Source: Xanthostigma xanthostigma (Eukaryota; Arthropoda; Insecta; Raphidioptera; Raphidiidae). From it: 64,000 nucleotides of DNA. The position numbers were made by a program, and so were the translations under genes. The stretch is taken from contig OY754466.1 in NCBI GenBank assembly GCA_963575645.1, forward strand, positions 10,084,001-10,148,000, written 5' to 3'. This document shows, piece after piece, positions 1 through 64,000 of this stretch. Numbering within the stretch: position 1 is the first letter of the stretch; the number at the start of each line of letters is the position of its first letter. The notes beneath the pieces were generated by a model. That model was not told the DNA's origin. It searched no databases and saw nothing but the letters and a program-made list of their open reading frames with translations.

Positions 1-32
1 GTGTCGTCGATACGCAATATAATATTTTAGAA

Positions 33-525
33 AAAAACTTTTTAACAAAAAAATTAAACCGCCGAAAAACTGAAAAGCAAAAAATAATAAATCTTTTTAT
101 TTAACTAAGTTCTATCTAAGTAGTTGAACGTATGTGACAGTCTAGTATATCTAAGTAACTTTGAGTCGGCGTCAACAATCCTTCGCCGGAAATCTCTGAG
201 CGTTCACGAAGTTAATATCAGCGACAGAGCAACCCTAACGGGCACACTGAGGGCACACGTCTTTGCGAGTGGTCGTGTGGAGAGCGCATGTTTAGAATGT
301 TAATGTTTATCGCTGGAGATTTCACATATCATTGTTAATTTGATTTGGTTATTTCTTTTAGTGATCTTTGTTCATTGATGGTTTGACGCCGACTCAAAAT
401 TACTTAGATATACTAGACTGTCACATACGTTCAACTACTTAGATAGAACTTAGTTAAATAAAATGATTTATTATTTTTTGCTTTTCAGTTTTTCGGCGGT
501 TTAATTTTTTTGTTAAAAAGTTTTT
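33..525. repeat. Snap-back (fold-back) element
   Basis: Two arms of about 144 bp (33-176 and 382-525) are near-perfect reverse complements around a 205-bp unpaired centre. The arms carry the motif GCCGAAAAACTGAAAAGC on one side and its complement on the other. There is no coding frame of note and no clear target duplication. It is probably a non-autonomous inverted-repeat transposon. Confidence 0.85.
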
Positions 526-596
526 ATTTAATAATTTTTTGTGGCTATATAATTTATAATTGTAATATAGGTACACAACTCAGAATGAAAATCTGT

Positions 597-925
597 AAGT
601 GAACAATAAATCACCCCCTTTTTCCCACCCTTAGGGTAGAAATTTTTTTTCCAAATTTATATGAGACCAACCTCGAGGTATACCCTATCCAATAAAAAAA
701 TAATTATCAAAATTGGACCACTCTGTAAAAAGTTATGTGTGGTCATACATTACAATCAGTGAGTGAACAATCAATCATCCCCTGTTTTCCTACCCTTAGG
801 GTTGGAATTTTTCTACCAAATTTATATGGGACCAACTTCGGGGTATACCCTTTCAAACAAAAAAATAATTATCAAAATCGGACTACTCTGTAAAAAGTTA
901 TGCGTGGTCATACATAAATAAAAAA
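597..925. repeat. Two-unit tandem repeat, ~164-bp period
   Basis: Two diverged units start at about 599 and 763. Both contain GTGAACAAT, a CCCACCCTTAGGGT-like block, 'ACCAAC..CGGGGTATACCCT' and end in 'GGTCATACAT'. An A-rich run (921-946) follows. It looks like the tail region of an old interspersed element. Confidence 0.7.
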
Positions 926-948
926 AAAAAAAATAAAAAAAAAAAATA

Positions 949-985
949 TACGCGTCGAATTGAGAACCTCCTCCGTTTTTGTTTT
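949..985 (+). repeat. Remnant of a common insect repeat
   Basis: The phrase CGTCGAATTGAGAACCTCC, followed by a pyrimidine run and GTCGGTTAAAA, is one I associate with abundant lepidopteran repeats. A degenerate reverse-strand relative is at 57066-57100. The taxonomic association is from memory and unverified. Confidence 0.35.
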
Positions 986-1074
986 TCGTCGGTTAAAAAT
1001 ACTGCAAATCTATGATCGCTGCCAGTAATCGTTATGTCCATTTTGAAATGATCAATATAAAAAAAACAATTTTT

Positions 1075-1190
1075 TTTTAAATGAGTTTTTATTAATTGTT
1101 AATAAAAATGAACTGAAAAGTTATATAATTTTATTTCGATTAGAAATAAGTCGTTTTATACGTACTTATCAGTCTCGAGTTAAGAAAAAA
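1075..1190 (+). repeat. Half copy of the 22.2-kb snap-back family
   Basis: Matches the left arm of the element at 22195-22534, including GTTAATAAAAATGAACT, AAGTCGTTTTATACGTAC and 'CAGTCTC'. Only one arm is present here, so this copy is broken. Confidence 0.65.
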
Positions 1191-1199
1191 AAGTTTTTA

Positions 1200-1538
1200 A
1201 TGAAACTTTCTTGAAAAAATAAATAGAATAATAAGTCGCTATGACAAGTACACCGTTATTATATAAAAAAAAACATCGTTATAGCATATATCTCTTTTGC
1301 GCATGGGCCGATTTTCCCTAAAAACAATAGGGTCTTCATATTTGCGTATCATACATCTTCCCAAAATTTGGTTTCAATCCGTTCATCCGTTTGACCTGTA
1401 ACGTGCTCACAGACAAACAGACGCACAGAGTTTTTTCAAAAATGTATTTTTGGTTACGGGGAACTCAAAACGAAAGGATATTTTAATAAAATTTTGAAAA
1501 ATGTTTTATACCTAAACTAGTGGGTTGGAATGGTAAAA
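1200..1538 (-). repeat. Interspersed repeat family R1, copy a
   Basis: R1 is defined by copies at 57108-57592 (+) and 49252-49890 (-). This copy shares ACTTTCTTGAAAAAATAAAT, 'TATATCTCTTTTGCGCATG', 'ATCCGTTTGACCTGTA' and the terminal 'GGGTTGGAATGGT'. It is diverged, and no protein is evident. Confidence 0.7.
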
Positions 1539-1550
1539 GTATGATGTGTT

Positions 1551-1872
1551 ATAATACGTGCCACGAACCTAAAAGGCTCGGAAGTTAGATGCGAATGCGG
1601 GCTTGTGCTTGTACAGTCTGTTTAACTACAAACTAACAACTCAACAAAACTAAAATAACAATAACAACTTGACAATAGCGTACTCGACTGTACTTTAAAG
1701 CAGGAAAGCGACAAGTGACAAAGGCAACGAGCGATCACGGCCAATCACCGACGAGCTCACGTTCCGTGCAGGTAGCTGGGAGGTGGTGGGAGCCTTAACG
1801 GCTCTAAAATGTGCCCTTGCGACGCTGTTTGTGACGTACTTCCGAACTTTTTAGATCCGTGGCGCGTATTAT
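1551..1872. mobile_element. Terminal-inverted-repeat MITE
   Basis: Begins ATAATACGTGCCACGAACC and ends with the near complement GATCCGTGGCGCGTATTAT, giving imperfect inverted ends of about 35 bp. A partial copy in the opposite orientation lies at 12318-12535 and confirms it as a dispersed family. No coding capacity is seen. Confidence 0.7.
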
Positions 1873-2349
1873 ACTCGGATGAAATTGGCGATTTTGATTC
1901 GGGTGATTGGTGCCCTCATTCGCTATCGCCGATTTTCTGTTCTTGTGTAATTGTATAACGTCTCCTTGCCAATCGAATTGGTTATAGAATAGCTCCATGC
2001 CAGACCAATACTGTTACTACTATGATATTGGTTCAGTAATCCAGATCAAAGGAAGAAAATATTGTGGTTATTTATTTAGCAGTTCCAATTTCTCTTTTCT
2101 GTCTCTTTATCAATATTGTGTTTGTATATATGGACTTTTTAAAAAAGTCATTTGTCGTATGATTACGCAACGTTGTTTTTTTTGCCGTATAGGAGCAAAA
2201 ATAACGAATTTATTTATCTAAAAAAAAAAATACAGCGAAATAAATATTTCATTTAGTTTCTTAGAGTTAAAAAAAATGGTGAGTGCGAAGCATTAACTGC
2301 GGTAAATATCTTTATAAAAGGCTGGTCCCGATCTTGGTTTCATTTTCTC
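1873..2349. other. No feature seen
   Basis: AT-rich spacer. Two short open frames here have no recognisable content. Confidence 0.5.
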
Positions 2350-2445
2350 ATATATCTATTAATTAACTATATGAATCATTGCCTATCTACTCAATGTGCG
2401 GTGAGTGAACGCAACAAAGCGTATCGAAAATATATCCGCGTCTCT
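2350..2445 (+). repeat. Host repeat, left part, split by the LTR element
   Basis: Homologous to 46499-46594, including 'AATGTGCGGTGAGTGAA' and 'GTATCGAAAATATATC'. The right part continues at 10034. The LTR element inserted between the two after the last shared bases, CTCT. Confidence 0.85.
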
Positions 2446-4211
2446 TGTAACGTTCCCCGTTGGCCCTTACGCCGTGTTGATAAGGACGAAACGCTACTTC
2501 TTCCTGAACAAATACCAACGCTATTGTTGATATCTGTAGAGGGCAAAATCTTTAATTATTTTCCAAAAAATGTATTTCTTTTCTTTTTTTTACATCAAAA
2601 ACAACATTACTTTTAAATTCAAATTTTATTCAATCAAAATGTAATTTAAATCAATCTTATTTATTTCACTTAAAACTAACTTAGCCTAAAATTAACTTTA
2701 ACTTTTTTAACTTTTATTTTCAAAAATGATTTTACAATTTATTATATTTCAAATTTTACTTTAATAGTTTCATAAATTCAAATTATTTCTTAACTTTGCT
2801 TATTTCAAATTATCTTCCAATTTACATATTATATGTCTTTATAATTCAATTTATCTTATAATTTTTCATTTAATATTTAATTAATCAAAATATGACTTTA
2901 TTTTTTAAAGTAATTTATATACCTCCTCGTTACCTTCGGACTTTGCTAAATTTTTCTATTATATCATTATTTCTATTCGATGTGACGCGTTCTCTCTCAT
3001 TCATTCATTTTAACTTTTATACCGTTTTTATATCTTCATAATTTCTGTAGTTGCCCGATCTTTGCGGGTCTACAATAATTAATATACCTTTTTTAATACT
3101 TTATAATTTTTCTCATAATTTCATCATAATCATTTTTTATAATTGCCCGTCGTTGCGGGTCGACAATTATATATTTTTAATACCTCATAATTTTTATCAT
3201 TCATTCTTAATTTTTAGATCAAACGCATTGTTTCTTATATTAATACTTCAATTCTACAAATATTGAGCAAAGTTCGACTGCAAGAGGAAAAGTATATGGC
3301 AAACTTCTCTAAACATTATCTTATTCTTTTCAATATAAATATTTGCAAAGTATTGAATCTTTTTGAATTTACTATAAACAAAATTTATCATATCAAAAAA
3401 AAAAATGAAAATTAATATTCTTTAATTATTTGAAATCAAAATTATTTTTTATATTCAATTTAATGTGGAGATATATTTTGAACTCCATTTTTTATATTTA
3501 ATGTATTTACAACTTACAACTAATACTTAATATGTATATTTAAATCGTTTATTTTATTATTTACAACCCCTTTTTGGGTATATCTATTTATTTACATTGA
3601 CACGTTAATATTGGATAGAGAGAAACCATCGAACCAATATTAACGGTATTATTTATTATATTATATAAGGCATTTTTTGATCAATTGATTTTATTTTTTG
3701 TGCTCTCTTTTCCTAATGTATTTTTATTTAATTAAAAATGTTATCCAAAGTTTTATTACCTCATGATGACCAGAAAACTCCGTTCTCCAATTAAGATTGA
3801 TGAAATAAAGTAGGTAACGAAAAAGTGAAGATTTACTGATTAGCAAAAATTGAATTGTAAACTTATCGCGTGTACTTCTTTCTAAAGTTCGCAAGCAAGA
3901 GAGACTCTTATCATATTTTAGATTTCAAAAATGCTATCAATGACGGCGTTATTTCGCCCCACCTAATCTTGATTTACCAATCAGTGCGATCGAAATTTTC
4001 AAGTTTACAGCAATATCAATCAGAATCAAACTTAGATAACATCTTTTTGAAAAGTACCGTGTGTTCATAAATGTAATTAGATTTAATAGCGTTTTGCGTT
4101 TAAGATACTGAATGGTCAGAAATAAGTGAATTTAATTAATTAATATCATTTTATGTTTCGATTACTCAAAATAATGATTGGGGACAACGCCTGTAATGTT
4201 GTCACATTACA
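2446..4211 (-). repeat. 3' LTR of the gag-only element
   Basis: Identical in my reading to 8268-10033 at an offset of 5,822. On the element's strand it starts TGTAATGTGACAACATTACA, itself an inverted repeat, and ends GGGGAACGTTACA. It contains a long hairpin at 3604-3644 and twin hairpins at 3051-3075 and 3139-3170 with CCCG/CGGG stems. Open frames inside it (71 and 66 aa) recur in both LTRs only because the LTRs are copies, and they look non-coding. Confidence 0.93.
3604..3644 (-). promoter_or_regulatory. LTR hairpin with the leader-type loop
   Basis: Arms 3604-3619 and 3629-3644 pair at 14 of 16 positions around the 9-nt loop GAGAAACCA (plus strand), which matches the leader loop consensus. 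The other LTR has the identical structure at 9426-9466. Its place in the transcript (R, U5 or U3) is not known. Confidence 0.7.
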
Positions 4212-4215
4212 GTTA

Positions 4216-4225
4216 CCCCCCTCCC
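4216..4225 (-). promoter_or_regulatory. Polypurine tract
   Basis: On the element's strand GGGAGGGGGG lies four bases upstream of the 3' LTR, the expected place for the primer of plus-strand DNA synthesis. Confidence 0.8.
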
Positions 4226-4455
4226 GAGAAAACAAATTTTGTGAAAATAAATGTGAAGCATTTCATTTTCATCATAAATTTGGTATTAAATTCTGATTTT
4301 GGAAAAAAGAACAACAAAATATTTTTATAAATGACATAAAAAAAATTATATTTACATTTATATACCTTGACTGGTTTCGTTCAGTTTTCATCACTCTCAT
4401 GTCCATCGGTTATGCTAATGTCGTTATCACTAAAAGAAAAATCAATTATACCTTT

Positions 4456-5421
4456 TTAGACATCTTTGAGACGGTGATTGTGGTCGGCGGTTAAGTTCCG
4501 ATACTTCTTCAAGTGAATTATTTTGGGTGTGTTGTTCGTCTGGTGATGTTTGCCTGTTTTAGGATATACTCGCATACGAGCATTATTACGTCTTGTCGTC
4601 TTAACTCCATGTGGTTCGTGTCGCTTTCTTGGATTATCTGTACGATTCTTCATTCGAGGTTGTGGTTGAATTCTTCGATTTCTTAAGTCGAGTTTTGTTC
4701 TCAGCGGAAATTTGAGAAATGATTCGTGGATGATTAACGGTTTTGTTTCGTCGATGGTTAATGGCTTTATTTCGTCGATGGTTAATGGCTTTACTTCTTC
4801 GATGGTCAATTCAATTGGCGGTGCTACAGTTAACTCGTGTGTGGTGCTGTTACTCCAGTTTGTTATTTCTCTGCGAATTGGTCTTCTTGGGAAGTCTGTA
4901 CAAGCTTTAAAGTTCGCGAGAAAGCTGTTCCTAAGTAATACGTTGACATATAAATCGGACATGATATAAGCCATTATTTCAAATTGAAAACCTTGGATAA
5001 TCGCACTTGTTATCGTAGCGTGAAGAATTGGTTTGCATTTTCTCTCGTAAATCGTCAATTTGTCAAATTTACTTTGTTTTCTTCTGTTTGCTGTGATTAG
5101 TTTTAACGCAGTTGTTGATAGCGCCGGTAGAAGTTGTTTCGCTTCATTGTTGGTTTTCTGATAATTGGTTTCGGATATGACGGTGATTTTTGGTTTGGAC
5201 TCTACGATGGTGAATTCACATTCTTGTTGTCTGAGCAATAATATGTCTGGTATGACTGAAATAGTTTTTTGGCTTCTTGGATATGCTTCTTTTCTTAAAT
5301 CTTCATTGATATTGTTGTGGAAGATACTGTGGCTATTACGTGCATGTGGACTCTGTTTATAGTTCTTCTTCTCGCCAACCTTCCCCAGAGTTAGGATGGT
5401 TGTCGATTGGAGTTTTCCGAA
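4456..5421 (-). CDS. Second frame: degenerate protease-like protein
   Basis: An open frame of about 321 codons lies in the -1 phase relative to gag and overlaps its last 31 bases. A suggested start at 5238 is a TTG, so the frame probably opens by -1 frameshifting. A G-GAA-AAC heptamer sits in the overlap at 5412-5418, but it is not a canonical slip site. Mid-protein, 'MSDLYVNVLLRNSFL' resembles the retropepsin flap-to-helix block (ILLG.DFL). The expected catalytic DTG is absent; 'LPALSTTALKLI' sits about where it should be. The C-terminal half has three to four copies of KPLTIDE and then a basic tail. No RT follows: the frame stops 245 bp before the LTR. The protease reading is inference; it may instead be an accessory basic protein. 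Confidence 0.55.
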   Translation of the reverse strand, partial: FGKLQSTTILTLGKVGEKKNYKQSPHARNSHSIFHNNINEDLRKEAYPRSQKTISVIPDILLLRQQECEFTIVESKPKITVISETNYQKTNNEAKQLLPALSTTALKLITANRRKQSKFDKLTIYERKCKPILHATITSAIIQGFQFEIMAYIMSDLYVNVLLRNSFLANFKACTDFPRRPIRREITNWSNSTTHELTVAPPIELTIEEVKPLTIDEIKPLTIDETKPLIIHESFLKFPLRTKLDLRNRRIQPQPRMKNRTDNPRKRHEPHGVKTTRRNNARMRVYPKTGKHHQTNNTPKIIHLKKYRNLTADHNHRLKDV

Positions 5422-6854
5422 CTATCTTCATTCGGTCGACGTTGATTGTTTATATTTTGTCTTGACGGTCCCGTGTTATAATTTCGGTTTTCGTTGTCAT
5501 TTCGACGCCAATTTGTATTTCGGTCGTTGTGATAATTTCGGTCTTGCTCCCTCTGTTGAAAATTTGAGTTGTTGTTTGGTCGTGATATATTTGGATTGTT
5601 GGTATCCGGAATACCGATACCTCTTGCTTGTCCATTGTTGGAGATGTTATCCATTATGGTTAATGTTTCCAGCATATCGAGCATAGTTGTGGGTCGTGAT
5701 AAAGCAATTTGTTGTTGCCACGGATGTGGGAAATGCCTCATGACACTTTCTATTAAGTATTCGGTAGATATTGGTGTATCCAAATACTTTGTTCGTTCCA
5801 CCCAGTACAGGAAATGTTGCGTAAAATTCCCATACCGAGGGTTGAATCTTGCCGGAGATGATAAATTCCACAATATTTTGGATTGAATGTTGTGCGACCA
5901 AAATTGTTTCTTGAATTGTTTTTCGAATGTTTCCCAATCCACTAGGAGTTCTTCTATGGAGCCAAACCAACGGAATGCGGTACCTCTCAAATACTTCTTT
6001 AAATTTTCGTGTAGGACTTGAGTGTTTCGTTGCTGTTTAGGTCCCATAATTTTCTTTAATTGATTTAGAAATTCCACTGGGTGTATTCTGTCTCTTTCGC
6101 CGTAGAATGGTTCCAGGTCAATAGGTCTGGCATTTTCATGATTGTGGGCATGACATGGTTCCCCTGTGATGTTGAGGTTTTGAATTTTTTCTTCCATTCT
6201 ATTTTCTAAGTCTTGGGTTTGCTCGCTGATATCTTTTCGTAGTGTTTCCGTTTTGTCTTCGATTGTTTTTTCTAATACTTGCGTGCGGTCGTTTATTGTT
6301 TCTTCAAATACCTTAGTCCGGTCTTCAATTTCTTGTACTTGCTGGGTTATGTGATGTTCCAGTAGATCTTGCCTTCGCTCGACGACCGTTATTTTCTTGT
6401 CCAGTTCATTTTGTCTTTCGGATAATTGAACATGGATTTCGTTTATCTTCGTGTCTAAAGTTTCGGTGATTCCTTCTTTTACTTGATGGATATCTTCTTT
6501 TATGTTGTGCGTATTAGCGGTCATTTTGTTTTCCAAATTTAATAGGGTAGCGGCGTTACGTTTTTCAAATTTTTCTAATCTGTCCATCATTATAAATATC
6601 AGTTCGTCCCTAGGATCTGGTTGTCGTTCAGGATTTTCTGGTTTCTTTTGCTCTGGCGTTATTGCTAAATCAGGCATGTCGAAACTAATCCGGGTAGACT
6701 CGGTATTAGTTCCGTCTGACTCGTCCGCTTTCTTAATTTCTATTATTTCGTGTGCATCTGTGTTGTCTGGTTTTGTTTCCGGTACTTCATTGCTTTCCGG
6801 TATTGGTTCCAAACCCGGAGTTAAATCCGAAAAATCGGTCGATGCGTCGTCCAT
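5391..6854 (-). CDS. gag: Gag polyprotein of the LTR element
   Basis: A 487-residue structural protein that should assemble the particle packaging the element RNA in the cytoplasm. It starts at a true ATG (6854). Residues about 1-80 are acidic and polar. About 85-225 is heptad-rich and probably coiled coil (repeats such as 'VLEKTIEDKTETLRKD'). About 245-400 matches the retrotransposon gag/capsid pattern: 'LEPFYGERDRIHPVEFLNQL', then 'LRGTAFRWFGS' and 'WETFEKQFKKQFW'. The last 70 residues are rich in Asn and Arg with no CCHC zinc knuckle, so RNA binding may use this basic tail. The frame is uninterrupted, consistent with a young insertion. It is preceded by an unusually long leader of about 1.4 kb carrying the hairpin array. 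Confidence 0.88.
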   Translation of the reverse strand: MDDASTDFSDLTPGLEPIPESNEVPETKPDNTDAHEIIEIKKADESDGTNTESTRISFDMPDLAITPEQKKPENPERQPDPRDELIFIMMDRLEKFEKRNAATLLNLENKMTANTHNIKEDIHQVKEGITETLDTKINEIHVQLSERQNELDKKITVVERRQDLLEHHITQQVQEIEDRTKVFEETINDRTQVLEKTIEDKTETLRKDISEQTQDLENRMEEKIQNLNITGEPCHAHNHENARPIDLEPFYGERDRIHPVEFLNQLKKIMGPKQQRNTQVLHENLKKYLRGTAFRWFGSIEELLVDWETFEKQFKKQFWSHNIQSKILWNLSSPARFNPRYGNFTQHFLYWVERTKYLDTPISTEYLIESVMRHFPHPWQQQIALSRPTTMLDMLETLTIMDNISNNGQARGIGIPDTNNPNISRPNNNSNFQQREQDRNYHNDRNTNWRRNDNENRNYNTGPSRQNINNQRRPNEDSSENSNRQPS

Positions 6855-7022
6855 TGTTATATATTTGATTATCTAGTTCGACTTATTACTTTTATTTAAT
6901 TTGTTTTCAAATTAATTTTTTATTGTTACAGTTTATTAATTTGTGACGTTATTTGTTATTTAATTCTATTTATTTAATATTTATTTATTTACGCTTATTA
7001 TTAGCGAGACAATCACAATCTT

Positions 7023-7911
7023 ATATCAGAGAAAAACCATCCAATATTCAATTGCTAACCCCAAACTATTTTACAATCTTGTATCAAAGAAAAACCGCTC
7101 AATACTTAATCATAAAACAGCGTAGGACAATCTCAAATAATAAATGTTATTTTAATTATTATAACAAATTGTTTAGTTTACTTGTTAATAGTCGATACTA
7201 TTGCTTTTGTCTAATCCGGTAATATTTAATTATTTATTTGTTTACTTGTTCGATTCTACAATCTTTGTTGAAGAAAAACCAGTCAACATCAATTGTGTAT
7301 TTGTCGTTAATTGTTAATAATAATTAATTTATAATTAATCAATCGAAGTTTACTTTTTAGAGTATTAGAGAAAAAACCGTTAGTTTTTTATTATTCTTTA
7401 TTTATAACTATCGTATTAGAGATAAACCGTCTAATAGATAAATTCAATTTGTTTAATTTTATTTATTATAAATCCGTATTAATTTTATCTTGTTATATTA
7501 GAGATAAACCATCTAATAAACAATTGCCGTGAAGTATTATACTTTCGTTAGTTTTTTATTATTAATTTTGTCCAAATTTAGCTTATCAACATTCAAGAAT
7601 TAATATTAGTACTTTTCTTTATTTATTTATAATGATCGTATTAGAGATAAACCGTCTAATAGATAATTTCAATTAGTTTAATTTTATTTATTATAAATCC
7701 GTATTAATTTTATTTTGTTATATTAGAGATAAACCATCTAATATACAATCGTCGTATTATGGTTAATTTATTTTAATTATTATATTAAATATCAAAGAAA
7801 AACCATCTGATAAATAATATTATAGTTTTATTTTAATTATTAATTTAATTAATTTTTTAATTACTTTTATTAATTTGTAATTGTAATATCAGAGAAAAAC
7901 CGTCCAATATT
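7023..7911 (-). promoter_or_regulatory. Array of ~10 hairpins with a shared 9-nt loop in the gag leader
   Basis: Hairpins lie at 7023-7047, 7081-7105, 7266-7288, 7414-7436, 7496-7518, 7639-7661, 7719-7745, 7790-7812 and 7885-7911, with a degenerate one near 7362-7385. On the plus strand the loops read GAAAAACCR or GATAAACCR; in the sense RNA this is YGGUUUWUC. Stems of 6-9 bp differ in sequence but keep pairing: TATTAGA/TCTAATA, TGTTGA/TCAACA, and TATC..GATA replacing TATT..AATA. All transition-type mismatches on the plus strand are A:C, which become G:U pairs in the minus-strand RNA. Two of the hairpins arose by duplication of a ~135-bp block (7391-7524 and 7613-7750). Function is unknown; packaging or a protein-binding platform is plausible. 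Confidence 0.75.
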
Positions 7912-8246
7912 CAATTGTTTTAACTACCTACTAATATAACTTAACAGAAAAATTTTCAAAAATATTTTAATTTCAAATAATATTCAAATAATATTTGCAG
8001 TTTCATTGCACTGCTGTATCAAAAATTCAATCTATTCAGTGTAAAATAATGTCGTTTTGATGCAATGTTAGAACAACTTTTTAGCTTGCATAATTCCGTC
8101 AATGACAAGTTTTTGAATAATAGTCGAATGCACGATGCTATCCCGTTACGTGTTTATCGACTTAGAATAATTTTTATGTTAATTTACAAACTTTTTGAAA
8201 ATTTTATTAAAACTTTGCAAATTCCCCCTGTGCAAAAAATGACAGG

Positions 8247-8264
8247 GTCCTGTCACGGTCGCCA
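8247..8264 (-). promoter_or_regulatory. tRNA-Arg primer binding site
   Basis: Three bases inside the 5' LTR, the element's strand reads TGGCGACCGTGACAGGAC. The plus strand equals the 3' end of an insect tRNA-Arg(UCG) including CCA, as I recall it, over 18 nt. tRNA-Arg priming is known for the mdg1/412 group of Ty3/gypsy elements. Confidence 0.85.
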
Positions 8265-8267
8265 ATT

Positions 8268-10033
8268 TGTAACGTTCCCCGTTGGCCCTTACGCCGTGTT
8301 GATAAGGACGAAACGCTACTTCTTCCTGAACAAATACCAACGCTATTGTTGATATCTGTAGAGGGCAAAATCTTTAATTATTTTCCAAAAAATGTATTTC
8401 TTTTCTTTTTTTTACATCAAAAACAACATTACTTTTAAATTCAAATTTTATTCAATCAAAATGTAATTTAAATCAATCTTATTTATTTCACTTAAAACTA
8501 ACTTAGCCTAAAATTAACTTTAACTTTTTTAACTTTTATTTTCAAAAATGATTTTACAATTTATTATATTTCAAATTTTACTTTAATAGTTTCATAAATT
8601 CAAATTATTTCTTAACTTTGCTTATTTCAAATTATCTTCCAATTTACATATTATATGTCTTTATAATTCAATTTATCTTATAATTTTTCATTTAATATTT
8701 AATTAATCAAAATATGACTTTATTTTTTAAAGTAATTTATATACCTCCTCGTTACCTTCGGACTTTGCTAAATTTTTCTATTATATCATTATTTCTATTC
8801 GATGTGACGCGTTCTCTCTCATTCATTCATTTTAACTTTTATACCGTTTTTATATCTTCATAATTTCTGTAGTTGCCCGATCTTTGCGGGTCTACAATAA
8901 TTAATATACCTTTTTTAATACTTTATAATTTTTCTCATAATTTCATCATAATCATTTTTTATAATTGCCCGTCGTTGCGGGTCGACAATTATATATTTTT
9001 AATACCTCATAATTTTTATCATTCATTCTTAATTTTTAGATCAAACGCATTGTTTCTTATATTAATACTTCAATTCTACAAATATTGAGCAAAGTTCGAC
9101 TGCAAGAGGAAAAGTATATGGCAAACTTCTCTAAACATTATCTTATTCTTTTCAATATAAATATTTGCAAAGTATTGAATCTTTTTGAATTTACTATAAA
9201 CAAAATTTATCATATCAAAAAAAAAAATGAAAATTAATATTCTTTAATTATTTGAAATCAAAATTATTTTTTATATTCAATTTAATGTGGAGATATATTT
9301 TGAACTCCATTTTTTATATTTAATGTATTTACAACTTACAACTAATACTTAATATGTATATTTAAATCGTTTATTTTATTATTTACAACCCCTTTTTGGG
9401 TATATCTATTTATTTACATTGACACGTTAATATTGGATAGAGAGAAACCATCGAACCAATATTAACGGTATTATTTATTATATTATATAAGGCATTTTTT
9501 GATCAATTGATTTTATTTTTTGTGCTCTCTTTTCCTAATGTATTTTTATTTAATTAAAAATGTTATCCAAAGTTTTATTACCTCATGATGACCAGAAAAC
9601 TCCGTTCTCCAATTAAGATTGATGAAATAAAGTAGGTAACGAAAAAGTGAAGATTTACTGATTAGCAAAAATTGAATTGTAAACTTATCGCGTGTACTTC
9701 TTTCTAAAGTTCGCAAGCAAGAGAGACTCTTATCATATTTTAGATTTCAAAAATGCTATCAATGACGGCGTTATTTCGCCCCACCTAATCTTGATTTACC
9801 AATCAGTGCGATCGAAATTTTCAAGTTTACAGCAATATCAATCAGAATCAAACTTAGATAACATCTTTTTGAAAAGTACCGTGTGTTCATAAATGTAATT
9901 AGATTTAATAGCGTTTTGCGTTTAAGATACTGAATGGTCAGAAATAAGTGAATTTAATTAATTAATATCATTTTATGTTTCGATTACTCAAAATAATGAT
10001 TGGGGACAACGCCTGTAATGTTGTCACATTACA
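8268..10033 (-). repeat. 5' LTR of the gag-only element
   Basis: Second copy of the 1,766-bp LTR, upstream on the element's strand, and therefore the promoter-bearing copy. Its inner edge is three bases from the primer site. The loop-motif hairpin lies at 9426-9466. Confidence 0.93.
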
Positions 10034-10265
10034 CTCTTTCTTCGATGTAATCCCTGATTTCTTCGATGATAGGATTGGTTGATGTATTTGCATTCAATCT
10101 GAATAAAGTATCTCTGTTTCAAAAACTTTGTCTTTTTCTATGACGCTATAACATGGGCGTAGGTACCCAGCTTTTGGCCCAGGAGGGGGCAAATTAGAAA
10201 TTTCTTAAGCCGTGTCCTCCGTGTTTGTTTTGTCCTTCTGGATAGGCCAGTGCTTACGGCGTAAA
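10034..10265 (+). repeat. Host repeat, right part
   Basis: Continues the repeat interrupted at 2445. It matches 46591-46825, including TCTTCGATGTAAT, 'CTGAATAAAGTATCTCTGTTTC' in part, and 'CCCAGCTTTTGGCCCAGGAGG'. It is clearly more diverged from its relative than the two LTRs are from each other. Confidence 0.85.
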
Positions 10266-10928
10266 AAAAGACAGAAGTTTTTCCATTTTTTCGTTTTTGA
10301 GTTATATATCAATTCTAGTTAATTTTGGTGAGCTTTTTGCAGATTAATGGTGAGTTAAGATTTCATAATTTAAATCGTACTTGAATCTTTAAACGCATTT
10401 TTCTTAAAACTGTGTTTTCTAATTTGTCTCCACGATATCTCACAAACGGTTTGACCGATTGCTTTGAAATTTTAATGGTATATTCGACACATGTGTAGCC
10501 GTAGGATGAAATAGGATTTTTTGGAAATTCCTACTGGTTCTATTTTTTTCAATGCAAAATTACGAAAAATACCACGATATTTACAAATTAGTTTTCAAAA
10601 GTCTGTCAATTATTCAATTTTCAATATTTTTTAATAATCCTAGTTCATCTTGTTGCCACAGGCTAACAGATTAAAATGTCGTTTTTTTATCTGAGATAAG
10701 CCAATCAGTCGGAATTATGGAGACCGTCAAAAATCTTTTTCTCAAGATGGGTGTCTTCAAAGTGGTTCAACTCATGTTTTTGTGGAGATTTATTCCAGAA
10801 TTTTTTTTTATACACTACTGAAATATTAATAAATATATCGTAAAAAGTTCAAAGTTCTATCTTTTTCTTAGTCGTCAAAAACAATTCCTGAAAAATGTCT
10901 AAAAAACCGGCTGTCATATGGGGTGACC
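10266..10928. other. No gene seen
   Basis: AT-rich. It contains generic phrases such as CTCACAAACGGTTTGACCG that resemble degraded LINE or DNA-transposon sequence, but nothing that can be assigned. Confidence 0.4.
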
Positions 10929-10936
10929 CTCTTAAG

Positions 10937-11668
<732 letters not shown>

Positions 11669-11676
11669 CCCTTAAG

Positions 11677-12317
11677 AAATTAATGTCATAGCGGTTGTTG
11701 ATTTTCTGTATAAACGAAACGATCGATATTTAATTTTAGTGTATATTCGAATGCAATCTATTCAAATTAACATTTGCAATGAAGTTGAACTGAGTCACGA
11801 GTTCTTTGTATAACTTCTGTATTCATCTAACATCACGGAAGATTCCCAAGTAGGTACATTCTATGTGCTTTTACAATAAGTCTTCGCAATACGCGGGGAA
11901 TTCGATGTGATTAATTGTTTTCCAGCACAGAGACTGTAGATTATAGACGCTCGACAACTGAGATCAATAGCGTTTTTTACGGTAATTACTGCCCCGCAAG
12001 AATCGACTAAAGTATAGCGATGTTCAACATGAAACGTAAGAACTGCATGCGGCACGCATAAACATTTTTCGCATCCTTTTTAGCTTAAAAACTTTTCATA
12101 ATTAATCGAATAAATAGTTGTTGAGATTAAATTCATACTATAATATTTTAGACAGAGAAAATGTCTTTGTTTGTTTGTTTGAAAAGGATAATCTCTGGAT
12201 CTACTGGTTGTCAATCTTGAAAATGTTTAAAACATCGGAAACCTTGTATATGTTTATGATTTTTGTTGTCGAACGTCTATAATTCACAATATCTATTTAT
12301 GGAAAACTTATACCTAA
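11677..12317. other. No feature seen
   Basis: AT-rich and unique-looking. No supported gene. Confidence 0.45.
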
Positions 12318-12535
12318 CGTGCGCTCGTCGATGATTGGCCGTGATCGCCCGTTGCCTTTGTTACTTGTCGCTTTCCTGCTTTAAAGTACAGTCGAGTACG
12401 CTATTGTCAAGTTGTCATTGTTAATTTAGTTTTGTTGAGCTGCGTGTTTGTAGTTTTTCAACAGACTGTACAAGCGCAAGCCCGCATTCGCATTTCACTT
12501 CCGGGTCTTTTAGATTCGTGGCGCGTATTGTACTT
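12318..12535 (+). repeat. Partial reverse-oriented copy of the 1551-1872 MITE
   Basis: Shares 'GATTGGCCGTGATCGCC', CTTTCCTGCTTTAAAGTACA and the terminal 'TTAGATTCGTGGCGCGTATT' with the copy at 1.55-1.87 kb. Confidence 0.75.
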
Positions 12536-12588
12536 ATGTTGTTTAAACCGTCAAAGATTTGTAAAACCTTCTAAATCTATACTGATAT

Positions 12589-12823
12589 ATTATATTATAA
12601 AGAGGTAAAGTTTGTAGGTTTGGATGTAGGAGGTATTCTCCAAAGCTACTCATCCGATTTCAAAAATTTTTTCACCAATATTTCGAATGGACCTTCAGGA
12701 TGAACATAGGCTATATATTATCGCGTTAAAATAAAAGCGCGGGACCAATTTTGCAACTTAAGTCGACAAAAACAGTAGTAATCTACAAATTCGTACGAAA
12801 TTGGACCGGGCAAAGACGGACAA
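12589..12823 (-). repeat. Short interspersed repeat X, copy a
   Basis: Reverse complement of the repeat at 39691-39930. Shared blocks are 'TATTATAAAGAGGTAAAGTTTG', 'CATAGGCTATATATTATCGCG' in part, and the head 'GGACCGGGC'. Confidence 0.75.
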
Positions 12824-12855
12824 AGGCTATCTATCTATATTATTTATATACAGTA

Positions 12856-13280
12856 ATCGAGCAAAGTGGTGTAGTAGTGAGAGCACTAGACTCGCATTCG
12901 GAAGGTACCGAGTTCTAATCACGGCGGAGGCAAATGTGGCTGGGACTTTTTCCTGCTGCCTCTCGCCGAGAAACGGTAATTCCGGTATCGGCCATCTTGT
13001 TGACGTTTTCCGTGGTTTCTCTCAATAATTCCAGATAAATATCGAGATGGTTCCTTATTCAAAGCCATGGCCGATTAGCTGTCAAACTCCTATGCTCAAA
13101 ATTTGCCTACCTTATCCTATAATGTCCTAAAATTCCTTCATTCGCTCATTGCTATTAATTAAGTGGAATTTGAAAAAATAACGGGAAGTGTGATAGATGG
13201 AAAATAGTAATGGTGCGAATGACGTCTGTTATGACATAAAGTCGAGAAACGGACGTTAAACGCATTATTATTATATTATC
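12856..13280 (+). mobile_element. tRNA-derived SINE, copy 1
   Basis: The head carries a box A (12867-12877, TGGTGTAGTAG) and a decayed box B near 12910-12920. The body is shared with the other two copies ('TCTCGCCGAGAAACGGTAAT', AAATATCGAGATGGTTCCT, AAACGGACGTTAAACGC) and ends in a TTA-rich tail. An 11-bp target duplication TATATACAGTA flanks it (12845-12855 and 13281-13291). Confidence 0.9.
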
Positions 13281-13291
13281 TATATACAGTA

Positions 13292-13929
13292 GAACTAATG
13301 TATTTTCAACCTGCGGCGCGACTAATCAAGACATGTATTTTCAACTTCTCGTTCATCCCCACCTCGTGTCTCCAACGTATTTTTCAATTGATTGAGCAGC
13401 GTAGGAGGAGACACTTTGCGTCAGAAATAGGAACTAAAAACTTGAAAAAACGTGAATAAAATCGGCTGAAAATAGATGGTGTTGAAAATACATGAATCCC
13501 ACGGTATATTGAATTTGAACCGGGACAAACCGGACCGGGCAGCCGGTGATGTTATAATTCGATTTTAATGCCGTAAAAAGTATCCGCCGAAGATGGGGTA
13601 CTATTGTACCTATATCAACGCCTGCAGAGTTCAGATAAAGAAGAAGCGCTCGCTTCGGATGAAAGTGAAAACATTGCGATATTGCAAACACATAATCTGG
13701 TACAGACGTTTACTATTTTATGTACAGAATGTTGGTATTATTATGCATCTTGTCTAATGACAATAATAATCTTATCATGGATGCTAGTTAAAACATTTCT
13801 GCTGCCACTTTAAATAATTGTCATACACGTTCATAATACATTACTGTATAATTATTAAAAATTATCAGATAATCAGATTAGTATTTGAAACGTAAAAATA
13901 AGGAGGTATAATAATAACTATTTTATCTA
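13292..13929. other. No feature seen
   Basis: No repeat partner or gene recognised. Confidence 0.4.
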
Positions 13930-14100
13930 TACAGCTAATATATAAAGCTGAAGAGTTTGTTTGTTTGTTTGTTTGGTTGGTTGATTGAACGCGCTAATCT
14001 CAGGAACTACTAGTTCGAATTGAAAAAAAAAATTTTTTTTGTTGTTGAATAGCTCATTTATAGAGGAAGGCTATAGGGCATAGGTTATATACTGTAGACA
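13930..14100 (-). repeat. Short interspersed repeat Z, truncated copy a
   Basis: Reverse complement of the tail of Z (compare 26680-26845 and 50860-51036): AAAGCTGAAGAGTTTGTTTG, 'GAACGCGCTAATCTCAGGAAC', 'GGCTATAGGG'. Confidence 0.7.
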
Positions 14101-14225
14101 ACTTGATGGATCAAGCTAAATCCAAAGAAAAGTAACTGTAAATAGAAACTAATGCAAGAGGAAAAAAATTATTATCGTAGGTCTGTGTCACAAATATCGT
14201 TTTTTTTTTTTTAAATATGAAGAAT

Positions 14226-14639
14226 CGAGCGGGGTGGCGTAGCGGTGAGAGCACTGGACTCGCATTTGGGAGGTACTGGGTTCGAATCTCGGCGGGGCAG
14301 ATGTGGCTGGGAGTTTTTCCCACTGCCTCTCGCCGAGAAACGGTAATTCCTGTACCGGCCATCTTGTTGAGGTTTTCCATGGTTTCCCTCAACAGTTCCA
14401 GATAAATATCGAGATGGTTCCTTATTCAAGGCCATGGCCAATTACCTGTCAAACTCCTATGCTTATGTCCTAAAGTTCCTTCATTCGCCCATTGCTATTA
14501 ATTAAGTTGAAGTTTAAAAATTGTAGGAAATAACGGGAAGTGTGATAGATCGAAAATAGTAATGGTGCGAATGGCGTCTGTTATGACATAAAGTCGAGAA
14601 ACGGACGTTAAACGCATTATTATGATTATTTATTTATTA
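14226..14639 (+). mobile_element. tRNA-derived SINE, copy 2 (best preserved promoter)
   Basis: Box A TGGCGTAGCGG at 14235-14245 and box B GGTTCGAATCT at 14279-14289 are near consensus for RNA polymerase III. The body is as in the other copies. A 16-bp target duplication TTTAAATATGAAGAAT lies at 14210-14225 and 14640-14655. The tRNA-related head is not a functional tRNA because it lacks a foldable acceptor and anticodon arm. Confidence 0.93.
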
Positions 14640-14655
14640 TTTAAATATGAAGAAT

Positions 14656-15217
14656 GAAGATACATGCAAAAAGTTTTGCACGGCTACACTAGTTATTATT
14701 ATTTTACAATTCGAGATTCTAACTCGAGAGGTAGTAAAGGTGTAAATTGGATTTTCAATTTAACCTTAGCTGTAGATGACCTTAAATTATTATTGCATGC
14801 ATAATATAAACTTTTCTCAGTTAGTAAGTTAGCAAGGTCAACATGATAAAATTTTTTAGTTACATGTAACTTAATAAAGTGATTAGAAATAGACTTACGC
14901 AACGTAGAATAACACAACAGTTAGGTGTCAAAATTTCCACCTACATCCAAATATTTGTTCTTAAGTAAGTATGATTTGATTTGATTAGCTATTTTGTTAG
15001 TATACGTATGGCACATACACTATTGGCGTCGGTCGGATAGCGGGACCATAATTTCTCGACGTTTCAGTCTCCTGAACAATTTGACACCATTTTTTAAAAT
15101 GTTAGAACCCATCATCGCACGAAGCTTATTTAAAATGGACCCAATAGAGCCATTTTATGATTGGAGTTACCGTTCAAAAGTTTTTGTCGGACAGACCTTT
15201 GAGTTTTATAATATAAT
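14656..15217. other. No feature seen
   Basis: AT-rich. A 72-aa minus frame at 14699-14917 has no recognisable motif and is not called. Confidence 0.4.
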
Positions 15218-15470
15218 ATAGCGGCCCGGCCCGGTTTCACCCGAGTGCGATAGATATAATTCCGTAAATGTATTCCGTTTTCGACCCGGCGTCTGAATTA
15301 ATAGCTTTGTGCACATTCTACCAGATTTGCTTCTGAACTAATAGCTTTGAGCGAATTCTAACAGATGTCGCCACTTGGTACTAAAACAGTTTTTTTTTGT
15401 TTGCTTCTGAACTAATAGCTTTGAGCAAATTCTATCGTGACACGATATAGATATACTTTATTATAAGGAT
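15218..15470 (+). repeat. Short interspersed repeat Y, copy a
   Basis: The head 'GCGGCCCGGCCCGGTTTCACCC' and repeated phrases CTGAACTAATAGCTTTGAGC match 31497-31913. Confidence 0.75.
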
Positions 15471-16069
15471 AGTCTATCTCTCTGTTTCTTGCAATAAAAA
15501 AAGTTAAAACATATCCTATAGCGTTCGACCAAGCAAGACATTTTTACAAGAGTCATCTCTCACCGCAGGCCAGCGTTGCTAATTTTTTTTTGCCAAGTCG
15601 GGATTTTGGAACTTTTTGAGTGAAAACAGCGGGATTCTTTCGTCGAAAGCGGGGCATAGTAAAAACACGTATATAATCAGAAGTTTTCAAATATTTATCT
15701 TTTTATTTAAATTAAAATTACGTTTACGTGTCAATAGATAGCAAAAATAGCCATAGAAAATGTATTTTAATAAAAATAAAATATTTTAAATCAGATTTAC
15801 CCTATCGTTAAATAGTTGAATCTTATTCGTCTTCAGAATAAAAAAAAAAAAAACAGAAATCAAAATCTTTCTTATCTTCATTACGCGCCGGGCGGGCGGC
15901 CAGTACTCACTTGTCTGTGCCACACACCTACGCTTCCTCAGCAAGCTGCGCGCACGGTCGAGTTATTCCCGAAAAGCGGGACTAAGCCTGTCCCGCGCGG
16001 GACATTTAATTTTGATTTAAAAATCGGGACATCCGGCAAAATCGGGACGTCTGGCAAAGCTGCCGCAGG
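15471..16069. other. Segment between inverted Y copies, possible hAT relic
   Basis: Contains several GGGAC and GGGAT phrases (about 15598-15625 and 15970-16050) in a GC-richer patch. The segment lies between opposed Y repeats (15218 and 16070). Its ends, CAGGCCAGCGTTGC and GCAAAGCTGCCG, are only loosely complementary. No gene is called. Confidence 0.3.
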
Positions 16070-16187
16070 CACTCTAAAATTTGCTCAAAGCTATTAGTTC
16101 AGACGCCGAACCGCAAACTAAATACGTTTTACATAAGTAATTATATCTATCGCACCCGGGTAAAACTGAGACGGACCGCTAGTATAT
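16070..16187 (-). repeat. Short interspersed repeat Y, copy b
   Basis: 'TTTGCTCAAAGCTATTAGTTC' and the terminal 'CGGACCGCTA' are the reverse complement of the Y head. Truncated. Confidence 0.65.
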
Positions 16188-16624
16188 ATGGATAAAACAA
16201 TATTTTTCATCAGATCTAAATGAAAAATGAAGGTGCGCTTCAGTTTCTTTTAAGTGAATGGCCGCCATTGACATACAGCCATATAAGAGGTTAGGTAGGA
16301 GTTACGGTTCGTGGTAAAGTGACCAAGCCTATAATATAGTGCACTAGGTAATTAAAGAATTATTCGATGTAAGCGGGCAATGTCAAATGATGAAATACAT
16401 CTGGCCCTCGCGGGTTTACTGACCCAACGGTAGCTGTTTGACATTCACTCGCAGTACCTGCGGCGTTTTTGTTTTTTAATTCCGTGTAAACGGCCTTCCT
16501 TATTCATTTGCCAGATGACGTTCGTTCATATAATAATACGGTTTATTGATGCAACCTACAATTTCATTGTTGTTTCAAGGTGACTTGCGTCTATACCCGT
16601 ATTGCAGACGATACAAAACACTCT

Positions 16625-17461
16625 ATTTCGATTATTTGTTGTTAATAATAATAATAATTTTATTCCACGTGAAAAAAAAAAATACATCGTATACAAAAAA
16701 TCGATTTGGAATTTTCCAACCCTACTTGGCTATTGCCAGTGCTAGGGTTGGATTATTATGGACGTACGCGAGAGTGAGTATATACTTAAAATTAAAGAAA
16801 AAAGTAAAAAAAAACGAATATAATAATAATAATAGCAAGCAAATGATACGATATTTTTTTTTAAGAAGCTATTGTGGTTAGTTGAGGATTAGTTCAAGAT
16901 ATTATAAATGACTTCATACTCTTTTCTGTCGCATAACCACCTGAATATTTTTTTATTAAAAGTTCTAATGTTTCGAATTTGTTTGAATTCAACCGGTATG
17001 CTGTTGTATAGTTTTGGACCAAGGAACGCTGTGTGTTTTTGACTGAAAGTTTTCGACATTTTTGGGATCTGGATGGGATTTAAGATCTGCGATCTTGTAC
17101 TGTAGGGATTTTGGTAAGCTGCTTGGTTCCCTGGATGTTTATGGAACAAGGAACTGATTTAGCATATGTTTGATATAGGTATATTAAGTACTCTTAGGCT
17201 ACTAAATAGTTCTATGGATGGTGAGAGACAAGTTTTTTTTAGGATTATTCGTAGGAGAAGTTTTTGGGTAGACATGAGTGGCTTTAATGTATTTTCGTAT
17301 GTGCCACCCCAGACGGTAATACCATAACTAATCAAAGACTGGCACAGAGCAAAGTACACTTGTCTCAGTGTGTTAATGTGTAGTATATTTCTTAGTGTAA
17401 TGAAAATGTGAATGAGTTTTCGTAGTCTTTTTGTTAATCTCTTATTCTCGAATAATCTTAT
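16625..17461 (-). mobile_element. 5'-truncated non-LTR retrotransposon (LINE)
   Basis: The coding part is at 16889-17461. A 3' segment with a stable hairpin (CCAACCCTA/TAGGGTTGG arms, about 16718-16755) follows, then a TAATAA-type tail at the plus-strand left end. Everything 5' of the RT thumb is missing, as expected for incomplete reverse transcription. Clade is uncertain: Jockey- or CR1/L2-like from the microsatellite tail. Confidence 0.75.
16889..17461 (-). pseudogene. C-terminal end of a LINE reverse transcriptase
   Basis: About 190 codons in one frame, interrupted by a single TAA at 17159-17161. The upstream part reads 'RQVYFALCQSLISYGITVWG', the typical palm-to-thumb segment of non-LTR reverse transcriptases (Y..L..S.I.YGI..WG). 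The part after the stop contains 'FLGPKLYNSIPVEFKQI', the family's C-terminal block (G.KLYN.LP). It ends 'EYEVIYNILN'. The nonsense codon and missing N-terminus make it inactive. Confidence 0.8.
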
Positions 17462-17884
17462 CTATTTGCTATGTTCACGTCTATTATTACATGATATTAA
17501 AATCTTATTATAGTCCAAGCTCCCATGACAGAAAAAGTTACCCCATCGAACACCTCAAAATGATAAAGTGAAAATGGCTGAAAATCATGTAAGAAACATG
17601 TTACGCTCGCCAGACTAGTAAAAATTTGTTAATTGTTATTTTTTATGAATTTTTGAATTAAAAAAACATGATTTTTTTTCCAAAACACCTGCTTGAAATT
17701 TATACAATTTGTAGTAAATAATGTACCATTTTTGAAAAAATTTGTTTGGCTTACAATTTTTGTTAATTAACTTCTGACAGACCATTTGTTATAAATTATT
17801 TTTTTTATGAAAATGCACTTCATAACACCTCCTTGAATTTTTTTTAAAATAAAGTTTAAAATCTCTTCTATCTAATACAACTTG

Positions 17885-17992
17885 TCTGGCTGACAATTTT
17901 TGTCTCGGTAAACTAAGATGAATGTGTGTACTCATGCCCCCCCCCCCCCATTTGTTCTTTTACACCCGAGTGAAACCGGGTAGGACCGCTAG
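17885..17992 (-). repeat. Short interspersed repeat Z, partial copy b
   Basis: Reverse complement of the Z head: GTAAACTAAGATGAATGTG, a C-run, 'GTTCTTTTACACCCGAGTG', 'GGACCGCTAG'. Confidence 0.7.
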
Positions 17993-18512
17993 TGTTAAAT
18001 AAAGATATTTTACGGGTATAAAATGGCTGTAAACACATAAAACTTGATATATCCGAAATGCGTCACCCTTGTTTATTTCACTGCTAAAACAAAATCTATC
18101 AGGGCGAGCCTGGCCGGAAAACTAGTCCAATAATAAAATTGTTGTGGCTTATAGAAATGGCCAAATTGTTTCGAAATTTATATAAATCGTTAAGTTTAAT
18201 TTAAAGATAGGTATTCATAAAAATAATGTATAGAAATATTTTAGTCTAGGTGAAATTTTTGTTGATATGTAGTAAAAATGTAATTCATTTTAAAAAATAA
18301 ACTTTTATACGACGCTGAGTTACGTCACACAAATTGCTTGAAACTCTGAAACTGTGACGTTGAACCGTGTCCGTACTTACGAGTTTATGATGGATTATGG
18401 CTCTAAAAATATCGCTCTGCACTTCGTCAGAGGCGTCTCATTGTTGAGGGGGAGCACGCTGTGGTCTATCAGGAATTTTATTTTTATTATTCTACCAGGT
18501 AGAATTTTTTTT
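17993..18512. other. No feature seen
   Basis: No gene or repeat partner recognised. Confidence 0.4.
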
Positions 18513-18811
18513 CTGGAGTATACTCCTTAAGAAACGATTTTGAGTTTTAAGGCCTGGTACGGAAATATTATGAGTAGTCAAATCAAGTGGTGAGGCGTTA
18601 CGCTCCACCGCTTCAAGTGAGGCGTTACGCTCGTCCGCTTCAAAATTAGATGGAATGCAAAAGAGACAAACATACATATCTGTAGGATTTAACGTGCGAA
18701 AGAATGAGACGGAATGCACAAGAGATAAGCATATAATATATCTGTAGGATTTAACGTGCGAAAGAATGAGATGGAATACACTACACAGCGTATCTAAGGA
18801 GTAAACTCCAG
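18513..18811. mobile_element. Small inverted-repeat element with internal tandem units
   Basis: Ends CTGGAGTATACTCCTTAAGA and TCTAAGGAGTAAACTCCAG are near-perfect complements. Inside, GAGGCGTTACGCTC occurs twice (~18591 and ~18621) and a ~65-bp unit ending 'GTAGGATTTAACGTGCGAAAG' occurs twice (about 18648-18775). A 115-aa minus frame across it is not credible. Confidence 0.6.
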
Positions 18812-20504
18812 TCGTGCGTCGGAGCTGACATACACACACTTTTTTTTAGTTTTCGATGATTTATAAAGTCAATTTATTTTATTGATATTTAGATTACATT
18901 AGTTAAAAATTAAATTAAAACAAATGTTTCTGAATGTTAATTTTTGAAGTGAAATTTCTGCAGCGATGTATCTGTTTTAAATTTTCTGTAACGTTAAAGG
19001 AGAACTGGCAAACTGAATAACGCATTAAGGGGTTAGGGGTAGTCAGAATTTTCAAAAAATATATTTTTTTTTGCATATTCTTGTAGTATGATGTTTCGAA
19101 AATATTCCCTAAAAATTTCAAGTTAATTCAATGAAGAGTTTCCGAGATATCAGACAATTAGTGTTAGATATACTGTGCCAAAACGAAAACTTTAAACGCG
19201 TTTTTCCGGAAACTGTGTTTTCGAAGTCCGTGACCATTGTTATTCAAGAGCTACTTGATGGATTTCAATGAAATTTTTACAGTTTATTGAAAGCATAAAA
19301 AAATAGTTGGTACTTGATCGAAGGATTTTTGTTTTTTTTTTATGGTCACTGCAAAGCACTACTGGTGAGAAGGAGTCCGACAAAGATGAAAAAAATTTTT
19401 TATTTGATGAACGCCACTGGAATTGTACAGCATACCAACGTTCACTTGTAAACTATCCCCGAGCTTGTACCAACCTCGACAGCGATATACACCTGCTCGC
19501 TTATGTACTTTAAATGTAACCACAACTTTCAAGTTTTTCGTAGTTTAAAGCTTATGAAACTTAACCTAAATGGAGACTGAACCATCTACACAATGTAGAC
19601 CGCATTAACTATGCACTACAAATAGAATTTAAAAGCTATTAATCCACGATCAGTTGTAAATTTGTTCACTAACAAGTTTTTATACTTCATATAATATTTG
19701 CATGTTTGAATTTTGTTAACACGAATATTTCTTTTAGAGTGAAATTATCAAACCCGGGAAAGATATCGGTTTTCGACAACTTATAATCTATACTAATATC
19801 ATACCATGGCCTTTACTTATCCTCTCTGATTATACAGGTGGCCAGCAATAATTTGCTGGTATTCCTCTCGAGAAAAGAAACTATGTCTAATTTGGTTGAT
19901 TTAACTTCTATCGCTGTGGGATTGGAAATGCGCCCTTTTTTATGATTATGACACTTCTGTTAAGAATTTTTATCTTATTTTTCTTATTTATTGTAAGTTT
20001 TAACACACAACATAAAATCTAACAGTAAATTTCGTGGTTTTTAACTTAGGTTGGCCAATTAGTAAGTTTTGAGATCATGGGAAAAATCAGGCCGGAGTGA
20101 GAACATTATATATTTTTTTTAATTTTTAGCTTCCAAAATTCGGATTTTTGTAAAAAGAAAACCGAAGTAGATTTTCTCGAAAATGACGCATTTCCGAGCC
20201 CCAAGGTTAAACCATTCCAAATTAGTCATAGTTTCTAGTCTCGAGACGAATACGAGCAATTATCGGTCATTCTATATGTAGAAATTTTTTTAAGCTAATC
20301 CAATTACGATAATATTGTATACTGATTTTTTTGTTGCAGGTAAGCAATGCATTATATAGTAAACGAGAGTTTGCGGGAAAGTATATCGGTGAGTGACAAA
20401 GAGACAGTTAACATGTTTTTTGTAATATATATTTATTAAAAACCTCCAACTACCAGAATTAGCTGTGGTTAGTGCCAATCCATGCTTTTAGCTTGTAATA
20501 TTTT
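18812..20504. other. Long stretch without a supported gene
   Basis: AT-rich. 19100-19290 has the vocabulary of degraded LINE/TE sequence ('TTTCCGAGATATCAGAC', 'ACTTTAAACGCGTTTTTCC'). Nothing is assignable. Confidence 0.4.
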
Positions 20505-21055
20505 TTTGTATTAAAGGACACCGCATAAACCTTAATGAATTTGGTTCTCGGTTAAATTGATAGAAAATGGTTTTATTTCATAGTTTAAAGGTCAGTAAGA
20601 AAAACTGTCCTTGGGCGCATAGCCTAAAAACCAATAGATTTTTACCTACACATATGTTTACCCTCGAGATTTTAGATATAGGGATATCCATTGAATTCAG
20701 AAACATGTTCCATGTTCAACTTTTGTGCTTTTTTGGAAATAGAAAAGTAGTCAAAAACTAGTTAATGTTGGAAGGTGTCACTCTTTATAAAATAATAATG
20801 TCATATTCGGATTCGACGCTCTCGAAAACATATTTCTTTAGCTTAGGATTTTTTAAGATAGTGAATTAAATGGATATCGCTATATCTAAAATCTCGCTAA
20901 ACATATCTGTAGCTAAAAATCTATTGGTATTTAGGTTATGCGCCCATGGAAATTTTTTCTTAGTGATCTTTAAACTATAAAATAAGACCATTTTCGATCA
21001 ATTTAACCGAGAACCAGATCCCATAAGATTTGTATAGGGTCCTTTAAAATACAAA
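20505..21055. repeat. Fold-back element
   Basis: Long imperfect inverted repeat: TTTGTATTAAAGGACACC at the left against GGGTCCTTTAAAATACAAA at the right, with GGTTCTCGGTTAAATTGAT and its complement inside. The centre (about 20740-20860) is unpaired. No target duplication identified. Confidence 0.75.
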
Positions 21056-21486
21056 CATTTTCATCGGTTCTCTGATTTCGAACTATAGAGATGATAAACC
21101 ATAAATCTCCACCGTCTCGATTGACGGCTATTTTTAAGCTTCTTGACTATTTAAAAAAAATAGTGATTTAAATTACATTAAAATTGAATTTTATTATGCA
21201 AGCTTGTCTTACAGAACTTAAGTTTAATATGTTATTAGTTAATAATTAGCATAACTTAGGTAGGAGGTACTACCACACGCTTTTACATAAACTAAAAAGA
21301 CTAATACGACCTCAACTTCCGTAACTTACATAAATGCTCGAAACTTTACAAAGACGCGACACGAGCTTTCGCAATAATATCTTATAGGTTACTTCAAAAC
21401 TGTACAAATCGGTTTTGTAACAATACGCGAATGAACGCGCCTAAAAATTGCATTAGTCTGGTAAAGAATTGTATAGAGAAGACGTA
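21056..21486. other. No feature seen
   Basis: AT-rich spacer. Confidence 0.4.
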
Positions 21487-21488
21487 TA

Positions 21489-21795
21489 CAGTGGAGCGTC
21501 GATTATCCGAACGTCGATCAACCGAACGACCGCTTAACCGCACTACTATACGCCCGCGTGACTCGCGCGTGCTTAGCTCCTCCCGCGCTACAATCTCCGC
21601 GCAATTGTCTCTTATTACAAGACTGTCTGCACTTTTTTTGTTTAATTCCCATACATTTTCTCATTCACCTATACATAAATATACAGTATGTGTACCTGTA
21701 TGTATGTGCGAATCAATACAGTTCGATTATCCGAAAAAAACGGTTTTCCGAACATTCAAGTTCCCCAATGAGTTCGGATAATCGACACTCTACTG
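21489..21795. mobile_element. pogo/Tc1-type MITE
   Basis: Ends CAGTGGAGCGTCGATTATCC and GGATAATCGACACTCTACTG are flanked by TA (21487-21488 and 21796-21797). The ~24-bp CAGT(A/G)GAG ends and TA duplication are typical of pogo/Tigger-like elements. Overlapping frames inside are non-coding. Confidence 0.85.
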
Positions 21796-22194
21796 TAAGT
21801 ATTATATTATGTTTGTACTCCTGATTGTTTGTTATCAAAATAAATTATAAATATTAACGCTACTGTATATTGTAGCAGCGATATTTAAATATAAGTTTAA
21901 TTTTCTATTAACTAAAAAAAAAAATATAGTAAAACACGTAACTTTTTGATGCATTTTGTTGTATTATGCTTTTAATTAAAAGTTAATTTTCAAATGTGTT
22001 AACATTATACAATATTTTATAAAATATTCTAATTTGCATAAAATATGGAAGAATACATGTAAGAATATATTAATATGGACTTCGTGCATTCTAAAGCTTA
22101 TTTAAATTATGTTGTTGTATAGATGAGCATGCCGTTATCTGGTTGAAATATTGTTACTTAGAAATATAAAATAGACGACAAAAAAAATAAAAAA

Positions 22195-22534
22195 AAGCTT
22201 TTATTATTTGTTAATAAAAATGAACTAAAAAGTTAAAAATAATTTTATTCCGATTAGAATTAAGTCGTTTTATACGTACCTACTTATACGACAGTCTCAA
22301 GTTTTTGTAATAAAAGCGTGTTACATTAATTGTAACACGCTTTTATTAAAAAAGCATGTCTTTCTGTTCTCTCTTGTTTTCTGAAAACAAGAGAGAACAG
22401 AAAGACATGCTTTTCTTTGAAAACTTGAGACTGTGATAAGTACGTATAAAACGACTTATTTCTAATCGGAATAAATTTATTTTTAACTTTTTAGTTCATT
22501 TTTATTTACTAATAATAATAATTAATAAAAGCTT
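22195..22534. repeat. Snap-back element containing two perfect inner palindromes
   Basis: Outer arms run from AAGCTTTTATTA at the left to TAATAAAAGCTT at the right. Inside are two adjacent perfect hairpins: 22309-22347 (17-bp arms, 5-nt loop) and 22350-22414 (31-bp arms, 3-nt loop). Another half copy is at 1075-1190. Confidence 0.88.
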
Positions 22535-23299
22535 GTTTAACAAATTTTTTTTCGTGTATTTATTTTTAAGTTTTTACTGTGCTTTTTAAAAAGTGCGATT
22601 TGCATCCGAACGAAAACCGGACTGGTCAATTAGTTATTATAATATTATATTGTTATCGGAACTGCCAAATTCAATCTCGATCTAAAACTGTAGGTAAATT
22701 ATCATTTGTTTCTGCATTGTTATGTAAAAAAAAATAAAAGGTAATTTATAGGGTCGTTCCATTTGGCGTTCGATATGACTCGACTATATATATTCACTGG
22801 GGGTCTCGGGTAAATGGAAAGCAACCATTTTGAACACACGTAGATCTAGTTGCAACATGCTTTTGTTACAGAACTTGGCCACAGTTGGCCGTGGCAGCGC
22901 GAAAACACCGCCGCGCGCCGGTGACAAAAGCCGTGCAACGTAAATTTTACCTCCGAAAGTTTTTAACATAAACTTTATCCATATTATATGACTAATTTTA
23001 CTTTTTCATGCGATGTTGTATTATATTAAAAGCTTTGTTTGCACTTTAAAATTAAAGAAGTGTTTTTATTCAGTTTTTTCGTTTTTATAAGGTTGGTATA
23101 AAATGAAACGGATTTTTGTTTTCATTAACGTAATGCGCAATTAATTGCTTATTATTTTATCATAAATGTTTTTCTTTGTTTATAAGTGTTCTTTGAATGT
23201 TTTGCTTTTTCATGTTCACTTCTCGGAAACTTATTTCTGGGTCATTCATTGTTTTCAGGTATAATAGAGGTTCAATCTCGTATATATGTTGTGAACCAA
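22535..23299. other. No gene seen
   Basis: Mostly AT-rich. A short CpG-richer patch at 22890-22940 contains GCGCGAAAACACCGCCGCGC. No coding frame supported. Confidence 0.4.
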
Positions 23300-23576
23300 G
23301 TGATAAATAGGGCATTATTTATAATACCCGGGCAGTTTAAAAAATGCCCTATATGAGAGGGCAGTGTGATAAAAACTATTCAAAAAATTAAATTGACCGG
23401 GCATTATGAATAATGCCCTTCACCTATTGGGCAGAATAATAAAAAGATTTTTTTTTAAATTATTTTAATGTTGACATACATTATTATTATAAAATAATTA
23501 TGGTAGGAAGGTATAAGTACTTAGCAACAAATTCAAAATATAAAACGAATATGAGTTTTTTTTAAGATAATCAGTC

Positions 23577-23640
23577 TCAAATTAAAAATATGTTTTTTGG
23601 GTTCGGGGGACCTCAAAACGAAAAAATATTGTAAAATACG
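23577..23640 (-). repeat. R1 fragment, copy b
   Basis: 'ATGTTTTTTGGGTTCGGGGG' and ACCTCAAAACGAAAAAATATT match the R1 interior. Confidence 0.6.
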
Positions 23641-23734
23641 CTCTGTTGTGAGCAGGGGATGAGTTGCGTGCTCTGATTGGCTAGTGCGTATCACATATTT
23701 GTCCCTGCTCTCCACGTCTTGCCAAATGTACTTA

Positions 23735-24155
23735 AATTATCAAATTGCCCAACAATCACATAGCAATATTCATAATATTGAAATGTGTAATGTTTTATAA
23801 AAAGCATAAAGACTACTTTGAAAATAGATCAAATAAACATATGCACGATACCAGAAAAAAAAATGATTTAAATTATATTCAAACTTCAATATGCGCCGTC
23901 CACAATAATAATCACAATATAATAGTCAAAATTTGCAATACGATACCTAAAAACTTAATACAATTACCTGACACAAAATTAAAATATAAACTTAAACAAA
24001 TTCTTATAGATCTTGCACCCTACAAACTGGATGATCTATACAGCAATTTACATAATTTTTAAATATTTTAATATTATTTTAATGTATTTTGACTTGTTAT
24101 ATATCTTCGCTGAAGATCTATTTAATAAATTCTTTATTATTATTATTATTAATGA
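23735..24155 (+). pseudogene. LINE ORF2 C-terminal fragment with 3' tail
   Basis: The open frame 23736-24062 has no native start: a stop lies just upstream, and the apparent start is a TTG. It reads 'KHMHDTRKKNDLNYIQTS' and then 'ICNTIPKNLIQLPDTKLK', which fit the C-terminal block of Jockey-type reverse transcriptases (H.Y.TR.., LYN.LP..I..L). It ends naturally at 24062. The 3' part contains CTGAAGATCTATTTAATAAA and a TTA tail at 24129-24155. A 5'-truncated dead copy inside the palindromic element. Confidence 0.65.
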
Positions 24156-24664
24156 CCGGGCACTGTGATAAATAATGAAGTTTTAATGATTAATTATTTA
24201 TTACATGGCACGATTTGACTTGTCATTATTCATATTGCCCGGGCATTATAAATAATGCCCTGATTAATCACATAGTCCATAACATATACAATCTGGCAAC
24301 GCTGCTTGTAGTGGAAATTATATTTTTACTTTGTATAGGTAATAATTTCAAGGAAAATAAGTCAATAGTCATAAAAAATGAAATAACACTTTAATGAAAA
24401 CGTTATGTATTTACAATTAATGAATATTTTAATAAATACTAACATAGTAATCTAGTGACTGTGATTGTTTAATAATATTTTAAATAAATTAAGCTAGCTT
24501 TTACAAACAAGACAACATTTTCAACAAATCATTACATAACAGTTTTTAGCAATTTGCCAAAAATAAACACTCATACCAATATAGCACTAAAATTTTCTTT
24601 GAAAATGTCTTTGAGATTTCAAAATATTTGTTGAGTGCACCGATTTTCTTCAATTATTTAAAGA

Positions 24665-24930
24665 TAGTGATGTCGATATCTTGAGTATCCGTTACTCGAA
24701 AAGACCCGAAAGTGGTAAGAAGTATTCGTTGCAGGATCTACACTCTACCGTTATTATCGAAAGGTAGTGTTGCTGTTTGTGGGATATCTGTTGGCATATT
24801 GTTTGATTACTTGTTGTTGCAGCGTGGTTGCTTGAAATTGTAGAATACAAGTAACGGATACTAAGTGATAATTACTCGAAGCGAAAGAATTCAGTAATTC
24901 GATTACTCCAGTAATCGTATGTGACATCAC
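24665..24930. mobile_element. hAT-like MITE, degraded
   Basis: The left end TAGTGATGTCGATATC and right end GTATGTGACATCAC are complementary over the outer bases. Many internal GTTACTCG and AGTAAC motifs are typical of subterminal repeats. No 8-bp duplication found. Confidence 0.5.
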
Positions 24931-24967
24931 CGTTTCAGAACACTTATAAATTATTATTGCTTCTCAA

Positions 24968-25811
24968 CAGAGCTGGGCAATTAAACATCGAGCAATTTAT
25001 TGAAGCAAAAAGCACTTTCAAAAATGTTTTAAATCATTGATCATTTACTAAAGTGCTTAAAAAAATTAAGCATTAAACATTTTAAATCTTAACTTTCAAC
25101 ATTAAGTTATGATATAAATTTTGGACATGATCAATATTTCTAATTGATGGGACAAATAAGAAATTGTTTTCTAACATCAAACGAATTAAATTTTTTTTTT
25201 TTTAATATATGGTTTATTGGCCTCTACATCCTCTGACATAATCAGCCATGTCAATGAATTAAAAGTTATAAAAGATAGACGAAAAATATTTTATTAAACT
25301 TTGCTTATTAAGTAATTTATTTACGTGCTCAATAAGTTCCAAGTTTTTGTTCAAACTTGCTCTAAAGGCCCCCATACACCTCGTTCTTTTTTGGCAGTTT
25401 TAACCGCACGGGCAAAACTGTACGGGTAAACACGAACAACGACCATATCCATACACTAGGCGTTGTTTCGTTCAGTTTTTCTGAAGTCGTTGCATCATCT
25501 GATCTGCTTTGATGGATCCTACAACGTTACAGAGTCGAACAAAACCCGTCCTTTTTAACTGTGTCGTCACACACACGGGCCGACTTGAACGACACGTTTA
25601 AAACGGACGGTTTAAATCAAGCAGCAGCAGTTATTTTTAAACGCCGGTAAGAAGGACGGTTTTTGGCCACACACCGACCGTTTTACCCGTACAGTTTTAC
25701 CCGTGCGGTTAAAACTGCCAAAAAAGAACGAGGTGTATGGGGGCCTTAAGCATCGAGCAACTGTTTTATTACGTGTAATATTTAAGTGCCTTTCAGCATT
25801 GCCCAGCTCTG
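24968..25811. mobile_element. hAT element with a perfect 8-bp duplication
   Basis: Ends CAGAGCTGGGCAAT and ATTGCCCAGCTCTG are perfect complements over 14 bp. CTTCTCAA flanks both sides (24960-24967 and 25812-25819). It carries a nested Harbinger MITE. Its right edge lies about 100 bp from the stop codon of the small secreted-protein gene. Confidence 0.93.
25366..25746. mobile_element. Harbinger-type MITE nested in the hAT
   Basis: Inverted ends of about 65 bp with one mismatch, starting AGGCCCCCATACACCTCG. The 3-bp duplication TAA (25363-25365 and 25747-25749) is typical of PIF/Harbinger. It is younger than the surrounding hAT. Confidence 0.92.
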
Positions 25812-25827
25812 CTTCTCAACTTATTAT

Positions 25828-25833
25828 TTTAAT
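25828..25833 (-). terminator. Possible poly(A) signal of the small secreted-protein gene
   Basis: ATTAAA on the minus strand lies about 77 bp after the stop codon. No AATAAA is nearer. Confidence 0.4.
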
Positions 25834-25909
25834 TCTGAGGATGTTTAAAGAAATATTATACTTTTGAAATTGTTGGCCTTTTCTCGATTGAAGACTGTCA
25901 GCGGTAATT

Positions 25910-26254
25910 TTATCTTCTTCTTCTATCAACAAATCCGGCGTGTTTGACAATTTTATAGATTTCAGATCGTGGGATTTTTTCAGCAGCTCTCTCGAACACA
26001 GGCATTTCTTTATTTGTAAGCCACGATTCCCTGGCAAGTCCTTCGGCAATTCGCGGATTTTTATAGAACGGATTCAACAGTTCAGGTGGTAAATGAGATT
26101 CGGCTTCGGCATTCAGGACAACTGCACGATGCGCCAAGGTGTTCGGACTTTCAACTAGTTGCTGTTGTTGAACATATTGAACCGGAGGTGGAACGAGCAG
26201 CTGTGCACACGCGGACGTTGCAATAGCTACTAAAATTGCTGCGACTGTGGTCAT
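25910..26254 (-). CDS. Small secreted protein, 114 aa
   Basis: Starts at a true ATG (26254). Residues 1-18 form a signal peptide (hydrophobic 'AAILVAIATSACAQ', cleavage probably after Ala-16 or Gln-18). The mature part starts with 'LLVPPPVQYVQQQQ', then an acidic and helical region ('NAEAESHLPPELLNPFYKNP', 'ESWLTNKEMPVFERAAEKIP') and ends in a basic tail of four Arg. It has no cysteine except in the signal peptide and no known domain that I recognise. I have a vague recollection of similar short secreted lepidopteran proteins but will not name one. The four-Arg tail could be a processing site or simply the C-terminus. A 3' splice site pattern (TTTTCTCTTTCCAG) ends 15-16 bases before the ATG, so a 5' UTR intron is likely. 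This is the only convincing host coding exon in the window. Confidence 0.75.
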   Translation of the reverse strand: MTTVAAILVAIATSACAQLLVPPPVQYVQQQQLVESPNTLAHRAVVLNAEAESHLPPELLNPFYKNPRIAEGLARESWLTNKEMPVFERAAEKIPRSEIYKIVKHAGFVDRRRR

Positions 26255-26338
26255 TTTTTTTTTTGTTTTCTGGAAAGAGAAAAGTTATTTTAATATAAAA
26301 TAATCGACAGAAATAAATGTTTACGAAATGTGAACTCA

Positions 26339-26379
26339 ACTGATTATTTTAATTAGAATGTTAACGTAGTCTATTTATA
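26339..26379 (-). promoter_or_regulatory. TATA box and initiator of the small secreted-protein gene
   Basis: TATAAATAG (26371-26379) and the arthropod initiator TCAGT (26339-26343) lie upstream of the ATG. Their spacing, about 38 bp, is longer than the usual 30. A donor-like GTAAAC at about 26319-26324 would leave a very short intron (~54 bp) before the acceptor at 26270. Confidence 0.5.
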
Positions 26380-26455
26380 CAGGGTGTCCCAGACATGACT
26401 TCCTAGGCCTGTATCGCGAATATTTTTTAAAATAACCTCATCAAGAAAGAGAGAG
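26380..26455 (+). repeat. Tc1/mariner-like terminus fragment
   Basis: ACAGGGTGTCCCAGACATGA, directly after TA, looks like a terminal repeat of a Tc1/mariner-type element. No opposite end is present. It starts one base beyond the TATA motif of the adjacent gene. Confidence 0.5.
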
Positions 26456-26493
26456 ATTGTAGATTATAGACGCTAAACATATATTCCTATTAG

Positions 26494-26845
26494 CGGTCCC
26501 GCCCGGCTTCACCCGGGTGCAAAAGAACGAATGGGAGGAGGTACATGAGTACGCACGTTCATCTTAGTTTACCGAGATGAATGTTGTGTCCAAATTTCAT
26601 GATGATCAGAGTTAACGTTCAAAAGTTTTTGTCGGGACGGGCAAATTTTGAGCTACATTTTGCAAAATTTTTCATTGATGCTCCGCTCCTATTGGTCGTA
26701 GCGTGATATTATATAGCCTATAGCCTTTCTAGATAAATGGACTATCCAACAAACAAAAAACAAATTCAATTCGAACCAGTATAGTTCCTGAGATTAGCGC
26801 GTTCAAGCAAACAAACTCTTTAGCTTAATATATTAGTATAGATGA
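26494..26845 (+). repeat. Short interspersed repeat Z, copy c
   Basis: Head 'TAGCGGTCCCGCCCGGCTTC', then GTTTACCGAGATGAATGTTG and 'AATTTCATGATGATCAG', ending 'TATTAGTATAGAT' as in copy d. Confidence 0.8.
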
Positions 26846-26895
26846 TTTTCTCTACAAAATGGCAGTAAATTATACGCCAAAAGTGAGAAATGGTA

Positions 26896-27130
26896 GGTAC
26901 TAATTTAGGTCAAAATTAATTTTTTAGTTTTGAGGTCCCTGGAGTTAAAAAATCAAGTCTTTATAGAAAATGTGTGTTTGTCTATGCGCACGATACAGGT
27001 CAAACGGCTAAGTGATCGAAATGAAATTTTGATAGGATGTTTGACATGTGAAAAAGAAAAGTCATATTGTTTTTCGGGAAAATCGGCGCATGCGCAAAAG
27101 AGATATTTGCTATCACGTTGTTCTCTCTAT
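26896..27130 (+). repeat. R1 copy c
   Basis: 'TTTGAGGTCCCTGGAGTTAA', CACGATACAGGTCAAACGG and 'ATCGGCGCATGCGCA' match R1. A short frame here is not a gene. Confidence 0.7.
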
Positions 27131-27339
27131 TAGTCCCTTCTTAAGGTATTATGGCATTTTTATAAATTAACTGTTTAAAAAAAATAATAAATTAATTAAA
27201 CGAAGCGATACTGCGCGCACAAAAATGAACACAGATTTAGTTTCTTATTATTTTGTCAGCACATTTTTGACAGAAAACATTTTAATTTTTAGTAACGTCT
27301 AAAATAGACGAACGTATGTAGCTTAAGCAACGAATAATT

Positions 27340-28516
27340 CTAGATGGAAAAGTCGAAAGCAGAACATTTGACTTAGGAACTTTGTTTGGACTAGTTAGGA
27401 GATAAACATACTAAAAGTCCTTACCCCTCCGAGGTACGCCCGAAGGGGGGGAGCACAAAGAAGGTACCGTTTTTTGGTATTTTGCTTTCATCTGGAAAAC
27501 GGTACGTCGTACGAAATTTTGTTGGAATACATAATGAAAGCTGATAAAATTCTCTACAACTTTAGTTCTCACACTTTTTATCTATCTCCAATCTTTGCCT
27601 AGCTATGAGCTCCGAAAAATGGTCGATTTTCAAAAATGTGTTAAATTCTCTGTAGCACATTGTAACAATACGAATTTGTCAAAATCATTTCGTATCGCTC
27701 ATCCACACTATTAAAAACACCCACACACCATTAAAAAATAACATAAGCTGGGAGTACCTCCACACAGGGCCCTCTTTCCCACTGGGCACTCTGGCACGTG
27801 CCCAGGGCCCCGCGATCGATAGGGACCCCCTAGTTTAATGGTATACTAAGTACCTAAACTGTTTTAAACAAAAATCATCAGTAAACTATTTTTCATATAC
27901 TTATTTTTTTTGTGTCCTTCATGTTAAAATTGGGAACGTGATCCTTTTAAATATATGCATTTTATATCACATTCCTCGACTTAGAATCTAGAACCTTGTT
28001 TATCTATTTTCTTTGTCTATTCTAACAAAATAGTGCTCTGTTAAGGTCATAGGGGCCCCATAATCCTAATGTGCCCAGGGCCTTCAATAGGTTAAAGCTT
28101 ATGTTATTTTATAATAGTGTGTGGGTGTTTTTAATAGTTTGGATGAGCGATACGAAATGATTTTGACAAATTCGTATTGTTACAATGTGCTACAGAGAAT
28201 TTAACACATTTTTGAAAATCGATCATTTTTCGACCATTTTTCGGAGCTCATAACTAGGCAAAGATTGGAGATAGATAAAAAGTGTGAAAACTAAAGTTGT
28301 AGAGAATTTTATCAGCTTTCATTATGTATTCCAACAAAATTTCGTACGACGTACCGTTTTCGAGATGAAAGCAAAAAACCAAAAAACGGGACCTTCTTTG
28401 TGCTCCCCCCCTTCGGGCGTACCTCAGAGAGGCAAGGACTTTTAGTATGTTTATCTCCTAACTAGTCCAAACAAAATTCCTAAGTCAAATGTTCTGCTTT
28501 TGACTTTTCCATCTAG
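27340..28516. repeat. Large fold-back element, ~410-bp arms
   Basis: The left arm 27340-27750 and right arm 28095-28516 are near-identical reverse complements (starting CTAGATGGAAAAGTC, ending GACTTTTCCATCTAG). The centre is filled by a truncated hAT element. The arms contain GGTACGTCGTACGAAATTTT and 'GGAGCACAAAGAAGGT'. No coding frame. Confidence 0.88.
27764..28094. mobile_element. Truncated hAT element in the fold-back loop
   Basis: Begins CAGGGCCCTCTTTCCCACTG with CACGTGCCCAGGGCCCC just inside. The right side has GGGGCCCCATAATCCTAATG and GTGCCCAGGGCC but lacks the usual terminal CCGGCCCTG-type end, so the copy is incomplete. Confidence 0.5.
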
Positions 28517-29040
28517 ATGCCCCTTATGAGCACTCATTGACTAAACTAATGTAAATTGTGTGTGCTTTGAAATTGATTTAACATTCTAGTTTTTATATTT
28601 TTGCAATATTGTAAAATTTCAAATAAATAATAAATTATTATCAATGTCAACAGGAATGAAAAACTCACTGATATTTTGTATGAGTTTATCGCGGAAAAAA
28701 GATCAGATTTTAAAAGTTAAATGGCGTATACGTAATACACTTAAATTAGTGTGTTTTTGTGTAGACAAGGTTAACATTTATACATTAGGTATGTGGATTA
28801 TAAGAACAACGAATCAGGAACTTAAACAGTTATTTATATATAATATTATGCTATTTGAATGATATAGACATACATATACCGAGGTAATACACAGCGGAGA
28901 ATGCAAGGCTAACCAGATCTTGATCTTAACCGACATTATTTAAATAATTGTCTGTAATACCTCTAATATGGGACATAAATCCATGCATTTACGACCTGTG
29001 TTTTCTTACTCATTCTAAATTTAATAATGTAATAGAATTT
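28517..29040. other. No feature seen
   Basis: AT-rich. A 72-aa plus frame at 28644-28862 has no recognisable content. Confidence 0.4.
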
Positions 29041-29785
29041 ATTCAACTCATGCGCGTTATTCATGTTTTGTCATGCCTAAAAACCGAACCCTAAATAGCC
29101 ATTTACCGACTGGTGACAATTACTTGTCATAACTCAATGAAGATTCCTACTAGCTCGGCCATTGTGGAGTAATGAAAATAAACGTAACTATTTTCTAAGT
29201 CGTAACGAAATAGTAGGTAGCAACAACTCCGTTGTTACCCATTGAGGCTAAAATTGAGAGGCCGAATGTTTTCGACATGGAGTTTATTCATAACCGGTTA
29301 ACCTCAAACCAAAACATTGAATCGTGCTGTTTGGTACTGTTAGTATTGACAGTTTTTTTATAAAGAAATAAATAGATATTTACAACATCTTATTAATAAC
29401 AATAAATAAAACATGAATAACGCGCAATTGTTGAATAAAATTATGGGCGCAACTTGTAGGCTAAGTCATGACCTGTCAGCGCAATGAATGACTTAGACTA
29501 CTAGTTACGTCAATAACTATTTAAAAAGTAACTTCAGAAATACTCAAATAACAGATTCCGTACCAAAATATTGGAATTTTTTGATAACTAGTGATGCTCA
29601 ATTATCAGATCGTCGTATCTAAAGGCAGCTGCACACTAAGCTGGATTTGTCTCTAGATTCCTTGCTAGATTTGGCTACTAGTTTTCTAGCGCTGGTTTTC
29701 TTAATTGCTTTCATGTGCTCGCTTTACATGAGACGTCTTTGTAAGCTTGTTTTGTGGATAGATACAATATAGTGTATTTGCTTTT
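29041..29785 (+). repeat. 745-bp tandem duplication, unit A
   Basis: Begins TTCAACTCATGCGCG; an internal reverse complement (ATGAATAACGCGCAATTG, near 29412) makes the first ~400 bp a fold-back. The second part starts AGGCAGCTGCACACTAAGC, a Harbinger-like end, and contains 'CTAGCGCTGGTTTTCTTAAT'. Unit B follows immediately. Confidence 0.88.
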
Positions 29786-30535
29786 ATTCAACTCATGCGC
29801 GCTATTCATGTTTTATCATGCCTAAAAACCGAACCCTAAATAGCCATTTACCGACTGGTGACAATTACTTGTCATAACTCAATGAAAATTCCTACTAGCT
29901 CGGCCATTGTGGAGTAATGAAAATAAACGTAACTATTTTCTGAGTCGTAACGAAATAGTAGGTAACAACAACTCCGTTGTTACCCATTGAGACTAAAATT
30001 GAGAGGCCGAATGTTTTCGACATGGAGTTTATTCATAACCGGCTAACCTCAAACCAAAACATTGAATCGTGCTGTTTGGTGCTGTTAGTATTGACAGTTT
30101 TTTTATAAAGAAATAAATAGATATTTACAACATCTCATTATAATTAAAACATGAATAACGCGCAATTGTTGAATAAAATTATGGGCGCAACTTGTAGGCT
30201 AAGTCATGACCTGTCAGCGCGATGAATGACTTAGACTACTAGTTACGCCAATAACTATTTAAAAAGTAACTTCAGAAATACTCAAATAACGTTATTTTAG
30301 ATTCCGTACCAAAATATTGGAATTTTTTGATAACTAGTGATGCTCAATTATCAGATCGTCGTATCTAAAGGCAGCTGCATACTAAGCTGGATTTGCCTCT
30401 AGATTCCTTGCTAGATTTGGCTACTAGTTTTCTAGCGCTGGTTTTCTTAATTGCTTTCATGTGCTCGCTTTACACGAGACGTCTTTTTAAGCTTGTTTTG
30501 TTGATAGATACAATATAGTGTATTTGCTTTTATAG
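29786..30535 (+). repeat. 745-bp tandem duplication, unit B
   Basis: A copy of unit A with scattered substitutions and small indels (for example an extra 'GTTATTTTA' near 30291). A third, partial copy of its first half is inserted at 44822-45301. Confidence 0.88.
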
Positions 30536-31286
30536 GCAGTGTGGCTCTATTGTATGAACTTAACTTTGTTATTGAAAAAAATAAAAAAAACTACCCCTTA
30601 ATACACCCCTTAACACAACATTTTTTTACTTAATTTCAATCAACATCTGTACTAAATTATATACACCCTTCAGTATACAAATCCATACCAGTAAACTTGC
30701 GTTTTCATAAAATTTGTAAGTCTGGTCCTGTCAGGCCGATTTTCTTTAAATTTTAGCAACACATTTTAATAATTACTAGAGGGTTACATTTGAAATTTGA
30801 AACGATTATTAAAATTTTTTTCGGTATCTTTTTTCCAAAAATAGTGCCAAAGAAGAAATTTTGGTCCGACCATCCGACCAACGCCAATAGTATAAGTGCC
30901 TAATGGCAAATACACTAATTAATGAACGTACCTACTTCAAGAGGTGATTATTCAAGTTGTGAGATCAGAACACCCGAATATAAATTTGCCAAGCTGTTGA
31001 AGATTGAAACGTAATTATTATTTGTTTGTTGAATTCTTTTGAATCTGTGCAAAATAAATGTGATTTCAACCTTTCATCTACATAAAGCTTAATTCTCGAA
31101 TGAAGTGTTTTGCACGGATATTTAATAAAGGATTTGAAACCTTTATTTTAACATATAATTAATTAAATTTTAATGAACGTTATTTTGTACAAAGAAAAGA
31201 AAATTTGTATTGAAATCGAAAATTTTATTAATTTTCTCGGAATTTTATGGCGACAATGAGGAGTTTTGTGATGTACAAGTTACATA
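30536..31286. other. No feature seen
   Basis: AT-rich, without coding frame or repeat partner recognised. Confidence 0.4.
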
Positions 31287-31294
31287 TTATAGAG

Positions 31295-31485
31295 CAGACC
31301 TGGGCAAATGGCGGACCGGATCCGGCCCGCAGCCGAGTTTTATCCGGCCCGCGAAGCATTTTGTAAATGATTATTAAGAGCGAAAATAGTTTGCCAGTAT
31401 AATTTGGCGCTCTCCAAATTTTTGGCCCACGGTCAAATTTTCATCACCAATGTGGCCCGACGATCAAAAGATTTGCCCGCCCCTG
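31295..31485. mobile_element. hAT MITE
   Basis: Ends CAGACCTGGGCAAAT and ATTTGCCCGCCCCTG; 8-bp duplications TTATAGAG (31287-31294) and TTGTAGAG (31486-31493), one mismatch. The interior is rich in GGCCCG. Confidence 0.85.
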
Positions 31486-31496
31486 TTGTAGAGCTA

Positions 31497-31913
31497 GTAG
31501 CGGCTCGTCCCGGTTTCACCCGGGTGCGATAGATATAATTCTGAAAAATGTATTTCGTTTGCGGCCAGGCTTCTGAACTAATTGCTTTGAGCAAATTCTA
31601 CCAGATTTGTTTCTGAACTAATAGCTTTGAGCGAATTCTAACAGATGTCGCTACTTGGTACTCAAACAGTTTTTGTTTTGTTTGCTTCTGAACTAATAGC
31701 TTTGAGAAAATTCTATCAGATGTCGTTACATGTTACTACAACAGTTTTTTTGAGAAAACGCCGTAATTTTGTACAAAATATTTATCAAAAACTATCCTAT
31801 AGCGTAAGTTGCACCGAGCAAGACGCATTTACAAAATTTCATTAAAATCGGTCAGTGGTTTCGGCGATTAACGCGGTCAAAATTGTGACACGAGAATTTT
31901 ATATAATATAGAT
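31497..31913 (+). repeat. Short interspersed repeat Y, copy c (fullest)
   Basis: Head 'GCGGCTCGTCCCGGTTTCACC', three phrases of CTGAACTAATAGCTTTGAG, then GGTCAGTGGTTTCGGCGATTA and the end ACACGAGAATTTTATATAAT. The 66-aa frame inside is not a gene. Confidence 0.8.
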
Positions 31914-32178
31914 TTGTCTATAGGAAATAATCTACTGATATACTTATTTCCATCCTTCACAGTGCAAACATTCGAGCTTTATTTCAAATTCATTTTTTAA
32001 TTACTATAAGTACAAACGTAAAACAAATCTAAAATATTGATATGGAAAATCATATATGACGTTCCAAAGTAATGTATAATTGAAAAGTGCCAGTGGAATT
32101 TCGAAGTAAAATATTACGTACATTTCCAAAGCCATACAAAATCAAATCACTGCATTTTTGCAGAAGTCATTGTTGTTG

Positions 32179-32511
32179 TTCCGAAATATAACCCACTATA
32201 CTGGTCAGTGCTAGTGACGTCATGAATCGACGCCATACTGTTGATTCGTTCCGAAATATACTGGCCAGCGCGTTGACGTATCATTATTTCTCTCGTCCAT
32301 TAAAAGTAATCGTTTATTTGTTTAGAAGATAATATTGCAAATAACAAATAATAAAATAAAAAAAATCCACAACGTCTGATGCATACACGTCGGGTTAAAT
32401 ATTTATGTCACGTTACATTTTTCTCACCAGTACAATTATGGCGTCGGTTTCTAGACTTCATTAGCATGTTCCGAAATATAACCCAGTATACTGGGTTATA
32501 TTTCGGAACAT
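32179..32511. mobile_element. Inverted-repeat element with a 46-bp perfect palindrome at its end
   Basis: The left end GTTCCGAAATATAACCCACT and right end GGGTTATATTTCGGAAC are complementary. The right end is part of a perfect 46-bp palindrome (32466-32511, centre GTA/TAC). A further copy of GTTCCGAAATATACTGG lies at about 32252. Confidence 0.7.
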
Positions 32512-33410
32512 ACCCATTGTAAACGTAAGAAAATTTACCAAGTATAGGCAGGAAGGTACGCGTACAACAGCCATGCGAATCTGCCCTTATCAAGCTCACT
32601 GGAAGTAAAAATGTTGAGAAACCCTCTTTTGAATGACATAATGGTCACTTGAAATAGTTTATCGTTTTAATAACGGACTGTAAAACATTGCAGTGATGAA
32701 ACATAAGAAAACTCCGTGTCATTGTCAAGTGCCGTGCAGATGGCTGTTGACCAATGTGTTGGGTTTTAAAACGCACTTGACAATCATGTCTTGAAGTGTA
32801 GGTAATATTCTTACAGAGCGTGGTGGTGTAGCCAGTACGACTCTTAAGATAAAGAGAGCGTCGGAAGTAGTTAACAAAGCAATAAACGTATTTTATGTGA
32901 TATAATTATCATTTATCAACTGAAGTGTCAGGCCAACAAAGCGACGCCTTTATTTCTCGCTGTGTTTTGTGTGCTGTATTACTGGTAAGTTGGTACTACT
33001 GGTCGGGTATCAGCATGAAACTTCCATAAATGGAATGAGAAACAAGCTGCCAACATATGTCTCACTCAAGTTCGTAGGTCTCGAATGCGCATGCGTCCCG
33101 AGCACTTGAAACTTCTAGCCTCAAAATTATAAAAACGATTTAAAGAAATTTATTTCTTTTCGATAGTATTTAAACGAGTGACTGTAATTTACAATTTTGG
33201 GTGACAAAAATAATCAATTTAGGTTACAAGACAAATAAAAAAATTGCTAAATGATCTGTGTCTATATAATTTTGAAGATTTCTTGTAAATTTTATTTTTG
33301 TAAATTTTATATACCTATTTGACTATTTTTGTAACTATATTTAGTATACAAATAAACTATTACATTACATTACTGTATTACTAAGTGAGCGACTGACTGC
33401 GCGTGCCGAG
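32512..33410. other. No gene seen
   Basis: No supported feature. Short phrases 'CTAAGTGAGCGAC' at 33390 belong to the edge of the next element. Confidence 0.4.
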
Positions 33411-33992
33411 AAAATAATAGTTGGGTGACTAAATTATTAAGTGAGCGACAAAATTACTAAGTGAGCGACTAAATTACTAAGTTGTTAATAAGTAATTAAT
33501 TGTTTGAATAGAACTGCGTTTTCTAAAAAATATATATTTAATTGACTGTCAATTAAATATACATTTTTTAGAAAACGCAGTTCTATTCAAACAATTAACT
33601 ATTTAATTCGCATACCCCGTTATCGTTCACACCGGAATAGTTTTTTTTTAAAACTCCACATTTGTCCCTTCCCGTTTCATTGCGAGACAATTCGCATACC
33701 CCTTTATCGTTCACCCCGGAATTACAAATCGCATACCCGTTTATCGTTCACCCCGGAATTATTTTTTTAAAAACTCCACCGTTGCCCCATCGCGTTTCAT
33801 TGCGAGACAATTCGCATACCCCTTTATAAAAAAAGCGGTGGTTTTCAATCTTCATGAAAATGTGAGTTTTAAGTTGTAGTCTCAAAGTGAAAAAAAAAAT
33901 AAAAAGTAAAAACAAAAGAAGATATCTGCTTCAAAATTACCGAAGGCATTCTAGTCGCTCACTTAGTAATTTAGTCACCCAACTATTATTTT
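33411..33992. mobile_element. Inverted-repeat element with palindrome and tandem core
   Basis: Outer ends AAAATAATAGTTGGGTGACT and its complement at 33973-33992. Inside are a 103-bp near-perfect palindrome (33496-33598) and four copies of an ATTCGCATACCCCTTTATCG-type unit (from 33605, 33690, 33727 and 33810), two of which are followed by AACTCCAC and 'CGTTTCATTGCGAGACAA'. Confidence 0.75.
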
Positions 33993-34176
33993 AATATCTC
34001 AAGTTATTAAAACAGCATCTCCTCATCAGTCACCAAATTTTTTTTTTGACCTTTTTATAATTCCCCATTTTTTTTTTGCTCTTTATGTATTACAAACTAC
34101 TGGATTGGGTGAGACATTTCATTGACGTATGAACTGATTATTGATTATACTATTTGTCATTTTCATACTAAAATTA

Positions 34177-34270
34177 AGGCCGCTGCACACAAGGCTAGAA
34201 ACACCGCGTGGAGTTCTGCTGGCCGGTAGGCTGGGTTCGAAGCTGGAAATGACGTCACTGCGGGATGGCC
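34177..34270 (+). repeat. Harbinger-like terminus
   Basis: TTA followed by AGGCCGCTGCACACAAGGCT, then GGTTCGAAGCTGGAAATGAC and 'GTCACTG'. This matches, in reverse, the right end at 50260-50340. The partner end was not located. Confidence 0.5.
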
Positions 34271-34571
34271 TGCTAGCTAACAAGATAGGTTTTAAAACTA
34301 GAACAGGGGCTATTTTCCTTGCTAGATATGATAAAGTGCCCGTCGGCAAAAATTTTACTGACAAATACTCTCCCCAAACTTTGTATATGGCTTCCTTAGG
34401 CCTAGTCTGACACCTATTTCCTCTATGACTTTTCTTGATTTTGGGGCGTTTTCCCTCTAAATTTTCCGAAAGATGACGTTTTGACGACATCTAAAAAATT
34501 TATAAATACTGTCTGTTTTTAATTGGATAGCTTAAAAACTTCAACCAAAACGCTAAAATAATGTTCTCTGA

Positions 34572-34970
34572 CAAATAACATGAACCATTTAAAATGTCTT
34601 ACACCTCGAATATGTCGACATATTCAAGGTGTCAGACATTTTAAATGGTTCATGTTATTTGAATTGTCACTGCGTGCGCACCAGATATATTTACAAAAAT
34701 AGCTTGAAAAGACGTCTCGTGTGAAGCGCTAGCACATAACAACAGACAAGAAAACCAGCGCTATAAAACTAGTAGGCAAATCTAGCAAGGAATCTATATT
34801 CGAGGTGTCAGACATTTTAAATGGTTCATGTTATTTGAACTGTCACTGCGTGCGCACCAGATATATTCACAAAAATAGCTTGAAAAGACGTCTCGTGTGA
34901 AGCGCTAGCACATAACAGCAGTCAAGAAAACCAGCGCTAGAAAATTAATAGGCAAATCTAGTAAGGAATC
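34572..34970. repeat. 90-bp palindrome followed by a two-unit 174-bp tandem repeat
   Basis: 34572-34661 is a palindrome with 45-bp arms centred on TATGTCGACATA. Its right arm starts a ~174-bp unit (34622-34795) repeated at 34796-34970. The units contain AAGACGTCTCGTGTGAAGCG and the reverse complement of the 29.65-29.76-kb sequence. Confidence 0.8.
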
Positions 34971-36020
34971 TAGCAGCGTAATTTCTTTTCCATCTATAAA
35001 AGTTCCATGGATATCAGCAGCTATGTTATGTAATATAATGTTGAGGTAGCTTCAACTAACACCTTAACTCCTGACGCCCGGCAATTTGACTCTGTCCTCT
35101 CCACTCTACTTTGCTCCTTAACCGTGTTAAAAAGTTACGTCATGTCTTCATGTGTTGAGTTTGTTGGAATGTTACAGGTAGATTCGCATTATATAATAAT
35201 CTTGTTTAATTGCGACGCTTCCCCTTTAATTAAGGAGCAGTTTGTTTAATTATTTCATTTATACCCACATTCACCGAATCTAGTTAAATTTAAACCAAGA
35301 TTAACGAAAAAAATCAATAAAATTATACTTGCGCTGCTATTTGTCTTCTTTTACCCCAACACCGGACTCTTTTTATAGGGTATCCGGGGATGTTTATAGG
35401 GATTTTTCGAATGTATTCAGTTTCAGGAAATTCACACTAGTAAAAACGAGGTAGGCACGTTGGTAACAGATGAGATAAGGTATAATCACACCGAATGAAT
35501 TAATATAACAAAACTAAATTTGGTCAATAAAAAAAGTTATTTGGTGAGTGGTACATCTATAATCTGAGGTTCTAATTTCTAGTTCTTGCGTTGAAAATGT
35601 TAAGCGTCATGAGCTAAATGTTCTTAATTATTATTTTTTTCTATTGTAATATAGACGTTTCAAACTCTCTTTTTTATAATGTTTAGAAGCGTGGAGAACT
35701 CGATTAATTAAATGAAATATAGATAAAGTAAACGTTATAGTTAGGAGAGGTATAAAACATTTTTGGGTAGGTATTTGAGGCAGAGTGATAATTTGCGTAA
35801 CACTTCTTTTGTAATGTCACACAAAATCGAATACCTGGCTAAAGGGCAGTGAGGCCTAGTCAAGCCGTGAATATTTAGCTTTGCGAAATTTTATTTGAAA
35901 AAAGTTCTTTAGGCATTTTGAAATTCTCCAAATTTAAAAAAATAAAAAATAAATACGCCAGATCATTTAGTCTGGTGTAAATGTCTGCCAGGCGGTTACA
36001 AAACTGTCTATTATACGTGA
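34971..36020. other. No gene seen
   Basis: AT-rich with no supported feature. Confidence 0.4.
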
Positions 36021-36110
36021 GTGCGAGTAAGACGCCACGGGTAGGTTGAAGTGTGAGAGAACTCGTATATGAGCTCACATTTCAGCCTACCCGTAGCGTC
36101 TTACTCGCAC
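36021..36110. repeat. 90-bp inverted-repeat element
   Basis: GTGCGAGTAAGACGCCACGG and its near complement at 36090-36110 enclose a short centre. The same stretch produces a false 67-aa frame. Confidence 0.75.
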
Positions 36111-36227
36111 TAGAGCGGGTACTCAATCTTTATAATTATATCCAATTTCAAGTCGATAGCATACGCACTTTATGAGAAAATCAGATGTGAAATACAAAGT
36201 GTCACCATAAGCATTCCTAGATCCCTA

Positions 36228-37099
36228 CTCTCTAAACATGAATCAGTGATTTTTTCACTAATTACAAGTGCATATTCACTATTTGTCAATGCTAGAATCG
36301 TACCACGTCCACGCAGAATTAGCGAATACTCACAATATCAATTAGTAAATACCTATAAAAATTCACTAATTATATAAGTGAATATAAAAATTCACGAATT
36401 ATATAAGTGATTACAGATTTTTAAAAATATTTATTCATTCGTTACTTGCTATAGTACGAACTACGTTCTACATGAATAATAATAAGTATCTATAGTAATT
36501 GGCCTTTTGAATGAAATTTTTTTTTGTCATAAATGGAAAGATCGTATATAAGTTTTATAACAAAACTATTTTTCTTTTTTTTATTTTCGTTATAATTCAA
36601 AAGTTATATCAAATTAAAAATAAATTTTTGTACCCAGTTCCGAGAACGCGCCGACATTTCCCGAACATAATGTGACGTCATAATGTTTTAGTCAATACAC
36701 ATGTAGAAGCCATTGATAGTATACTGCGTATATAAATTTTACCATTATGACGTCACAACTGTCAAAAACAATTTTAGTGCGTTTGCAGTCACGTGATTTT
36801 TTTAATATTTTATCAATTTTAAATTGCTTATAATAATTTAAAAAAAGTTTTTTAAAAGTTTTTCGCATCGATTATCAATATCATTTTTAATAAAGTTTTA
36901 AAATAGGTACAATAAAAAAATCGATAATTATTTTTTTTTCAAAAGCCTAATTGTATGGAGGCGCCACAAGCGACACGTAAAAATTTAGGGGTGTATCATT
37001 ATTCTGACAGTGAATTTTACTTGAATTCACTATTCCAGGAAGTGAATCAGAAGTCACTATTTCAAATAGTGACATTATCACTATTTCAGTTTTAGAGAG
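36228..37099. mobile_element. TA-flanked DNA transposon with many TTCACT motifs
   Basis: Ends CTCTCTAAA and TTTAGAGAG are flanked by TA (36226-36227 and 37100-37101). Both subterminal regions are packed with TTCACTA/TAGTGAA motifs (for example 36250-36415 and 37010-37085). No transposase frame; non-autonomous, probably Tc1/mariner-like from the TA duplication. Confidence 0.75.
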
Positions 37100-37100
37100 T

Positions 37101-38589
37101 AAAAGTAGTGTGAATCGGACTTTAAGTGAAGTTAAAAGTGAGAATGTACGTGTAGCGAGGAAGTTCTTGTAGTTGGGGTTTGTTACGAGTTACTTTTTAA
37201 TGGACATTAAAATTTGTCATGTTCCCGCCCCTGTGTGCGTATGTCCAATGTAAGCTTTTAGGCGATGCCCTACTGAAATACAGTTATTCTGTGGGGTAAT
37301 CTTAGGTTTTAGTGTTATATAAAGCAGTTTATTAAGAAAAATCGTTCTTGTTTATTTCCAACTTTCAGTTTCATTTGCAAGTTTAAAATTATTCGCGAGA
37401 AGTTAAGACAAAGAAATAAAACTTATTAGTTTCAAGGGTATGCACTTTAATATCTTGATTATTTCTAATTAAGTTTTAGTCGTCTAAATTCATTTGCTTC
37501 GAAATAGTGTTAATTAATCATTTTAATTATGCTGTTAAATTTAATAATATTTTTAATATCCTTTCACATTTTATCCGATAATAATATCATGAATATATTA
37601 AGAATTGGTATCACAGTACATGCAATTTGCCAAATTAATATTTAAGAATACAGTGTACCAATTTATTATTTAGGGCCTCAATTCGTATTTTTAACCCAAA
37701 CTTCATGTCTAATTTGAGTTAAGTTTCAATTGACAGCATGCTTTTTTAATTTGGGCCGCACAATAATTTTAAAATTGAAAAAAGTTAATACTGGGGGGCA
37801 GAAAGCATAATCGGAAAATCTCGTTTAACAAACAGCTTACAAAATATCGTTTTAATTAATCAGGTATTTTTTGAGCAAGATCGATTAAAAACTTGTCAAT
37901 GCTTCAATTATAAGCAGTTTAAGATCATTGCCAAAACGCTTTTTGTAATCCAGCATTATTATTCCTAACCTCCAAATAATTTTAACTTTAAAAAATTTGC
38001 CATTGCAAACCATGAAAAGGAAGTTAAAGAATGATTTGGTAAGCAGAGAATTTTATAGCATTAATGAATTTTTAAAAATGTATATAATATACCCTTTTCT
38101 CAATGTGGTAAAATAAATATTATTATTATTATTATTAATATAGTTCACTATCTAGGCTATTAAATTTTTTACGATACAAATTTTGTTTATGTTATCTGTC
38201 AATCCGTTACGCAGTCACCGGAAAGTTACACACCACTTTATTGAACAACAGATTTGACAAAGTTTTCTTATTTGTTTTTTTTTTGATGTTAACTCACATA
38301 AGCACAATTTTATTTTCATTCAGAATAAGAAAATACTCACCTTTAGAAGCACAAAACAACAAAGAAAATACTCTCACTTTTGTATTTAATTCCCTTGTTA
38401 CTATAATGGTAGCAAACAACTGACTATCGTGCGACGGCGGTCAGTTGTTTCCTTTTATAACTAGACACACGTTCTTATTCGTGGTCAACAATAACAACAA
38501 ATATAAGAATAGCGTCGCCGTAGGGGCGACCGTCACTTGTTACGAAGGTACACACACGTAGGTAGGGTTTTCCTGCTCCGATCAGAGGC
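37101..38589. other. No gene; TTA-type tail at 38111-38140
   Basis: AT-rich. AATAAATATTATTATTATT near 38113 looks like a LINE 3' tail, but no coding remnant is recognisable upstream. Confidence 0.4.
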
Positions 38590-39650
38590 GTCTCGACGTG
38601 ACGATAAACGAGTTGTTACAGATCTACGCATTTTAACCGTTACTCGTTAGTATTACTACTGAATTGAAGTATTTAAAGACTGTAAAATTCTTAATAGTAA
38701 TTTGACAGGTTTTTTTATTTCTTTCTATGCTGGTTTTCCTAACCTAAGAGTGAAGTCTCGACGCGATGTGACGATAAACGAGTTGTTACAGATCTACGCA
38801 TTTTAACCGTTACTCGTTAGTATTACTACTGAATTGAAGTATTTAAAGACTGTAAAATTCTTAATACATAGTAATTTGACAAGTTTTTCTATTTCTTTAT
38901 ATGCTGGTTTTCCTAATCTAACAAGTGAAGTCTCGACGTGACGATAAACGAGTTGTTACTGATCTACGCATTTTAACCGTTACTCGTTAGTATTCCTACT
39001 GAATTGAAGTATTCAAAGACTGTAAAATTTTTAATAGTAATTTGACAGGTAGTTCTATTTCTTTCTATGCTGGTTTTTCTAACCTAACAAGTGAAGTCTC
39101 GACGCGATGTGACGATAAACGAGTTGTTACAGATCTACGCATTTTAACCGTTACTCGCTAGTATTCCTACTGAATTAAAGTATTTAAAGATTGTAAAATT
39201 TTTTATAGTAATTTGACAGGTTTTTCTATTTCTTTCTATGCTGGTTTTCCTAACCTAACAAGTAGTCTCGACGTGATAATAAATGAGTTGTTACAGATCT
39301 ACGCATTTTACCGTTACTCGTTGGGATTCCCACTGAATTGAAGTATTTAAAGATTGTAACATTTTTAATAGTAATTTGACAGGTTTTTCTATTTCTTTAT
39401 ATACTGGTTTTCCTAACCTAACAAGTGAGGTCTCGCCGTGACGATAAACGAGTTGTTACAGATCTACGCATTTTAACCGTTACTCGTTAGTATTCCTACT
39501 GAATTGAAGTATTTAAAGACTGTAAAATTTTTAATAGTAATTTGACAGGTTTTTCTATTTCTTTCTTTGCTGGTTTTCCAAACCTAACAAGTGAAGTCTC
39601 GATGTATCTATAAACTGGTAGCAGATCTAGTCATAATTTAACCGTTTCTT
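38590..39650 (+). repeat. Tandem repeat, ~168-bp unit, 6 full copies plus a partial
   Basis: Units start at 38590, 38755, 38930, 39096, 39265, 39430 and 39596 (165-175 bp each). Each begins GTCTCGACG, continues GATAAACGAGTTGTTACAG and 'ATTTTAACCGTTACTCG', and ends 'GCTGGTTTTCCTAACCTAAC'. The last unit decays after 39600. Units differ by substitutions and by CGATGTGACG versus CGTGACG. Confidence 0.95.
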
Positions 39651-39690
39651 ATTATCAATTAAATTATTCTTCCTGGTTTTTTATTACCGA

Positions 39691-39930
39691 CTAGCGGCCC
39701 GGTCCGGTTTCGCCGGAATTTGAAGATTGCCATCGTTTTGTCGTCGACTAACGTTTGAAAAATTCGTCTCCACGAAAAGCGTTTTTATTTTAACGCGATT
39801 TTATATTGCCTATGTCCGTCCTGAAGGTCCGTTCTAAATATTAGCAAAAACAATTTTAAAATCGGATTGGTAGTTTCGGAGGTTACTACATCCAAACTTA
39901 CAAACTTTACCTCTTTATAATATTAGTAAA
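39691..39930 (+). repeat. Short interspersed repeat X, copy b
   Basis: Head 'TAGCGGCCCGGTCCGGTTTCG', 'GTCTCCACGAAAAGCGTTTTT', 'GCCTATGTCCGTCCTGAAGG', end 'CTCTTTATAATATTAGTA'. Confidence 0.8.
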
Positions 39931-40131
39931 TTTGGGGTTTTTGTACATCATTGGAAATAAAGTGAGAATAAAAAATATTTGTTAACATGTGGCATCTCGA
40001 TAGAAATGTCTCACTTTGAAGATACTAAATATATTCTCTTTTAATATTTTTTATAGTTGATTCATTAAAATTTATCAAAAAAGTACGACCCTCTTCTTTA
40101 TCTACGGAAATTATAGTTTTTGAAGTATTAC

Positions 40132-40200
40132 TTTTCTTTTACCATTCGAACCCACAAGTGGGGGAATGGTACTAGTTTAGATCAAAAATCACTTTTCACG
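40132..40200 (+). repeat. R1 terminus, copy d
   Basis: ACCATTCGAACCCACAAGTG, then GGGAATGGTACTAGTTTAG, as at the start of R1 copy f. Confidence 0.65.
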
Positions 40201-40523
40201 ATGCCCTCGGCTTCGTCTCGGACATCATGAAGCGCAGGGCCAGTGTGATGTATACTAGTTTTCTTCATACCTCGGTCGTAAGCACAATTATTAAATACAT
40301 TAATTAATTAATTACATAAAAACACAGATAAATTCTAAGCAAGAAACTTTGAGGTTATACGTAAAAACATGAATGACAGCTGTTCGCGACTATTAGCTAA
40401 AATGTAATAGGGTTGCTATGGAAACGACATCTAAACAACAGTTGATTGGTTGTTTTTGGTTTACGACCGCCCGAACCTACAAACTTCCTGTATTGTTGCG
40501 TGTAATCCCACCAAGGAGTAAAT

Positions 40524-40935
40524 GGGTGTGTTTGGCCGAAGTAAGTAGGTACTTACTAAACTTAGTAAGCCAGTTAGCATAAAAAAATTAAAATCTTAGG
40601 AGCTGACTATAACGCTTTTCGGCCAGGACAGACTTACTGGCTTAACATAACACAAAACACCAGTTTACGTTATATCCCGTACATAACCTCATAGACTGAA
40701 TATAATTGACAGTACTAAATTTATCAATTATTAATTTATATTGAGTGCTTGTGTATCTGAACAATGACAGGTCTGTTCCTGTCTGTTTTGTTTACATCAA
40801 CAATAAGCAAAATGGCGTCTTATATTAAGCCATGCTTACTGCGTTAGCACTTATTTTGTGTCCCGGCCGAAAATTTTGTAAGTATAGTGAGTGACTTACT
40901 AGATTAGTAAGTACTTACTTCGGCCAAACACGCCC
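40524..40935. mobile_element. Inverted-repeat MITE
   Basis: Left GGGTGTGTTTGGCCGAAGTA against right TACTTCGGCCAAACACGCCC, with TAAGTAGGTACTTACTAAAC complementary further in. AAT flanks both ends (3-bp duplication possible). Confidence 0.8.
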
Positions 40936-42660
40936 AATGTTAGACTTTCTGCCTTACAATTGGTGCCGAAAGTATGCACTTTCGATCGAGGTATGAAGAA
41001 ATATAGCTTGACGAGCCGTCACTGTCGGGTTTAGTGTACATTTTGACGCGCGTGGGGTAACATTAGGATTACACTATATGTACACCTCTATATGTGGATA
41101 CCGCGTCGTTTAACGACGCGAATAACCCTTCTGCACTACAGTTAAGTCAGTGTCAGTTCAGTAGACTGGTAAACTACACTGTGTGAGTGTATTTGTTGTG
41201 TACAATGATGACCGTCACACTGCCATGTTGTGACCTTGCGATATGTTAGTGTTCGAGCTCAAGAAAAGAGAGTCAAGGCCGCGTCCCGTACGAGTTGTGA
41301 TTCATATTATAATTTATTGTAACAAACGTAACTATAGTTAATAATGTAACTAAGTACGTACCCAGCTTATATCATAGAGTCGGCTACATTAAAAAAACGT
41401 GACTGGAACTGTCAGTATCCCTAACTAGTCGTCAGCAGGTTCATGGCTCTTAATTGGGAACTGGCTTCGTGCGCTCCGCTCACTAAAAAGAGTCGCTCAG
41501 AGCGAGACGTTCAAAGGAACGACACTAGACAGTACGCATTACACAAGAGTACAGACTGCAGAGGTGTGAACTGTCATCATCCATGCTCAGGAGTTACGTA
41601 GCATTGCACAGCACAATACACACACTCAGCTCTGAGCTCATTTCCATATGATTCTGATCTTATATTATTCGCATTTCGGACAAACTATAAAGTATAATAA
41701 AAGCTTAACAATAATAATTTTTATTGTTACAATATTATAACTTTGTCAACGACGTCAATGTGAATGGTTTAAGTCACTGTTAAGCTTAGTACTATTATAC
41801 TTACAGTGTGTCATTCAACATTAAATGACTCAGCAAAGATAACTCCGGACGTGCAAAATTTAATAGTGCCTCTGTGGCCTGTGCTGTGTGCGGTCTGTAA
41901 ATGTAGGTATGCCATAGTGTGTGTTCTGTTCAGAGACAATAAACATGCACTTTTGTTACCGTTGAACTTATTTTTTATTTAATGCCAAAGAATTCGGGCA
42001 AATTCCAAATGAAGAACCAAGAGTCACACTACAAATCCTGCTGGCGAAATTATGAAAAAAAAAATGTTTTGGCTACTAAGTTGCAAATTTTTAATGATTT
42101 CGTACATTCGACTCAGCCGACATGAAGAAATTTTCTTTATGGGATAAAGCATAACAATATCAGTTTTCACAAACAGATGACAGCAAAGTCGCGTTTCACT
42201 TAAAACCAATCCCCTTTTGCTTCATTGACGTTGTCTATAATGTACCTAGTATATGATTCTACTTAAATGAGTTTCAAATAACTGGAATTTCCAACGAATC
42301 GCTATAGCAAAATTGTTTATGATATGAATTTAAGACGAACGAAAAAGACTTAATTAAAATTTATAAAATTTCCTGATACTAGTTTAAAAAGTCTCTGCAT
42401 TTGATAGACTTTTTAAAGTTCACATAAAAACACGAGAGCGATTGTTCGGAATATTACGAACTGAACGTTTTTAATTAATTTCAATAACTAAATTGTAAGA
42501 ATCAGCAAAATTTTTATCCTTTTCGTTATATTAAAATCCACGATGTAAAATGTTTTCGCATGTATCTTATTATTCGGTTCAATTTTTAGAGTTTAAAAAT
42601 TTCTCAAAGTTAAATTAAAGAAGTTTTTGATCAAGCAAATCTATTGTAATATTATAGTAT
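40936..42660. other. CpG-richer, promoter- or solo-LTR-like stretch; no gene called
   Basis: 41040-41640 is richer in CpG than its surroundings. It has a perfect 9-bp-arm hairpin CGCGTCGTTTAACGACGCG (41103-41121) and clustered TCAGT initiator-like motifs near 41147-41165. AATAAA occurs at 41938. No long frame and no paired LTR in the window. The rest is AT-rich and featureless. Confidence 0.25.
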
Positions 42661-43112
42661 TATTATTATTATTATTAGGTAAAGTTTGTAAGTTCGATGT
42701 AAAGGGTGATCTCCGAAACTACCCGTCCGATTTCAAAAATGTTTTCACCAATACTTAAAATGGACAAATCTTTGATTAACGTCTGAATACAACTCTTCAA
42801 ATAAATAAAATTATCGACCAATTTTTTTCAGACTACGTATTGACAAAAAAATAAAAATTATAAATCAATATTTCACTAGTGAAATATTGATTTATAATTT
42901 TTATTTTTTTGTGAATACATAGTCTGAAAAAAATTGGTCGATAAATTATTTTATTTATTTGAATTACTTAAAATGGACCTTCAAAATGGGCATAGGCTAT
43001 ATATTATCGCGTTAAAATAAAAGCGCTTTTCGCGGAGACCAATTTTGCAACATAAGTAGACAAAAAAACTTTGGCTGTTAACAAATTCGGGCGAACCGGA
43101 CCGGGCCGCTTG
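42661..43112 (-). repeat. Short interspersed repeat X, copy c, interrupted
   Basis: GGTAAAGTTTGTAAGTTCG to 42765, resuming at 42979 with CTTCAAAATGGGCATAGGC and ending 'GAACCGGACCGGGCCGC'. Split by the snap-back element at 42766-42964. Confidence 0.75.
42766..42964 (+). mobile_element. Asymmetric snap-back element, copy 1
   Basis: Fixed head AAATCTTTGATTAACGTCTG, then a 168-bp hairpin (42796-42963) whose outer arm reads TTCAAATAAATAAAATTATC. A 14-bp target duplication TACTTAAAATGGAC lies at 42752-42765 and 42965-42978. The host is repeat X, so the empty site is known. Confidence 0.88.
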
Positions 43113-44708
43113 TAAGATATGAAACAATCACTTATGGTTTTCAAACTCAAAAATCTTAATGTTGACCTTATAGGTACTAATTTGATATTATACCACATTA
43201 TAGATATATATCTTTTTTATATATCTTACAAGACTAACGCACTGGCAGATGGAAATTCTTATTGTTCTCTTTAATGTTATGGTAGTGGCTAATTACATTA
43301 TTTTTAAACAGATGTCGAGTTTTTAATTACATGTATTACAATGTTCATGAATGAGGAAGTGTCAGCAAATTAAACATATTTAAACCACTAATGACTGTCT
43401 TTGAAAAAGCAACCTAACTTCAGAAAAAATGATTATTTATTTATACCAACTGTTTTGTTTTACAAGTAAAATCAAATATAATCAGGTCTTTTCTACAAAT
43501 TAATAACCATGGTGATTACTAAGTGTTTGGGTAATTACTTTTGTTTGTTTCCTATAACTGAATAGTGCCATAGTAACCATAGCAATACATTGTATGATTA
43601 TTAAATTACCAGTGTAAGTATACAAGTTAGTAAAACTTTATTTAATTATTAAACGTATCTTCTATATTCTTCTATGTTCATGGGTGAATAAAGATTATTA
43701 TTATTTATTATTCGTGATGCGAAATCAATAAAATACGGAATAGAAGTCTATAAACGTGATAACAACTTGAAAGAACTTCAAAATAACACACAGCACAACA
43801 TAAATGTAGCTTGTTTACAGACGCATTGACGTCACGCTGGAGTCCAACATGGCGAACAGCGTTTCTGATTTTTAAAGAAAAGTTTAAAAAGTAGAATTTT
43901 TAAAATTGGATTATAAAATTTAAATATTGCATTATTATGAATAGAAATCAACATTTCTCGTTTGCTTTTTACAAAATCTGTTAAGAATATGTATTATTCT
44001 AACAATATTATCTACTATTATTTTTTCAACATATTTATTAACGTTAGTTTGTAACATGAATATTATTTTTTAACATGAACACTACTTCCTAGTTCATACG
44101 CTCCGCTGCCATCTTGCTTCTGTTTTCTTACATGATCACCAGAGTACACCAGTGGCGGCGTGGCTTTTTTAAAACGTGGTGTTACATTATTAAATTTTTT
44201 TCTTACATGGTGCAAAATACCCTATTATGATTAGAACACACAATTAATAGAAGATGGCTAAAGAACTGCAGACATAAGAGAACAAATACAATTTTCAAAA
44301 CGTAATCGCATAGAAATTATTGACTGCATTTCCCCAAACTAGTCGGAATTTTTCAAGATGTGAAATTTTCCTAAACTTGGCAACACTGACTGTTGTTGTT
44401 CATCCCGCAGGGTGACAGTCCGGTATCTCAATAATGGCCGCATCGCCATTGTTTGAAAATCACAGTTTGAATATAACGCGCCCCATTGGCCTGTACGCGC
44501 GCTCTTTGTTGGAGACGACCGGAAGTCAGAACAGCTTTCGGCAATGCGAGTATATTAAATATATGTTCTGTAAAAGCCTTCGAGACACAATATAATGTTC
44601 ATTTGGGTATATAAATCAAAATATCATAAAAAGGTAAAAATATATTTTGAACGCTGGTTTATATACAGGTTGATTCTCAGTAGAATAACAGTCTAAACTC
44701 TAAACCTC
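43113..44708. other. No gene; LINE-like tail near 43690
   Basis: GGGTGAATAAAGATTATTATT at 43681-43710 resembles a LINE 3' end. Around 43825-43860 GACGTCACGC and CCAACATGGCGAAC look promoter-like, but the ATG there opens only eight codons. 44400-44540 is GC-richer. No gene supported. Confidence 0.35.
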
Positions 44709-44711
44709 TAA

Positions 44712-45561
44712 AGCCGCGTTCACACGCGTCAGTTAAATTGTTCATTATGACTGTTTCATCAACACTGAACAAGTTATGAACGTGTGAACACCTGTTTCAA
44801 TATGACTGAATCATTAATATTTGTTTTATTTAACTCATGCGCGTTATTCATGTCTTATCATGCCTAAAAACCGAACCCTAAATAGCCATTTACCGACTGG
44901 TGACAATTACTTGTCATAACTCAATGAAGATTCCTACTAGCTCGGCCATTGTGGAGTAATGAAAATAAACGTAACTATTTTCTGAGTCATAACGAAATAG
45001 TAGGTAACAACAACTCCGTTGTTACCCATTGAGACTAAAATTGAGAGGCCGAATGTTTTCGACATGGAGTTTATTCATAACCGGCTAACCTCAAACCAAA
45101 ACATTGAATCGTGCTGTTTGGTGCTGTTAGTATTGACAGTTTTTTTTATAATGAAATAAACAGATATTTACAACATCTCATTATAATTAAAACATGAATA
45201 ACGCGCAATTGTTGAATAAAATTATGGGCGCAACTTGTAGGCTAAGTCATGACCTGTCAGCGCCATGAATGACTTAGACTACTAGTTACGCCAATAACTA
45301 TTAAGTCATTTAGAAAATATTTCTACTTTTGTCATTTATAATGATCAGTATTGCGTCATGAAAGGCAACTGAAACGTGTGAACTGATGTCGGGTGTCGAT
45401 ATAGTTCATTAATAGTTCATTTTTTTTACTCGTACATTTTTAAAATGATTTTTAAGTGGCTTGATGATTGAACTGTGTGAACGATTTGTTCAGTGAAAAG
45501 CATGTCAGCAAAAATAAATCAGTCGTAATGAACATTTTAACTGACGCGTGTGAACGCGGCT
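44712..45561. mobile_element. Harbinger-type MITE with nested insertion
   Basis: Ends AGCCGCGTTCACACGCGTCA and TGACGCGTGTGAACGCGGCT with a 3-bp duplication TAA (44709-44711 and 45562-45564). The interior is interrupted by a copy of the A/B unit at 44822-45301. Confidence 0.9.
44822..45301 (+). repeat. Unit C, partial copy of the 29.0-30.5-kb repeat
   Basis: Matches the fold-back half of units A and B from 'TAACTCATGCGCG' to 'GTTACGCCAATAACTATT', closer to unit B. It ends before the Harbinger-like half, so this half moves on its own. Confidence 0.88.
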
Positions 45562-45795
45562 TAAGGATCAAACAATGCAGGACCGGACTGATGCTATATA
45601 GTCGAGGTCAGGAGTCGGGATTTTTTGGGGTTTTTGCTTTTGCGTTTTCGACTCCCGTTTATTTGTTTTTTTTTCTGTAAATGTGATACGTTAAGAATTA
45701 TATGCTTTCAAAGATGATCATTTAAGGAAATGTTACGTAAATTTTCCATAAATTATCGTCTTTGAAGGCCTGTAATTCTTAAAATATCACATTTA

Positions 45796-45934
45796 GGCCT
45801 AGCACACATGAAGAGCGTTCAACGCGCGTTGGCCCAACGCGCGTTATCATGTAAACAGTTATATACAATTGTATAGAAACTGTAAACGCGCGTTGGGCTA
45901 ACGCGCGTTGAACGCCTCTCATATAAACTAGGCC
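45796..45934. mobile_element. 139-bp Harbinger-type MITE
   Basis: Ends GGCCTAG and CTAGGCC, duplication TTA (45793-45795 and 45935-45937). Subterminal blocks GCGTTCAACGCGCGTTGGCC and the complement TAACGCGCGTTGAACGC give it a strong hairpin. Confidence 0.88.
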
Positions 45935-45937
45935 TTA

Positions 45938-46496
45938 CAGGGAAAAAAAAACAATAGTTTTTTTTTGTAGAGAATTAATTTTCCTACAAAACTTCAACAT
46001 TTTTTATAATTTAATTCCAGGTGTTGAAATCAGGGGGTAGGGATGGTTTGGCTCATCTGCCTTGAAGACCGAACCTCTGTGCACGGAGGAAGTCTTAACC
46101 AGGCCAAAAAAAAGGAGTCGATAATCATTTGTAAGCGGGAGGGAGATTTGGTGGTGATTTTTGGCCAATTTGAAGGGGTTGCCAAGGAAAAAAAATTGTG
46201 CGAACCTCACCATCGTGTTCAGCGACCTCGAAAACGTGCCGCAGATATTTTAATATCTTTACCACAATTATTTCATGTTTCGAACAATACAGTGTTTTCG
46301 ATAAAACTTTGCCTGAGGAGGTCACTTTGTCTGCGAATAAATCGTTATAAAATAAAGTAATAATGTTTACGTAAATAATCTATTTTATTAAAATAAAAAA
46401 AAAAATGGTGATTTGATAAGTAATTTTGACAATATTCTGCATGTACATTGCAACGCCCAGAAATGCAGGCAGTAATTCAATCTGTTTAGTTGGTAA
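45938..46496. other. No gene called
   Basis: A 105-aa plus frame (46043-46360) overlaps minus frames and lacks recognisable motifs. Judged non-coding. Confidence 0.4.
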
Positions 46497-46498
46497 AC

Positions 46499-46830
46499 AT
46501 CATATATTAATAATTTACTATATGAAGCATTGTCTATCTACTTAATGTGCGGTGAGTGAAAGCAAAAAAGTGTATCGAAAATATATCTGCGTCTCTTTCT
46601 TCGATGTAATTCCCTGATTTCTCCGATGATAGGATTGACTGGTGTACCTGCATTCAATCTGAATAAAGTATCTCTGTTTCAAAAGCTTTGTCTCTTTCTA
46701 TGACGTTAACATGGGCGTACCCAGCTTTTGGCCCAGGAGGGGACAAATTAGAAATATCTTAAGCCGGGTCCCAATGCTTGTTTTGCTCTCCTGGATACGC
46801 CAGTGCGTACGGCTTAAAAAAAGACGGAAG
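46499..46830 (+). repeat. Unoccupied relative of the LTR element's host repeat
   Basis: Reads continuously through the site that holds the LTR element at 2.4-10.0 kb (ATCTGCGTCTCTTTCTTCG around 46586-46604). It includes 'GGGCGTACCCAGCTTTTGG'. Confidence 0.88.
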
Positions 46831-47375
46831 TATATTATGTTTGCACCCTAGTGGTTCGATTGCGAATTTATTCCTATGCTCAGTATAGAATGAAAGTATA
46901 TGGTAAACATAAATGAAATGTTATCTAATCTATAAAACTGTCGTTTCATGAATTGTAATTATTTAGTTATTGATTGATGATGACCCGCTAGTCGCTAATG
47001 ATTTGTGTTTAATGTTTAACAGTATATACATTAAGTTTTAATATCAGTAATTAGCATTGTGTTTAGTAGGAATAGGGTTGGCCGATATTGATATTTAAAC
47101 ACCTATAATAGATAGATAAATAGATAGATTTATTGGTTTCAGTTATACAAAAAATGTTAAAAACACATCAAAAATATAATCTGTTCTCCTCTTAAAGTTC
47201 TTGGTACTTATAGAAACATGTTTTTAATAAGATAGTATGTACATTGTTTTCTAAGACTAGTTTATATATATACATCCACGTTTCCTATACATTTTCGTCT
47301 ACGGACCTTTTAGATATTACCAAAATTGTTCAGGATCCCCACTAATATAAGACAGAATCATTTATTTATTGATAC
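46831..47375. other. No gene seen
   Basis: AT-rich. A short GATA-type run (AGATAGATAAATAGATAGA) lies near 47110. Confidence 0.45.
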
Positions 47376-47612
47376 ATAGCGGCTCGGTCCGGCTTCGCCC
47401 AAATTTGTAGATTGCCACCGTTTTTTCGTCGACATACGCTGCAAAATTGATCTCCACGAAAAGCGCTTTTATTTTAACGCGATAATAATTAGCCTATGTC
47501 CATCCTGAAGGTCCATTCTAAATATTGGTGAAATTTTTTTTGAAATCGGATGAGTTTTTTCGTAGATTCCATACTATATCCAAACTTTAGCTCTTTGTAA
47601 TATTAGTATACA
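47376..47612 (+). repeat. Short interspersed repeat X, copy d
   Basis: 'TAGCGGCTCGGTCCGGCTTCG', 'GATCTCCACGAAAAGCGCTTT', ending 'CTCTTTGTAATATTAGTATA'. Confidence 0.8.
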
Positions 47613-47876
47613 TTTAAAAGCATTTAATAAATGTCCAAACTTTATAATATTATTAGTAGGTATAGATAAAAAGTATAATATTCCAATTATGTATCACTGC
47701 ATTATTGTTAACATGAACTTAAAATAACATTTTAGAAATGATATGGAAAAATTATAACAAACTTCGTATAGAAATTTGTAAGATGTGGAATGGAAGTATA
47801 TGTCAGTTTGAACAAAATTCTAAAATTTGAGAAACATTGAACGAAGTGTTGCTAATGTTACTGTGTGAGTTCACTA

Positions 47877-48555
47877 CCGTATTTTTCGAACTATAAGACG
47901 CTTCGGACGATAAGACGCAACTCAAATTTAGAAGATGAATTTTAGAAAAATATATTTTATTCAACACGCGTGAGTAATATATAATTTCGGGGCCCTGCTA
48001 AATTCGGGAGAAATAATAAATTACTTCATGTAGACGCATAGAGTGCAAATAATGAGCCGAAACTGTACGATAATGTATTACTGCATAGTTTCTGGACCTA
48101 TAGAAACGCGGTAGCGATTTGTATATATGAAAACAGCATTGCAATTCAGCGAAAGTTAGGGCCATCTTGTGTGCATCGAGGGCGGTGGGTACGTCAATCA
48201 ATAATGTGATTTATTATTTTTCCCTCTTTTATCAGGGCTTTGATTACATATTACTCGTGCTAGTTGAATAAAGTATTATGTGCGACCATTGATCGAAGGA
48301 GAATATTCCACTCGTGAGTTAACGCACTTGCTACGCTCGTGCGGCAAATTTCACGCTCATGGAATCTTCTCCTTCTCTCACTAGTCGCACAATAATTCGC
48401 TTTCGGATCATAATTTTTATTTATTGTTAACATACATTTAGAGACGATTTATTGAAAAAAATATTTTAATGTTACCTTAGGACCATAAGACGCACCCAAA
48501 ATTTGAGTCCATTTTTCTATGTAAAAAGGTGCGTCTTAGAGTCCGTAAAATACGG
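47877..48555. mobile_element. TA-flanked DNA transposon (CCGTATTTT ends)
   Basis: Ends CCGTATTTTTCGAACTATAA and GTCCGTAAAATACGG, flanked by TA on both sides. 'AAGACGC' is repeated near each end. Another inverted-repeat piece (GTGCGAC...GTCGCAC, about 48279-48396) is nested inside. No transposase. Confidence 0.8.
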
Positions 48556-49066
48556 TATATTTTTTTGTAAGTTTTATTATTATAGATATTGTATACATTA
48601 TTTCATATAGGTACGTAATATCAAATTCTATGAATTTTACGTACCTATGTTTGGTGTTCTGAAAGGATTTTCGAACCAAATATTGTCAAAGTTTTTTAAT
48701 ATAAGTACAAAAAGTTTTCTGTATGGAACAAAAATTTTATTATATAATTTATAACATGTAATAGGAAAAAGACAAATAGTAGCCAAGGTAAAACTTCTTT
48801 TGAGTATATATCCATATTGACAGAAGTTGACCGAAACCTATCTCAACTGTCGAGCGTCTATGCTCTGCAACACAGAACAGTAAAACTGTTCTGTGCTCTG
48901 CAATATATATTTATTGACCGAGACCTTTGAAGTCAAGAATGAAGTAATTCGAGTTAAATTATTATAGAATGTTTTTCATCAGATAATATTGTTTTGAATC
49001 GAAGTAAATGCATTCTTTCTTTCTGTGTGTTGTTTTTAACTAGTAACCCAACACATCTATATTATT
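48556..49066. other. No feature seen
   Basis: AT-rich spacer. A short inverted phrase AACAGTAAAACTGTT near 48885 is the only structure. Confidence 0.4.
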
Positions 49067-49248
49067 CAGTGGCGGATCCAGGATTACGGCAAGGGGGGGG
49101 TCTTGAAAAATTTTTACTCCTTTTGCGGAGATTTCACGAAAAACATGAAAAGCTTTTTTTTTATCGCGCAGTAAGATTTTAATTTGGGATTTTTGATTCT
49201 CTGGAAGGGGGGGTTTGGACCCGAACCCCTCCCCCGTGGATCCGCCAC
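49067..49248. mobile_element. hAT-like MITE, right end clipped
   Basis: CAGTGGCGGATCCA at the left and TGGATCCGCCAC at the right; the final TG of the right end is missing and no 8-bp duplication is found. G- and C-runs lie inside the ends. It abuts R1 copy e. Confidence 0.6.
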
Positions 49249-49251
49249 AAA

Positions 49252-49890
49252 GAAAAAATTCCAGCCAATTGGGCCACGGGACCATTCCAACTTCAAAAAT
49301 GTTGACATTTGATTATAATAAAGAAAATAAAATTTCTGATGTCGCGTGAGGTGACGCGGGTAATGGCTAGTATTCAATATGATATTAACTATTCGTTGGC
49401 ATGGTTACCTACATAGTATGTTCCACGGCATGTAAAAATTAATCAAAGCATGCCTAACTAGTTTATTTCTGACAGATCCATAAAACGAAAGAGCGGATGA
49501 TTTTTTATTATTTTCAAAATATTTCCGAAACTATAAAGTTTAGAAGAAAATTTTTTTAACAAAACTTTCTTGAAAAAATAAATCGAATAATAAGCCGTTA
49601 TGAAAAGTATATACCATTATTATATAAAAAATATCGTTTTAGCATATATCTCTTCTGCGCATGCGCCGATTTTCCCCAAAAACAATAGGGCTCTTCATAT
49701 TTGCATACTAAACATCCTCCCAAAATTTGGTTGCAATACTGTCATCCGTTTGAGCTGTATCGTGTTCACAGACAAACAGAGATTTTCCAAATATATGTTT
49801 TTTGGATTCAGGGGACCTCAAAACGGAAAGATATTGTAAAATTTTTGAAAAGTGATTTTTGACCTAAACTAGTACCATTCCCCACTTTTG
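49252..49890 (-). repeat. R1 copy e, with a ~170-bp insert
   Basis: Reverse complement of R1 copy f over its whole length, interrupted at about 49367-49540 by unrelated sequence. Ends near GTACCATTCCCCACTTTTG. Confidence 0.82.
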
Positions 49891-49928
49891 TTTATATGTT
49901 TTATATGCTCGTTGCGAATAATCTATTA

Positions 49929-50340
49929 AGCTGGTTTTGCCGCTAGATAAACTGCTACGTTCTAGGCGTGCTGTGCGCTGGATTTTGTAACGGTTCGTAT
50001 GTGCTGGCTTCAAACGATGCGAGTTTTAAAGCTGGCTTTGTAGCTGGTTTTCGTAGTGACAGTTCGAATGTTAAAAAAAGGGTAGATACGTTTATTATCT
50101 CTGAACAGAACACACACAATGACGTCTTGTCTGATTCTGAAGTTTGCCCACGCAACAAAATACTGTTTTTTGATTGGTTCTTGCTCAAAGTTAGCAGAGT
50201 ATCGAGCACGAAAAATTTCCATGGTTCTAATTTTGAAAGCTATAGCTTGTAACTACGAAGTTGAGTCCACAGTGACGTCATTTACATCCTCGAAGCCGGC
50301 ACAATCCAAGCGGCAAAACCAGCCTCGTGTGCAGCGGTCT
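49929..50340. mobile_element. Harbinger-like MITE, asymmetric ends
   Basis: Left AGCTGGTTTTGCCGCT; right AGCGGCAAAACCAGC (50309-50323) followed by 'CTCGTGTGCAGCGGTCT'. TTA flanks both (49926-49928 and 50341-50343). The left end seems to lack the outer 16 bases present at the right. Frames on both strands inside are not genes. Confidence 0.55.
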
Positions 50341-50448
50341 TTATGGGGCCAGGGATAACTCGACATAACAGCTAGTTGACCTATAAAAACAACACACTTG
50401 AAAATGACGTGCATTGGCCAATGGTCTATCTCGACATTTATTTATTAC

Positions 50449-51036
50449 TGGCGGTCCCGTCCGGTTTTACCCGGGTGTAAAAGAACGAATGGGGAAGGGA
50501 GGAACATGAGTACACACATTCATCTTAGTTTACCGAGATGAATGTTGTGTCCAAATTTCATGATGATCGGATTTATCGTTCAAAAGTTTTGTCGATAAAC
50601 AGCAGTACCTATTTATATTTTTTTTAACTAATATTTTTTTTTTAATTAATTAAATAAAATTAAGATAAATTTAAATGTTAGCCTTAGAAGAAAGCAATAT
50701 AGAAAATAAAAAAAAACCACAACCCTGATATTAACAATCGCATGCTCTACAGATTGAGCCATCTGAGGTTGTGTACTGACAACGCTAGTATGAGTATATA
50801 TTTAGTTAGTGTATTTCACCTGAATAGAAGCTTATTTTTTAGATACATTTTGCAACATTTTTCATTAATGCTCCGCTCCTAAAACTCGTTGCGTGAATTT
50901 ATATACCCTATAGCCTTCCTCGATAAATGGGCTACCCTACAAAAAACTTTTTTTCAATTTCAACCAGTAGTTCCTGAGATAAGCGCGTTCAAACAAACAA
51001 ACAAACAAATTCTTCAGCTTTATGTATTAGTATAGA
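50449..51036 (+). repeat. Short interspersed repeat Z, copy d, interrupted
   Basis: Head 'TGGCGGTCCCGTCCGGTTTT', body as copy c, with unrelated sequence at about 50597-50841, then TGCTCCGCTCCTAAAACTCG and the end 'TATTAGTATAGAT'. Confidence 0.78.
50705..50790 (-). repeat. tRNA-like sequence, degraded SINE head
   Basis: On the minus strand CAGATGGCTCAATCTGTAGA, GCATGCGATTGTTAATATC and 'GGGTTGTGG' resemble D and anticodon arms of a tRNA with anticodon GTT. The T arm is lost in an A/T-rich run. Not a functional tRNA. Confidence 0.4.
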
Positions 51037-51285
51037 TATAGATAATTTCTTAACCTTAGAATACTCCGATTAATAATACCCTTATAGATAACGTTATGTT
51101 TTGTTGTTTTTAATTTTATAAATAGGTTAAATAATAATGTTGATAATAATATAATGTAAGGTGATCCTTTATAGTTCAACAATATTTCCTTGAATCTGCA
51201 ATTATCTCATTTCATTTAAATAATTATGTGCATCTGTGTTATATAGTAATAACCAAAGATATCTAGTTAGACTGTGATAATAGTA

Positions 51286-52000
51286 GGCTGTTTCATTAAG
51301 GATTTTTTTTTATTTAAAAAAACACACAACTTTTACATTGAAAGTATCTTAATTTTTGCATTATATTAAAGTTAAAGGTTTGCCATTTACGTTTTAAAAA
51401 GAATATTTTGTAAGTAAACACCTCTTGATGTAAGTACTACAGATGGTGACTCTCTTGTAAAAATTTTCGATGACTTTTTCACACAAATTGGGCTGAATGT
51501 CAGCAATAACACAAATAATCTCCACTTTAAAATCGTCAATTTTCTGTGGATTATTGCTGTAGACTTGTGATTTAACATAGCCCCAGAGAAAGAAGTCCAA
51601 AGGCGTCAAATCACATGTTCTTAGTGACTATGCAACAGCACCATTTTTTGAGTTAGTTCGTCCAGAAAAATTTTGGCTCAATAAATCCACTGCTAGAGCT
51701 GCTGTAGGACAAATGGCTCCGTCCTGTTCAAACCACATGTCAGGCACATCAATATTCATTAATTCACGCCGCAAAAATAAAAAATACACATTAAAATTTT
51801 TTTTTATTGTTTACATAGCCGTTGAGATGAAAATGTGGTTCATTGCTGAAGATGATTTTTTTTAGAAAATTTCGTACTACACGATGACATTTTAACAAAT
51901 GGCAAACCTTCCTCTTTGCAAATGTCAAAACAGAAAAAAAATAGAAGTCAATATGGCTGAATTGACAGCTGTCAAAAAAAATCCCCAATGGAACACCCGT
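51286..52000 (-). mobile_element. Degraded Tc1/mariner-superfamily transposon
   Basis: Ends GGCTGTTTCATTAAGGATTT (left) and AAATCCCCAATGGAACACCC (right) are diverged complements, with TA just outside the left one. It carries a transposase relic. Confidence 0.7.
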
Positions 52001-52021
52001 TATATGAGAGCTATCGAACAT
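51394..52021 (-). pseudogene. Tc1/mariner-type transposase relic
   Basis: Reading on the minus strand: 'IIFSNEPHFHLNGYVN' (first catalytic block, usually FSDE, here Asn in place of Asp), then 'MWFEQDGAICPTAALAV' (second Asp) and 'TCDLTPLDFFLWGYVKSQVY' (third acidic block), the signature of IS630/Tc1/mariner DDE enzymes. A TAG stop near 51630 and a frame change between 51.75 and 51.8 kb break it. The N-terminal DNA-binding half is absent. Confidence 0.8.
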
Positions 52022-52353
52022 TTTTGGGTAGGTATTTGAGGTACCTAGCTTGAAAATTTGTACAATACTTTTTTTGTAATGTCTACCACCAATATTTCTA
52101 ATTTTAATTTAGAGTTGAAAATGGGGCTAAAAATTTGTTTTTTCTATTTTTTTATACGATAAGCTAAAAAAACACGAAATTATTGAAAATTATATAAAAA
52201 ATAGAAAAAAACATTTATTAGTCATATTATTTTCACCTCTATTATTAAAAAATTAGAAACATTGGTGGTAGATTTCAAAATCTTTTTTTGTGATTTCAGA
52301 TCTCTGCAATTGTTTTTGAGATATTTGCAAAAAAACAAACTCCTATTTTTTTT

Positions 52354-52424
52354 AAATCTTTGATTAACGTCTGAATAGAACTCTTCAAATAAATAAAATT
52401 GCCGACAATTTTTATTTGAAGAAG
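52354..52424 (+). mobile_element. Asymmetric snap-back element, copy 3 (minimal)
   Basis: 71 bp: the same head AAATCTTTGATTAACGTCTG, then a short hairpin, CTTCAAATAAATAAAATT against AATTTTTATTTGAAG with a GCCGAC loop. Flanked by 13-bp repeats TCCTATTTTTTTT and TCCTCTTTTTTTT (52341-52353 and 52425-52437), one mismatch. Confidence 0.78.
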
Positions 52425-52573
52425 TCCTCTTTTTTTTACTAAAATGTTTATAACTTTTGCAATTTATTTTTTTCGTCTACCACTTTAATTTTTTCAAAAA
52501 GTTTCTCGATGTCATTTCGAATCGAATGACACCACGACTGGAATTCATCAAAAAGGGAACATGTGAACTAGAC

Positions 52574-52881
52574 CGCGGATGGCAACCCTTTCTACGTGCT
52601 AATTTTTTTACAAATTTTTTAGTGAACCCTGACGTGCCGACAAGCAGCCAAAGAAATTTACTTGTCAAAAAATGAATTAAACATACATGAAAAAATTAAT
52701 TTCGATAATACACTGAGCGCTATGAAACTTTTTTTGTATTTGTCGTTTGGCGATAACCAATTGTTTTCGGCATCTAGCATATTTTTAATTATTTCGATTT
52801 TGCACCTCAATCAATGCCGTGCCTAGAATAAATCAGTTGCGTGCAACCTGTGGCACGCGTGCCATAGGTTCGCCACCCCTG
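52574..52881. mobile_element. hAT element
   Basis: Right end GGTTCGCCACCCCTG, left end CGCGGATGGCAACCC (diverged), and a perfect 8-bp duplication AACTAGAC (52566-52573 and 52882-52889). Confidence 0.85.
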
Positions 52882-53410
52882 AACTAGACTAGTATTAATA
52901 TTTATTTGCATTGATACTGACAGTAATTCTGTACGATAGTAGAGATAAACGTTATACAAATAAGTATATCGAGTTTCATTGATCCAGTTTCTAGCCTCAA
53001 AACCACGGTCGATTGCACCACAAATAAAAATACGTGCCGTGAACAAAATGTAGAGAGACGTCTGTCAGACGACATATGCACGTTGCATTGCACCTAGAGA
53101 GTGCATATTGTGTGTGCATTATTATTTATTGCAGGACAAAAAGAAATAAAGTACAAAGGAAAATTCACTCGGCGTTGCTTTGTATCAGGGAAATTGATCG
53201 TGAAATTTTGTCTTATATCAGATATAATAATGCAGAAATATAAAGCGCTTATAAACTCTCGCTGAAAAATAAACGGCAATATCTTCCAATGGAGTTCCAC
53301 TTATCAAAATTTACATAATGTAAACATTGTAATTTTCTTCGTCGTAATTGCAAACAAAATTAAAGAAATATATATTTTATAAAGCCTGAACATTGTCATT
53401 AACCGCCATT

Positions 53411-53649
53411 CAATAAATAAAATTATCGACCAATTTTTCAGACAATATATTAACAAAAAAATTTTCTAATTAGTTTTTTATCGATATTAATAACTTTTAA
53501 CGAATTTTATGAAAAAAACTAATTAGAAACTGAATATTAATTATTTTTTATATTTCTTAGATCAGTTCTGAAGGTCCAAATCCGGATCGAAACGTGGCCG
53601 ATAATTTTATTTATTGAAGAGTTCTAATCAGACGTTAATCAAAGATTTG
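53411..53649 (-). mobile_element. Asymmetric snap-back element, copy 2
   Basis: Minus-strand orientation: the head CAAATCTTTGATTAACGTCT is at the right; the hairpin's outer arms CAATAAATAAAATTATCG and CGATAATTTTATTTATTG enclose a long imperfect stem with TCTAATTAGTTTTT and its complement. A perfect 13-bp duplication ATTAACCGCCATT lies at 53398-53410 and 53650-53662. Confidence 0.88.
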
Positions 53650-53765
53650 ATTAACCGCCATTGATACTATGACGTAGGAGGCAGTCAAATTTCTTTAGTC
53701 AGATATTTTTTATTTAGAAGTGAAACTACTTTTGCAGACATCTGACGAAAATATAAACGTCTAAA

Positions 53766-54172
53766 TACAATATATGTATATATAAAATTCTCGTGTACGG
53801 ATGTTCGTTCGCGCTAATCTCCAAAACCACTGAACCGATTTTAATGAAATTTTATAAACGTGTCTTGCTTGTTGCAACTTACGCTATAACATAGTTTTTA
53901 TTAAATATTTTGTGCAAAATTTTCTCAAAAAAACTGTTTTAGTAACATGTAACGACATCTGACAGAATTTATTCAAAGCTGTTAGTGCAGAAACAAACAA
54001 AAAAACTGTCTTAGTGTCAAGTAGCGACATCTGTTAGAATTTGCTCAAAACTATTAGTTCAGAAGCAAGTCCGATAGAATTTGCTCAAAGCTATTAGTTC
54101 AGACGCCGGGCCGCAAACGAAATACACTTTGCAGAATTATATCTGTCGTACCCGGATGAAACCGGGAACGGA
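53766..54172 (-). repeat. Short interspersed repeat Y, copy d
   Basis: Reverse complement of 31497-31913: ATAAAATTCTCGTGTACGG, 'GCTCAAAGCTATTAGTTCAG', 'GATGAAACCGGGAACGGAC'. Confidence 0.8.
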
Positions 54173-54613
54173 CTTAAACATTTTCACGTGATAAGTTTTA
54201 CACGATATTCATTTACGATAGAGATGTTGACTTCGAATTATAAAGAGACACAAACTGATAGGTGTAATCCTTGGACAATAACCATTTCTCTTTCGAAATT
54301 GAAGTAATCTGACATCCGAAATTAAAGCACATAACTCTTAGAACTTAATTTTGCTCGGAAGAATTTTACGATTATAGTGACTGTGAAATAACATGACATA
54401 TGAGGGTAGTTACGTACTAGTGCCAGCGGCAACAGCGGTACCATTACTATGTACAGTTGGTGGTCACATTTTTAGAACTATCTTACTAAAATGACGTTTT
54501 TATTTAAAAAAATTTGAAAAGAAGTTTGACTTCGCGCTATTTTAGAGTTCAAAACGCTAAAAAATATATAAATTATAGCAAGAAGTATATTTTTTAGCTC
54601 AAAAAAAAAAAAA

Positions 54614-55011
54614 AACTCTTACGAATGTTTCGTTCACATTATCTCGGGAACAAATAAACCGATTTTGATGCGGTTTGCGGCGATCGACGCAGTTTTTTTA
54701 ACCTAAGAAAGTAATTTATTACAAAAAAATCGATCTGATAAGAATTTTGCAAGTAATTTAAAAAAAAAACACTTTTTTACGAATTTTTCGTTCACGATAT
54801 ATCTTGAACAAATGAACCGATTTTGATGCGGTTTGCGGCAATCGGCGCAGTTTTTTAGCCTAAGAAAGTAATTTATTACAAAAAAATCGATCTGATAAGA
54901 ATTTTACGAGTAATTTTAAAAAAACACTTTTTAATGAATTTTTCGTTCACGATATCTCGTGAACAAAAGAACCGATTTTGACGCGGTTTGCGGGAATCGA
55001 CGCAGTTTTTT
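54614..55011 (+). repeat. Tandem repeat, ~156-bp unit, ~2.6 copies
   Basis: CGTTCAC marks units at 54631, 54789 and 54944. Shared phrases are 'AACCGATTTTGATGCGGTTTG', 'GTAATTTATTACAAAAAAATC' and a GTTCACGATATCTCGTGAAC palindrome in the last unit. Confidence 0.88.
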
Positions 55012-56111
55012 AAGAAGAAATGCCTTAGCCAATCCACCATTTTATACACGCTCACTAAAATATGTTCGACTCTTTTTTCGGATCTGTGATACGATAATTG
55101 GATTCCAACGAGTAAAATTGAAATGTAATGCATTGTTAATAAATTAAATGAATCATTAAACTGTTTCGTCGAAACGTACGTCGGCTGCCTTTTAATTAAA
55201 TTTATATTTATGTAAAATTATAATATATGTAGGTATGCTTATTTTCAAATAAAGTTATTATTTATTGTCTCTGGTTCAGAGCTCGACTCACCCCCCTCCC
55301 CCCGAAGTGAATTTCTGGCTACGGACTTGTTATGGCGTGTGTTTGTGTGCTAAATAAAAGTTTACCAAGTTGAAGGTCTGCCAATTTGATCACCTACTGT
55401 AGCCTGTAGGTAGAGAAGTATCATTGTTCGTATACCGGTATACTGGAGAGTTAACTACGGCGTATTGCGATGAGAGTAGAAAGCAACAATGAAACTGGAC
55501 AACAATGCTCGTCCGTGTACAAATCTTGACTCGTTCAATTTTACGTCGTCGGTTCAATGAAACCTTATCTTTTATTCACTACGTTATTTTCCTCGGAGGA
55601 AGAAATCTCTTCCACAAGTAGTACCTACTTGTTTAATTATACATAGTTTATATATGTATCCAGATTGTAATGCAGTATTTTGTGTGCGACTTCTGCCATT
55701 TTAGAGAAACGAGAGTCACCGAGTTTTGACAGTCAATGGAGTCACAAAAGCATTATATTCGAAGTACATTTTTTATTTCTTTAAAATAGCTTCATAATAC
55801 CTGACAGCTGTAATATTCTGTGTGTGCGGCCATATTACATTTTATTTGGGTTGTTTACGAAAACCACGCCTGTTTTGTATGGCGTGCTATCTCTGTTCAT
55901 CTTATAGAATTAAATGGTGAAAAATACTGCTAGATTGGTAAGATCGCATTTCTTTTGTTTTACTTTACACACTAGTGCGAAACGAGCCATTTTAACGAAC
56001 CGAAATGCCTTTATTTTATTTCTCTATTATAGTTCTTGCGATTTTTTTAAGCTGCAGACTTAATATTAGCAGTAGTCATGGAAGGTAATTGTAAAATAAA
56101 AAGAACTCTTT
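55012..56111. other. No gene seen
   Basis: AT-rich. CCCCCCTCCCCCCGAAGTG near 55290 resembles a transposon end fragment. Nothing else is assignable. Confidence 0.4.
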
Positions 56112-56127
56112 ATTTCATCATTTTGTA

Positions 56128-56518
56128 CCGTGCGGGGTAGCGTAGTGGTGAGAGTACTAGACTTGCATTCTGGAGGTACCAAGTTCGAATCCAGGCGGGG
56201 GCAGATGTGACTAGGACTTTTTCTACTGCCTCTCGCCGAGAAACGGTTATTCCTGTACTGGTCATGGTTTCCCTCAATAATTCCAGATAAATATCGAGAT
56301 GGTTCCTGATTCAACCTGTCCAACTCCTGTGCTCAAAATTTGCCTACCTTATCCTAATGTCCTAAAATTCCTTCATTGTCACATGGCTATTAATTAAGTG
56401 GAAGTTTAAAAATGTAGAAAATAATGGGAAGTGGGATAGATGGAAAATAGTAATGGTGCAAATGGCGTCTGATATATCATAAAGTCGAGAAACGGACGTT
56501 AAACGCATTATTATTATT
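56128..56518 (+). mobile_element. tRNA-derived SINE, copy 3
   Basis: Box A TAGCGTAGTGG (56138-56148), box B AGTTCGAATCC (56182-56192), the same body and tail as copies 1 and 2 with a few deletions, and a 16-bp duplication ATTTCATCATTTTGTA at 56112-56127 and 56519-56534. Confidence 0.92.
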
Positions 56519-56534
56519 ATTTCATCATTTTGTA

Positions 56535-57065
56535 GATATCGTTTAATTTCTTAAAAAAAAATTCATTTTTGTGTCCTTTCGAATCGCCCGGATAAAGTTA
56601 GATAACGCGATTCAGGTCCAGTCACCAATCCCAAATAATATTCTAAAAGCGATCTAGTAATGGTCATACCATGCATCTCTACGTTTTCGCTCACTGCTCA
56701 ACCCTATTTAGTCAGTATTCATCAAGAAGGATTAGTCTTGTAAATTATGAAAAATATTTTCAAATCGGTTCAGTATCGCCTGAGATAACAGCACAAACAT
56801 CTATGCATAAATGCACGTCGAATTGGTAAAACCTTTTTTTTTAAGTTGGTTAAAACTAACAGTTTCCCTCCGTAAATTGAATTTTATGTTTACACTGACA
56901 TTAATAGAAGTAGTTTTAAACATATTCATTTAGCTTTAATATATTTGTGTAGGTACATTAAATCATATTCATTCGTTGAATCGCTTACTCTGCTGATTTT
57001 GATGACGTAATACTGTGGTGTGCGTTAATTCAACGAACTATATATAAAATAACTGTTTTTCTTTA
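56535..57065. other. No feature seen
   Basis: AT-rich spacer. Confidence 0.4.
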
Positions 57066-57100
57066 TAACCGACCAAAAAAGGGAAGAGGTTTTATTCGTC
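57066..57100 (-). repeat. Degenerate relative of the 0.95-kb insect repeat
   Basis: ACCGACCAAAAAAGGGAAGA followed by GGTTTTATTCG is the rough reverse complement of the 949-985 phrase. Confidence 0.35.
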
Positions 57101-57107
57101 CTGTATT

Positions 57108-57592
57108 ACCATTCCAACCCACAAGTGGGGAACGGTACTAGTTTAGGTCAAAAATTACATTTCAAAATTTTACAATATTTTTTCTTTTTGAGGTCCCCCG
57201 AATTCAAAAAACATATTTTTGGGAAAACTCTGTTCGTCTGTTTGTCTGTGAGCACGATACAGGTTACACGGATATACGTATTGAAACCAAATTTTGGGAC
57301 GATGTTTGATATGCAAATATGAAGAGGCCTATTGTTTTTGGGGAATATCGGCGCATGCGCAGAAGAGATGTGTGCTATATCGGTGTTTTTTATACAATAA
57401 TAATGGTATACTTTTCATAACGGCTTATTATTCTATTTATTTTTTCAAGAAAGTTTTGTTAAAACTACCCGCGTCACCTCACGCGATATCAGTAATTTTA
57501 TTTTCTTTGTTATATTATATCAAATGTCAATATTTTTAAAGTTGGAATGGTCCCGTCGCCCAATTGGCAGGAATTTTTTTATATATTTCTAG
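57108..57592 (+). repeat. R1 copy f, reference copy
   Basis: Begins with a small hairpin (ACCATTCCAACCCACAAGTG then GGGAACGGT), then CTAGTTTAGGTCAAAAATT, 'TTGAGGTCCCCCGAATTC', TATCGGCGCATGCGCAGAAG, 'GCGTCACCTCACGCG' and ends near CCCAATTGGCAGGAA. No coding frame. Six copies or fragments in the window; class unknown. Confidence 0.82.
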
Positions 57593-57645
57593 TTTTAAGT
57601 ATTGCAAGTTCACCAAAAAGTAAAATATAGACACTTTAAAAATAA

Positions 57646-57788
57646 TTGAACCTTCAAAAAAGCCACTAAAAGAAGGAGTTTCGGGACAAATAATTATAAT
57701 TACAAATTAAAAATATCCTTTTTTAAATCGGCGCCGAAGTCAAAATTTTATTTTCTACCTTTTAGTGGCTTTTTTGAAGGTGGTTCAA
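57646..57788. repeat. 143-bp inverted-repeat element
   Basis: TTGAACCTTCAAAAAAGCCA at the left and TGGCTTTTTTGAAGG plus TGGTTCAA at the right. Confidence 0.75.
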
Positions 57789-58016
57789 TGTTTAAAAAGC
57801 CTTTTAGAATTAACTAGATCACCATTCAACTGTTTCATCTATCAGTAACAAAACGCAACGAACGAAACAAAACTGGCATACGAACCACAGCGCTGTCTGA
57901 GGTTCGTTATTTAAAACCAACGACGAAATACAACAGTTTTACGGTTTCAACATAACCTGAAATCGCAAAAGTCTTGTCTAGTGTTCTTTGTAGTTAATGT
58001 AATAACTAATGGATAA

Positions 58017-58682
58017 GAGCTGGCTACGGAGAAAATCAGAGCTGAAAATTTGCAGAATAATAGGAGATAGTACAAGTAAGTAGGGAAAAAGTTGCCAGAA
58101 GGCTAGGCGGAAGATAAAGAGCCGCCAGAAGGCGCTAATGTTGCGAAAAATCAGTGCAATTCTGGCAATTTCTATACTTATTCTGTAATTCAAAACTAGA
58201 TTATTATATATATTATACATTATATAGTTATAAGGGCATACTGAAAATTCAAAAATGATATAATAATTACATTCGACAATTAATATTCAAAATTAATTAT
58301 GTCATTTTGATAGAAATAAAATTAATAAAATTACGTAAATGAAAATATATTATGACGATTAATTTTATTTCTATCAAAATGACATTAATAATTTTGAATA
58401 TTTGTCGAATGTAATTATTATATCATTTTTGAATTTTCAGTATGCCCTTATAACTATATAATGTATAATATATACAATATATAATCTAGTTTTGAATTAC
58501 AGAATAAGTATAGAAATTGCCATAAGTGCACTGATTTTTCGCAACATTAGCGCCTTCTGGCGGCTCTTTATCTTCCGCCTAACCTTCTGGCAATTTTTTC
58601 CCTACTTACTTGTACTATCTCCTATTATTCTGCAAATTTTCAGCTCTGCACCGAGTCACCCATTTTCTCCGTAGCCAGCTCT
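58017..58682. repeat. Large fold-back element, ~320-bp arms
   Basis: The whole segment reads almost the same on both strands, from AGAGCTGGCTACGGAGAAAA to TTTTCTCCGTAGCCAGCTCT. Mirror-image frames (57978-58220 minus and 58492-58674 plus) encode nearly the same peptide because of this symmetry and are not taken as genes. Confidence 0.9.
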
Positions 58683-59165
58683 CCGTCTATAACCAACGAT
58701 ATCAACTGGGTTTTCAACTAGTTGACGTGGCATAGGTTACGGTTTCGTGTCGTTGATGACAGAATTGTTAACAACCCACCACTAATCTAATGGATGAGGC
58801 GAGGCAGTGATGGCGATGAGATGTTTGTATCTACTAAAACTAACACAAATTATCGTTTGATGTTGCAACCAGCGTAGCTCTATTTTTTCTTTTTTCCTCA
58901 ACTTCATGTGACTACAGTTCTGTACCCAAAGAGTGGAGCCCTATTTTTTAAACGCTTTATATTAGCTTGGGTTGTAACTATGTATGTATGCATGTAACGG
59001 AATCTTTGAGCATAATTTTCACCAATTTCCCGAAGTCTGATTAATTTGAAACTTTGCATACGTATCAAGGACCGATGACAATGCAATAATTTGATAACAG
59101 TTTCCCATTATCCTTATTAGGACCCCCAGGATTAATAAATTCTTTTATAGATCCTCAAACTAAAA
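58683..59165. other. No feature seen
   Basis: No gene or repeat partner recognised. Confidence 0.4.
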
Positions 59166-59397
59166 AGTGAAAAATAAATATAGTTTAAAAAAAACTAAAA
59201 AACACGCTTTATATCGAACTAAAAAGTAAAAAATAATTGTTTTAAAATAAGCTTAAAAAGCGTTGGGCGCTCGATGTACGAAAATGTGGAACAAAGCGCC
59301 CCACGCTTTTTAAGCTTATTTTAAAACAATTATTTTTTACTTTTTAGTTCGATATAAAGCGTGTTTTTTAGTTTTTTTTAAACTATATTTTTTCACT
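59166..59397. repeat. Fold-back element
   Basis: Arms share AGTGAAAAA, TATAGTTTAAAAAAAACTAA and AAGCTTAAAAAGCG with their complements; the centre is about 59265-59305. Confidence 0.85.
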
Positions 59398-59509
59398 ATT
59401 TTATGTCTGCCACAGCCTTCAGCTTCTAAACTATAAGTATTAATAATATTTTTTAGTATACAGAATAAATTGACATACTTGAAAAACGATAAAAAAAGTT
59501 TCAGATATT

Positions 59510-59724
59510 CTTGGTTTCTGGGCTTGTAGGCCGTAGTCCATTGGTATTTCTACCTGACGATTCGTCTACGACTGCGGTAGACATCATATCAAAGGCGATG
59601 TGGTGGCGGGCCAAGTGTCAGTTCGCCCGCTACCACATCGTCTTTGATAATGTCTACCGCAGTTATAGACGAATCGGCAGGTAAACATACCAATGAACCA
59701 CGGTCTACAAGCTCGAAAACCAAG
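59510..59724. repeat. Fold-back element, GC-richer
   Basis: GCTTGTAGGCCGTAGTCCAT against its complement near 59690-59712, and GACTGCGGTAGACATCATAT against ATAATGTCTACCGCAGT. Short loop around 59619-59630. Confidence 0.88.
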
Positions 59725-59939
59725 TGAAAACCTATACACACTAGATATTTCTAAAGGGCCATTTATAAGATTTAGGGTGTGTTATCGAGCCAGGCTCTAA
59801 ATTCAAAACTAAAATACATACTGAATTGAAATATTTATTTAGTTTAAATCAATTTTCATTCAAAGGTAACAAAAATGGTAAATTATCTTAAGCTTGAGGA
59901 TCCCAGCAATTTTAAAAATACGTAGTGGCATCGAATGCC

Positions 59940-60033
59940 GTCTAAAATCCTCACTGGATAGATTCTGGTCCCGGGTCGTATTGAGATGGGTTGAGGGTCG
60001 GATGCGGCCCGCGGCCCGTATCTTTGACATCAC
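59940..60033. repeat. hAT right-end fragment
   Basis: GGATGCGGCCCGCGGCCCGT and 'CTTTGACATCACTG' form a typical hAT terminus in reverse. No left partner found. Confidence 0.5.
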
Positions 60034-61921
60034 TGACTTAGACAATTTTTTTTTATAAGAAATAGAATATATTTGTATAATGAGATTTTAAAAGGATCCG
60101 TTGAAAAAAGTGGCGCTTTACTGTCGGAGTCATAACAGTTCGAAATATTGATGGATTTAAAAAAATAAAAAAAGATTATTGTAAAGTAAGGTTACATTTA
60201 TTGCATATGGATTACCACTTTTTGATCCCTTTAGCTTAACTACTATTCATATATCATCGAGTAAAAAAAGAAAATTCTTATTTCTTTTTTATTTCAAAAT
60301 GACTACGCGATGGGTCCGCGAAATGGCCAATTTCGGTATAATAGTCCTCATGAAACGATTTGACCTTGGAACATGCTAATTAGTAGATAGGTACGTAGTT
60401 TTCCCCGTTCTAGCTAGCGATGAATAAGTTTAAATCAAATGGGTTCAGTGTTTTCTTACTCAGATACTTATGATATAATTTACCTGCAGATACGAAACCA
60501 CCCGTTTGAGTATCAGCTGCTTACGTAATTAACTCGGAGATAAAATTGTACTACATTAGGATTATTTTCGTCGCTTCAAATTAATTTCAATTTACTGTAG
60601 ACACAGAACACAGAGATATGTTGTAAATGTTTTTATACAAATGATATAAGATAATAGCTATCATTTGTTGTCTCTGCTACAGGCCATATCTCTAGCAAAG
60701 ACACTGTGTACATTTTCGAATCTATAAAGATTGTAGTTTTTTAAAGATCAACAACAGTACAGTTTTTTTTTTTGGATAAAATAGTTTGGTAATTTCGATA
60801 AAAGTTCGTTTTTGTTCTTTACTCCACCCCCAAGGTAGCTGAGGACCTCGTTGGAGAAGCGAAATTTCAGGATACCCTAAAAGACCATCACTTGAAAAAA
60901 AAATCCATTCTGATTTTTTTCAATGTTTTTTTCGTTATTTCAACTTGGCGTCTAGTCTACACTTTTTCCACATCCCCTATAAAAAAGCTGTTTGTCATGC
61001 CTGTCTGACGATAGTAAAGTGCCCCATTTCTCACTATTGTGACCATCTTAACAGTATGATTTCCAAAAGCAACCTGTCGTTTGTCATTTATCACTATAAG
61101 AGAAACCAAAATAATTCAGATAACAAAGTATTCTTTATTTTAAGTACTTATGACAAATTCGACTCTTTGTAGTCTTTTGAATGATTAAATAAATAAATAA
61201 ATAGATCCCATAATGGCCGAACACTCTCTCAAAAAATGATGAAGAATTGAAACAAATAGCCGGGACAATCAAATAAGAAAGGTTGGTAAGTCCAATCATA
61301 AATGAAAAATAAAGAATAGTTACTTCTTACCTGAACAGTTTTATTAGCGGATGTACATTTTGGGAGCTATGCTCTCATCTTCAGTAAACGCTAAACTAAG
61401 TTACTAAACAAAAATCTTAACTCAATATAACAATTACAGGTATAAAACAAAAATTAAACTAGCTACTATAACTAATAAAAAGACTTGCAGATCAGGTAAC
61501 AAACTGGAGAACTTGACAAACTGTCAACAACGCAAAGGTCCGTGTCGATGAGGAATCTGTAAAAACAAAAGAAACAACAAACCGAAAAACAAAAAACTAA
61601 CCAACTACGGTTTTAAAAGATCGAATAAATTCATTCACAATATTGTGAACACTATCTGTATCGATTCAGGTGCGGTATTCCGATGAAGATTTCCGAAGGT
61701 ACTTGACTACCAAGTGCTCGATTTTGCCCATCAGTATATCTGTCTAATGTTTATGGCAGATTGTTGGCATACACTGTAGGTACTCTATACATATATGCAA
61801 GTACGGGGCACATTTGGAGCAGTTATCTCCAGGGAACAATGCAATACTAGTCCAAGCTCTGTCCGGCGAAGGCTGCGAGGTACATCAGCTGTAACCTCTT
61901 ACATATAGCATATAACCACAT
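60034..61921. other. No gene; short AAAT tail at 61186-61205
   Basis: AT-rich. The (AAAT)n run follows a 75-aa frame (60945-61172) without recognisable motifs and may be the tail of an old retroposon. No host exon supported. Confidence 0.4.
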
Positions 61922-61929
61922 ATCTCTAG

Positions 61930-62472
61930 TAGTGATGTGCCGAATCGTTAAAAATGTATATCCGCGGATACAGATCTGAATACGGATAAATGGTTTCAAG
62001 ATCCGCGGATACGGATATGGATCTTAACTTTCTTAGAGTACGCGGCGGTAAATATTGCACATCAACCTTTGGAAAGAGACTATCTGTTATGGGAAAAAAG
62101 TTATTGACCTCTTTAAGAGTTAACTCTCATAACAGATTGTCTCTTTCCAAAGATCGATGTGCAATATCTCATTATAATGAAAGTTTTTTAGTACCTTTGA
62201 GTTATGTACTATTGGTAAGTACTCACTACGATAAATGTTTGCAATATAAAGGTGCCAAATAGGATTTTTAAAAAATAAAAAATAATCTGAATGGAATTTA
62301 ACAGTTTTTCATTATTATCTAATCACCTATATATATATATATATAAAATTTCATCTATGAATTGAAAATTAATAAGGTAAAAGATCCGTCAAAAACTAAC
62401 GGATACGGATCTTTCTTCTCCCTCGTATATCCGCGGATACGGATACGGATTCGGATATCCGGTACATCACTA
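61930..62472. mobile_element. hAT element with a perfect 8-bp duplication
   Basis: Ends TAGTGATGTGCCG and CGGTACATCACTA; ATCTCTAG at 61922-61929 and 62473-62480. Subterminal TCCGCGGATACGGAT motifs occur near both ends. A 116-bp inner inverted repeat (62052-62167, ATATTGCACATC...GATGTGCAATAT) is a second structure inside. The 90-aa frame here is not a gene. Confidence 0.92.
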
Positions 62473-62480
62473 ATCTCTAG

Positions 62481-63240
62481 ATACGTGTACCTATGCAAGC
62501 ATGCAAGTGACTACAACTTTATAGCGCTACGTCTGTAAACATGCCTCGCCTTTTGTATGCTAGACACAGTTTGCGTAAAATGTTACGTTACCATGACCTG
62601 TTTGTCTTTTTTTTTTTAATCTATTTTCAAAGTCATATTTTATCGTAGGTTTTAGTTTGCGTATAATCAGAGGTGTCGACTTTTTGCAAGCACCCGTGGG
62701 TGTTCATTTAATGCCTCGTTTAGGAAAACGAAGTGCGAGATTCGAATGTCCGTCGTCGGTGTATAGTCCTTGAAATCAGAAAATTATTTGAACTTTATAG
62801 CATGCACCTACTATAAGCTTTAAAAATTGGTCAAGCTATTATAAATGTTTCATTTTAATTTAAATTGACACTTGTAAATGAGGAGCTCGTTTGCAAAACT
62901 TGACAAATCAATTTTAAACAAAAATAGAGTTAGATATATCGTACGTCAGTATTCAATCCTAAACAAATCTGAATTTCTGGCTATTTTTAATATTTAACTC
63001 AGCATATCATCTACGAATTAAACGATGAAAATAGCGTTTGTGATCAAAACTTGACAAATCCGCTCAGTGCATTTTGGTCGTAAGGATGAAACATTAGTAT
63101 TTTGTGAAACTTTTTTGACGTTTACACTAACGCCATCGGTCGGATTTTTGGATGAACGTCAAAATATTCAACAAAAAGAGCAAGGAATATAGTTCACAGT
63201 ATATTTATTATTTAACTAACTTTTCTACCTGGATTACGAT
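62481..63240. other. No gene seen
   Basis: AT-rich. No repeat partner recognised. Confidence 0.4.
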
Positions 63241-63531
63241 GAAGGAAGGTTTTGGTTGAGGATCATAAATAAATAAGCTAATCGATGTTACGCTAGTGGC
63301 CAACGTTTTGAAAAATTTATTTTCATCTTCAGGGCCTCAAGCTGGTCAAAAGTTGGTAAATTGTTAAAACAATATACATGATCATATTATTATGAGTTAT
63401 GTTTTAACAATTTACCAACTTTTGACCAGCTTGAGGCCCTGTAGATGAAAATAAATTTTTCGAAACGTTGGCCACTAGCGTAACATCGGTAAAGCTTATT
63501 TATTTATGATTCTCAACCAAAACCTTCCTTC
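63241..63531. repeat. Fold-back element
   Basis: Arms of about 130 bp from GAAGGAAGGTTTTGGTTGAG to CTCAACCAAAACCTTCCTTC; the inner part has AAAAGTTGGTAAATTGTTAA and its complement around an AT-rich loop. Confidence 0.9.
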
Positions 63532-64000
63532 AACGTAACATTCTATTGGATCAACACTACTTTATGCTTTCTACCTGATACTTTGCTTGGTGAATTGAAA
63601 GTAAACTTTATTCTAACGAATAAATTTGTAGTAACCTCTAGTTTTAATAGTGTTCGGTGAATATGGGCATAAGAGCCCTATAAATAATATCGTTCCGCCG
63701 TCAATGGTCGAGTATTAAATTCATATTGTGTAAGTTGGCGTTGAAGTTTTGAATTATGTTTTGACTTTTGACGATAACAAATGTTGTGGTAATGCGATGA
63801 TCCCAGGAAATCAGTTTGACTGTGGGCAGACAACGGATGATGATAGTTGAACTGCGACACACAGAGAGCAGAGAAACTAAGTTCATTAAGTTCCGCTGTG
63901 TACCGATACTGTCTAAAACTGTTTGTCAGACATTTTGTAAACATTGCGCTTGTGTACTGCCGTTTGGTGCAAGGTAGTAGAGTTGGGAACAATTGTTGAT
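63532..64000. other. No gene called
   Basis: A 104-aa minus frame (63678-63992) has no start context, motif or low-complexity signal that I can use. It cannot be excluded as an exon cut by the window end, but it is not supported. Confidence 0.3.

Follow-up and report, generated by a model that had tools for sequence, protein, structure and literature searches.

The untranslated leader of an LTR retrotransposon in the genome of Xanthostigma xanthostigma carries nine stem-loops and one decayed copy (7023-7911, minus strand), all located between the primer site and gag. We propose, with moderate confidence and on sequence evidence, that this array offers multivalent binding sites in RNA, with the element's own Gag as the likeliest partner and packaging as the probable role. 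The hairpins, the covariation of their stems, their low diversity, and the change of their loop from one family to another were observed by computation. The window, i.e., the whole stretch of DNA analysed, comprises 64,000 nucleotides of contig OY754466.1; all positions refer to it, and the sense strand of the element is its minus strand. An earlier note on the window had described nine clear stem-loops and a degenerate one, and the same set was found here: nine loop starts were located, and the tenth hairpin was decayed.

The array lies in an LTR element that encodes Gag

The element has two LTRs, a flanking 4-nt repeat on both sides (AGAG, the target-site duplication), a primer site, and a purine tract (Table 1), as expected of an LTR retrotransposon; the reverse transcriptase (RT) and integrase of an autonomous one were not found. 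With TG...CA ends, the 5' LTR spans 8268-10033, and the match at base 8267 is possibly due to chance. Because the two LTRs are identical, the sequence suggests a recent insertion. The primer binding site is presumably tRNA-Arg-like; its TGGCGACCGTGACA recurs in a sister family and in three of four copies of a third family (see below). The search for tRNA genes returned none. A near-palindrome, TGACAGGACCCTGTCA (8240-8255, minus strand), overlaps the primer site and is also present in sister copy L030; it is a candidate dimerisation or primer-access structure. Inverted repeats (88-93%) at 1550-1763 and 12316-12532, about 10.5 kb apart, bracket the element, and a long AAT trinucleotide repeat lies near it (approximately 11255-11410). 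The leader measures approximately 1.4 kb from primer site to gag (1414 nt) and contains nine upstream ATGs.

Table 1. Positions of the element's features in the window
Feature	Position	Strand	Remarks
LTR element as a whole	2445-10033	minus	two LTRs, flanking repeat, primer site, polypurine tract, gag
5' LTR	8267-10033	minus	1767 nt identical to 2445-4211
LTR hairpin	9425-9467	minus	loop TGGTTTCTC; 13 of 16 arm positions pair
Primer binding site	8249-8264	minus	TGGCGACCGTGACAGG; directly inside 5' LTR
Hairpin 7894 (h1)	7886-7910	minus	sister family: stem retained, loop lost
Hairpin 7797 (h2)	7789-7813	minus	outer helix; sister ortholog with loop CGGGTGTCC
Hairpin 7728 (h3)	7720-7744	minus	sister ortholog with loop CGGGTTCCC
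Hairpin 7646	7638-7662	minus	inside 137-bp duplication
Hairpin 7503	7495-7519	minus	inside 137-bp duplication
Hairpin 7421	7413-7437	minus	inside 137-bp duplication
Decayed hairpin	7362-7387	minus	one arm left, partner arm non-complementary; 10-nt loop
Hairpin 7273	7265-7289	minus	stem TGTTGA/TCAACA; outer helix
Hairpin 7089	7081-7105	minus	outer helix
Hairpin 7031	7023-7047	minus	outer helix
gag	5391-6854	minus	ATG at 6852-6854; open frame 5391-6872
ORF2	4456-5421	minus	open frame of 321 codons
Purine tract (polypurine tract)	4216-4225	minus	precedes 3' LTR
3' LTR	2445-4211	minus	identical to 5' LTR over 1767 nt
LTR hairpin, 3' LTR copy	3603-3645	minus	same hairpin as 9425-9467

The gag frame (493 codons, stop to stop) encodes a Ty3-like capsid part followed by an N/R-rich tail, in which no zinc knuckle was seen. 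The Pfam matches of the capsid part, to Ty3_capsid (E 2.9e-4) and to Retrotrans_gag (E 0.095), fall below the curated cut-offs; a search of Gag against PDB gave no meaningful match (E 0.33), and no relative was confirmed in collections of viral contigs and genome contigs. Only two open frames of at least 150 aa are found in the element. The second, ORF2, has no Pfam match; read by eye, it may be a protease relic that lacks the catalytic triplet, followed by a pol tail. A scan of the element's sense strand with RT and protease motif patterns ([FYLM]xDD-type, D[ST]GA) found neither, and this copy thus looks non-autonomous. Two copies of the sister family (L087 2036-2785 and L088 213-1025) have second frames of 249 and 270 codons, the sole sense-strand frames of at least 90 aa in the 3 kb 3' of gag, and the C-terminus KIIHLKKYxNLTADHNHRLK is near-identical in all three copies. 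Since these two sister copies likewise show just a short second frame after gag, the missing RT may be a trait of the whole lineage rather than of one damaged copy, and ORF2, open without RT in three copies, possibly keeps some role.

Nine hairpins share one loop

Each hairpin is named after the plus-strand start of its loop (Table 1). On the sense strand, the loop of all nine reads YGGTTTWTC, and the pattern YGGTTTNTC occurs nine times in the 1414-nt leader on that strand, compared with 0.017 occurrences expected from shuffles, in agreement with the common 9-nt loop reported earlier. In four hairpins, an outer helix lies past a 2x2 internal loop (Table 1). The decayed copy retains the plus-strand left half GTATTAGAG, and its best fold is a different one. 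A duplication that had been put at about 135 bp measures 137 bp (7394-7530 and 7619-7755, 93% identity); within this pair alone, 1 of 50 positions changed in the hairpins versus 8 of 87 outside, an excess that is not significant (P 0.15).

Rfam gave no match in the window at the gathering score, and two sub-threshold matches in 6853-10033 (E 0.88 and 1.2). The hairpin pattern was met in 12 stretches of the viral contig collection, which were taken as chance since each holds one match. The hammerhead core CTGATGA, considered in view of the retrozyme idea (PMC7761336, available in part), is absent from both strands. Loop-loop or long-range pairing was also examined. Along its sense strand, the element has no 8-nt complement to the loop (GA[AT]AAACC) and four 7-nt partial complements, at 6774, 5491, 5157, and 4744; kissing of the loop with an antisense site is not favoured.

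Stems covary among the paralogous hairpins

Across the nine hairpins, 62 of the 63 cells of the inner seven pairs hold a standard pair, with eight G:U and no A:C on the sense strand. When the arms were exchanged among hairpins, the mean number of standard pairs was 58.7 and the maximum 62, the number observed. In an alignment of the nine hairpins (eight of them distinct), five of ten pairs changed on both sides, compared with 2.1 in shuffles (1 of 500 was as high) and 0-1 in slid structures. Tree simulations that started from paired ancestors and let change go unconstrained gave P values of 0.00035-0.0008 for the double changes, 0.008-0.018 for the excess pairing, and 0.008-0.020 for at least eight G:U with no A:C. 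With a randomly resolved root, the double changes (P 0.00015) and the excess pairing (P 0.0003) stood out again, with no excess of G:U over A:C (P 0.66). The view that the stems differ in sequence yet keep pairing is thus upheld by these counts.

The same cannot be said in full of the claim that eight mismatches are all G:U in the minus-strand RNA. In the inner seven pairs, the count of eight G:U and no A:C is correct, but six of the eight represent one state common to 7031, 7089, and 7894, so that approximately four independent events are left, and A:C pairs do occur outside the inner stem. Because six of the eight are a single shared state, the strand argument from G:U versus A:C is weaker than it appears.

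The covariation also bears on whether the array is read as DNA, for example, as an insulator or enhancer in which a zinc-finger or other host factor would recognise the inverted repeats as half-sites. Site arrays at this place in insect elements are known, but as DNA elements: the 5' UTR of gypsy contains, within 340 bp, twelve Su(Hw) sites (PMC2374998), and that of copia contains octanucleotide repeats (PMC4717254), according to the parts of these papers that were available. Gypsy, also an insect LTR element, resembles the present case in that its 5' UTR holds an array of about ten like sites within AT-rich DNA; the flanks are AT-rich here as well, and in the LTR a hairpin of similar type neighbours a TATA-like sequence. 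However, the Su(Hw) consensus YRYTGCATAYYY is read as duplex DNA, and the available part of PMC2374998 mentions neither hairpins nor covariation for gypsy; the motif here, YGGTTTWTC, sits in a hairpin and is unlike that consensus when the two are compared as consensus strings. A reading of duplex DNA would leave unexplained that the arms change with pairing kept; the inner stems show G:U and no A:C, and the loop is not symmetric. We therefore regard a DNA-level array as improbable.

Predicted folding points to a structured head

Five of the nine hairpins (7031, 7089, 7273, 7797, and 7894) fold clearly better on the sense strand than on the antisense strand, with energies of -11.1 versus -1.6 for 7031 and -11.8 versus -1.8 for 7089. 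For the TATTAGA hairpins (7421, 7503, 7646, and 7728) and the LTR hairpin described below, the antisense strand folds equally or slightly better, and window folds along the whole leader showed no overall strand difference (-3.13 sense, -3.23 antisense). We then compared each hairpin (41 nt, sense strand) with 500 dinucleotide shuffles of itself. The numbers of shuffles as low were 0 for the LTR hairpin, 5 for 7031, 110 for 7089, 5 for 7273, 37 for 7421, 27 for 7503, 42 for 7646, 13 for 7728, 1 for 7797, and 2 for 7894; taken alone, 7089 folds no better than its shuffles.

In the lowest-energy folds, G2 and C9 pair inside the loop in all nine leader hairpins, and G3 and U8 pair in the five that fold better on the sense strand, this second pair being absent from the other four. 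Where both pairs form, the first loop base is bulged and a four-base loop is left. As far as these predictions go, the head therefore probably has a bulged first base, which is mostly a pyrimidine, followed by two pairs, the first G-C and the second G-U or G-C, that enclose a tetraloop. The operator of the MS2 coat protein consists of a stem, a bulged base on the 5' side that is a purine, two base pairs, and a four-base loop, and this layout is predicted for part of the hairpins here; the bulged base here is mostly a pyrimidine, the proteins are unrelated, and the likeness is one of predicted structure.

When the whole leader is folded with spans of up to 150, the stems of 7031, 7089, 7273, 7421, and 7894 form with a probability of approximately 0.7 or more, unpaired end positions excepted, that of 7797 with approximately 0.45, and those of 7503, 7646, and 7728 with 0.02 or less. 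The last three values probably reflect near-identical arms that are able to pair across hairpins.

The LTRs carry a hairpin with a similar loop

A separate hairpin in both LTRs (loops at 9442 and 3620), missed in the earlier note, has a loop that resembles that of the leader hairpins and is closed by the same GA/TC. It starts approximately 15 nt past TATATAA (9483-9489) and is longer than the leader hairpins. The string GA-YGGTTTNTC-TC occurred in 0 of 2000 shuffled LTRs, and the loop begins with TGGTTT in all nine other copies read; its position 8 is A or G in five of these nine (L079-L083), which breaks the G3-Y8 pair. Copies differ in the inner stem, which has mismatches in some (TTCGA/TCTAT, TTCGA/TCTTA) and is fully formed in others (ATAGA with TCTAT or TTTAT), and A:C mismatches are found in at least two variants. 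As a covariance model of the hairpins gives it just 12.2 bits (E 4.1), we group it with the leader hairpins by its loop motif. The single sister-family LTR region that was read contains no hairpin with the searched loop. Two further, mutually similar hairpins lie in the LTR at approximately 8960-8993 and 8861-8903 (minus strand) and are copied in the 3' LTR; they have GACCCGCAA and CGGGCAA around the loop in common, differ in outer pairing, and are a possible second repeated structure.

Hairpins vary less than the rest of the leader

A search of the 623-Mb host genome with the leader gave at least 34 matches, from which 13 loci of the window's family were used; L025, L026, L027, and L029, which are second pieces of L021, L023, L022, and L028, respectively, are omitted from the diversity set. 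Across the 13 loci, the hairpins have 0.0235 differences per site compared with 0.0568 in the rest of the leader, 2.4 times less, and 12 of 1088 circular shifts of the hairpin mask were as low. Uncompensated drift in the family copies had been named as damaging to the idea of selected hairpins; here, the hairpins proved the more conserved part. Stem differences that keep a standard pair are found at 7031 in L018 and at 7894 in L016, L018, and L024. Exceptions to pairing occur at 7089 in L018, through insertions at 7728 in L014 and L015, and at 7503 and 7728 in the outermost pairs. In this family, loops are more variable than stems (0.034 versus 0.017), and 5 of 11 copies have A as the first base of the 7031 loop.

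The number of hairpins that match the pattern ranges from three to nine per locus, with two or more hairpins lacking at some loci. This variation, together with the duplication of part of the array, is in line with a short palindrome that spread by duplication, selfishly or neutrally and free of any function; to this reading we give almost no credence, since in two families diversity is lower in the hairpins than elsewhere in the leader, and pairing is kept through changes. The capsid stretch (186 aa) is stop-free in all ten window-family matches that cover it fully; two short gag pieces (68 aa, 87%) have two stops each. L014 and L015 (G000 C1:34001333-34008054) have leader copies 99-100% identical to that of the window, in the same orientation and with starts 5793 bases apart, a spacing close to one LTR plus the internal part, as would be seen in a tandem element with a common middle LTR.

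A sister family has fewer hairpins with a different loop

A second search defined a sister family of 16 loci (L043-L058); of its other matches, L072 is taken as a piece of the copy of L053, L059-L071 are assigned to the window's family, and one short match that had no locus was set aside. L044 and L058, which lack the primer-site pattern, are absent from the leader alignment and included in the loop and diversity counts. The sister capsids are 49-53% identical to the window's capsid, and 12 of 13 long matches are stop-free, the remaining one holding one stop. In the nine copies with both ends found, the leader from primer site to gag ATG measures 590-709 nt (approximately 0.6 kb). Three hairpin positions were found in it, the orthologs of h1, h2, and h3, and no others.

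In all 16 copies, the loop CGGGUNNCC replaces YGGUUUNUC in h2 and h3, whose inner stems are TATCAAA/TTTGATA and TATTAGA/TCTAATA, respectively. The deviations amount to one stem base in one copy and the outermost base of h2 in two. Together, h2 and h3 have 0.0027 differences per site compared with 0.0931 around them (16 copies), and 5 of 441 shifts were as low. Position 8 of the loop is C in both hairpins of all copies, and through this difference, which arose from U8 to C8 or in the reverse direction, the possible G3-U8 pair becomes G3-C8. In h1, the stem is present and the loop is T-rich and variable in length. The stems were therefore retained across the family split, and the loop changed similarly in both h2 and h3. 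This joint change, alongside the divergence of Gag, favours a partner encoded by the element.

A third family, with capsids 31-33% identical and a similar primer site, has a leader of approximately 220 nt, and no such hairpin was found in the four copies read. Since the three families differ in state (about ten, three, and none), the array may have arisen after the third family split off, and in the window's family its sites seem to have increased from about three to about ten, loss being the alternative. Upstream of the primer site, three of the four third-family loci (L073 approximately 622-866, L074 approximately 460-817, and L075 approximately 513-871) have repeat units every 113-114 bp or a multiple thereof, which carry a hairpin GAATTCC-AGYTTTACG-GGGATTT.

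The leader lengths bear on a role in translation or RNA processing that needs no dedicated protein, whereby the leader would steer ribosomes (shunt, IRES, or uORF masking) or protect the RNA. The 1.4-kb leader with its upstream ATGs would suit such a role, and in plant pararetroviruses, translation is controlled by long, structured leaders that contain uORFs (PMC5902531, available in part). However, leaders of 0.6 kb in the sister family and 0.2 kb in the third speak against it, and it leaves the nearly invariant head and the coordinated change of that head unexplained; we consider it very improbable.

Discussion

Covariation, low hairpin diversity in two families, and better folding of the sense strand in five of nine hairpins support selection on structure in the element's own transcript, as the earlier note had proposed; the first two also amount to a conserved RNA structure of the kind expected of a packaging signal in a leader. 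We infer that a protein binds these structures, that Gag is the binder, and that packaging is the outcome. The genomic transcript of the element, an LTR retrotransposon that has gag and for which no RT was detected, would then carry repeated cis-acting sites at the RNA level. Each of them would offer a stem of 7-8 bp, variable in sequence and topped by a nearly invariant head, and several copies would give a protein many footholds on one RNA. The likeliest partner would be the element's own Gag, with the array working as a packaging (encapsidation) and assembly-nucleating signal. This reading is favoured by the presence of two families in the same host, each with its own loop type and with diverged capsids, by the position of the array between primer site and gag, where packaging signals lie, and by gag being kept open in both families. 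Several observations count against it: the third family does without the array, which is thus not needed by all relatives; G3-U8 is missing in four of nine folds, and position 8 of the LTR loop is A or G in five of nine copies; loops are more variable than stems in the window's family, and the h1 loop is lost in the sister family; 7503, 7646, and 7728 hardly form in the whole-leader fold; and window folds reveal no leader-wide strand difference.

The sites could instead be read in RNA by a host protein for localisation, translation control, or the export of unspliced RNA from the nucleus. The CTE of MPMV RNA has two like loops. Its binding by Tap/NXF1 provides a precedent (PMC5035971, available in part), the intact hairpins of both families have G-G at positions 2-3 of the loop and U at its position 5, a pattern that one host protein could read, and a K10 localisation element matched at 7305-7345, albeit sub-threshold (E 1.2, far below gathering). 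Nevertheless, two families in one host differ in loop, each being nearly uniform, which a conserved host protein does not obviously demand, and the third family lacks the sites, so that we regard a host partner as rather unlikely.

Returning to Gag as the partner, the leaders of retroviruses and of Ty1 and Ty3 hold a few unlike stem-loops, whereas here nine copies of one hairpin type extend over 0.9 kb and the head is family-specific. They are alike in that the 5' region of the genomic RNA is structured, and in those elements this structure is recognised by Gag; as far as the available parts of the papers go, structured signals are used by the leaders of Ty1 (PMC4974528) and retroviruses (PMC5454406, PMC8096270), and the cis-acting packaging sequences of Ty3 are 'not precisely defined' (PMC11381356). 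The TR-GAG elements of plants, as described in the accessible part of the literature, also have LTRs and gag and no RT, but they are plant elements, whereas the present one has a Ty3-like capsid, a second ORF, and an animal genome as host. The earlier statement that no array of this kind had been described holds in part: in the literature on leaders, hairpins, and packaging, surveyed by titles and abstract starts with little coverage of subscription journals, no repeated covarying hairpin array in such a leader was recognised, but arrays of sites at the DNA level are known, as in gypsy.

More tentatively, and with rather more doubt than belief, we consider that the array may be a dispersed, multi-copy encapsidation code in a non-autonomous lineage: many copies of a bulge-plus-tetraloop operator whose head would change in step at all sites of a family and co-evolve with that family's Gag, whose number would have risen from about three to about ten in one family, and which would perhaps help RNAs without RT to outcompete others for particles. 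RNA selection for the packaging of LTR retrotransposons is imprecisely defined even for Ty3, according to the available part of PMC11381356. Two natural versions of the head in two families of one genome provide a ready swap test of RNA-protein specificity, and the array could show how an element that lacks RT stays mobile through an improved cis signal.
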